Shown here in pieces: positions 1-40,645 of a stretch of DNA of 40,645 nt; positions within the stretch are counted from its first letter, which is position 1, and every line of letters begins with the position of its first letter. Location: NCBI GenBank assembly GCA_027061855.1, contig JAMOVT010000046.1:1-40645 (forward strand), written 5' to 3'. The translations under genes were made by a program, and so were the position numbers. The DNA is from Flavobacteriales bacterium. Lineage in GTDB: Bacteria > Bacteroidota > Bacteroidia > Flavobacteriales > Flavobacteriaceae. The notes beneath the pieces are model-generated. The model was not told the DNA's origin. It saw only the letters and a list, made by a program, of their open reading frames with translations, and did not search any database.

Positions 1-84
1 GAAGCAGTTCAAGCAGTTCCGGTGGACGAGGAGGACACGGGAGAAGATAAACATTTTAGCATTTATTTTAATTTAAATATATAA
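1..84 (+). CDS. C-terminal end of an unidentified protein (partial)
   Basis: An open frame runs from the window edge to a TAA at 82-84 and gives 27 residues. It is acidic (PVDEEDTGEDK) and ends in an alternating hydrophobic stretch, FSIYFNLNI, which could be a terminal beta-strand. The stop lies 2 bases before the ATG of the FadL-like porin, which suggests co-transcription. Too little is visible to name a family, and chance read-through of a non-coding stretch is not excluded. Confidence 0.45.
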   Translation, partial: EAVQAVPVDEEDTGEDKHFSIYFNLNI

Positions 85-86
85 AT

Positions 87-1628
87 ATGAAAACATATTT
101 TTACAGACTTTTTTTACTTGTATTTTTAGGGTTTACTTTTAACGGATGGTCACAAAATGAAGAAGATGCTTTGCGTTATGCCAGTCAAGAAATATCGGGA
201 ACAGCCCGTTTTACTGCCATGTCCGGTGCGTTTAGTTCTTTGGGCGGAGATTTAAGTGCCATCGGCCTTAACCCTGCCGGTTTAACAACCTTTTCGACCA
301 ATAGAATAACAGGAACTCTCTCTTTTTATAATACGGAAAATACCGCCTCCTATTTTGGAAACTCACATCTTACAGAATACAGTTCTTTTGACGACAATAT
401 TATCAGTATGGATCAATTAGGAGTTGTTTGGGTATATAAATCCAATACCAGTGATTGGAATAAACTCGCTTTCTCACTTAACTATAACAAACAAGCCGAC
501 TATGGTAATCTTGTTCGCATACAAGGAACAAACACCGCGGGAAATTCTGTGGTAAACTATTTTGTCGATCAAGCAAACGGCGTGCAATTAGGAGATATAA
601 AAATCGGAACGGATGAAACAACCGATTTTGTTTATCAATGGTTGGGAGAAAATCTCGGTTTCCAAGCCCAACAAGCATTTTTGGGATATCAAGCTTATAT
701 TATCAATCCGGTAGATGATACTGATGACAATAATGTACTTTACACCCCCAATGCCGACTACAATACCGTATATCATAACAATAAAATTACCACAACGGGC
801 AGCAAAACAAATTTTGATTTAAGCATAGGAGGAACTTACAAAGAAAACTTGCAATTGGGATTCGGTTTGTCCTTGATTAATATCGATTATACCGAAAATA
901 ACACCATTACCGAAGACGGTTACAATGCCTCTTCCGATCTGCAATTTCTCAAATTTAGAAATGTTCTTTATACGGAAGGAAGCGGAGTACAATTAAAATT
1001 CGGAGGTATATATAAATTACCCAACAATTTGAGGCTATCTCTTGCTTACCACACACCGCAATGGATCAAGATAGAAGAATATTTGACTCAGGCTGTTCAT
1101 ACGGAATTCGGCAACGGTGATATCATTGAAGTCAATCCCAATGTGGAAAATGCATTTGCTCCCTACCGGATCATTACTCCCGGAAAATTAATTGCCGGAG
1201 CATCGATGGTTTTAGGGAAAAAAGGCTTAATTTCTGCTGATTATACTTATCAAGATTATTCAAATTTAAGATTTAAAGAAATAGAAGCCGATGTCGACTC
1301 CGATTATTTTGATAATGTAAATAATTATATGAACACTAATTTTCAAGCAGTACACAGTTTTAATCTGGGTGCCGAAATGAAATTAAGTGAACTTAGTTTA
1401 CGCGGAGGAACATTTGTTTCTTCTTCCCCTTACAAGAACTCGGAAACTTTATATGCCAACAAAGGCTATTCTCTTGGAGTGGGTTTTGATTTGGGAGGTA
1501 TTGTCATTGACGGAGCATGGATACATAGTGAAAATGATACCTACCGTACTTTATTGGCACTACCTGATCAAGCGGTAATAAACCAAACAAAAAACAAATT
1601 TTTGATTGGTGTACGTTACGATTTCTAA
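87..1628 (+). CDS. OmpP1/FadL-family outer membrane transport protein
   Basis: A 513-residue outer membrane beta-barrel predicted to let hydrophobic compounds cross the outer membrane. Residues 1-22 form a signal peptide ending near GWSQ. The segment after it, with GTARFTAMSGAFSSLGGD and the NPAG motif, matches the N-terminal hatch region of the OmpP1/FadL family. The rest alternates polar and hydrophobic residues as in a barrel and ends in aromatic Phe (RYDF), as expected for BAM-dependent insertion. Flavobacterial members are often labelled hemin receptor, but nothing here shows haem binding. The gene starts 2 bases after the upstream stop and ends at a symmetrical terminator shared with cysS. 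The family call is firm; the substrate is unknown. Confidence 0.88.
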   Translation: MKTYFYRLFLLVFLGFTFNGWSQNEEDALRYASQEISGTARFTAMSGAFSSLGGDLSAIGLNPAGLTTFSTNRITGTLSFYNTENTASYFGNSHLTEYSSFDDNIISMDQLGVVWVYKSNTSDWNKLAFSLNYNKQADYGNLVRIQGTNTAGNSVVNYFVDQANGVQLGDIKIGTDETTDFVYQWLGENLGFQAQQAFLGYQAYIINPVDDTDDNNVLYTPNADYNTVYHNNKITTTGSKTNFDLSIGGTYKENLQLGFGLSLINIDYTENNTITEDGYNASSDLQFLKFRNVLYTEGSGVQLKFGGIYKLPNNLRLSLAYHTPQWIKIEEYLTQAVHTEFGNGDIIEVNPNVENAFAPYRIITPGKLIAGASMVLGKKGLISADYTYQDYSNLRFKEIEADVDSDYFDNVNNYMNTNFQAVHSFNLGAEMKLSELSLRGGTFVSSSPYKNSETLYANKGYSLGVGFDLGGIVIDGAWIHSENDTYRTLLALPDQAVINQTKNKFLIGVRYDF

Positions 1629-1650
1629 TTATAAAGAGTTTAAAAAAAGA

Positions 1651-1682
1651 AAAAGAGGCTGTCCCGCGGAACAGCCTCTTTT
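1651..1682. terminator. Bidirectional intrinsic terminator between the porin gene and cysS
   Basis: A perfect 12-bp stem (AAAAGAGGCTGT at 1651-1662 and its complement at 1671-1682) encloses an 8-base loop. It has A residues on the left and T residues on the right, so it can act on both convergent transcripts. Confidence 0.9.
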
Positions 1683-1697
1683 GGATTATATAATTTC

Positions 1698-3176
1698 TTA
1701 TTTAAAACTATAAGTAGTTCCGTCTTTTCCGTCTTTTAAAATGACTCCGTATTCGGCAAGTTCATCTCTGATTTTATCAGACAAAGCCCAATTTTTTTCC
1801 GCACGGGCCTGATTTCTCATATCAATCAATAATTGGATAACCTTGTCAAAAGCCTGATTCTTTCCTCCCCCGCTCTCTTGTTGTGATTTATGCAAGCCCA
1901 AAACTTCAAAAGCAAAATCATTAAAAGCTTTTTTCATTTTTTCTTTGTCCTCCTTTGTAATTTGTGCCTTTCCGCTCTTTACTTGGTTTATAAATTTTAC
2001 TCCCTCAAATAAATTGGCAATTAAAATGGGGGTATTAAAATCATCATCCATAGCTTCATATAAGCTTTCAATCCATTGATCTACCTCAAAATCGCTTTTA
2101 CTACCTTCGGGCAATGCATCTATTGAGTCGATGGCTTCCATCAAACGTTTATATCCTTTTTCTGCGGCTTGCAAAGCATCCTCAGATAAATCCAACATAT
2201 TCCTATAATGTGCCTGCAACATAGAAAATCGCACTACTGCCGGGGAATAAGCCTTACTCAAAATCTTATTATTTCCACTGAATATTTCATTAGGCAATAA
2301 ATAATTACCGGTAGATTTTGACATTTTTTTGCCGTTGAGAGTAAGCATATTGGCATGCATCCAATATTTTACCGGGTCCACTTCATTGAGCGTTTTTCCT
2401 TGTGCAATTTCGCATTCGTGATGAGGGAATTTCAAGTCCATTCCGCCTCCGTGAATATCAAATTGTTCTCCTAAATATTTCGTGCTCATTACCGTACATT
2501 CCAAATGCCATCCCGGAAAACCTTCACCCCAGGGACTGGGCCAACGCATGATATGTTGAGGTTTGGCTTTTTTCCATAAAGCAAAATCTTGCGGATTGCG
2601 TTTTTCATCTTGTCCTTCAAGCTCACGGGTATTCGCAATCATTTCTTCGATTCGCCGCCCCGAAAGTTTTCCATAAGTATCTACTTCTTCATTGTATTTT
2701 AACACATCAAAATAAATAGAACCGTTACTTTCATAGGCATAGCCTTTGTCTAAAATTTCCTTGGTTGCTTCTATTTGTTCGATAATATGCCCTGTTGCGG
2801 TAGGTTCTATACTGGGAGGTAAATTATTTACCAAATCGAGGACCCGATGGAAATCAATTGTATATTCTTGTACAATTTCCATAGGTTCCAATTTCTGCAA
2901 ACGGGCTTTTTTGGAAATTTTGTCTTCTTCACTATCGTCTTCCAAGTGGCCGGCATCCGTAATGTTTCGAACATACCGAACCTTATATCCCAAAAATTTT
3001 AGATAGCGATAGATTACATCAAAGGAAATAAAAGTTCGCACATTCCCCAGGTGCACATTACTATAAACCGTAGGACCACATACATACATTCCTATATGTC
3101 CGGGAACAACCGGCACAAAAGTTTCTTTTTTTCCGCTTAGCGAATTATAAATTTGTAATTTATTTCTGATTTCCAT
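1698..3176 (-). CDS. cysS: Cysteinyl-tRNA synthetase
   Basis: This 492-residue class I aminoacyl-tRNA synthetase charges tRNA-Cys with cysteine in the cytoplasm. The HIGH-like motif is HLGN at residues 42-45, next to the zinc ligand Cys33 in YVCGPTVYS. Further zinc ligands lie in WHLECTVMS and in the HHECE segment. The second signature, KMSKS, is near residue 282. The C-terminal part is the helical anticodon-binding domain. The length is normal for the family and ATG is the start. The gene lies 9 bases downstream of folE on the same strand, so the two are probably one transcript. The terminator at 1651-1682 ends it. Confidence 0.97.
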
Positions 3177-3185
3177 AAGTTTGGT

Positions 3186-3845
3186 TTAAACGATAAATTT
3201 GGTATCCATTTGTATATAATGAAGAAATTCTTTACGCACCTCGGGATCCTTGAACATTCCGGAATATTCGGCAGTCAAGGTAGAAGAGGTAATATCCTTT
3301 ATCCCACGCGATACTAAGCACATATGCTTGGCATCCACTACCACTGCTACATCTTCGGTATCCAAGGCAATTTTCATCGCATCAAGAATTTGCACGGTAA
3401 GACGTTCCTGTACTTGCGGGCGCCGGGCAAAATAATCCACTATACGGTTAATTTTAGATAATCCGATTACCTTTCCGGTAGATATATAAGCCACATGTGC
3501 TTTCCCGATGATCGGCAAAAGATGATGTTCGCAAGTAGAAAAAACACTGATGTCTTTTTCCACCAGCATTTGGCCGTATTTATATTTGTTGTCAAAAGAA
3601 GAAAGCTTCGGCATATTCTCTGAAGAAAGCCCTTTAAATATTTCTTTAACAAACATTTTTGCTACACGGCGAGGAGTGCCGCTCAAACTGTCATCCTGCA
3701 AATCCAAGCCCAATATATCCAGCACATCCCGCATCTTTTCTTCTATCAATTGCATTTTTTCTTCATCGGGCATTTTTTCGGCATCCGGACGTACGGGAGT
3801 TTTTATATTGGCAAGGAGGTCCTCTATTTTCTTTTTATCTGACAT
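3186..3845 (-). CDS. folE: GTP cyclohydrolase I (type IA)
   Basis: Converts GTP to 7,8-dihydroneopterin triphosphate, the first step of tetrahydrofolate synthesis. I chose the ATG at 3845 (MSDKKK), giving 219 residues; a TTG five codons upstream is less likely. The zinc and active-site motif [10 protein letters not shown] and the second zinc cysteine in HMCLVSRG are intact. [13 protein letters not shown] is the conserved segment that precedes the catalytic core. The first 30 or so residues are charged and variable, as is usual. The gene heads a folE-cysS unit, with a TAATTTTG box about 25 bases upstream. Confidence 0.96.
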
Positions 3846-3870
3846 AGGTTTCCGTTTCAATTGTAAACCA

Positions 3871-3878
3871 CAAAATTA
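3871..3878 (-). promoter_or_regulatory. Bacteroidota -7 box upstream of folE
   Basis: On the minus strand the sequence reads TAATTTTG, a full match to TAnnTTTG, 25 bases before the chosen folE ATG. No clear -33 TTTG is seen at the right distance, so this rests on the -7 element alone. Confidence 0.5.
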
Positions 3879-3910
3879 CGATTTTTTTAAATAAAAATAT
3901 TTGGTATCTT

Positions 3911-3918
3911 TACCTTTG
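3911..3918 (+). promoter_or_regulatory. Bacteroidota -7 box upstream of ppk2
   Basis: TACCTTTG matches TAnnTTTG and lies 26 bases before the ppk2 ATG. No -33 element is evident. With the box at 3871-3878 it makes a compact divergent promoter region between folE and ppk2. Confidence 0.5.
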
Positions 3919-3944
3919 ATAAATCAACAAATTACGAGCAAAAA

Positions 3945-4826
3945 ATGAAAAAAATTCAAACCAAGGATTTTAAAATCAAACCCGGAAAAAAATTTAATAT
4001 CAAAAAATCTCCGACCAAAATAGATTTGGGAGCAGACAAAAAAGAAATAGAAAACGAATTACGTAAAGTCCGCCGGAAAATTGCCGAACTTCAAACAAAA
4101 ATTTATGCTGCCGGAACACCTGCGGTTTATATTGGCATTCAAGGGATGGATACCGCCGGAAAAGACAGTTTGATCCGTGAGGTTTTTAAGGACATAAACC
4201 CCAGCGGAATAGAAGTGTATGATTTTAAAAAACCAACCCCTTTGGAGCATGCTCATGATTATATATGGAGACATTATATCACACTCCCCGAACGAGGAAA
4301 ATTCGGCATTCATAACCGCACCCATTATGAGGATGTTTTAATTGCTAAAATCCATCCCCAATTGGTTTTGAATCAAAAAATTTACGGCATTGACAAATTG
4401 GAAGATATCGACAATAAATTCTGGAAAAAAAGATACCGTCAAATTCGTGATTTTGAAAAAATCCAGACTGAAAACGGAATGAAAATGTTCAAATTTTTCT
4501 TGCATTTATCCAAAGACGAACAAAAAAACCGGTTCCTACGACGTATTCGAAGAGAGGACAAACAATGGAAATTTAATGCTGCCGACCTCAAAGAACGCGG
4601 GTATTGGGACGATTATCAACAAGCTTATGAAGATGCTATAAATGAAACCACTACTCATTATGCTCCCTGGTATGTAATTCCTGCCGATGACAAACCCACG
4701 GCGCGTTTGATTGTGGCAAAAATATTATTGGAAGAATTAAAAAAACTAAAAGTGGATTTCCCAAAACTTTCCGAAGAAGAAAAATTAAAATTCGAAGAGT
4801 ATAAACAAGCCTTGGAAAATGAATAA
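3945..4826 (+). CDS. ppk2: Polyphosphate kinase 2 family phosphotransferase
   Basis: A 293-residue PPK2-family enzyme that transfers phosphate between inorganic polyphosphate and nucleotides. The Walker A motif GMDTAGKDS lies near residues 67-75, and the Walker B region is NRTHYEDVLI. The lid region RFLRRIRREDKQWKF supplies the basic residues, followed by the PWYVIPADDK segment typical of the family. From memory, the overall pattern is close to the class III PPK2 of Cytophaga hutchinsonii, which phosphorylates both AMP and ADP; the class assignment is inference. The last glycine of the usual GKDG is Ser here. The N-terminus is very lysine-rich. It is a single gene ended by the hairpin at 4847-4878. 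Confidence 0.9.
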   Translation: MKKIQTKDFKIKPGKKFNIKKSPTKIDLGADKKEIENELRKVRRKIAELQTKIYAAGTPAVYIGIQGMDTAGKDSLIREVFKDINPSGIEVYDFKKPTPLEHAHDYIWRHYITLPERGKFGIHNRTHYEDVLIAKIHPQLVLNQKIYGIDKLEDIDNKFWKKRYRQIRDFEKIQTENGMKMFKFFLHLSKDEQKNRFLRRIRREDKQWKFNAADLKERGYWDDYQQAYEDAINETTTHYAPWYVIPADDKPTARLIVAKILLEELKKLKVDFPKLSEEEKLKFEEYKQALENE

Positions 4827-4846
4827 ATTCCCTTTTTACAAATCAT

Positions 4847-4878
4847 AAAAAAACAGGAAGTACCCTTCCTGTTTTTTT
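4847..4878. terminator. Intrinsic terminator after ppk2
   Basis: A perfect 14-bp stem, A7-CAGGAAG with its complement, encloses a 4-base loop (TACC) and ends in seven T residues. It lies 20 bases after the ppk2 stop. Confidence 0.93.
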
Positions 4879-4895
4879 ATTCTCTTTGTATATCC

Positions 4896-4903
4896 TAAAT
4901 TTG
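4896..4903 (+). promoter_or_regulatory. Bacteroidota -7 box upstream of rsmA
   Basis: TAAATTTG fits TAnnTTTG and sits 16 bases before the rsmA ATG, just after the ppk2 terminator. No -33 match is seen, because the upstream sequence is the T-tract of the terminator. Confidence 0.5.
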
Positions 4904-4919
4904 TCAATAAATACATTCT

Positions 4920-5693
4920 ATGGTTACCCCAAAAAAGCATCTCGGCCAACATTTCTTAACCGATTTAAATATCGCAAAAAAGATAGCCTCAACCCTAAAA
5001 GGTGATTCTTATAAAAAAATACTCGAAATAGGTCCCGGTATGGGAGTAATGACGCAATTTCTCTTGGAGCGTAAAGACAAGGATGTGTATGTCAATGAAA
5101 TCGATAAAGAATCCATTGAGTATTTAAAGAAAAATTTTCCCGCTCTAAAAAATAAAATCATAGAAGGAGATTTTCTCAAACTTGATTTGGAAAAAGAATT
5201 TCCCGGCAAAGAAATTGCCGTAACAGGAAATTTTCCTTACAATATTTCTACGCAAATAGTTTTTAAAGTATTGGAAAATAAAGATAAAATTCCTGAATTT
5301 TCGGGAATGTTTCAAAAGGAAGTTTCCGAAAGAATAGCGGCAAAACACGGAAATAAAACCTATGGAATTCTCTCGGTATTGGCCCAAAACTATTATGATG
5401 TCGAATATCTTTTTAGCGTAAGTGAAAAAGTATTTAATCCGCCTCCAAAAGTAAAATCGGGAGTAATCAGGCTTACTCGCAAGGAAAAACAGCCGGACAT
5501 CGAATATGATTTTTTCAAAAAAGTAGTGAAAACCGCTTTTAATCAGCGAAGAAAAACCTTACGGAATAGTTTAAAATCTTATAATTTGTCGGATAATTTA
5601 AAACAAGATAGTATCTTTGCAAAAAGACCGGAACAACTTTCCCCCGAAGATTTTTTGGATTTAGCAAAGAAAATAAAGCATGACATTCGATAA
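4920..5693 (+). CDS. rsmA: 16S rRNA dimethyladenosine transferase
   Basis: RsmA/KsgA dimethylates two adjacent adenosines in the 3'-terminal hairpin of 16S rRNA, a late checkpoint in small-subunit assembly. The 257-residue protein opens with the signature KKHLGQHFL. The S-adenosylmethionine motif [10 protein letters not shown] lies near residues 40-49, and the catalytic NFPY motif (NLPY in many homologues) is near residue 103. The C-terminal helical domain includes [13 protein letters not shown], typical of the family. The last 14 bases overlap mgtE, so the two genes are translationally linked. No key residue is missing. Confidence 0.97.
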
Positions 5694-7044
5694 AGAACAT
5701 ATTATAGAAGAACTGAAACAGTATATCCGGCAAAAAAACATTTCCGGTATTCGAAAAACCTTGGATGGACTTCATCCTGCGGATATTGCTGAAATACTGG
5801 ATGAGTTGGATTTTGACGATGCTTTATTTATCATTCGTTTATTGGACAGTGAAATCACTGCGGATATTATTGCCGAATTGGACGATGATTTACAAGAAAA
5901 AATTCTTAAACGTCTTTCCGCCAAGGAAATTGCCGAGGAAATTGAAGAATTGGAAACCGATGAAGCAGCAGATATCATCGCCGAGCTTCCCGATCGCAAA
6001 AAAGAAGAGGTAATTTCTCATATCGATGACAAAGAACACGCCAAAGACATTGTCGAATTGCTTCGGTATGATGAAGATACCGCAGGCGGACTGATGGGAA
6101 AAGAATTTATCAAAGTGAATGAAAATTGGAATGTTCTGCGAAGTGTAGCCGAAATGCGGAAACAAGCCGAAGATGTAGAACGAGTTCACACTATTTATGT
6201 AGTGGATGACGATGATATTCTAAAAGGAAGACTTTCCTTAAAAAAACTATTGACTACTTCGACCAAAACCCCCATTAAAGAAGTCTATAACGATAATATC
6301 ATTTCGGTAAAAGTAACCGATCCGGCAGAAGAAGTTGCCCGGGTAATGCAAAAATATAATCTTTTTGTCGTTCCGGTTGTGGATGAACTGGGAACCTTAG
6401 TGGGACAAATCACTTTGGATGATATTGTAGATTTCATCAAAGAAGAAGCGGATAAAGATTACCAAATGGCTGCGGGTCTGTCAGATGAAGTAGAGCATGA
6501 CGATAGCATCATGCAAGTATTGAAAGCACGATTACCTTGGTTGATTGTAGCTCTATTGGGAGGTTTTGCCAGTGTGATTGTATTAAGTGGTTTTGGAAAC
6601 GCGATGAATAAATACGGCACCCTGTTTTTCTTTACTCCTTTGATTGCCGCCACAGCCGGAAATGTCGGAGTTCAATCCTCTGCCATTGTGGTACAAGGAT
6701 TGGCCAATGGGACTCTGAGCGGTTCTTTATGGAAAAGGTTGATAAAGGAAATTACTATAAGCCTGATAAACGGGCTGGTTTTATCCATGATTCTTTTGTT
6801 GATCGGAAAATTTTTACTGGGGCATATTTTAACGGGCTTTGATTTGAAAATGGCTATTACGGTGGCTATTTCTCTTGTAGCTGTTATATTAATGGCTTCA
6901 TTAATAGGCACTTTCGTCCCTCTTTTTCTTCATAAAAAAGGAATTGACCCGGCGGTAGCTACCGGTCCGTTCATTACCACCAGCAATGATATTTTCGGAA
7001 TTTATATTTTCTTTACCATTGCCAAATTGATATTAGGTTTCTAA
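5680..7044 (+). CDS. mgtE: MgtE-family magnesium transporter
   Basis: A 454-residue inner membrane Mg2+ channel/transporter. Residues up to about 130 form the acidic superhelical N domain. Two CBS domains follow at roughly 130-260, ending in [14 protein letters not shown], which is the position of the plug helix. About five membrane segments lie between 275 and 454. The pore signature appears as [20 protein letters not shown]. The many acidic residues of the N and CBS domains are known in this family to sense cytosolic Mg2+. The gene overlaps rsmA by 14 bases and ends at a hairpin. Confidence 0.95.
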
Positions 7045-7060
7045 TCGTGTTCAAAAATAT

Positions 7061-7096
7061 AAAAGGTTCGTTTTTCTACAAAACGAACCCCTTTTA
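7061..7096. terminator. Bidirectional terminator between mgtE and the HHH protein gene
   Basis: GGTTCGTTTT at 7065-7074 pairs with AAAACGAACC at 7080-7089. Outer A and T runs add pairs after a two-C bulge. The hairpin lies between convergent genes and has A and T tracts on either side. Confidence 0.8.
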
Positions 7097-7123
7097 ATAA
7101 ATATTTATTTGGATTTTTCTTTC

Positions 7124-7690
7124 TCAGGATCTTCTCCCTCCTTTTAATTCATCTTGCCATTTTTCCAATTCTTCCCATTTGCCTTGTGCTGCCAAGCGAG
7201 CTTGCTCAGGCCAGGTTTCGGGATTATGCATTTTATATCTCGGTCCAGCTTTTTCAAGAATAATTCTGATTTCTTCTACGGCAGTATTGGCCAAATCATC
7301 CCAAGTAAAAATTTCTTCGGCATATAATAACTGTTCGATTTTAGGACCTATTCCTTCTACTTTTTTCAAATCTTCTTTGACGTTTTTTTTCTTTGTTTGG
7401 AACTCATTTACTACTCTTAAAGCCGTGCTCTTTGAAGAAGACTCTTCTACCTCTTTACAACATGCTTGGTATTGTTTTTCTAAAAGCACATATTGTTTTT
7501 CCAATTGCTTGTATTTGTCTTCCCAAAGATTTCCTTCTTGCACTTTGTCTTCCGACAAAAATTTTCTCAATAAATACCCCAAAATAAAAGCTACCAGGAG
7601 CATTACAATTATCTCTACGGTGGCTGTTCCTTTTCCATAGGAATCAGCTGCACTAAACAAACCGCTTGCTAAAATTTGCATATTATTCAT
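7124..7690 (-). CDS. Membrane-anchored helix-hairpin-helix protein
   Basis: A 188-residue protein of unproven function. One hydrophobic helix (about residues 24-43) is followed by a lysine- and glutamate-rich coiled-coil stretch (about 50-105). The C-terminal domain carries LKKVEGIGPKIEQLL, a helix-hairpin-helix of the type seen in DNA- or RNA-binding proteins, then HNPETWPEQARLAAQGKW. From memory, a similar module occurs at the C-terminus of ribosomal protein L21 in some Bacteroidota, so an RNA- or protein-binding role is as likely as DNA binding. It follows the OmpA-domain gene by 8 bases. A second ATG three codons inside (MQIL) is an alternative start. Confidence 0.75.
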   Translation of the reverse strand: MNNMQILASGLFSAADSYGKGTATVEIIVMLLVAFILGYLLRKFLSEDKVQEGNLWEDKYKQLEKQYVLLEKQYQACCKEVEESSSKSTALRVVNEFQTKKKNVKEDLKKVEGIGPKIEQLLYAEEIFTWDDLANTAVEEIRIILEKAGPRYKMHNPETWPEQARLAAQGKWEELEKWQDELKGGRRS

Positions 7691-7698
7691 AGTTATAG

Positions 7699-8553
7699 TT
7701 ATTTGATTATTTTAATTTCTACCCGTCTGTTTTGCTGACGTCCTTTTTCGGTTTTATTATCGGCTACCGGTTCGGATTCCCCTTTTGCCAATATTTCTAT
7801 TTGTTGAGGACGTACACCTTTATTGACCAAAACGGATTTAATACGATCCGCCCGTTTTTGGGAAAGTTTTAAATTACTTGCCTCGCTTCCAGTATCATCG
7901 GTATGACCTGTAATTTGGATTTTCATATCCGGATTTTCTTTTAATTCCGTGGCCAATTCATCCAGATAATCGGCTCTTTCTTTGATATTAATTTCTTGAT
8001 TGGAATTATAAGGGAAATAAATCAGCACGGTTCCCGGCATCTCTTCTTTGACATAATCGTTATAGGTTTTCCATTGATAAACACCATTAATGGCAGATAT
8101 ATATTCACCCTCTTGACGGTCTTCCAATAATTTGGAGTCTGTCCTTATTAAAGAGGTATCTATCTCCTTTGAGAGTAATCGTTTTAGAGACTCGGCACGT
8201 GCCATACCTAAATTATCGTAGCCTTCGGGAGTTTTTTCCCATGCATAATAAGGGCCGTAAATAAACAGTTTTTTTCCTTCTTTTTGAAGTTCTTTAATCG
8301 ATTTGACTTCCGCCTTCCATTGAAGACTGTCTTCGATCACCGGTCGGACACTATTTTTTTCAAAATAGACAAAATCTTTGGTTTCCTCAGGTGTTTCCAA
8401 GGGAATTTCTTCTTCTACTGAAATTTCTCTTTCCACAAGCTCTTCTTTTTGTTGCGGAGCGCAAAATCCTTTAATTTTACATACATACCAATAGGTACTT
8501 CCGGCTCCCCAAAGAAAAAACAGTCCCAGGATAAGCCAAACTCTTTTTTTCAT
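7699..8553 (-). CDS. OmpA-domain protein with N-terminal membrane anchor
   Basis: A 284-residue protein predicted to bind peptidoglycan from the periplasm. The N-terminus KKRVWLILGLFFLWGAG is a signal anchor with no clear cleavage site or lipobox, and it is followed by a Cys pair (YVCKIKGFC). A middle part of about 130 residues of unknown fold precedes the C-terminal OmpA domain (about 170-284), which has [21 protein letters not shown] and QQNRRVEIKI, the usual diaminopimelate-binding elements. It is the first gene of a two-gene unit with the helix-hairpin-helix protein. It may be an inner membrane protein that reaches the cell wall rather than an outer membrane porin; this topology is inferred. 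Confidence 0.85.
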   Translation of the reverse strand: MKKRVWLILGLFFLWGAGSTYWYVCKIKGFCAPQQKEELVEREISVEEEIPLETPEETKDFVYFEKNSVRPVIEDSLQWKAEVKSIKELQKEGKKLFIYGPYYAWEKTPEGYDNLGMARAESLKRLLSKEIDTSLIRTDSKLLEDRQEGEYISAINGVYQWKTYNDYVKEEMPGTVLIYFPYNSNQEINIKERADYLDELATELKENPDMKIQITGHTDDTGSEASNLKLSQKRADRIKSVLVNKGVRPQQIEILAKGESEPVADNKTEKGRQQNRRVEIKIIK

Positions 8554-8657
8554 AATTGAGATATTTTAGATAAAATTTTATAATGTAGTTAAAAAATTAT
8601 GGTTATACTTGGTAAATATAACAAAAAAATTAATATTTTAAAAAGCCTGAGATTTTG

Positions 8658-8665
8658 TAAGTTTG
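8658..8665 (+). promoter_or_regulatory. -7 box immediately before aat, suggesting a leaderless transcript
   Basis: TAAGTTTG matches TAnnTTTG and ends only 4 bases before the aat ATG at 8670. Transcription in Bacteroidota starts several bases after this box, so the start site would fall on or beside the ATG. No -33 element is clear. Confidence 0.45.
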
Positions 8666-8669
8666 CATC

Positions 8670-9311
8670 ATGTATTTTATTCCCGAAGACATACTGGAAT
8701 TCCCTCCGGTTTTTTTAGCAAACAGTCAAGGTTTATTAGGCTTTGGCGGAGATTTGTCTATCGAAAGATTACAATTGGCTTATAGTCAAGGGATTTTTCC
8801 ATGGTATGCAAAAGGGGAAGAAATTTTATGGTGGGCTCCCGACCCGCGAATGGTATTATTTCCATCAGAGGTGAAGATTTCCAAGAGCATGCGTTCATTG
8901 ATACGTAAAAATAAGTATAGAATTACCGAAGATCAAGCTTTTGAACAAGTAATAAAAAACTGTGCATTAACGGATCAAAGAAATGGAAAGGACAGTTGGT
9001 TACACGAAGATATGATAGAAGCTTACACCCGTCTTCATCATGAAGGATATGCACATTCGGTTGAAGTTTGGAATCAAAAAGACGAACTGGTGGGAGGATT
9101 ATATACAGTTCAAGTAAATCCGAATGTTATCTCGGGAGAAAGCATGTTTCATTTGGAATCTAACACTTCTAAATTGGCTTTTATCTATCTGGCTCAAAAA
9201 GCTGAAAAAGAGGAAGTAAAAGTTATTGATTGCCAAATATACACCCCGCATTTGGCAAGTCTGGGAGCACGTGAAATTCCCCGTGATATTTTTATGCATT
9301 TTTATAAATAA
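8670..9311 (+). CDS. aat: Leucyl/phenylalanyl-tRNA-protein transferase
   Basis: Aat attaches Leu or Phe from charged tRNA to proteins with N-terminal Arg or Lys, creating an N-degron for ClpS-ClpAP. The 213 residues align along the whole family: LGFGGDLSIERLQLAYSQGIFPW, then ILWWAPDPRMVLFP, then YAHSVEVW, GESMFH and the C-terminal DCQIYTPHLASLGAREIPR. The first Met, MYFIPEDILEFPP, is the natural start because the family motif begins soon after it. The aminotransferase gene follows after 4 bases. All recognised family blocks are intact. Confidence 0.96.
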   Translation: MYFIPEDILEFPPVFLANSQGLLGFGGDLSIERLQLAYSQGIFPWYAKGEEILWWAPDPRMVLFPSEVKISKSMRSLIRKNKYRITEDQAFEQVIKNCALTDQRNGKDSWLHEDMIEAYTRLHHEGYAHSVEVWNQKDELVGGLYTVQVNPNVISGESMFHLESNTSKLAFIYLAQKAEKEEVKVIDCQIYTPHLASLGAREIPRDIFMHFYK

Positions 9312-9315
9312 AGAA

Positions 9316-10488
9316 ATGAAAAAAGATTTTTTTTCCTATCAAGCACAAACTTCCACTCATCCTATGGGGCTGGAAGTTTCGTCGGCAAAAGGTTCCTATA
9401 TTTTTGACGCAAACGGTAAAGCCTATTTGGATTTTGTAGCGGGTGTTTCGGCAAATGCTTTGGGGCACCAACCCGGTGAAGTAATCGAGGCTATTATAAA
9501 CCAATTGGACCGGTATATGCATGTGATGGTTTACGGAGAATTTATCCAAGAACCGCAGGTAGCCCTGGCAAAAAAAATGGCGTCCATTATGCCCGGTAAA
9601 CTTTCAAAAACTTATTTGGTAAATTCAGGAACCGAAGCGACCGAAGCTTCTATAAAATTGGCCAAAAGATATACAGGAAAAGCTGAGATCATTGCTGCCA
9701 AACGTTCCTATCACGGAAATACACAAGGCTCTATGTCGGTAATGGACTATCCCGAAAGAAAAAATCCGTTTATGCCTTTGATTCCGGGAGTTCGTTTCAT
9801 CGATTTTAACAATGAAGAAGACTTAAAAAAAATTACTTCCAAAACCGCTGCGGTGATTTTGGAAACCATCCAGGGAGGAGCCGGTTTTATAGAACCGAAA
9901 AACGATTATTTGAAAAAAGTAAAAAAAAGATGTGAAGAAACCGGAACCTTGCTTATCCTCGACGAAATTCAAACGGGTTTCGGCCGGACGGGAAAAATGA
10001 TGGGTTTTGAAAATTATGGAGTAATTCCCGATATAGTGATTACAGGAAAAGCCTTGGGAGGCGGGATGCCTATCGGAGCTTTTACTTCCACTCCCGAAAT
10101 TATGGATGTATTGACTGATCCGGCAATGGGACATATCACCACTTTTGGCGGTCATCCGGTGATTGCAGCGGGTGCTTTGGCAACAATCAATTCCATAGAA
10201 AAAAAGCAATTATGCAAAGAATCTTTGCGAAAAGAAAAAATACTCCGCAAAGGCTTAAAACATCCTAAAATTAAGGAAATCAGAGGAAAAGGACTGATGC
10301 TGTCACTGATTATGGAAACTCCGGAGCAAGCCGATAATTTGATTTTAAAGGCATTGGACAACGGATTGATTCTTTTCTGGCTGCTTTATGAAAATAGAGC
10401 GGTAAGAATTACCCCACCGCTTACTATTTCAGATGATGATTTATATAAAGGAATTGGAATTATTCAAGAGCTGTTGGAAAACCTGTAA
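9316..10488 (+). CDS. Class III PLP-dependent aminotransferase
   Basis: A 390-residue fold-type I aminotransferase of the acetylornithine/4-aminobutyrate group. The start is the ATG at 9316 (MKKDFF); an upstream ATG in the same frame would lie inside aat. The cofactor-binding NSGTEATEASIKLA, the Asp in LILDEIQTGFGRTG and the Schiff-base Lys245 in ITGKALGGGMP are present. TFGGHPVIAAGAL and a C-terminal VRITPPL complete the family pattern. Flavobacterial homologues are usually called aspartate aminotransferase family protein without a proven substrate. Nothing nearby (no arg genes) fixes the amino donor. It is probably co-transcribed with aat. Confidence 0.9.
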   Translation: MKKDFFSYQAQTSTHPMGLEVSSAKGSYIFDANGKAYLDFVAGVSANALGHQPGEVIEAIINQLDRYMHVMVYGEFIQEPQVALAKKMASIMPGKLSKTYLVNSGTEATEASIKLAKRYTGKAEIIAAKRSYHGNTQGSMSVMDYPERKNPFMPLIPGVRFIDFNNEEDLKKITSKTAAVILETIQGGAGFIEPKNDYLKKVKKRCEETGTLLILDEIQTGFGRTGKMMGFENYGVIPDIVITGKALGGGMPIGAFTSTPEIMDVLTDPAMGHITTFGGHPVIAAGALATINSIEKKQLCKESLRKEKILRKGLKHPKIKEIRGKGLMLSLIMETPEQADNLILKALDNGLILFWLLYENRAVRITPPLTISDDDLYKGIGIIQELLENL

Positions 10489-10649
10489 ATTCATAAGGCC
10501 TTTGTACTTCATTCGGTATCAAATTATAAACGAAATTCATTTTTTGAAAAAGCAATAATAATTTAACATACATCTACACGGCCTTTAAAATAAAATTCCG
10601 GATTAATTATAAAACCAACACCCAATTAATATAGTTAAGTATTTGTTTT
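10489..10649. other. Non-coding gap between convergent genes
   Basis: An AT-rich stretch of 161 bases between the aminotransferase and the broken CPBP gene. I see no RNA gene and no strong terminator hairpin, unlike the other convergent junctions in the window. Confidence 0.5.
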
Positions 10650-11426
10650 TTAATTTATTACAGCCAAATGTTCTTCTTCTTCTTTCATTTTATTATTTAG
10701 CTTATTCCAAAATAAGCTTATCGCCATAGCAAGGAATAAAATAATTAATGGCGTCGGGAACTTGGTTTCATTAATCATCAAAGGAACATTGACTAATGAA
10801 TGAACACCGGTCAAATAAATCAGATTTTTGGTTTTTAAATAGATTAAGGTAAATATAATTCCCACTATAAAAATTTTGATTAAGTCTGCCAATAAATTAT
10901 CTACTTGGTTTATCATTAACCTGTTGGGAATATGAATAATTGCAAAAAATAATTGAGACGAAATTATGGCAAGAACGATTGCTTTTTTGTCACTGAATTT
11001 ATATTTGAAAAGGAGATAGAATTGAGTGAATAATAAACCCCTGAACAAAAGTTCTTCAAATGCTGCATTTCCAAATATTTGTCCCAAAAAATAACCTGTT
11101 TTTAAATTGATTTTATCAGAAAATATAATCTGATTTTGAGAAAAATAGGAGAAAGCCAGCGAAAACACTTGCGTTATAAGCCATATTATAAGTATCCATT
11201 TTAAGCCTTGTTTAATTTTCCAAAATTAAAAATCAGTATAGAAAAAAAATAGAAAGGAAATAAAACCGGCAATTAATGCAGGCTGAATGAGATGGTTTGT
11301 ATGCCGGGTGATATTTTCAAAATACTCGATTTTAAGCAGATAATTCCAAACATATATATTTAAAGGAAGAAGCAATATTATAAGGATAAGAATTTTGGGT
11401 GATATTCTTTTTACTTTAAAGCTCAT
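10650..11426 (-). pseudogene. CPBP-family intramembrane protease gene interrupted by an in-frame TAA
   Basis: One reading frame runs from ATG at 11426 to the stop at 10650 and is broken only by TAA at 11226-11228. The upstream part gives 66 residues with two membrane helices (KILILIILLLPLNIYVWNYL and a later LIAGFISFLFFF). The downstream part contains the CPBP/Abi motifs EELLFR and FFAIIH, in which the Glu pair, Arg and His form the metalloprotease active site. Read through the stop, the product is 258 codons, the usual family length. The downstream part has no in-frame ATG before the motifs, only a GTG at 11168. It is the last gene of the PadR-PspC operon. A sequencing error is the main alternative. 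Confidence 0.75.
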
Positions 11427-11472
11427 TATTATATTATTTAAATTAATATATGAATAAAAATTTTTTTGGAAA

Positions 11473-11829
11473 CTAAACCCTTTGGCTCTCTCCCAAATTG
11501 CCTATTTCTTTGAACTTTATAAATTGTTCCGTCTTGTATCCGAAATCATCCTCATAATACCGGCGATTCTTTTTTGATAAATAAGGCAGGCTTACCAGCG
11601 AAATAAAGAAAAGAATAATTACTCCCGTTTCCAGCCAAACGCGTTTGGATTCGTCAACCGGCAACATTCGTACTCCGAAATAAATTAAAATAAAGGGCCA
11701 TAATCTGAATAAATCTCCCAGATTAAAATCAAATAATCCGAAATTGCGTAACAATAATAAAAATCCGAGTATAACCAAAAATATACCCAAAATAATATTA
11801 CTTCTCGTGTTTAATGTTTGTGTATCCAT
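11473..11829 (-). CDS. Small LiaI/LiaF-like (DUF5668-type) membrane protein
   Basis: A 118-residue membrane protein. NIILGIFLVILGFLLLLRNFGLF and LFRLWPFILIYFGVRML match the paired-helix LiaI/LiaF N-terminal module, in which a WP motif begins the second helix. A third helix follows at VWLETGVIILFFISLVSLPYL, and a hydrophilic tail closes the protein. In Firmicutes such proteins belong to envelope-stress circuits; here only the domain and the location next to a PspC gene support a similar role. It belongs to the minus-strand operon that begins with DUF4870. Confidence 0.75.
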   Translation of the reverse strand: MDTQTLNTRSNIILGIFLVILGFLLLLRNFGLFDFNLGDLFRLWPFILIYFGVRMLPVDESKRVWLETGVIILFFISLVSLPYLSKKNRRYYEDDFGYKTEQFIKFKEIGNLGESQRV

Positions 11830-11848
11830 AATTTAAATATTTATTTAA

Positions 11849-12022
11849 TTAGTTTTTTATTTTTATCGCATCCCAAAGGATAATTAATCCTGTTACAATT
11901 ACCAGAACCGGCCAATATTTATGCCATAAATCCCGGTTTGTAAATTCTTCGGCCAAGAAAATAATTCCCGTAAGAATAAACATCAAAGCCGACCATAATT
12001 GTGTAGTATATGTTTTGTTCAT
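11849..12022 (-). CDS. 57-residue LiaI/LiaF-like membrane protein
   Basis: A short open frame starts with ATG at 12022, one base after the PspC gene ends at 12024, and stops with TAA at 11849. It encodes MNKTYTTQLWSALMFILTGI at the N-terminus, then a polar turn, then LWHKYWPVLVIVTGLIILW, two membrane helices. The WP motif opening the second helix is the same pattern as in the following 118-residue protein, so the two may be related. The tight packing in the operon argues that it is a real gene. Function is unknown; an envelope-stress accessory role is inferred from context. Confidence 0.7.
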   Translation of the reverse strand: MNKTYTTQLWSALMFILTGIIFLAEEFTNRDLWHKYWPVLVIVTGLIILWDAIKIKN

Positions 12023-12023
12023 T

Positions 12024-13613
12024 TTATCTGTCTTTTTTCACTTTTACTCCCTTTTCGTCGATCTCTATCACCGCTTTTTTTCCGTCTTTATCTTTGGCTT
12101 TAATTTTTAAACCTTTTTCATCAATAGAAATATTGACTCCGTCACCCTGAATTTTAATCTCTTCCCTCCTGTCGTTTTCATCTTTTTCAGGATTCTGATT
12201 AGAGCAATATATTTGCCCCTCCCGATTGAAAATTACCTCTCCTTCTTCACAGTCGTAATTCATATAAACATCATCTGCATTCTCACCTATTAGAATAGCT
12301 TTTCCTTTGGGAATCATCAAGAAAATTTCCAAGTCGTAATCAGAATATCCATATTTTGCAGGATATAAAAAACGTGAAGACAAAACTATTTGATGATGTA
12401 AAGTGTCAATATCCACCGGATAAACCAGCTTGTTAGCTGCCTTACGAGCTTCTTTTTCATTAATTCCTTCGGCTGTTTTTACCAAACGGAAATGAAATAA
12501 AGAATCCGGAGATTCTTCAAAATAAATTCTTATATCGTCATCAGTAAGTTGTTGATTGGTTACAGAAACATTATTGTCATTAATTTTCAAAATTAAAGTA
12601 TCTTTTGGGCTGTAAAAAGTTTGTGATTCGGTTATTTCAATATCAAAAGATTTATGAGCTATTCCGGAAACCGTTTTGACACTCAGAACAATTAATGAAA
12701 TAATCCAAATGGTCCCCAAGATCAATAATACATTTCTCGATAAAGATTTAATATGAGGAAACAAAAGTTTTAATCCTAAAATAAACAAGAGGGCAAACGG
12801 TATTCCTACCAATAGAAGCGTAAGAATATTGAGCCACATCAAAGGCATTCCGACATGTTGAAATACGGCAGCATCTTGATTTACAATTATAGAAAAATCA
12901 CTCAATGGAGAAATAGCCAAGGCAGAAATGATTAAACCTAATAAAACAATTCCGGAAATAAAAGCCAAGAAGAGCCCGAGTAATTTCAAAATCACTTCAC
13001 CCAATCCGGCTCCCATTCTTTCAATATTTTCTCCCATTGGGGAATTTTTCATATCCGCTTGTTCATTACTCACATTTTCCACAATATTATCCAAACTCAC
13101 TTTTTCTCCCTTCATTTTTAATTTATCGGATACGGTTTTGGCTTTGGGAATAATAATCCACAGCAAAATATAAATAAGTAAAAACGAACCTTTCGTCACA
13201 AAAAGCAGAATTAAAAACAAGATACGCATTAAGGTCACATCTATACCTAAATAATGAGCAAAACCCGCAGCAACCCCCCCGATCATGGCCTGATCAGGAT
13301 CTCGAAACAAGCTTTTTTTAGGAGAATACTCCGGTCTTTTTTCGGGTTCTTCATCTTCAAATTCTTCGGGTTTCCCGATGATCTCAATAATTTCATCGAT
13401 TTGTTTTTCATTTACCACTTCATTCGGATGAGTTTGTTTTTTCATGAGAAGTTCGGCTATTCTGGCCTCGACTTCATTCATAATTTCATCGGTATCTTCT
13501 TCTGAATTCAATGAATTACGCACGAGTTGAAGGTAATTTTTCAGTTTATAATAGGCCGATTCTTCCAGATGAAACAGAAGCCCGGCTAAACTGATATCAA
13601 TGGTTTTATTCAT
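12024..13613 (-). CDS. PspC-domain membrane protein
   Basis: A 529-residue protein. The first 90 residues are a helical cytosolic region with HLEESAYYKLKNYL and a conserved acidic stretch. The PspC domain follows at about 100-160: MIGGVAAGFAHYLGIDVTLM, then a membrane helix ending WIIIPK. Three or four further helices lie between about 205 and 320. The C-terminal 200 residues are predicted to be beta-rich and end in a charged repetitive tail (GVNISIDEKGLKIKAKDKDG). Flavobacterial PspC proteins of this size are common next to PadR regulators. The gene overlaps padR by 8 bases, indicating coupled translation. Its role in membrane stress is inferred from the domain. Confidence 0.85.
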   Translation of the reverse strand: MNKTIDISLAGLLFHLEESAYYKLKNYLQLVRNSLNSEEDTDEIMNEVEARIAELLMKKQTHPNEVVNEKQIDEIIEIIGKPEEFEDEEPEKRPEYSPKKSLFRDPDQAMIGGVAAGFAHYLGIDVTLMRILFLILLFVTKGSFLLIYILLWIIIPKAKTVSDKLKMKGEKVSLDNIVENVSNEQADMKNSPMGENIERMGAGLGEVILKLLGLFLAFISGIVLLGLIISALAISPLSDFSIIVNQDAAVFQHVGMPLMWLNILTLLLVGIPFALLFILGLKLLFPHIKSLSRNVLLILGTIWIISLIVLSVKTVSGIAHKSFDIEITESQTFYSPKDTLILKINDNNVSVTNQQLTDDDIRIYFEESPDSLFHFRLVKTAEGINEKEARKAANKLVYPVDIDTLHHQIVLSSRFLYPAKYGYSDYDLEIFLMIPKGKAILIGENADDVYMNYDCEEGEVIFNREGQIYCSNQNPEKDENDRREEIKIQGDGVNISIDEKGLKIKAKDKDGKKAVIEIDEKGVKVKKDR

Positions 13614-13941
13614 GATGAGTTTTTTTAATTTGGTTTACGGCGTTGACCAATTCGTTCCAACTTTGGTCCATTAGTTGTAAAAATTCTTTTCCGCGTGGGG
13701 TGAGCACATAGTATTTTCTGGGAGGGCCGGAATTGGACTCTTCCCACCGATAACTTAAATAACCTGCATTTTTCAAACGCGTGAGCAATGGATAAACCGT
13801 TCCTTCTACCACAATCATTTTGGCCTTTTTTAATTCGTCGATAATCTCGGAAGTATAAGCATCACGGTCATAAAGAATATTCAGAATGCAATATTCCAAA
13901 ACTCCTTTGCGCATTTGCGATTTGATGTTTTCAATTTTCAT
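13606..13941 (-). CDS. PadR-family transcriptional regulator
   Basis: A 111-residue winged-helix protein. I chose the ATG at 13941 (MKIENIKSQMRKG), which matches the usual start in Bacteroidota; a GTG three codons upstream is possible. QMRKGVLEYCILNIL and the wing segment GTVYPLLTRLKNAGYLSYRWEES, followed by PPRKYYVLTPRGKEFL, are diagnostic. PadR proteins normally repress their own operon and respond to ligands or envelope stress. This one overlaps the PspC gene it probably controls, and the operon promoter at 14474-14507 is the likely target. The ligand is unknown. Confidence 0.92.
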   Translation of the reverse strand: MKIENIKSQMRKGVLEYCILNILYDRDAYTSEIIDELKKAKMIVVEGTVYPLLTRLKNAGYLSYRWEESNSGPPRKYYVLTPRGKEFLQLMDQSWNELVNAVNQIKKTHHE

Positions 13942-13951
13942 CTGCACCACT

Positions 13952-14416
13952 CTATTTGATTAAGCGTATGGTTAAAGGATAACGATAATATTCGCCATTC
14001 CCCGCTTTGACAGCGGCCACAATAATAAATATCAACCAAAGCAATTCCAAAAGACCAAAACCTCCGACAAAAAGTAATAATCCGGGAATCGACAAAAAGA
14101 TAGTAAACGGGTCTCCTCCCCGGTCTATTTGTCCGAGAGCCGCCAAAAAAGGGGACAAAAACATCAAGGAGCCTACAATGACAATAACTAATTTGTAAAT
14201 AAACATACTGATATTAAAATTGAGCGCCTCTTTGCCATGAAAATCGACAAATTCACTTTTGTCACGCCAAATTAACCAGAATAATAACGGCCCTAATATA
14301 CTTCCTAACGGAATCACATATTTACTCAAAGCACTAAGATGAATAATGGGAGCTTGCGTAGTATCCTCGGGGGATAAAGGTTTTTTTTCTTGATTTAAAG
14401 GGGTTAAGGTTTCCAT
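13952..14416 (-). CDS. DUF4870-type membrane protein
   Basis: A 154-residue protein with three hydrophobic segments after a polar N-terminal leader (about 30 residues). The pattern LSKYVIPLGSILGPLLFWLIWRDKS, then FVDFHGKEALNFNISMFIYKL, then a C-terminal pair ending AVKAGNGEYYRYPLTIRLI, matches the DUF4870/Tic20-like family. Function is unknown in the family. It is the first gene of the operon that continues with PadR, 10 bases downstream, so it may be part of the same stress response. Confidence 0.82.
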   Translation of the reverse strand: METLTPLNQEKKPLSPEDTTQAPIIHLSALSKYVIPLGSILGPLLFWLIWRDKSEFVDFHGKEALNFNISMFIYKLVIVIVGSLMFLSPFLAALGQIDRGGDPFTIFLSIPGLLLFVGGFGLLELLWLIFIIVAAVKAGNGEYYRYPLTIRLIK

Positions 14417-14473
14417 AGTTTTATATTTAAAAGTTATTACAAAGACGAGATACCCATATCTTTGTTACACATG

Positions 14474-14507
14474 CAAATATATAAAAAATAGTATTATGTA
14501 TTACAAA
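14474..14507 (-). promoter_or_regulatory. Complete Bacteroidota promoter for the DUF4870-PadR-PspC operon
   Basis: On the minus strand TTTG (14504-14507) is followed after 22 bases by TATATTTG (14474-14481), matching the TTTG/TAnnTTTG promoter with acceptable spacing. It lies 58 bases before the DUF4870 ATG, which leaves room for a PadR operator. Confidence 0.65.
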
Positions 14508-14639
14508 GTAGTGTATTTTTCTACAAATAGAATAGACTCACACATTAATACAATCAAAAAGGACATTCATCTAACACAAGAAACGACCAAGTATTTTTAA
14601 ACATACTTTTACATTATAAACTTTAAAAAATATTTAATA

Positions 14640-15275
14640 ATGAAAAAAATATACCTTTTTATATTTGCCTTGTCTTTTGCCGGCCTGTTTGTTTCATGTG
14701 ATAAAAATGACGATGAGCAATCAGATCCTCAAAATCCTACTGACGGTTTTACCGTAAACGGGATTTTTTATGAAACGCCCAATTGTTATATTGAATTTGA
14801 CACCAATAGTAATCCCAATGAGTTTAATCTCTTTTTTACCGACGGCCGTATGTATGATAACCAAGCCAATGTAAACAATAGTTCCGGGGACTACCTTTTT
14901 TCCACCAATATGACCAATTGGGTATTTTATAATATCCGAGACTTGGAAAATCCGTCGATTGTCACTCCGCAATATCCTAATATTCAAACGGGAGTTCAAT
15001 ATGTAGGAAATCCGGGAGATTGTGTAATCACTTATGATTTGAGTGTTGCGAGTCTATCACCGGCTTTTCAATACAATAACTTTGAATTTGGCATGGTTAC
15101 TTCCGGCACTACGCATATTCCCGGTGCGATAAGTCCTTTTCTGACTATAAATTCCTATTCCTATGATCCTGCCACTCAAACGGGAACCATCAATGTAGAT
15201 TATTCATTTCTTGACAGTAACGGAGTGACTATTACAGGACATTATGAGGGGACATTGGGTGTCATCCTTAATTAA
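14640..15275 (+). CDS. Probable surface lipoprotein of unknown function
   Basis: A 211-residue protein with a type II signal peptide: KKIYLFIFALSFAGLFVSC places the lipidated Cys at residue 20. The following DKNDDEQSD is acidic, resembling the export signal that sends lipoproteins to the cell surface in Flavobacteriia. The rest is beta-rich with many Asn, Thr and Tyr, and I do not recognise a family. The phrase FTVNGIFYETPNCYIEF near residue 40 is typical of small Bacteroidota lipoproteins. It is a single gene, and its stop TAA overlaps the pnuC stop on the other strand in the palindrome TTAATTAA. Confidence 0.75.
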   Translation: MKKIYLFIFALSFAGLFVSCDKNDDEQSDPQNPTDGFTVNGIFYETPNCYIEFDTNSNPNEFNLFFTDGRMYDNQANVNNSSGDYLFSTNMTNWVFYNIRDLENPSIVTPQYPNIQTGVQYVGNPGDCVITYDLSVASLSPAFQYNNFEFGMVTSGTTHIPGAISPFLTINSYSYDPATQTGTINVDYSFLDSNGVTITGHYEGTLGVILN

Positions 15276-15987
15276 GCTGTAAAGGGGATTTTTTTTCCAT
15301 TAGACGTTTCCATTCTTTATAGCCGTAGAAAGCCATCACCAGGAAGATGAAATATTGAATTCCTGTAAAACCATAACCTTTAATAAAATATAAAGGGACG
15401 GAAGCTATATTTACAATTATCCATAGGATCCAACTTTCCAATTTTTTATTGGCCATTAACCACATAGCGGCAAAAGCCGCTCCCGTGGTAAATGTATCGA
15501 GATAAGGAGTGATTTTTCTGATTTCGGAGAGACTTCCCGTCTTTATATGTTCCCATACATATTGAACACTTTCTTTAATACCCATACCTTCCGGCATTAC
15601 TCCGTAATATTTATATACGGCAATAACAAAAATGGAAGTGAAAACAAAAATTAAAAAAGTATAAATACAGTCTTTCTTTTGACATTTTGAAATATGTTTG
15701 AGCTGATGCGTTTCCGGATTAACATCTCTAGACCATAACCACCATCCGTAAATACTCATTAAGGTATAATAAATATTAATAATCAAGTCTCCGTACATTT
15801 GCCATTTGGACAATAAATATACATACAAGGCTGTACTTATTATTCCCGTTGGATAAACTAAAATGTTTGCTTTTTTTGAAAAATACACACTGAGGATACC
15901 AAAAGCCATAGCCACAAACTCTATAATAATATAAATGGCAGGTGTATTTTTATAAGGGGAAATAAAAAACTGGATAAGGTCTTCCAT
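15268..15987 (-). CDS. pnuC: Nicotinamide riboside transporter PnuC
   Basis: A 239-residue inner membrane protein with about seven helices that imports nicotinamide riboside for NAD synthesis. Family signatures are VYPTGIISTALYVYLL with YGDLIINIYYTLMSIYGWWLW, and in the C-terminal half TTGAAFAAMWLMANKKLESW followed by WIIVNIASVPLY, where conserved Trp and Asn residues line the substrate site. PnuC relatives also move thiamine in some Bacteroidota, but I see no TPP riboswitch or thiamine gene here, so nicotinamide riboside is the default call. No NadR kinase gene is adjacent. Confidence 0.9.
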   Translation of the reverse strand: MEDLIQFFISPYKNTPAIYIIIEFVAMAFGILSVYFSKKANILVYPTGIISTALYVYLLSKWQMYGDLIINIYYTLMSIYGWWLWSRDVNPETHQLKHISKCQKKDCIYTFLIFVFTSIFVIAVYKYYGVMPEGMGIKESVQYVWEHIKTGSLSEIRKITPYLDTFTTGAAFAAMWLMANKKLESWILWIIVNIASVPLYFIKGYGFTGIQYFIFLVMAFYGYKEWKRLMEKKSPLQLN

Positions 15988-16004
15988 AGCTAATTTTTAC
16001 AAGC

Positions 16005-16012
16005 CAAAAATA
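16005..16012 (-). promoter_or_regulatory. -7 box upstream of pnuC
   Basis: TATTTTTG on the minus strand, 17 bases before the pnuC ATG. A second match, TATATTTG, is at 16040-16047. No -33 element stands at proper spacing for either. Confidence 0.4.
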
Positions 16013-16071
16013 CATTAATTTTCCTATTTCTAAATATTTCAAATATAAATTAAACTATAATCTTAAATTTT

Positions 16072-16079
16072 TATATTTG
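16072..16079 (+). promoter_or_regulatory. -7 box upstream of the Na+/H+ antiporter operon
   Basis: TATATTTG matches TAnnTTTG and is 17 bases before the antiporter ATG. No -33 TTTG at the expected distance was found. Confidence 0.45.
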
Positions 16080-16096
16080 TTTAAACAAAAAAACCT

Positions 16097-17365
16097 ATGA
16101 ATTATTTTGAGATTGCCTCTATTCTCGTTAGTCTTTCGGCTATTTTCGGCTATATAAATGAAAAATACCTGAAATTACCCACCACAATAGGTTTGATGCT
16201 TATTTCTATTATTTTTACCCTTTTTACCATCATTATCGGCTATGTATTTCCGGAAGTCTTGGCGCATCAAAAAGAATTGATTTCAAGTATTGATTTTTCG
16301 GAAGTGCTCCTTGATATGATGCTCAGTTTTATGCTTTTTGCCGGGGCTCTTCATACCAATGTCCAACGTTTAAAAGAACTGGCCAGACCGGTATTGGGAT
16401 TTGCGGTGGTCAGCACTTTGATTTCCACTTTTTTGGTGGGAAGTCTAATGTATTTCATTTTAAACCTTCTCGGACTTCATATTTCATTTATCTATGCTTT
16501 ACTTTTTGGAGCGCTCATTTCTCCTACCGATCCCATTGCCGTATTGGGAATTTTAAAAAAAGCCAAAATTGATAAAAAAGTAGAAACGGTTATTGTGGGG
16601 GAATCCCTTTTTAACGACGGTGTGGGAGTGGTTATTTTCCTTACCATATTAGGAATCGCCAAAAAAGGAATGGAAAATTTTGACATGATCCATATTCTTG
16701 AACTTTTTTCCATAGAAGTTTTTGGCGGGATTATTTTAGGGCTCGTAATCGGGTGGGTTACTTACCAAATGATGAAAGCCATCGATAGTTTTGATGTGGA
16801 AGTATTGGTTACTCTGGCTACTGTTATGGGAGGAACATTATTAGCACATAAACTCCATGTTTCCGCTCCACTCGCAATGGTCACCGCCGGCTTAATGATC
16901 GGTACCGATCGTGTACGACAAAATGCGATGAGTGAAATTACCGAAGCCTATGTGGATAAATTCTGGGAACTGATCGATGTGATTCTGAATATTGTCCTTT
17001 TTGTTATGATTGGCATGGAACTTTTGATTATCGAATTCAAACCGGAGTATCTTGCTGCGGGGATCATTGGTATTCTTATTGTTCTGTTCAGCAGATATTT
17101 GGCCTTGAAACCTCTGTTAAAATATTTTGAAAGAAAAATCAAATTCATTCCCCATACCGATTATATAATGACCTGGGGAGGACTGCGCGGCGGTATTTCC
17201 ATTGCATTGGCTTTGAGTATCCCCGACAACCCATACAAAGAGCTTATTCTCTTGGTTACTTATGTCATTGTAATTTTCTCTATTCTTGTACAAGGTTTAA
17301 GTCTGGAAAAACTGGTAAAAAAACTCAAAAACGAAAAAGATGAAAGCATCCCGGACAGTCAATAA
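16097..17365 (+). CDS. CPA1-family Na+/H+ antiporter
   Basis: A 422-residue cation:proton antiporter with about 12 membrane helices. ALISPTDPIAVLGILKKA and the following VGESLFNDGVGVVIFL are the core CPA1 (NhaP/NHE) motifs, and the Asp of FNDG is the ion-binding residue. TWGGLRGGISIALALS in the C-terminal half is also diagnostic. There is no long cytosolic tail. It exports Na+ or another monovalent cation in exchange for protons and helps control internal pH. It is the first gene of a tight three-gene unit: the next gene starts 26 bases before its stop. Confidence 0.93.
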   Translation: MNYFEIASILVSLSAIFGYINEKYLKLPTTIGLMLISIIFTLFTIIIGYVFPEVLAHQKELISSIDFSEVLLDMMLSFMLFAGALHTNVQRLKELARPVLGFAVVSTLISTFLVGSLMYFILNLLGLHISFIYALLFGALISPTDPIAVLGILKKAKIDKKVETVIVGESLFNDGVGVVIFLTILGIAKKGMENFDMIHILELFSIEVFGGIILGLVIGWVTYQMMKAIDSFDVEVLVTLATVMGGTLLAHKLHVSAPLAMVTAGLMIGTDRVRQNAMSEITEAYVDKFWELIDVILNIVLFVMIGMELLIIEFKPEYLAAGIIGILIVLFSRYLALKPLLKYFERKIKFIPHTDYIMTWGGLRGGISIALALSIPDNPYKELILLVTYVIVIFSILVQGLSLEKLVKKLKNEKDESIPDSQ

Positions 17366-17996
17366 AACGAAAATCATCCTCCCTCTGATATTTCTTCAAA
17401 TTCTTATTTATTCATGCAGAAGTTATTCCCCTTCAAAAAATGAATATTTTCAAAACATTCTCCGGTTTCAGGATAACCTGAACAAAGAATTTGCCGACAA
17501 AAAAATCAGCCCGCTTGACTCAGTGGATTTGCTGAATTTTAAAAAATTGGATTTCTTTCCCATCGATAAAAAATACAGAGTGGTTGCACGTTTTAAAAAA
17601 AATCCGAATCCCACTCCTTTTGAATTCCCCACCAATACCTCTCGTACTCCTGTTTATGTGAAATACGGAGATGCATATTTCACAATTGACGGCAAAAATT
17701 TGCATCTCGAAATTTATCAAAACCAAGAAGCTTTAAAAGATACTGTTTATAAAGATTATCTTTTCTTGCCATTCGGAGATAAAACAAACGGAAATGAAAG
17801 TTATTACAGCGGGAGATATATCGATTTAAAAATACCTGCTGACAGCACCAAAATAATAATAGATTTTAACAAAGCTTATAATCCTTATTGTGCTTATAGC
17901 CATAGATGGTCTTGTCCGCTTATTCCACCGGCCAATATTTTAGACATTGAAATCAGAGCCGGAGTAAAAAAGTTTAACCATAAAAAAAGAGAATAA
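17340..17996 (+). CDS. DUF1684 lipoprotein
   Basis: A 218-residue protein with a lipoprotein signal: basic N-terminus, hydrophobic ILPLIFLQILIYSC and lipidated Cys near residue 27. The DUF1684 core is evident in YFTIDGKNLHLEIYQ, LFLPFGDKTNGNESY, GRYIDL and the C-terminal DFNKAYNPYCAY followed by CPLIPPANILDIEIRAG. No biochemical role is established for the family. Its reading frame overlaps the antiporter gene by 26 bases and its TAA overlaps the ATG of the next gene (TAATG). The start ATG at 17340 is fixed by the signal peptide. Confidence 0.9.
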   Translation: MKASRTVNKTKIILPLIFLQILIYSCRSYSPSKNEYFQNILRFQDNLNKEFADKKISPLDSVDLLNFKKLDFFPIDKKYRVVARFKKNPNPTPFEFPTNTSRTPVYVKYGDAYFTIDGKNLHLEIYQNQEALKDTVYKDYLFLPFGDKTNGNESYYSGRYIDLKIPADSTKIIIDFNKAYNPYCAYSHRWSCPLIPPANILDIEIRAGVKKFNHKKRE

Positions 17997-18391
17997 TGAA
18001 ATACTTGGATATCGACAAATTTGCCACGGTAGTCACCTGTATGGACGGACGTATTCAAATTCCCGTTTTGGAATGGATTATAGAAAATTATGACCTCGAT
18101 TACCCCGACCTTATAACAGAAGCCGGTCCTATTAAAATAATAGCCGATGATAAGGAGGAAAAAGTGATTGAAGCCATCAAAAAAAGAATGGATATTTCGA
18201 TTCACAAACACCATTCCAAGCATGTTTTTGTAGTTGGACATTATGATTGTGCCGGCAATCCGCAGCCTAAGGAAGTCCAACTGGAACAGATAAAAAAAAG
18301 TATGGAGCAAATAAAAAAATGGGGATATACTGATGAAGAAATTATTGGCCTTTGGGTGAATGAGAATTGGAAAGTAGAACGGATTTTTTAA
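17996..18391 (+). CDS. Very short beta-carbonic-anhydrase-like protein
   Basis: A 131-residue protein with the metal-site pattern of beta-carbonic anhydrases: CMDGR (Cys15, Asp17, Arg19) and GHYDCAG (His82, Cys85). These are the three zinc ligands and the Asp-Arg dyad. Usual family members have about 180-220 residues, so the N-terminal helices and other parts of the dimer interface are absent. It may hydrate CO2, or it may be a distinct metal-binding protein of the same fold. Start and stop overlap (TAATG) with the DUF1684 gene, and the antiporter is upstream, suggesting a link to pH or bicarbonate balance. That link is inference. Confidence 0.75.
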   Translation: MKYLDIDKFATVVTCMDGRIQIPVLEWIIENYDLDYPDLITEAGPIKIIADDKEEKVIEAIKKRMDISIHKHHSKHVFVVGHYDCAGNPQPKEVQLEQIKKSMEQIKKWGYTDEEIIGLWVNENWKVERIF

Positions 18392-18437
18392 AATTTTTAA
18401 TCTATTATATGAATTTTTTTAATCTATATTATTGATG

Positions 18438-18445
18438 TATTTTTG
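18438..18445 (+). promoter_or_regulatory. -7 box upstream of aspS
   Basis: TATTTTTG matches TAnnTTTG, 23 bases before the aspS ATG. No -33 element was identified. Confidence 0.45.
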
Positions 18446-18468
18446 TAGCATTTAAAAATTAAAAGAGA

Positions 18469-20223
18469 ATGTATAGAACACACACCTGCGGCGAATTAAA
18501 TGCAGAACATATAGGACAAGAAGTTACCCTTAGCGGTTGGGTACAAAAGGTAAGAGATTTGGGCTCGGTTATTTTTGTGGATTTACGAGACAGGTATGGA
18601 ATTACCCAACTTTCTTTCAATGAAGAAAACAAAGAACTTCTTGAACAAGCGCGTAAACTCGGTCGTGAGTTTGTCGTACAAGCCAAAGGAAAAGTCATAG
18701 AACGAGCCAGTAAAAATAAAAAGATCCCTACGGGAGATATAGAAATATTGGTCGACGAATTAAATATATTAAACGAAGCAAAAACTCCTCCTTTCACAAT
18801 TGAAGATCAAACTGATGGTGGAGAGGAATTGAGAATGAAATACCGTTACCTGGATATACGACGAAACCCTGTAAAGGAAAAATTAATCTTCCGTTCCAAA
18901 GTAACCCAAGCAGTAAGAAATTATTTAACAGATCAAGGTTTTATCGATGTGGAAACCCCTTATCTGATTAAATCCACTCCCGAAGGAGCCCGTGATTTTG
19001 TAGTACCCTCGCGTATGCATCCCGGACATTTTTATGCCTTGCCTCAATCTCCACAGACTTTTAAGCAATTATTGATGGTAGGAGGTATGGATAAATACAT
19101 GCAAATAGTAAAATGTTTCCGTGATGAAGATTTACGTGCCGACAGACAACCTGAATTTACACAAATCGATTGCGAGATGGCATTTGTGGAACAGGAAGAT
19201 ATCCTCAATACATTTGAAGGTTTGGTAAAACATCTCTTAAAAGAAATTCACGGAATCGAAATAGAAAAATTCCCACGTATGAGCTATGATGAAGCCATGC
19301 GTAAGTATGGGAATGACAAACCGGATATTCGCTTTGGAATGGAATTCGGAGATCTAACGGAAGCCGCCAAAGGAAAAGGCTTTAATGTCTTTGACCAGCA
19401 AGAAGCCATTTTGGGAATCGCCGTTCCGGGAGCAGCAAATTATACTAGAAAACAAATAGATAAAATCACCGATTGGGTGAAACGGCCTCAAATCGGCGCC
19501 AAAGGAATGGTCTATGTAAAATATAATGAAGACGGAAGTTTCAAATCTTCGGTTGACAAATTCTATACCCAAGAAGATTTAAAAAAATGGGCAGAAATTA
19601 CAAATGCCAAACCGGGTGACTTGATTTTGGTTTTATCGGGTGATTTAGATACCACAAGAACACAATTAAGTGCTCTGCGTATGGAAATGGCAGAACAATT
19701 GGGTTTACGCAAACCGGATGAATTTGCTCCGCTTTGGGTAGTTGATTTCCCGCTATTGGAATGGGATGAAGAAACAAAACGATATCATGCCATGCACCAT
19801 CCTTTTACCGCTCCTAAGCCGGAAGATGCACATCTGCTAGATACCAAAGATCCCAGAATAGTACGTGCCAATGCCTATGATTTGGTATTAAATGGAAACG
19901 AAATAGGCGGTGGATCCATTCGTATACACGACAAGCAGATGCAAGCCAAAATGCTGAACCTATTAGGTTTTAGCGACGAAGAAGCTCAAAAACAATTCGG
20001 ATTCTTAATGAACGCCTTTGAATACGGGGCGCCCCCACATGGTGGATTGGCTTTCGGATTGGATCGTCTGGTAGCTATTTTAGGAGGGCAAGAAACCATA
20101 CGCGACTATATTGCTTTCCCTAAAAATAATGCAGGTAGAGATGTGATGATCGATGCCCCGGATACTATTAGTCAAGAACAATTGGAAGAACTTCACTTGC
20201 AAATTATCAAAGACAAGGAGTAG
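18469..20223 (+). CDS. aspS: Aspartyl-tRNA synthetase
   Basis: A 584-residue class II synthetase of bacterial type that charges tRNA-Asp. It has an N-terminal OB-fold anticodon domain ([12 protein letters not shown]), motif 2 in [19 protein letters not shown], the bacterial GAD insertion around residues 290-420, and motif 3 in [15 protein letters not shown]. The length is normal. Whether it also charges tRNA-Asn cannot be told from this window, because no gatCAB or asnS is visible. The arginyl-transferase-like gene follows after 18 bases. Confidence 0.97.
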
Positions 20224-20241
20224 TTCTGTAAACTGAATCTT

Positions 20242-20991
20242 ATGAAAATTTTTCTTTCGGAAAGTGTTCCTCAATATCAAACATACACTTTTAATTATGC
20301 TGTTTATTGTGAGCAGGAGAAGGCTGAGGAAACCGATATGATTTATCGCAAAGGTTTTTTGCCTTACAGCAATTCTTTAAGCCTGAAAAAACCTCATTAT
20401 TATTTGGCACGTAGCCTTCGGGTAAATTTGGAAAATTTCAAAGAAACTTCTGAAAACCGGAGGCTAAATAAAAAAATGCAAGTTTATGAACCCCAAATAA
20501 AGCGCATAAATAAGTCCGAACTGATTCATAAGGAAGGCTTTAAAGATTTCTGTTATGCATATGCCTCTGCCCGTTTTGACGGAAATATGAGTAAAGAACG
20601 CTTGGAGTATGTTTTAAACTGGCCCTATTTCACCGATATCCTTCAATTTACCACCTCCGACGGGAAATTACTCGGCTATGTTTTTGCCGTTTTAACCGGG
20701 GAAATTTTTCATTACTGGTTTTCTTTTTATGATCTCGATTTTCCTCAACCCGGATTGGGAAAATGGATGATGTACAAAAGCATTGAATGGGCAAAAGAAC
20801 AAAATTTAAAAGAAGTTTATTTAGGTACTTGCTATGGAGAAAAAGCCATGTATAAAATGCGTGACTTTAAAGGCTTGGAATTTTTTGACGGTAATTCATG
20901 GAATCCGGATATGAAAAAACTCAAACAAAAATGCAAGACCGATTCTCAGAAAAATATCGATGATTTTAAAGCGGAATTAAATAAAGAATAA
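20242..20991 (+). CDS. Arginyl-tRNA-protein transferase-like protein (ATE C-terminal domain)
   Basis: A 249-residue member of the ATE/Bpt group, which transfer an amino acid from tRNA to protein N-termini through a GNAT-like fold. The C-terminal half matches: FYDLDFPQPGLGKWMMYKSI, KEVYLGTCYGEKAMYKM and the closing GLEFFDGNSW. The N-terminal half keeps only one cysteine, so the four-cysteine cluster of eukaryotic ATE1 is missing. Flavobacteria widely carry this divergent form. It may add Arg or Leu to acidic N-termini; the substrate has not been shown to my knowledge. It is 18 bases downstream of aspS and ends at a very strong hairpin. It complements aat at 8670. Confidence 0.72.
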   Translation: MKIFLSESVPQYQTYTFNYAVYCEQEKAEETDMIYRKGFLPYSNSLSLKKPHYYLARSLRVNLENFKETSENRRLNKKMQVYEPQIKRINKSELIHKEGFKDFCYAYASARFDGNMSKERLEYVLNWPYFTDILQFTTSDGKLLGYVFAVLTGEIFHYWFSFYDLDFPQPGLGKWMMYKSIEWAKEQNLKEVYLGTCYGEKAMYKMRDFKGLEFFDGNSWNPDMKKLKQKCKTDSQKNIDDFKAELNKE

Positions 20992-21001
20992 GAAGTATTT
21001 A

Positions 21002-21052
21002 TTTATAAGCACACACGGGCGGCTGAATCAGCCGCCCGTGTGTGTTTATAAA
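21002..21052. terminator. Very long, GC-rich bidirectional terminator between the ATE-like gene and infB
   Basis: The two 24-base arms (21002-21025 and 21029-21052) pair along their whole length with one G-U wobble and a 3-base AAT loop. The core is GC-rich (ACACGGGCGGCTG) within very AT-rich flanks. It separates two convergent operons. Confidence 0.92.
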
Positions 21053-21061
21053 AAGATTAAT

Positions 21062-23791
21062 TTACAATTTCTTTTTCACTTCATATTTTTGATAGGCTTC
21101 TATCACATCTCCCTCTTCAATATTGTTATAATTCTTCACCATTAATCCACATTCATAACCTTTTGAAACCTCTTTTACATCGTCTTTGAAACGCTTCAAA
21201 GAAGCCAATTCTCCATCATAAATAACAATACCGTCTCTAATTACTCGTACAAGAGAATTATTATAAATTTTACCGGAAGTTACCATACATCCGGCAACTG
21301 TTCCCACTTTGGAAATTTTGAAAGTATTCCTCACTTCTGCCGTTCCGGTTACTTCCTCTTTGATTTCGGGAGAAAGCATGCCTTCCATAGCTTCCTTTAC
21401 ATCATTTATTACATCATAAATAATGGAGTAAGTTTTGATTTGTACTCCTTCTTGCTCGGCCAATTTACGGGCACTGGAAGAAGGTCGCACATTAAATCCG
21501 ATGATAATCGCATCCGAAGCGGCTGCCAACATTACATCGGAATCGGTAATTTGTCCTACTCCCCGATGAATAATTTTCACATTGATATTTTCTGTTGAAA
21601 GTTTTTGTAAAGAATCGGCCAATGCTTCCACTGAGCCATCCACATCCCCTTTGATAATCAAATTCAATTCTTTGAAGTCTCCAAGAGCAATACGTCTTCC
21701 GATTTCATCAAGTGTAAGGTGTTTTTGAGTTCGAAGTTGTTGCTCACGGATTAATTGGTCACGTTTTTGAGCTATTTTCTTAGCTTCACGTTCATCTTCA
21801 TATACCTTGAATTTATCGCCTGCGGCAGGAGCACCATCGAGTCCCAGTACTTTAACAGGTGTAGAAGGTCCAGCCTCTTTTACTTTTTTATCCCGTTCAT
21901 CATACATGGCTTTAATTTTACCATGATATTTTCCGGCTAACACATAATCACCTATTTTCAAAGTACCGTTTTGCACCAAAATATCGGCTACATATCCACG
22001 GCCTTTATCCAATGCTGCCTCTAAAACAGTACCACTGGCATGTTTTTTAGGATTGGCTTTCAGTTCTAATAATTCGGCTTCCAATAAAATTTTCTCCAAC
22101 AGTTCATCTACTCCCTGACCGGTTTTAGCCGAAATTTCTTGTGACTGATATTTTCCTCCCCAATCTTCCAAAAGGATATTCATATTGGCCAGCTGTTGCC
22201 TGATATTATCAGGATTTGCAGTAGGACGGTCAATTTTATTGATTGCAAATACCATAGGCACTCCGGCTGCTTGTGCATGACTGATGGCCTCTTTGGTTTG
22301 AGGCATTACATCATCATCGGCAGCAATTACAATCACGGCGACATCGGTTACTTTGGTACCACGTGCACGCATAGCCGTAAAGGCTTCGTGACCGGGAGTA
22401 TCGATAAATGTTAATTTCTCTCCATTCGGCAACTCAACTTTATAGGCACCGATATGTTGTGTGATTCCTCCGGATTCTCCGGCTACCACATTGGCATTAC
22501 GAATATAATCCAATAAAGAAGTTTTTCCGTGATCGACATGTCCCATAATGGTAACAACCGGTGGACGAGGCACCAAATCTTCGGGTTTGTCTTCCTCCTC
22601 TTTCTCGGAAGTTTCTTCTTCTACATCTACAAATTCTACTTCATAACCGAATTCATCGGCTACCAAGCTCAGAGTTTCCGCATCCAAACGTTGATTCATC
22701 GTCGCCATAATACCTAAATCAAAGCATACTTTGATTACATCTGATACGGGAACATCCATCATATTAGCCAAATCGGCTACGGTAATAAATTCCGTTACTT
22801 TCAGAATTTGGCTTTCGAGTTGTTCTTTTTCTTGTTCGGCCAATTCTTTGGCTCTACGTTTTTGACGTCCTTCTTTCTTTACTTTTGAACGCTTGGATTT
22901 TCTACCTCCTTGAAGTCTTTCAAGTGTTTCTTTGATTTGTTTTTTGATTTCCTCTTCCGAAACTTCTTTTTTCTCAACCGGTTTTTTATAGTTTGAACGT
23001 CCGCGTTGTCTATTGTCATTTGACCTTCCTCCGTGACGGGAAACAGGTACTCGCTCTCGTTTTCGTTTTTTCTTCTTCTTGGCGTCTTCGGTTTTGTCGT
23101 CTTTCTTCTTAGGTTTCTTTTCAAAATTCTTCAAGTCTATTTTTTCTCCCGTTAGTTTAGGACCTTGAAGTTTTTGATATTGCGTTTTTAGTTCTTTGGG
23201 CTCTTCGGGCTTCTCCTCTTTTGGAGTCTCTTCGGAAACAGGGGTTTCTTCTACCGGAGTTTCAATGGCTTGAGCTTTTTTAATTTTTTTGGTTTCGACC
23301 GCTACCTTTTCTTTTATTTTTGCAACCGGCTTTTCTTCTTGAACAGGTTTTACTTCTGTCTCTGCTTTTTCTTCCTTAACCGGCTCTGTTGAAACAACCT
23401 CATTCTTTTTGTCAACAATTTCTTCCTGTACAGCTTCTTCTTTTGGCTTCTTCTTTGTGTCAAGATCTACCTTTCCGACTATTTTCGGTTTTTGAATCAA
23501 AGGTTGTTTCTCTTCAACTGGTTCAGGTTTTTTAGGAGCGGACTCTTCCCTTTCTTTTTGAATGATCTCTTTTTCTTTTTGCTGTTCTTCTCTAACCTTC
23601 CTGGCTTTTTCAAGCACGGTTTTGTCTTCAGCAAACTCTTCCAACAGCATAATATAGACTTCTTCGGAAATAGGAGAATTTGGCGTTTTTTTAGCCAATT
23701 TCACCCCTTTGTTTTCCAGAAAATCCAAAATAGTGGATCTTCCTATATTACACTCGTTCATTACTTGCCTTATGGTGAGTTTTTTTGCCAT
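21062..23791 (-). CDS. infB: Translation initiation factor IF-2
   Basis: A 909-residue GTPase that brings initiator tRNA to the 30S subunit. The N-terminal IF2_N helical domain is [21 protein letters not shown] highly charged, low-complexity Lys/Glu/Pro region occupies roughly residues 60-320, then a second IF2_N-like motif lies near 340. The G domain starts with [19 protein letters not shown], contains [15 protein letters not shown] and has NKID as the guanine-specificity motif. Domains II-IV follow to the end. It is the last gene of rimP-nusA-infB and is separated from nusA by 63 bases. Confidence 0.98.
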
Positions 23792-23854
23792 TCTTTTAAT
23801 ACTATTACTTTATTTTAATTTATTTTTATTTTACCCTGTTTTTTAGAATAAAAT

Positions 23855-25141
23855 TTAATCGTTCTCAAATTCTTCTTTGAGAATTCTCATCACCTCATAA
23901 ATGGTTTCTTCTTCCAAATCGGTTCTTCGTACAAGATCATCAACATCTTGGGCCAAAATACTCTTGGCGTAATCCAATCCTATTTTTTGGAATTCTTTGA
24001 TAATCCATTCATCTATTTCATCAGAAAATTCTGTCAATTTCACATCATACTCATCATCTTCCCTTTGAATCTCAATATCATATCCGGTAATGGCGGAAGC
24101 CAAACGTATGTTTTGTCCTTTTTTTCCGATTGCTTTGGAAATTTCATCCGGCTTCATATATACAAAGGCCGTTTTCTTTCCGTTTTCATTCTCTCCGATT
24201 TCCAAACGCTGAATTTTTACAGGTCCCAATGCTCGTTGAATAAACAATTTGTCATTGTCCGTATAATTGATTACGTCAATATTTTCGTTGCCCAATTCTC
24301 TTACAATTCCATGAATACGAGAACCTCTTACTCCTACACAAGCTCCTACGGGATCAATTCGGTCATCATATGTATCTACTGCCACTTTGGCTTTTTCACC
24401 CGGAATCCGGGCGATACGTTTAATAGAAATCAAACCGTCAAATACCTCGGGAATTTCCTGTTCAAACAGTCTTTCCAAAAACTCATCGGCAGTACGAGAC
24501 ATGATAATCAAAGGCTTATTGTCTCGCATTTCCACTTTTTCAATGACTCCTCTTACATGATCTCCTTTACGGAAACGATCCGAAGGAATTTGTTTGTCTC
24601 TGGGCAAAATAATTTCATTGCCTTCATCATCGATCAAATATACATCTCTTTTTTTATTATTTACGTGATGTACTTCGGCTGTATAAATTTCTCCTTCTCT
24701 TTCTTTAAAAAATTTATGTAAATTAAGGAAACTGTGTTCCATCAATTTGTTTTTCCAGTTTTGTTTCAAACCGGTAATACCTCTCCGTCCTAAATCCAAT
24801 AAGTTAAATTCCTGTTCGATTTGATCACCGACTTCAACGTCAGGATCTATTTTTTTTGCATCGGAAAGACGGATTTCCTGGTGTTCGTTTATTTCCGCTT
24901 GGTCATCGGGAACTACGGTTTTATATACCCAGATTTCCAATTCCCCTCTACCGGGGTTTACGATAATGTCAAAATTATCTTCATCGGGTTCTTCTCCGTC
25001 CTTTTTCTTTTTTACAATTCCGAATTTCTTACGCAAAGCATGAGCTATTACATCTTTTAAGATAGTTAGTAAAGTTGCGTTATCTATGTTTTTCTCGTCT
25101 TTAAATTCCAAAAAAGCTTCGACCAATTCTTTGTTATTCAT
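23855..25141 (-). CDS. nusA: Transcription termination/antitermination protein NusA
   Basis: A 428-residue RNA polymerase-binding factor that controls pausing, termination and antitermination. The N-terminal domain (MNNKELVEAFLEFKDEKNID), S1 domain (GEIYTAEVHHVNNKKRDVYL), KH1 (GACVGVRGSRIHGIVREL) and KH2 (ISKAIGKKGQNIRLASAITG) are in the expected order. The C-terminal acidic repeats of E. coli NusA are absent, as is common outside Proteobacteria, and the protein ends with a short helical segment. It is the middle gene of rimP-nusA-infB, 13 bases after rimP. Confidence 0.97.
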   Translation of the reverse strand: MNNKELVEAFLEFKDEKNIDNATLLTILKDVIAHALRKKFGIVKKKKDGEEPDEDNFDIIVNPGRGELEIWVYKTVVPDDQAEINEHQEIRLSDAKKIDPDVEVGDQIEQEFNLLDLGRRGITGLKQNWKNKLMEHSFLNLHKFFKEREGEIYTAEVHHVNNKKRDVYLIDDEGNEIILPRDKQIPSDRFRKGDHVRGVIEKVEMRDNKPLIIMSRTADEFLERLFEQEIPEVFDGLISIKRIARIPGEKAKVAVDTYDDRIDPVGACVGVRGSRIHGIVRELGNENIDVINYTDNDKLFIQRALGPVKIQRLEIGENENGKKTAFVYMKPDEISKAIGKKGQNIRLASAITGYDIEIQREDDEYDVKLTEFSDEIDEWIIKEFQKIGLDYAKSILAQDVDDLVRRTDLEEETIYEVMRILKEEFEND

Positions 25142-25154
25142 AACTCAATTTAAT

Positions 25155-25619
25155 TTAAAATTTTATTACCACTTTTGATTCTTTAATTTTATCAAAAGGT
25201 ATTTTTTCTTGTTTGACTATATTGCGTTTTCCTTTTCCCGTTTCTTTGGGTACACGCATTTTATATTCGATTGTAATTCCATCCTCATCCACTTCAATCA
25301 GTTTTCCTTCCTTTTCTCCTTCTTCGGTTTTTATTTTCAACGAACGGGAAAGATTTTTTTTATATTGACGAATATGATGAAAGGCTTTGGAAATATCAAA
25401 AGAGGATACCGTTAATGAGAAATCCTCCTCTTCTCTATCCATATTATGCTCTATTGCACGGCTAACATCTACCAAATCCTGAACTTTCACGCCATGATCA
25501 CCATCCAAGATGATTTTGATATCGTTATTGTCCGAAACTTCAAAATCAATCAGGAATAAATCCGGACGTTCTTTTAGTTTCTCTTCCAATAGCTGAAAGG
25601 CTTTTTCTTTTACACTCAT
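25155..25619 (-). CDS. rimP: Ribosome maturation factor RimP
   Basis: A 154-residue protein needed for 30S subunit maturation. The N-terminal domain holds LDGDHGVKVQDLVDVSRAIE and the middle has DFSLTVSSFDISKAF, which corresponds to the usual VSSPGLDRPL segment, changed here to a non-proline form as in other Flavobacteriia. A C-terminal SH3-like domain with EGKLIEVDEDGITIEYK follows. The first gene of the operon, it is preceded by a full promoter at 25688-25719 and a small hairpin in the leader. Confidence 0.93.
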   Translation of the reverse strand: MSVKEKAFQLLEEKLKERPDLFLIDFEVSDNNDIKIILDGDHGVKVQDLVDVSRAIEHNMDREEEDFSLTVSSFDISKAFHHIRQYKKNLSRSLKIKTEEGEKEGKLIEVDEDGITIEYKMRVPKETGKGKRNIVKQEKIPFDKIKESKVVIKF

Positions 25620-25638
25620 AATCTTAAATATAAAAATA

Positions 25639-25654
25639 GGGGACGCCTGTCCCC
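25639..25654 (-). promoter_or_regulatory. Hairpin in the rimP-nusA-infB leader
   Basis: GGGGAC and GTCCCC pair around a 4-base loop. The hairpin lies 19 bases upstream of the rimP ATG and downstream of the likely transcription start. It has no T-tract, so it is not a terminator. NusA-controlled leaders are known in other bacteria, but a regulatory role here is only a guess. Confidence 0.35.
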
Positions 25655-25687
25655 ATTCTCATTCTTACTTCCATTTGTTAATCAGTG

Positions 25688-25719
25688 CAAAGATACAAAA
25701 AATTTTAATAGAAAGTCAA
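25688..25719 (-). promoter_or_regulatory. Complete Bacteroidota promoter for rimP-nusA-infB
   Basis: On the minus strand TTG (25717-25719) is followed after 21 bases by TATCTTTG (25688-25695), a full TAnnTTTG match. The expected leader is about 60 bases and contains the hairpin at 25639-25654. Confidence 0.65.
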
Positions 25720-25762
25720 GTTTTTACGTTTTATACATTTTTACAAAATAATGACAAGCTGA

Positions 25763-25794
25763 TTTGATAATTAAGAGATTTTTTTTTAATTTTA
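25763..25794 (+). promoter_or_regulatory. Possible promoter of the universal stress protein gene
   Basis: TTTG at 25763-25766 and TAATTTTA at 25787-25794 are separated by 20 bases. The -7 element lacks the final G, so the match is imperfect. The box ends 16 bases before the ATG. Confidence 0.4.
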
Positions 25795-25810
25795 TAAAAA
25801 ATAAAGAATT

Positions 25811-26650
25811 ATGAAAAAAATACTTGTTCCCGTTGACTTTTCTCCCAAATCGGAAGAAGCTTTAAAGGTTGCGGCAAATATTGCTAAGATGACCGGAGCG
25901 GAAATACACACTATACATCTTATTGATATTCCTGAAAGTGAAATAGATGTGACAATGGGAAGGTATGTCCCAACAGGACCGGTTGCTATACGGATGTTTG
26001 AACAAACTCACGAGCAATTTGATGAATTTCTCGATAAGGATTTTCTCAACGGAATTACGGTTTATGAAAATGTTTTGGTAGATAATCCGGTAGAAGGTAT
26101 TACTGAATTTGCCGAAAAAAATGATATTGATGCCATTGTAATCGGTTCTCACGGAACAACAGGATTAGAAGACTTTTTTGTAGGCTCGAATACCGAAAAA
26201 GTAGTAAGAACTTCGAAAATACCCGTTCTGGTCATAAAAGAACCTGCTGATAAATTTAAAATAGAAAAAGTGGTTTATGCCAGTAAATTTACGGACGAAA
26301 ATATTCCGGCATTTAAAAAGTTAATGGAGTTTTTAAAGATTTTCAAGCCCGAAATCCATCTATTGAGAGTAAATACCATTTCCAATTTCAAATCTACTGC
26401 CGAACTGGAAGAAATCATGAATAACTTCTTGAAAAAAGTTCCGGAATACGATTGTTTTAAAAAGGTACTTTATGATGATTATACCGTACAGGAAGGTATT
26501 TTTAATTATTCTGACCGGATTGGTGCCGATCTAATCGCTTTGGCAACACATGGAAGACAAGGAATTATGCATTTTTTATCGGATAGTATAGCTGAAAGAA
26601 TCGTAAACAAAGCACAAAAAAATATTCTCACCATTAAAATGGATAAATAA
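25811..26650 (+). CDS. Tandem universal stress protein (two UspA domains)
   Basis: A 279-residue cytosolic protein made of two Usp domains. The first (1-140) starts KKILVPVDFSPKSEEALKVA and has the ATP-binding glycine motif in IGSHGTTGLEDFFVGSNTEKVV. The second (about 148-279) ends with LATHGRQGIMHFLSDSIAERIV, a related but altered motif. Usp proteins help cells survive starvation and other stress; nucleotide binding is probable for the first domain. It is a single gene with its own promoter region, divergent from rimP. Confidence 0.93.
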   Translation: MKKILVPVDFSPKSEEALKVAANIAKMTGAEIHTIHLIDIPESEIDVTMGRYVPTGPVAIRMFEQTHEQFDEFLDKDFLNGITVYENVLVDNPVEGITEFAEKNDIDAIVIGSHGTTGLEDFFVGSNTEKVVRTSKIPVLVIKEPADKFKIEKVVYASKFTDENIPAFKKLMEFLKIFKPEIHLLRVNTISNFKSTAELEEIMNNFLKKVPEYDCFKKVLYDDYTVQEGIFNYSDRIGADLIALATHGRQGIMHFLSDSIAERIVNKAQKNILTIKMDK

Positions 26651-26662
26651 GCAGGGAATCCA

Positions 26663-26670
26663 TATCTTTG
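26663..26670 (+). promoter_or_regulatory. -7 box upstream of the zinc metallopeptidase gene
   Basis: TATCTTTG matches TAnnTTTG, 45 bases before the ATG and 12 bases after the stop of the stress-protein gene. No -33 element is clear. Confidence 0.45.
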
Positions 26671-26715
26671 TAGCGGTATAATTTTTGTAAATATATATAG
26701 AAAAAAACAAATTAT

Positions 26716-27423
26716 ATGAATATATTAATAATGTTAGGTGGTGGAAATATGGGCACCTATTTGTTGATTTTGCTTATTGGAGGCATTGGAATGTATGTCC
26801 AACACAAACTAAAAAGCAAATTTGAATATTACGGAAAGATTCGCTTAAAAAAAGGATATACCGGCGCGGAAGTTGCCAGAATGATGTTAGAAGATAATGG
26901 GATTACTGATGTAAAAGTTATCTCCACCCCGGGTTATTTAACGGATCACTATCATCCTTTGAAAAAAACGGTTAATTTAAGTGAACCGGTATATAACTCA
27001 AATAGTGTGGCTGCCGTAGCGGTTGCGGCTCATGAATGCGGTCATGCCGTGCAACATGCTCGGAATTACCCTTGGCTCCGCCTACGTTCTACACTCGTAC
27101 CCGTAGTGCAATTCTCTTCAAAATTAATCACATGGATTTTAATTGCCGGTATTCTATTGGTAAAAACTTTTCCTCAGTTATTATTGGCGGGTATTGTTTT
27201 ATTTGCACTTACAACTTTATTCAGTTTTATTACTTTACCTGTGGAATACGATGCAAGTAATCGCGCAAAAAAATGGCTGATAGAAAAAGGAATTGTAGAT
27301 CAAGAAGAAAGAAAAGGAGTTGCCGATGCTCTTAAATGGGCCGCCCGGACATATGTGGTAGCCGCTTTGAGTTCATTAGCCACTTTAATATACTATCTCC
27401 AAATTTACAACAACAGAAGATAA
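26716..27423 (+). CDS. YugP-type membrane zinc metallopeptidase
   Basis: A 235-residue membrane protein of the zinc peptidase family PF04298. The zinc motif is HECGH (residues 106-110), and the third ligand region is VEYDASNRA. Helices lie at about 12-28, 125-180 and the extreme C-terminus. The conserved TPGYLTDHYHPLKKTVNLS precedes the active site. Function is unknown in the family, though a role in membrane protein quality control is often assumed. The start could also be the Met in NMGTYLLIL, 11 codons in. It ends at the terminator at 27460-27483. Confidence 0.9.
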   Translation: MNILIMLGGGNMGTYLLILLIGGIGMYVQHKLKSKFEYYGKIRLKKGYTGAEVARMMLEDNGITDVKVISTPGYLTDHYHPLKKTVNLSEPVYNSNSVAAVAVAAHECGHAVQHARNYPWLRLRSTLVPVVQFSSKLITWILIAGILLVKTFPQLLLAGIVLFALTTLFSFITLPVEYDASNRAKKWLIEKGIVDQEERKGVADALKWAARTYVVAALSSLATLIYYLQIYNNRR

Positions 27424-27459
27424 TTTTAATTTTGAAAAAGAAAGTATAAATAGTAACTC

Positions 27460-27483
27460 ACCCTTGATTTAACGGTCAAGGGT
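27460..27483 (+). terminator. Intrinsic terminator after the metallopeptidase gene
   Basis: ACCCTTGA at 27460-27467 pairs with TCAAGGGT at 27476-27483 around an 8-base loop and is followed by a T run. It lies between two plus-strand genes and insulates upp. Confidence 0.82.
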
Positions 27484-27507
27484 TTTATTTAGCAAAAAAA
27501 AGAAAAA

Positions 27508-28161
27508 ATGAAAATCCATCACGTATCTGAAAAACCCTCTATTTTAAACAAATTTTTAGCCGAAATCCGGGATAGGGAAATACAAAAAGACAGTCTGCGT
27601 TTTCGCACGAATATTGAAAGAATGGGAGAAATTATTTCTTATGAGTTGAGCAAAACACTCAATTATAAACCGGAAAAAATTCAAACTCCCTTAGGAGTGA
27701 AACAAATGGAAGTTTTGGACGATAAAGTTGTATTGGCTTCAATACTAAGAGCAGGCCTCCCTTTGCATATGGGCGTGCTGCATATTTTTGACAATGCCGA
27801 AAACGCTTTTATTTCAGCTTATCGAAAGCATAGAGAAGAAAGTAACGATTTTGAGATACAGATCGATTATATAGCAAGCCCCTCTATAGAAGGAAAAGTT
27901 CTGGTACTTGTGGATCCGATGCTGGCTACGGGAAAATCATTAATCGGAGTATATAAAAAGATTACAGAATTAGGCAATCCAAAAGCCGTGCATATTATAT
28001 CACTTATAGGCTCAAAAGAAGGAATAGACTATGTCCGGGAACATATGCCGGAAAATGCGCATTTATGGATTGCTGATTTTGACTCGCATTTAAACGAAAA
28101 AGGCTACATTATTCCCGGTCTTGGAGATGCCGGAGATCTGGCTTATGGAAAGAAATTATAA
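27508..28161 (+). CDS. upp: Uracil phosphoribosyltransferase
   Basis: A 217-residue enzyme that makes UMP from uracil and PRPP in pyrimidine salvage. The PRPP-binding signature VLVDPMLATGKSLIGVY and the uracil-binding C-terminal segment GLGDAGDLAYGK are present, and ILRAGLPLHMGVL is the first conserved block. The length is normal. It heads a plus-strand group with the amphipathic helical protein (20 bases downstream) and the ArsC-like reductase. Confidence 0.95.
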   Translation: MKIHHVSEKPSILNKFLAEIRDREIQKDSLRFRTNIERMGEIISYELSKTLNYKPEKIQTPLGVKQMEVLDDKVVLASILRAGLPLHMGVLHIFDNAENAFISAYRKHREESNDFEIQIDYIASPSIEGKVLVLVDPMLATGKSLIGVYKKITELGNPKAVHIISLIGSKEGIDYVREHMPENAHLWIADFDSHLNEKGYIIPGLGDAGDLAYGKKL

Positions 28162-28181
28162 ACCCAAAAAAAAATAGAACT

Positions 28182-28580
28182 ATGGGACTACTAGATTCAT
28201 TAAAAAAAATGTTTGGCCAAGCGCAAACCAAAGGAGAAAAATTGGTTGAAGAAGCCAATGATGTTTTAAAAGAAACAGCAAAAAAAGCAGAAGAAAAAAT
28301 AGAAGATTTCAAGGAAGATGCCGGAGAAGTTTTGGAAGAGATGAAAGAGAAAGCAAAGGAAGCAAAAGAAGAACTTATAGAGGAAACCAAAGAGTTGCGT
28401 GAAGAAGCTTCGGAAATAGCAGAGAAAGTAAAGGAGAAAGCTGCAGAAGCAAAAGAAGAAATTATCGAAAAAAGCAAAGAACTTAAAGAAAAGGCAAAAG
28501 AAGTCAAAGAAGACATAAAGGATAGCTTTGATAAAGAAAAGGAAGATTTAGAAGACGACAAAGAAATAACCGAAGACTAA
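28182..28580 (+). CDS. LEA/YtxH-like amphipathic helical protein
   Basis: A 132-residue protein made almost wholly of Lys, Glu and Ala. After an amphipathic N-terminus (MGLLDSLKKMFGQ) it is predicted to be one long helix or coiled coil. Residues 56-84 (EKAKEAKEELIEETKELR...) and 85-113 (EKAAEAKEEIIEKSKELK...) form a direct 29-residue repeat, identical at about 18 positions. The tail is acidic. This pattern resembles late-embryogenesis-abundant and YtxH-like stress proteins, which protect proteins or membranes from drying and freezing. There is no signal peptide. The assignment is by composition only. It lies between upp and the ArsC-like gene, with gaps of 20 and 11 bases. Confidence 0.7.
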   Translation: MGLLDSLKKMFGQAQTKGEKLVEEANDVLKETAKKAEEKIEDFKEDAGEVLEEMKEKAKEAKEELIEETKELREEASEIAEKVKEKAAEAKEEIIEKSKELKEKAKEVKEDIKDSFDKEKEDLEDDKEITED

Positions 28581-28591
28581 AATAAGAAAAT

Positions 28592-28951
28592 ATGGCAAAA
28601 ATAATTGTTTGGCATAACCCTCGATGCAAAAAAAGCCGTGAGGGACTGGCAATGGCAGAAAAAATAGCTAATGAAAAAGGCTTGGAGTTAGAAATTAGAA
28701 AATATCTGGATAATCCTCCAACAGTAGAAGAGTTAAAACAGGTAATCAAAATGATGGGAATAAAACCTATTGATTTGGTACGTACAAAAGAGAGTATCTG
28801 GAAGGAAAATTATAAAGGAAAAGATTTAAGTGATGAAGAAGTGATCCAAGCTATGGCCAAATACCCTAAATTGGTTGAAAGGCCTATTGTGATTTATAAA
28901 AACAAAGCTGTCTTGGCGCGACCAGCTGAAAGAGTACTTGAACTCTTCTAA
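28592..28951 (+). CDS. ArsC-family (arsenate reductase-like) thioredoxin-fold protein
   Basis: A 119-residue protein of the glutaredoxin-dependent ArsC family. The catalytic Cys12 is in HNPRCKKSR, and three arginines matching the oxyanion-binding set are at Arg64 (LVRTKE), Arg97 (VERPIV) and Arg110 (LARPAE). This fits the YfgD/ArsC subgroup. No ars repressor, arsenite pump or other resistance gene is adjacent, so arsenate reduction is not assured; a thiol-redox role is as likely. It is the last gene of the group and ends at a strong terminator. Confidence 0.88.
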   Translation: MAKIIVWHNPRCKKSREGLAMAEKIANEKGLELEIRKYLDNPPTVEELKQVIKMMGIKPIDLVRTKESIWKENYKGKDLSDEEVIQAMAKYPKLVERPIVIYKNKAVLARPAERVLELF

Positions 28952-28971
28952 AAATTAAACTGTTATTTAAT

Positions 28972-29002
28972 AAAAAAGCCGGGCAAATTGCCCGGCTTTT
29001 TT
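28972..29002. terminator. Bidirectional terminator between the ArsC-like gene and the OmpA porin gene
   Basis: AAAAAAGCCGGGCA pairs with TGCCCGGC and a T6 run around a very short loop. Symmetrical A and T tracts serve both convergent transcripts. Confidence 0.92.
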
Positions 29003-29023
29003 CTATATATGATTAAGAGTACC

Positions 29024-30379
29024 TTATTTCACTAAGATAATTTCCACTCTTCTGTTTTTAGCTCTTCCAGAACGAGTTCTGTTAGAAGCAATAGGTTTTG
29101 TTTCACCATATCCAATGGCTTCCAACTGAGACTTAACTCCGTGAGATTTCAAATATTCAACAACAGCTTCTGCTCTTTTTTGAGATAATTTAAGGTTAAA
29201 ATCTGCTCTACCAACACTATCAGTATGTCCTTCAACTACAAATTTAGCCGTAGGATATTCTTTCATGATGATAACGATATTGTCAAGAGTTTGTATTGTT
29301 TCGGGTTTGAATGTAGCTTTACCTGAATCAAAATAAATAGTTTTAGCGTATTCATTCAATTGAGCTTTTGCTTCTTCTGTCACTTCAGGACAACCTTGGT
29401 TAGAAGCAGGACCGGCAACTTCAGGACAAGCATCATCTTTGTCAAGTACACCGTCTTTATCAGTATCAGGATAAGGACATCCATAATTATCGGCAGGACC
29501 GGCAACTTCAGGACATTTATCATCTTTATCTGCAACACCGTCTCCATCTGCATCGGGACAACCGTTTAATTCAGCTAAACCGGCAGTATTAGGACAAGCA
29601 TCCTTGGCATCGGTAACACCGTCACCATCTGCATCAGGACATCCTTGTAATGAAGCCAAACCGGCCACTTCGGGACAAGCATCTTCAGAATCAATGATTC
29701 CGTCTCCATCAGTATCGGGACATCCATTAAATTTTTCCAATCCTTTTTCTTCGGGACAAGCATCATCTTTATCGTATACTCCGTCACCGTCTTTATCAGA
29801 ACCACCAAATTTAACGGCAAGTCCTACTGAGTGTTGGAAATAAGGAAGTAAATTGGTATCGAAAGTATGGTGATATGCAGATTCTACATATAACCCGATG
29901 TTTTCATTCATCCAGTATTCCAAACCTAAACCTCCGTTAAGATTTCCGGCATCCATCTTGTCTAACCAAGTGTAACCTCCACCGGCAAAAATATAAGGAT
30001 TAAAAACTTTTCCAGCTTTACAAATATTATATTTTACATCTAAATTTAAATTAGTAAATGCCCAATCCGAAACCGCTTTAGTTCCTAATTTGTCAATTTT
30101 ATTGGCTTTAAAAGATGCTACCAAACTAAAGTTATCTCCTAAATAACGACCTACTCTGGCATCAGAGATTGCATAGGCTGCATTATAATGATCAAAGTTA
30201 AAAAATTGCGCTCCGAAGTCATTGCTGATATAGGAGTAATCTTTTTGCCCTGTGGGATAGAAATCCACAGCGTTTAACCCTAATTTAACCATCCAAGGGT
30301 TGTTTTTGTCTTGTGCATTTATTGCTAATGTTCCTAGCAATATTAAACCCAAGAATAATAATTGATTTAATTTTTTCAT
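29024..30379 (-). CDS. OmpA-family porin with thrombospondin type 3 repeats
   Basis: A 451-residue outer membrane protein. A signal peptide ends near NAQ (about residue 23). A beta-barrel of about 170 residues follows, then five repeats of about 27 residues with the pattern D-D-DG-D--D-CP (about 195-335), which bind calcium in related proteins. The C-terminal OmpA domain (about 340-451) has [23 protein letters not shown] and KNRRVEIIL and binds peptidoglycan. This architecture is the typical major outer membrane protein of flavobacteria. It has its own -7 box and a terminator. Confidence 0.96.
29380..29800 (-). repeat. Tandem coding repeats, five thrombospondin type 3 units
   Basis: Five units of about 81 bases each encode DxDGDG...D-CP...GCP. 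The DNA of neighbouring units is also similar, for example the recurring CATCAGGACA, ACTTCAGGACAAGCATC and TCATCTTTATC. Such repeats can gain or lose units by recombination or slippage. The bounds are approximate. Confidence 0.75.
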
Positions 30380-30403
30380 ATCCTTTTGTTTTAAATTTTA
30401 CTA

Positions 30404-30411
30404 CAAAAATA
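30404..30411 (-). promoter_or_regulatory. -7 box upstream of the OmpA porin gene
   Basis: TATTTTTG on the minus strand, 24 bases before the ATG. No -33 element is evident, yet this protein is usually abundant, so other elements may help. Confidence 0.45.
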
Positions 30412-30435
30412 ACATTTTTTTCGATTTTAACACTA

Positions 30436-31638
30436 TTATTCACGAATAACTTTTAAGTTTTTGCCTATTTTGGCAAAAGCGGCGAGTGCTTTATCAAGAT
30501 TTTCTTTGGAATGTGCGGCTGAAAGTTGAACCCTGATACGAGCTTTCCCTTTGGGAACCACGGGATAAAAGAATCCGATTACATAAATTCCTTCTTTGAG
30601 CAAATCATCTGCCATTTGCTGGGATAATTTTGCATCATAAAGCATAACGGGAATAATGGGTGATTCACTCTTTCCTATATCAAAACCGAGCTTTTCCATT
30701 CCCTCTTTAAAATATTTAGTGTTCCAATCCAACTTCTCTTTCAATTCGCTGTTGTCGGAAATCATATCAAAAACTTCCAGCGCTCCTCCTACAATACCGG
30801 GAGCTAAGGAGTTGGAAAACAGGTAAGGTCGCGATCTTTGTCTCAACATTTCAATAATCTCTTTCCTGCCGGTAGTATAACCTCCCATAGCACCGCCTAA
30901 TGCCTTTCCGAGTGTACCGGTAATAATATCTATCTCTCCCATCACCTTTTTAAGCTCTACCGTCCCTCTTCCGGTGGGACCGATCACACCCACTGCATGA
31001 CTCTCATCTACCATGGTCAGTGCATCATATTTTTTTGCCAATTCCACTATTTTATCCAATTGAGCTACTACGCCATCCATTGAAAAAACTCCGTCGGTAA
31101 CAATTATCTTAAAACGATGTCCGGCCTCATTGGCTTTTTTTAATTGTTCTTCCAAGTCTTCCATGTCATTATTTTTGAAACGGTAACGGGCAGTTTTTGT
31201 CAGACGCACTCCATCAATAATTGAAGCATGATTCAACTCATCTGAAATAATAGCATCCTCGGGGCCGAATAAGGGTTCAAAAACACCTCCGTTTGCATCA
31301 AAAGCGGCTGCATATAAAATGGTATCATCTGTTTGATAAAAATCGGCAATACGTTTTTCAAGTTCCTTATGTATATCCTGGGTTCCACAGATAAATCTTA
31401 CGGAAGCCATACCGTAACCTCTAAGATCCATCATTTTTTGTGAGGCTTTGATCACATTTGAATTATCTGCCAAACCCAGATAATTATTGGCACAAAAGTT
31501 CAATACTTTCTGTCCGGTATCCAAGGTAATTTCCGCTCCTTGTGGAGAAGTAATAATGCGTTCTTTCTTAAAAAGTCCTGCCGATTCTATTTCTTTTAAT
31601 TCGTTTTGTAAGTAGGTTTTAAATTTATCGCTATACAT
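30436..31638 (-). CDS. kbl: Glycine C-acetyltransferase (2-amino-3-ketobutyrate CoA ligase)
   Basis: A 400-residue PLP enzyme of the alpha-oxoamine synthase family. Kbl splits 2-amino-3-ketobutyrate with CoA into glycine and acetyl-CoA, the second step of threonine breakdown. Diagnostic segments are FCANNYLGLAD, GTQDIHKELEKRIADFY, DELNHASIIDGVRL, TMVDESHAVGV and the cofactor Lys in GTLGKALGGAMGGYT. The C-terminal GKARIRVQLSAAHS matches Kbl better than the related BioF or serine palmitoyltransferase. No threonine dehydrogenase gene is adjacent. It is a single gene, divergent from ruvB. Confidence 0.93.
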   Translation of the reverse strand: MYSDKFKTYLQNELKEIESAGLFKKERIITSPQGAEITLDTGQKVLNFCANNYLGLADNSNVIKASQKMMDLRGYGMASVRFICGTQDIHKELEKRIADFYQTDDTILYAAAFDANGGVFEPLFGPEDAIISDELNHASIIDGVRLTKTARYRFKNNDMEDLEEQLKKANEAGHRFKIIVTDGVFSMDGVVAQLDKIVELAKKYDALTMVDESHAVGVIGPTGRGTVELKKVMGEIDIITGTLGKALGGAMGGYTTGRKEIIEMLRQRSRPYLFSNSLAPGIVGGALEVFDMISDNSELKEKLDWNTKYFKEGMEKLGFDIGKSESPIIPVMLYDAKLSQQMADDLLKEGIYVIGFFYPVVPKGKARIRVQLSAAHSKENLDKALAAFAKIGKNLKVIRE

Positions 31639-31659
31639 AATTTTTTATTTGAAGTTTCA

Positions 31660-31667
31660 CAAATTTA
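31660..31667 (-). promoter_or_regulatory. -7 box upstream of kbl
   Basis: TAAATTTG on the minus strand, 21 bases before the ATG, with no -33 element at the expected distance. Confidence 0.45.
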
Positions 31668-31719
31668 ACAAGAATAATCCGTATTAAAAAAGATAAATAC
31701 CCAATATAAATTATAGTTT

Positions 31720-31735
31720 TATTTTTGTATTTTTG
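31720..31735 (+). promoter_or_regulatory. Two abutting -7 boxes upstream of ruvB
   Basis: TATTTTTG occurs twice without a gap (31720-31727 and 31728-31735), each a full TAnnTTTG match, 21-29 bases before the chosen ruvB ATG. Either could set a start site. No -33 element is clear. Confidence 0.5.
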
Positions 31736-31756
31736 AATTTACCAAATGAAACATTC

Positions 31757-32782
31757 ATGCTAAACAGTCCTTTGGATCCAGACAAATCACATCTTCATAA
31801 AGAAGAGTTGGAACTCGAAAAGAAGTTAAGACCATTAAGTTTTGACGATTTCACGGGTCAAGATCAAGTAATTGAAAATTTAAAAGTATTTGTCGAAGCA
31901 GCAAATTTGAGAAACGAAGCTTTGGATCACACCTTATTTCACGGTCCTCCGGGGCTGGGAAAAACCACTTTGGCGCATATCTTGGCAAATGAATTGGGAG
32001 TAAACATCAAAATTACCTCCGGACCGGTCTTAGACAAACCCGGAGACTTGGCCGGATTATTGACCAATCTCGAAGAGCGTGATGTTTTATTTATCGATGA
32101 AATTCATCGTTTATCTCCTGTTATCGAAGAATATTTATACTCGGCAATGGAAGATTACCGGATAGATATCATGATTGAAAGCGGACCTAATGCACGTTCG
32201 GTACAAATCCATTTGGAACCTTTTACATTGATAGGTGCCACTACTCGTTCAGGGCTTTTGACAGCACCGATGCGCGCCCGGTTCGGAATCAATTCGCGTC
32301 TTAATTATTATTCAAAAGAGTTACTTACTACCATTATCCAACGGAGTGCCGGCATATTAAAAGTGCCCATCACCATGGAAGCTGCCATTGAAATTGCCGG
32401 GCGTAGTCGCGGTACTCCACGGATTGCCAATGCATTATTAAGACGGGTAAGAGATTTTGCTCAAATCAAAGGAGATGGAAAAATCAGTATCGATATAGCA
32501 AAATATGCCTTAAAAGCCTTAAATGTTGATGAACACGGTCTCGATGAAATGGATAATAAAATTCTCACTACGATTATTGATAAATTCAAAGGTGGACCGG
32601 TAGGAATTAGTACTTTAGCCACTGCGGTTGGAGAAAATGCCGAAACGATTGAAGAGGTATATGAACCCTTCCTGATTCAAGAAGGTTTTTTGATGCGCAC
32701 TCCCCGTGGACGGGAAGCAACCGAATTGGCTTATAAACATTTGGGAAGATTAAAAGATCCCGGACAGGGATCATTATTTTAA
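31757..32782 (+). CDS. ruvB: Holliday junction branch migration helicase RuvB
   Basis: A 341-residue AAA+ motor that, with RuvA, drives branch migration in recombinational repair. The start is the ATG at 31757 ([11 protein letters not shown]), which fits the N-terminus seen in other flavobacterial RuvB proteins; a TTG eight codons upstream lies inside the promoter boxes. The Walker A motif GPPGLGKTT (about residue 63) and Walker B FIDEIHRL, then [18 protein letters not shown] and the C-terminal winged helix ending LQ-type [13 protein letters not shown] are intact. The DUF808 gene follows after 10 bases. Confidence 0.97.
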
Positions 32783-32792
32783 AAAAAAGAAT

Positions 32793-33671
32793 ATGGCTTC
32801 AGGATTTTTTGCCCTTTTGGATGATGTAGCAACCTTATTGGATGATATAGCGACAATGAGTAAAGTTGCAGCCAAAAAGACTTCCAGTATATTGGTAGAT
32901 GACTTGGCTGTGAATTCAGAACAAGCAGCCGGATTCGCTTCGGAAAGGGAAATTCCCGTTATTATAGCCATAACCAAAGGATCTATCAAAAACAAATTGA
33001 TTATTCTTCCATTTGTTTTTGTTCTCAATGCTTTTTTTCCACAAGCTTTGCCTTATATTTTACTGGTGGGAGGGGCTTATCTTGCCTATGAAGGTTTTGA
33101 AAAAGTATATGAATGGCTTTTTCATCGGGAAAAGAAAAAAATTAAAACCGGCCCTGAAAGTTTGGAAAAGGAAGATATATTGGAATTCGAGAAGAAAAAA
33201 ATTCAATCGGCCATAAAAACGGATTTTATTCTTTCCATTGAAATCATCATCCTAACTCTTAGCCTGGTAAAGGATTTGCCTCTTATTCAACAAATTGCAG
33301 TTGTTACGATTGTTTCATTAATTGCCACTTTGGGAGTATATGGCATAGTGGCTTTAATCATCCGATTGGATGATATAGGTTTAAAATTGAAAAAATTGGC
33401 TCGCACAAAATTCCTTTCCAAATTTGGGACTTGGCTTATTCAGGCTATGCCTTATATTATTCGTCTTTTGATGATTGTCGGAACAGTGGCTTTATTTTTG
33501 GTGGCAGGTGGAATATATCTTCATAATATTCCCTATTTGCATCACTTGGAAATCCCTGTCCCCACTATTCTAAAAGATTTGATTGTAGGTTTTATTGTCG
33601 GAATAATTATCTTCGGTTTAGTACAAAGTATCAAATTTATAATCGGTTTATTTCATAAAAAATCCGCTTGA
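32793..33671 (+). CDS. DUF808 (YedI-like) inner membrane protein
   Basis: A 292-residue membrane protein. The N-terminal signature SGFFALLDDVATLLDDIA and the following VNSEQAAGFASEREIPVI define the DUF808 family. About six membrane helices follow, with the hydrophilic loop HREKKKIKTGPESLEKED between them. Function is unknown in the family. It is 10 bases downstream of ruvB, so the two are probably one transcript. Its last codons and stop lie inside the terminator stem at 33657-33692. Confidence 0.9.
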   Translation: MASGFFALLDDVATLLDDIATMSKVAAKKTSSILVDDLAVNSEQAAGFASEREIPVIIAITKGSIKNKLIILPFVFVLNAFFPQALPYILLVGGAYLAYEGFEKVYEWLFHREKKKIKTGPESLEKEDILEFEKKKIQSAIKTDFILSIEIIILTLSLVKDLPLIQQIAVVTIVSLIATLGVYGIVALIIRLDDIGLKLKKLARTKFLSKFGTWLIQAMPYIIRLLMIVGTVALFLVAGGIYLHNIPYLHHLEIPVPTILKDLIVGFIVGIIIFGLVQSIKFIIGLFHKKSA

Positions 33672-33692
33672 AAGCTTTCAAGCGGATTTTTT
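33657..33692. terminator. Perfect palindromic bidirectional terminator overlapping the DUF808 stop
   Basis: A 36-base perfect palindrome, six A residues, TCCGCTTGAAAG, its complement and six T residues. It contains the last codons and the TGA (33669-33671) of DUF808, and it also faces the end of the thioredoxin gene. Confidence 0.92.
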
Positions 33693-33710
33693 ATCTTCAA
33701 GAAAAAAAAT

Positions 33711-34106
33711 TTATTTCTCTTCTTTGTTTTCTTCTTTGTTCTCTCCTCCTTCTTTAAAAAGTTCTTTAGCGATGATTTCATCATAAACATTTTCGGGAAG
33801 AGCTCCGGGTTGCATCATGGGAGTTCCTTCAACGGGAATAAAAAGAATACTGGGAATACTTCTGATACCGAACATTCCGGCTAATTCTCTTTCTTTTTCC
33901 GTATCTACTTTATAGACTTTTAATTTACCTTCATATTTATCTGCAAGGTTTTCCATGATTGGTGCTACCATTTTACATGGTTGACACCAGTCTGCCCAAA
34001 AGTCTATAATTGCAGGAACATCTCCTTTATATTTCCACTCTTTTTCGTTTTCGTAATCAAAGATTTCGTCTTTAAATTTTTGTAAATCCAAATTAATTGT
34101 AGGCAT
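33711..34106 (-). CDS. Thioredoxin with an acidic C-terminal tail
   Basis: A 131-residue thioredoxin-fold reductant. The start is the ATG at 34106 (MPTINLDL); an upstream TTG overlaps the promoter box. The active site is WADWCQPCKM (Cys41, Cys44), so the usual WCGPC is WCQPC, which may change its redox potential. The cis-proline segment GIRSIPSILFIP is typical. The family is usually about 105 residues; here an extra C-terminal tail ends in Glu- and Lys-rich EGGENKEENKEEK. A complete promoter lies just upstream. Confidence 0.92.
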   Translation of the reverse strand: MPTINLDLQKFKDEIFDYENEKEWKYKGDVPAIIDFWADWCQPCKMVAPIMENLADKYEGKLKVYKVDTEKERELAGMFGIRSIPSILFIPVEGTPMMQPGALPENVYDEIIAKELFKEGGENKEENKEEK

Positions 34107-34130
34107 AATTTCTAATTTTTTATTGAGCCG

Positions 34131-34162
34131 CAAATATACAACATTTTAAGTATCAATGTCAA
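34131..34162 (-). promoter_or_regulatory. Complete Bacteroidota promoter for the thioredoxin gene
   Basis: On the minus strand TTG (34160-34162) is followed after 21 bases by TATATTTG (34131-34138), giving a start site about 20 bases before the ATG at 34106. Confidence 0.65.
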
Positions 34163-34203
34163 GGGCTGATATATAAAAACCGGTTATAAATTTATAAAAC
34201 TTC

Positions 34204-35580
34204 TTAATATGCCTTTTTTATCTCTGTCAACCAATGGTATTTCCACAAAATTAAAAGCCCCAATAAAGCCGTGACAATATTTGTCAAAGGATAAGACAGC
34301 CATATCCCCCGCAATCCGAGGGAAGTATATTTCGACAGGAAATAAGCCAAAGGAAAACGCAAAATCCAAACCGAAAAAAGGGTGAGTAACATCGAAATTT
34401 TCGTTTTGCCCGCACCACGAAAAGCTCCTACCAATACAATTAATATTCCCATAAATCCGAAAGATACCGCAATATGCTTTATAAAAACGGCACTTTCTTT
34501 GATAGCCGCCGGATCTTTGGGGATGAAAAATCGGGCGATATCTTCGGCAAAAATAAAAAAGAGAATACCGAAAAAACTCATCACTCCAAAGGCAATATTC
34601 AGGCTCAATTTAATGGTTTGTTTTACTCTGTCCGGTTTCCCTGCTCCTATATTTTGCCCAACTAAGGTAGAAGTAGCCATTCCCAATCCAAATGCCGGAA
34701 TGATTATAAAACTCAATATCCGGGAACCGATTCCGTAACTGGCCAAAGCAAGAGTCCCGAAAGCTGTCACCAGGAGTATCATGGCAAAAATCCCGAGTGA
34801 ACGGCTTACTTGTTCAATAGATACCGGAATTCCCATCCGTATCATTTTTTTTAGCAAGGCTTTGTCCGGTTTGTAATGATGCAAATCTATTTTAATCCCT
34901 TTTTTTCCTTTAATTAAAATATATAACCCTATAAAAGCAGCCAAAAGTTGTGTACCTATACTTGCATAAGCGGCTCCTGTCACTCCTGATGGCGGAATCA
35001 GGTCATCATAACCGAAAATAAATAATGGGTCTAAAACAAGATTGAGCAAAACGGTTGAAAAAACAATATAAAAAGGCAATTTTACTTCACCTATACTGCG
35101 CATCATGGATTGAAAAACCATAAATAAAAACATAAAAGGCATGCCTATAAAAGAAACTTTGAGATAAGCCACCGCATCTTGATAAACTTGCGGGTCTATT
35201 TTCATAATTTTAATCAGTACGGGTGATAAAAAATATCCGATAGTAGCCAAGAGCAAAGAAAAGAAAAAAACCGCCACCAAAGTTTGCGTGGCAATATGGT
35301 TAATCATTTTATGATTCTTTGCTCCTTTGTGTTGAGCGGCAAGAATGGAACCTGCAATGGCCACTCCCATTCCCAGTGAAATCATAATAAAAATGATGGG
35401 GAAACTCAATGAAACCGCGGCAACTGCCGAAGAACCCAATCTTCCCACCCAAAAAGTATCGGTTAGATTGTAAGCTGTTTGAAGAATATTCGTGAGAATC
35501 AAAGGAATGGAAAGGGTAATAAGGGCTTTAAAAATAGAACCTTGGGTATAATCCTTACCTCTATGCATCATGGGTTTCAT
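34204..35580 (-). CDS. MATE-family multidrug/Na+ efflux transporter
   Basis: A 458-residue inner membrane protein with 12 helices in two halves. The N-terminal half begins with ALITLSIPLILTNILQTAYNLTDTFWVGRLGS, the standard MATE start, and the second half repeats the pattern with MIRMGIPVSIEQVSRSLG. These transporters use Na+ or H+ gradients to export drugs or metabolites; the substrate cannot be read from the sequence. The gene starts 4 bases after the dnaE stop, so it is probably co-transcribed with dnaE. Confidence 0.93.
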   Translation of the reverse strand: MKPMMHRGKDYTQGSIFKALITLSIPLILTNILQTAYNLTDTFWVGRLGSSAVAAVSLSFPIIFIMISLGMGVAIAGSILAAQHKGAKNHKMINHIATQTLVAVFFFSLLLATIGYFLSPVLIKIMKIDPQVYQDAVAYLKVSFIGMPFMFLFMVFQSMMRSIGEVKLPFYIVFSTVLLNLVLDPLFIFGYDDLIPPSGVTGAAYASIGTQLLAAFIGLYILIKGKKGIKIDLHHYKPDKALLKKMIRMGIPVSIEQVSRSLGIFAMILLVTAFGTLALASYGIGSRILSFIIIPAFGLGMATSTLVGQNIGAGKPDRVKQTIKLSLNIAFGVMSFFGILFFIFAEDIARFFIPKDPAAIKESAVFIKHIAVSFGFMGILIVLVGAFRGAGKTKISMLLTLFSVWILRFPLAYFLSKYTSLGLRGIWLSYPLTNIVTALLGLLILWKYHWLTEIKKAY

Positions 35581-35584
35581 CGGC

Positions 35585-38500
35585 TTATTGAAGTTTAAAT
35601 TTAATTTTTAATTTTTCGAGGGATTTTACCATTTCCGGACTGAGTTTTATGCCTTTCTTTCTTTTCATTTTCACATTCAGATCAGGATTTTCCTTATCGA
35701 TAATTTGTACAAACATTTTTTGATTTCCTTGATTTTTTTCCATTAAAGCATGAACCTCATTAATCTTATCTCGGGTAACGGAATCGGCTGCCAGCACCAC
35801 TGACAAATCTTTGGGATTTTTTTCAAATACATCACTCAGCAGCTGGATATCTTTAATCCTTATACGCAACTGATTCGGGTTATGAAAATTCCTGTAAACA
35901 GTGATTTTGACCAACAAAAAAGTTTTCGGGACAAAAAAATGTTTATACTTTAAATAGTCTTCTTTCCATGCTTCCAACTCAATTGAATCCGTATAATCTT
36001 CCAATATCATTACTCCTTTGGTGCTGCCTGAATTAAAAACCTTTTCATAAGTTCCTGTCACCATCCCTCCTATTGTGATTTCTCTGTTGAGAAGCATTTC
36101 AAAACGTTTGTATTCTTCAATTTTTGCCGCTTTGTCTTCTTCGGATTCAACCAGTTCTTCTCCTTCTTGTTTTTCTTCGTTTCCCGTTTCACCGGATAAA
36201 GTACTAATCATTTTATTGATGGAGTAAATACTTTTTTGTACATAGTATTTGTATTGCATCAAAAAAGTATCGAGAGGATGTCCGGAAAGATATAAACCGG
36301 TTACTTCTTTTTCTTTTTCGAGTTTTTCCAAATCGGACCAAGGTTCACATTGAGGAATTTCGGGTTCCGGAATTTGCATATCGGCAGAATTGCCAAACAG
36401 AGAGGTTTGCATGGAAGCCTCATTTTTCTTAAAATCATTTCCGAACTTGATGGCTTTTTCCAAGAAACTCACGCCTTTACTGTCCGTTTGGAGATATTGG
36501 GCGCGATGCGTTCCTTCAAAATAATCAAAGGCACCTGCTTTGATTAAACTTTCTATGGTTCTTTTGTTTACCCGTCTTAAATCCACTCTCTTTATAAAAT
36601 CAAAAAAACTTTTATAAGGCCCGTTGGCTTCCCTTTCTTCAATAATGGCCTGGACGGCTTTGCTTCCTACATTTGCCGCTCCGCCCAAGCCATAACGGAT
36701 ATTTCCTTGTTTATTTACGGTATACAGATAATCGGATTCATTGATATCGGGAGGTAATACCTGGATTCCCATTCTTCGGGTTTCGATCATCAGGAAAGCC
36801 AGCTTGGAGGCATCATTGAGGTTATGCGAAAGAACCGCCGCCATATATTCCGAGGGATAATTGGCTTTGAGATAAGCTGTTTGATAAGCGACAATAGCAT
36901 AACTCACCGCATGAGAACGGTTAAAGGCATAGGAAGCAAAACTTTTCCAATCTTCCCATATTTTTTCAAGGATTTCCTTGGGATGACCGTTTTTCATACC
37001 TCCCTCGATGAATTTGGGTTTCATTTTGGCCAGAAGGTCGTGCTTTTTCTTTCCCATGGCTTTCCGCAGGTTATCCGCTTCACCACGAGTAAAATTGGCT
37101 AATTTTTGGGAAAGCAACATCACTTGCTCTTGATAAACGGTAATCCCATAAGTATTTTTCAATATTTCCTCCATCTCCGGCAGGTCGTACTGTACTTTTT
37201 CCTGTCCGTGTTTCCGCCGTATATAACTGGGAATTTTTTCCATCGGACCGGGACGATACAAGGCTACCATGGCAATGAGATCTTCAAATTCGGTAGGTCT
37301 CAATGCCATCAAATGTTTACGCATTCCGTCGGATTCGAATTGAAATACCGTCACTGTTTTTCCTTGTTGGAAAAGTTGATAGGTTTTTTTGTCTTCAAGT
37401 GTAATATTATCAATATCTATTTCTTCTCCGGTGCGTTGCTTTACCATCCTTATGGCATCACGAATCACGGTCAAGGTTTTGATTCCCAGGAAATCCATTT
37501 TTAACAATCCGGCATCTTCTACCACCGAGTTGTCAAACTGGGTCACATACATTTCAGAATCACCGGCTTTACGAATGGGAACAACATTATCGAGATCCGT
37601 AGGAGCAATGATAAAACCGCAAGCATGCAAACCGAGGTTACGCAAAGAGCCTTCCAATTTCCCCGCCGTTTGAATGGTATGAGCAGCGAGATCGTTTCCA
37701 CCGGCGATCGTGGCCAGTTCCAAAGCTTCCGATACTTGATCTTGCCCCTTGGTTTTGGCTTTTATTTTTTCTTCATCCCGGTTGAGAATCAAATCCAGGG
37801 ACACATGTGCTTTTTTGGCTAATTTATTGGTTTCATTGAGGTCGAATTCCATGGTACGTGCCGCATCACGAATAGCCGATTTTGCGGCCATCATTCCGTA
37901 GGTTGTAATTTGTGCCACCCGGTTTTTACCATATTTATTAATTACATATTCGATTACTTTCTCGCGCCCTTCATCGTCAAAATCCATATCTATATCGGGC
38001 ATGGAAACCCTTTCGGGGTTGAGAAAACGTTCAAAAAGCAATTGGTATTTAATGGGATCCACATTGGTAATTTCCAAGCAATAAGCTACGGCAGAACCCG
38101 CCGCCGACCCACGTCCAGGTCCTACCATTACTCCCATTTTCTTGGCTTCGCGTATAATATCCTGTACGATGAGAAAATAGCCCGGATAGCCTGTTTCTTC
38201 GATGGTTGCCAACTCAAAATCCAAACGTTCTTTGATCTCGGGAGTAATTTCTCCCCAACGTTTTTTGGCTCCTTCATAAGTTAAATAACGCAGATAGGCA
38301 TTTTCACCGCGCTTTCCTCCGTCCTCTTCATCCAAAGGATCTTTAAATTCTTCGGGGATGTCAAATTTCGGCAGCAAAATATCATTTTTCAGGCTATAAA
38401 TTTCTATTTTATCAATGATTTCATTAGTATTAATTATAGCCTGAGGCAAATCTTTAAAAAGTTCTTTCATCTCCTGTGGAGATTTAAAATAAAACTCATT

Positions 38501-40009
38501 ATTAGGCAAACCGAAACGGAATCCCCGCCCACGTCCTATGGGAGTAGATTTTTTTGCATTATCCCGGATACAAAGCAAAATATCTTGTGCATCGGCGTCT
38601 TCTTTTTCGAGATAATAAGTATTATTTGTAGCCACAATTTTTATATCATGTTTACGGGCAAAATCCAATAATACCCCGTTAACATGCTCCTCTTCTTCCA
38701 GGCCGTGGCGCATCAACTCTATATAATAATCCTCTCCGAATTCTTGTTTCCACCATTTGAGCGCTTCCTCTGCTTGCTTATCGCCCATGGTAAGAATCTT
38801 CTTGGAGATTTCGCCGTTGAGATTTCCACTGAGAACAATCAGGTGTTCCTTGTATTTTTTAATGGTTTCTTTTCCGATTCGCGGATTATAATAAAACCCC
38901 TCCGTTTGTGCAATAGAGGTAAGTTTTACGAGGTTTTGGTATCCTTGTTTGTTCTTGGCCAAAAAAACCGTGGGATATCCCGTATCCTTTTTGGATTTAT
39001 CGGTATGATCCTCCACTACATGCAGTTCTATCCCTACCACCGGTTTTATTTTTTCATGTTCCGGGGCGTTTTTATTGTGTTTAAGAATTTCTTCCACAAA
39101 ATGAAAGGCCCCCATCATATTATCATCATCGGTAATGGCCACTGCCGGCATGCCGTATTCTATGGTTTTTTTAACGAGTTCCTTGATTTTTATAGTGGAT
39201 TGCAGACGTGAATATTGGGTATGATTATGTAGGTGGGAAAAGGCTACTTCCGTAAGGTCTTCTTCTAAAACAACTTGACTTCTTCCCGTACCGCCATCTT
39301 TTTCTTTCCTCTTGAATTCCGCACTCCATTTTTTAAAACTCTTATGCTTTAAACCTACGAGTGAAATAGTTTCGGGATTATATTCCCTGAATTTTTGTAA
39401 ATATCCCGAGGGTTTTTCCAATTCCTCTTCGGTAAAAACCCCTCTGCGTATCAACTCCAAAAAAACTCGGGCGGTAGCCTCCACATCGGCAGTGGCATTA
39501 TGCGCTTCTACAAAATCTTCTCCAAATAAATGCCTGTATAATTCGCCTAATTTCGGGATTTTAAAGCGACCTCCCCGTCCTCCCGGCAATTGACAAAGTT
39601 CAGCGGTTTTTTCTGTGGCCGTATTGAGTTTTTTCATCTCCATTAAAGGAGTTTCTATACCGGCACGTAAAAATTCTGCTCCGGTAACATTTAAGTCGAA
39701 TTGGATATTGTGTCCAACTACAAATTCCGATTTGGAAAGGCTTTCATTAAAAATCTCCAATACCTCTTTCAAGTCTTTTCCTTCTTTCATGGCGAGTTCG
39801 GTGGAAATGCCGTGAATCTGTTCGGACTCAAAAGGGATATTGAAACCTTCGGGCTTAATTAAAAAATCTTTTTGTTCTATTAATTTTCCATATTCATCAT
39901 GCAGTTGCCAAGCGATTTGTATCACTCTGGGCCAGTTATCCAGATCGGTAATAGGAGCATTAAAATTCTTAGGTAAACCTGTGGTTTCCGTATCAAAAAT
40001 TAAATACAT
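35585..40009 (-). CDS. dnaE: DNA polymerase III alpha subunit with fused N-terminal DEDDh exonuclease
   Basis: A 1474-residue replicative polymerase. Residues 1-190 form a DnaQ-like 3'-5' exonuclease: FDTETTG has the first Asp and Glu, FDLNV the third acid, and HNATADVEAT the His and Asp. A PHP domain (about 255-440) opens with FSHLHNHTQYSRLQST. The polymerase core contains MPDIDMDFDDEGREKVI near residue 670, and GPGRGSAAGSAVAYCLEI upstream. HhH and OB-fold domains close the protein (GGMVTGTYEKV near 1270). The fusion puts proofreading in the same chain as synthesis, a known trait of many Bacteroidota. MATE follows directly. Confidence 0.97.
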   Translation of the reverse strand: MYLIFDTETTGLPKNFNAPITDLDNWPRVIQIAWQLHDEYGKLIEQKDFLIKPEGFNIPFESEQIHGISTELAMKEGKDLKEVLEIFNESLSKSEFVVGHNIQFDLNVTGAEFLRAGIETPLMEMKKLNTATEKTAELCQLPGGRGGRFKIPKLGELYRHLFGEDFVEAHNATADVEATARVFLELIRRGVFTEEELEKPSGYLQKFREYNPETISLVGLKHKSFKKWSAEFKRKEKDGGTGRSQVVLEEDLTEVAFSHLHNHTQYSRLQSTIKIKELVKKTIEYGMPAVAITDDDNMMGAFHFVEEILKHNKNAPEHEKIKPVVGIELHVVEDHTDKSKKDTGYPTVFLAKNKQGYQNLVKLTSIAQTEGFYYNPRIGKETIKKYKEHLIVLSGNLNGEISKKILTMGDKQAEEALKWWKQEFGEDYYIELMRHGLEEEEHVNGVLLDFARKHDIKIVATNNTYYLEKEDADAQDILLCIRDNAKKSTPIGRGRGFRFGLPNNEFYFKSPQEMKELFKDLPQAIINTNEIIDKIEIYSLKNDILLPKFDIPEEFKDPLDEEDGGKRGENAYLRYLTYEGAKKRWGEITPEIKERLDFELATIEETGYPGYFLIVQDIIREAKKMGVMVGPGRGSAAGSAVAYCLEITNVDPIKYQLLFERFLNPERVSMPDIDMDFDDEGREKVIEYVINKYGKNRVAQITTYGMMAAKSAIRDAARTMEFDLNETNKLAKKAHVSLDLILNRDEEKIKAKTKGQDQVSEALELATIAGGNDLAAHTIQTAGKLEGSLRNLGLHACGFIIAPTDLDNVVPIRKAGDSEMYVTQFDNSVVEDAGLLKMDFLGIKTLTVIRDAIRMVKQRTGEEIDIDNITLEDKKTYQLFQQGKTVTVFQFESDGMRKHLMALRPTEFEDLIAMVALYRPGPMEKIPSYIRRKHGQEKVQYDLPEMEEILKNTYGITVYQEQVMLLSQKLANFTRGEADNLRKAMGKKKHDLLAKMKPKFIEGGMKNGHPKEILEKIWEDWKSFASYAFNRSHAVSYAIVAYQTAYLKANYPSEYMAAVLSHNLNDASKLAFLMIETRRMGIQVLPPDINESDYLYTVNKQGNIRYGLGGAANVGSKAVQAIIEEREANGPYKSFFDFIKRVDLRRVNKRTIESLIKAGAFDYFEGTHRAQYLQTDSKGVSFLEKAIKFGNDFKKNEASMQTSLFGNSADMQIPEPEIPQCEPWSDLEKLEKEKEVTGLYLSGHPLDTFLMQYKYYVQKSIYSINKMISTLSGETGNEEKQEGEELVESEEDKAAKIEEYKRFEMLLNREITIGGMVTGTYEKVFNSGSTKGVMILEDYTDSIELEAWKEDYLKYKHFFVPKTFLLVKITVYRNFHNPNQLRIRIKDIQLLSDVFEKNPKDLSVVLAADSVTRDKINEVHALMEKNQGNQKMFVQIIDKENPDLNVKMKRKKGIKLSPEMVKSLEKLKIKFKLQ

Positions 40010-40142
40010 AGAAGATTTTTTTGGGTTATGAAAGCCGTCTTTTTAAAAAAGTAAAATTATCAAATTAATAGACAAGTTCCTCATTAACTTATTAACAAAA
40101 AGCCATAAAACGGTTTTGGCACAGGCTTTGTATATATCTGAT
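40010..40142. other. Non-coding region upstream of dnaE
   Basis: An AT-rich segment. On the minus strand a weak TAATTTTA box (40052-40059) could serve dnaE. On the plus strand it ends with the sigma54-like element at 40117-40132. No gene is supported. Confidence 0.4.
40117..40132 (+). promoter_or_regulatory. Sigma54 (RpoN)-type -24/-12 promoter candidate
   Basis: TGGCAC, five bases, then TTGTA fits the consensus TGGCAC-N5-TTGCW with one mismatch (GC to GT at -12). The GG and the -12 G have correct spacing. A start site near 40143 is expected. No enhancer-binding site was identified. Confidence 0.45.
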
Positions 40143-40225
40143 TACAATAAAACTTTGTTTTTTTCATAGTTGTATTTTTTTGGTTTCAATATGCGAGCCG
40201 GCCCAGTCCGGCTCGCATATTTTTT
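40143..40225 (+). ncRNA. Candidate small RNA between the sigma54-like promoter and an orphan terminator
   Basis: About 80 bases separate the predicted sigma54 start from the end of the T-tract at the terminator 40188-40225. No convincing open reading frame lies in between, and no known plus-strand gene lies upstream to need this terminator. The body is AT-rich with several T runs, followed by the GC-rich hairpin. Expression is not shown; a terminator left behind by a lost gene is an alternative. Confidence 0.3.
40188..40225 (+). terminator. Orphan plus-strand intrinsic terminator
   Basis: AATATGCGAGCCGG (40188-40201) pairs with its complement (40208-40221) around a 6-base loop and is followed by a T run. 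The minus-strand side has no T-tract after the hairpin, so it acts on plus-strand transcripts. Confidence 0.75.
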
Positions 40226-40274
40226 ATGGGGTATATGGGAAGTGTGGAGGGAAAAGGCTAATATGGAAAAGGCC

Positions 40275-40316
40275 GGATGTTGGATGTTGAATGACCGATG
40301 CAGGATGTTGGATGTA
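40275..40316. repeat. Heptanucleotide repeat, GGATGTT type
   Basis: Six consecutive 7-base units: GGATGTT, GGATGTT, GAATGAC, CGATGCA, GGATGTT, GGATGTA. The two-unit block recurs after exactly 28 bases, so the array may come from duplication of a four-unit segment. Confidence 0.8.
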
Positions 40317-40376
40317 TGGCGGAAAAAGGAAAAAGGGGCAAGGGACGAGGGAAAGGTGCGGATTGGCTTTGTTTCT

Positions 40377-40543
40377 TGCCGGAAATCAGGAACCGGAATA
40401 GTATCAGTTCTCACAACTTCGTCGGAGCACGGCGAGTATTTTGCGATCCCCAACTTTGTTGGGGACAAAATATATCGAGAACAAGACACGGATAAAGGAC
40501 GGATACCCGATGCCGGAAGTCGGGAACAGGAATAGGGTCAGTT
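40377..40543. repeat. Degenerate long direct repeat, about 134-base period
   Basis: The 33-base segment at 40377-40409 (TGCCGGAAATCAGG...) recurs at 40511-40543 (TGCCGGAAGTCGGG...), with about 28 identical positions. A second matching pair follows each copy: TATCGAGAACAAGACACGG near 40472 and TATCGAAAACTAGACACGG near 40578. Each copy has a hairpin between its two conserved blocks, so the unit is modular. Confidence 0.7.
40437..40472. repeat. Inverted repeat (hairpin) inside the first long repeat unit
   Basis: TCCCCAAC and GTTGGGGA pair around a TTT loop (40447-40465). Outer TATTTT and AAAATA add pairs after a small bulge. Confidence 0.65.
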
Positions 40544-40645
40544 TGAGTGATTTTTTCGAAGGTATGAGAAAAAATAGTATCGAAAACTAGACACGGCTAT
40601 TGCAATAAAACAGAGATCCCTCGTCGCTGCGCTCTGTCGGGATGA

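Follow-up and report, generated by a model that had tools for sequence, protein, structure and literature searches.

An interrupted CPBP protease gene in a Flavobacteriales contig is probably a recently inactivated pseudogene carrying two indels that cancel in phase

A putative gene for a CPBP (Rce1-like) protease in a 40,645-nucleotide stretch of DNA from a Flavobacteriales bacterium (GenBank assembly GCA_027061855.1, contig JAMOVT010000046.1; the whole stretch is called the window here) appears to be split by a single in-frame TAA, which raises the question of whether that codon is itself what broke the gene. Translation of the minus strand over 10650-11426 gave 66 residues from an ATG at 11426, the TAA at 11228-11226, 191 further residues and a final TAA, all in one phase, in agreement with the initial annotation, which had described two frames in the same phase on either side of the TAA. 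Its addition that the two are separated only by that codon is correct for the present frame and fails once other members of the family are considered, since relative to them the surroundings of the TAA are frame-displaced. With both the TAA and this displacement in place, the locus holds no uninterrupted frame yielding the protein. We consider it likely, from comparison of sequences, that the locus is a pseudogene of a laterally acquired gene for a CPBP (Rce1-like glutamic intramembrane) protease that was recently inactivated by two lesions (Table 1).

Table 1. Positions in the window of the interrupted gene, its parts and the interval that contains it
Feature	Positions	Strand	Evidence
Whole disrupted CPBP (Rce1-like) gene	10650..11426	-	Both halves align to the L035, G634 and G1322 proteins
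66-codon upstream fragment, TM1 and most of TM2	11229..11426	-	Translation; TM positions from the L035 model, low confidence there
T8 run (coding strand), best site for the frame change, one putative extra base	11242..11249	-	Change-point scan
Shifted-frame stretch matching relatives (FFSILIFNFGKL)	11213..11248	-	99 versus 15 for three close relatives
Present-frame TAA within the displaced stretch	11226..11228	-	Translation and shifted-frame comparison
Approximate junction of the putative ~37-nt loss	11212..11213	-	29 nt from GKL motif to TM3 tryptophan versus 66 nt for a 22-residue loop
191-codon downstream open part, TM3-TM8 with EExxxR, FxxxH and HxxxN	10653..11225	-	Translation, PF02517; helices numbered after the L035 model
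GTG, first common start codon in the downstream frame	11166..11168	-	Lines up with L035 residue 96, within TM3 (helix 77-106)
984 bp between aminotransferase stop and LiaI-like stop, containing the gene	10489..11472	.	The same two genes overlap in both same-genus genomes

CPBP or Rce1-like proteases have a membrane fold of about eight helices, and their motifs go by the names EExxxR, FxxxH and HxxxN. The first two, already annotated in the downstream frame, are indeed there as EELLFR and FAIIH, and the third is present as HSLVN; a Pfam scan matched the downstream part to PF02517 (E = 1.4e-17, 64.2 bits against a cut-off of 22.4), and the upstream 66 aa alone matched no Pfam family at E 0.1. 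In PMC11980579, E, E, H and N residues are named as catalytic in CPBP proteases, and the three motifs of the window gene supply these residues. The three motifs and PF02517 are common to the window gene and the CPBP/type II CAAX endopeptidases (Rce1-like; MmRce1, PDB 4cad), from which the window gene differs in its interrupted frame and its shortened TM2-TM3 loop. Myxosortase-type CPBP profiles in NCBIfam (MrtC, MrtJ and Mrt_core) gave only 16.7 to 25.2 bits with four proteins, against cut-offs of 75 to 195, the ABC_perm_CPBP profile gave 26.3 against a cut-off of 435, and a sequence search of solved structures returned no match at E 0.01.

The nearest homologs found came from Mangrovibacterium lignilyticum (Bacteroidota, Prolixibacteraceae; L035), whose intact 267-aa protein was encoded at the sole locus confirmed among 48 pattern matches in a contig collection, from genome G1322 (L045; 290 aa, a single intact frame) and from genome G634. 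Identity to the window gene was 24/51 compared residues upstream and 80/188 downstream for L035, 23/54 and 82/186 for G634, and 24/54 and 95/188 for G1322, in both parts similar to what the relatives show among themselves. Because both halves align to the single L035 protein, the two frames derive from one gene rather than from chance, and the earlier description of one CPBP gene in two pieces is therefore upheld. With the lesion excluded, 104 of 239 compared positions of the L035 protein and 119 of 242 of the G1322 protein are identical to the window protein, and both proteins have the same motifs; unlike the window gene, both are single intact frames with a 22-residue TM2-TM3 loop (counted by eye for G1322). 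An AlphaFold2 model of the L035 protein (pLDDT 63.7, below 50 for residues 13 to 48) places TM1 at residues 7 to 29, TM2 at 46 to 66 and TM3 at 77 to 106; its best PDB match was Rce1 (4cad; probability 1.00, E 0.044, TM about 0.5), and there was none at E 0.001. Mapped onto this model, one lesion of the window gene is located where TM2 ends and the other within the TM2-TM3 loop.

Comparison with these proteins showed that the sequence around the TAA resembles its relatives in a different frame. When the reading is moved on by a single base, the stretch that starts in a run of eight T's (T8) gives FFSILIFNFGKL, which matches TM2 of the relatives (IFSILIFYVGKL, AFAAIIFLFGKL and VFSFLIFIKGKH). 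Overall the shifted frame reads FFSILIFNFGKLNKA and soon afterwards meets a stop of its own; we set aside stop-codon readthrough or slippage. This 12-codon shifted stretch scored 34, 25 and 40 against L035, G634 and G1322, versus 9, 1 and 5 for the present frame (totals 99 versus 15), and when four more distant relatives were added it scored above the present frame for all seven (totals 134 versus -35). It was the best of 81,218 segments from both strands of the window, the next best reaching 72 with the three relatives and 117 with the seven, and its scores were reached by none of 20,000 dinucleotide shuffles. A change-point scan over 25 codon positions placed the best score (178) at three tied neighbouring positions, all within the T8 run, the next score being 173. 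As a control, we moved 12-codon windows along the relatives, where an alternative frame was ahead in 0 of 253 windows for L035, 4 of 253 for G634 and 1 of 253 for G1322, by a margin that never exceeded 5.5. Of the 230 such segments along the window gene, an alternative frame was ahead in six, with margins reaching 25, and the top three listed were all from the TAA region.

A second difference lies just downstream. We measured the loop between the GKL motif, or its equivalent, and the tryptophan of TM3. A script counted 22 residues in L035, G634, G613 and G722 and 21 in G586 and G766; for G1322 it printed 17 because it had halted at a W lying before the right one, and the count by eye was 22. 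The same interval in the window gene is 29 nt, 37 fewer than the 66 nt of a 22-residue loop, and none of the seven relatives has a loop as short. The window gene is thus short of about 12 codons in the TM2-TM3 loop, so that its product had been called "normal-length" inexactly. The two putative changes, +1 and -37, sum to -36: the outer frames agree, 12 codons are gone, and the TAA takes on the appearance of a lone nonsense codon.

One alternative is that the TAA arose by a single in-frame nonsense substitution, as the initial annotation supposed, and that the loop of this gene was short by nature. In favour of this, the outer frames agree, and the G634 copy provides an example of a lone in-frame stop within the TM2-TM3 loop. 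A frameshift-aware alignment, run with three of the seven relatives (L035, G634 and G1322), was divided according to the assumed cost of a frameshift: at a penalty of 12, two frame steps were preferred (579 versus 575, 545 versus 542 and 622 versus 616), and at penalties of 16 or 20 the plain path with a stop and a gap won for all three, so the outcome depends on that cost. The first frame step was placed in the T8 run for L035 and G1322 and, for G634, 15 nt upstream of the best point of the run. Against a substitution, residues of the present frame near the TAA match the relatives poorly, the relatives following the shifted frame from the T8 run to 11213 with ~37 nt missing thereafter, and no known relative among the seven offers the short loop that it needs. 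We regard it as very unlikely. The suggestion that relatives be checked for a sense codon at 11226-11228 probably asked the wrong question, as the stretch at that position is displaced in frame.

Another alternative places the defect in the data, with the organism having an intact gene and the consensus giving the wrong number of bases at two sites, the T8 run and the junction. The frame change does map to a homopolymer, the assembly is a draft of 117 contigs, and two small errors could mask an intact gene with a shorter loop. Yet the 37 frames of the window that we took as genes, which had been picked for being open, contain 59 A/T runs of seven bases and 13 further A8/T8 runs, and among 36 other window proteins compared with Pfam (the frame at 14640-15275 was left out) there were no neighbours matching pieces of one family. 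Open frames across the other runs and the lack of a second split gene argue against a general homopolymer problem, and even then the missing ~12 loop codons would still be unusual. We therefore judge an assembly or sequencing error to be unlikely, though the most plausible of the alternatives.

Taken together, these results suggest that the gene was broken by the gain of one base in the T8 run together with the loss of ~37 nt a little further downstream. The ancestral DNA had to be inferred from the relatives, because these are only 43 to 49% identical to the window protein (summed comparisons). The outer parts would have stayed in phase (-36), and the misread stretch between them would expose the TAA. 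Ribosomes that start at the ATG (11426) would make only 66 residues, covering TM1-TM2. In the catalytic part (TM3-TM8) the first usual start codon does not come until midway through TM3, and a functional protease is therefore not expected. The arrangement recalls the mutually compensatory frameshift pairs described in PMC8935012, which likewise consist of two nearby indels with opposite effects on frame; there the second indel restores the frame, whereas in the window gene a stop persists between the two. For annotation, the lesson is one of caution: same-phase pieces around one stop resemble a nonsense mutation, and here relatives favour two indels whose effects on phase offset each other.

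Several observations bear on the age of the damage and on whether the downstream part is still used. At positions found invariant by leave-one-out comparison, the window gene retains 16 of 18 in its upstream part and 45 of 51 in its downstream part; for the relatives the figures are 16 of 17 to 19 and 45 of 56. The lesions must then be young relative to the divergence of the gene, or the downstream part must still be in use; the recent loss that had been proposed is probably right, as the window gene keeps invariant positions as its relatives do. The absence of decay by this measure would also fit a shorter protein, TM3-TM8, made from the downstream 191 codons by re-initiation or from an unusual start. 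Its catalytic motifs and invariant positions are kept, TM4-TM7 form the CPBP domain in MrtX according to PMC11980579, and the downstream frame of the G634 copy has as its first start codon a TTG (L037, 1747) that lies closer to where TM3 begins, opposite L035 residue 84 in the alignment. In the window, the GTG start that had been proposed for the downstream part is possible on paper and lies within predicted TM3, and the first ATG of that frame, at 10916, is beyond the first catalytic motif. We find such a shortened protease improbable. Since TM4-TM7 correspond to the CPBP domain of MrtX, the catalytic part is kept in the sequence and yet probably not made, and the most likely view of the window gene is that it died recently and in an ordinary way.

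The G634 copy (L037, 1489-2295) belongs to the same subfamily as the window gene and is also broken in the TM2-TM3 loop, by an in-frame TAG, with the rest open; the TAG leaves the length of the loop unchanged and lies ~10 residues further on in the alignment than the lesion in the window. The best two alternative-frame windows of G634 start at columns 86 and 83, near the TAG. We treated the alternative-frame excess there (at most 5.5) as noise, though the TAG might have a cause similar to that of the window lesion. Two of the four close members of the subfamily, the window gene and G634, thus have their interruption within or beside the same loop and are otherwise open, as they would be in a true two-gene split protease whose N-terminal hairpin and catalytic part are made separately. 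That the intact close relatives, L035 and G1322, are single genes speaks against such an arrangement, as it does against relatives carrying two separate genes here; furthermore, the two interruptions differ in kind and the window has no sensible second start, so we give this arrangement almost no credence. Hardly more credible, in our estimation, is a rare, scattered and horizontally spread CPBP subfamily in which the TM1-TM2 hairpin would repeatedly be cut from TM3-TM8 and the catalytic part kept as a shorter or two-part protease; the interruptions in the same loop arose from different lesions.

Whole-genome searches, whose counts hold at the cut-off stated for each, showed that the subfamily is sparse and scattered within the genomes sampled. 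Among 60 relatives of the window's genome there were two matches, one being its own copy and the other a weak hit (31%) in G037. The window's own genome was the only one of 395 sampled in the order to carry the gene. In the class at least 1 of 395 did, again through the own copy, with up to 6 candidates taken per genome. In the phylum 6 of 395 did: besides the own copy these were G634, at 45%, and four genomes at 27 to 31%. Searches around G634 found 1 of 80 genomes and, with up to 17 candidates per genome, at least 1 of 146, both times G634 itself; the search around L035, with up to 8 candidates per genome, found at least 2 of 295, L035's own and G1322. Two family searches gave 1 of 2 and, with up to 18 candidates per genome, at least 1 of 140, in each case the genome at the centre. 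No relative was confirmed on viral contigs, and on plasmids there were only partial matches, in two haloarchaeal records. The pattern suggests that a rare CPBP subfamily has been gained and broken more than once, in which case the presence of a CPBP domain is no proof of a working protease.

The gene had been described as closing a stress-type operon, a description that the neighbourhood in two genomes of the same genus does not support. Both of these genomes (G001 and G002) have the PadR, PspC and two LiaI-like genes, and inspection of their ORF lists by eye added a DUF4870-like gene. In both, the PadR-PspC-LiaI-LiaI cluster runs into the convergent aminotransferase gene, the overlap between this gene and the final LiaI-like gene being 20 bp in one genome and 12 bp in the other, with no CPBP gene at the locus. 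Neither genome, drafts of 360 and 450 contigs, held a match to the window protein at E 0.001. The CPBP gene is therefore no conserved part of the PadR-PspC-Lia-like operon. G001 and G002 might have lost the gene, instead of the window's lineage having gained it, but gain in that lineage is the simpler reading because of the gene's single occurrence among the genomes sampled in the order.

We rejected an origin in a mobile element, as the gene has no flanking long repeats; the longest found were a 28-nt inverted pair (75%) and short AT-rich direct matches. G+C was 0.27 to 0.29 over the gene and 0.395 to 0.425 in the aminotransferase gene, and we set low G+C aside as proof of acquisition because the LiaI-like neighbours are near 0.30. 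Between 10450 and 11900 there were no terminators and 13 promoter-like sites, compared with 9.2 (SD, 3.4) in shuffles. The LiaI-like protein encoded at 11473-11829 on the minus strand has a C-terminal tail of ~30 residues that is absent from both same-genus copies (118 versus 90 and 86 aa).

The window's own genome (G000) has one other PF02517 gene. On its contig C80 (L003, 760-2154, minus strand), a 464-aa open frame has an N-terminal Rce1-like domain at residues 134 to 218 and a C-terminal Ham1 family domain at 275 to 458, an apparent fusion of a CPBP protease and an ITPase-like enzyme.
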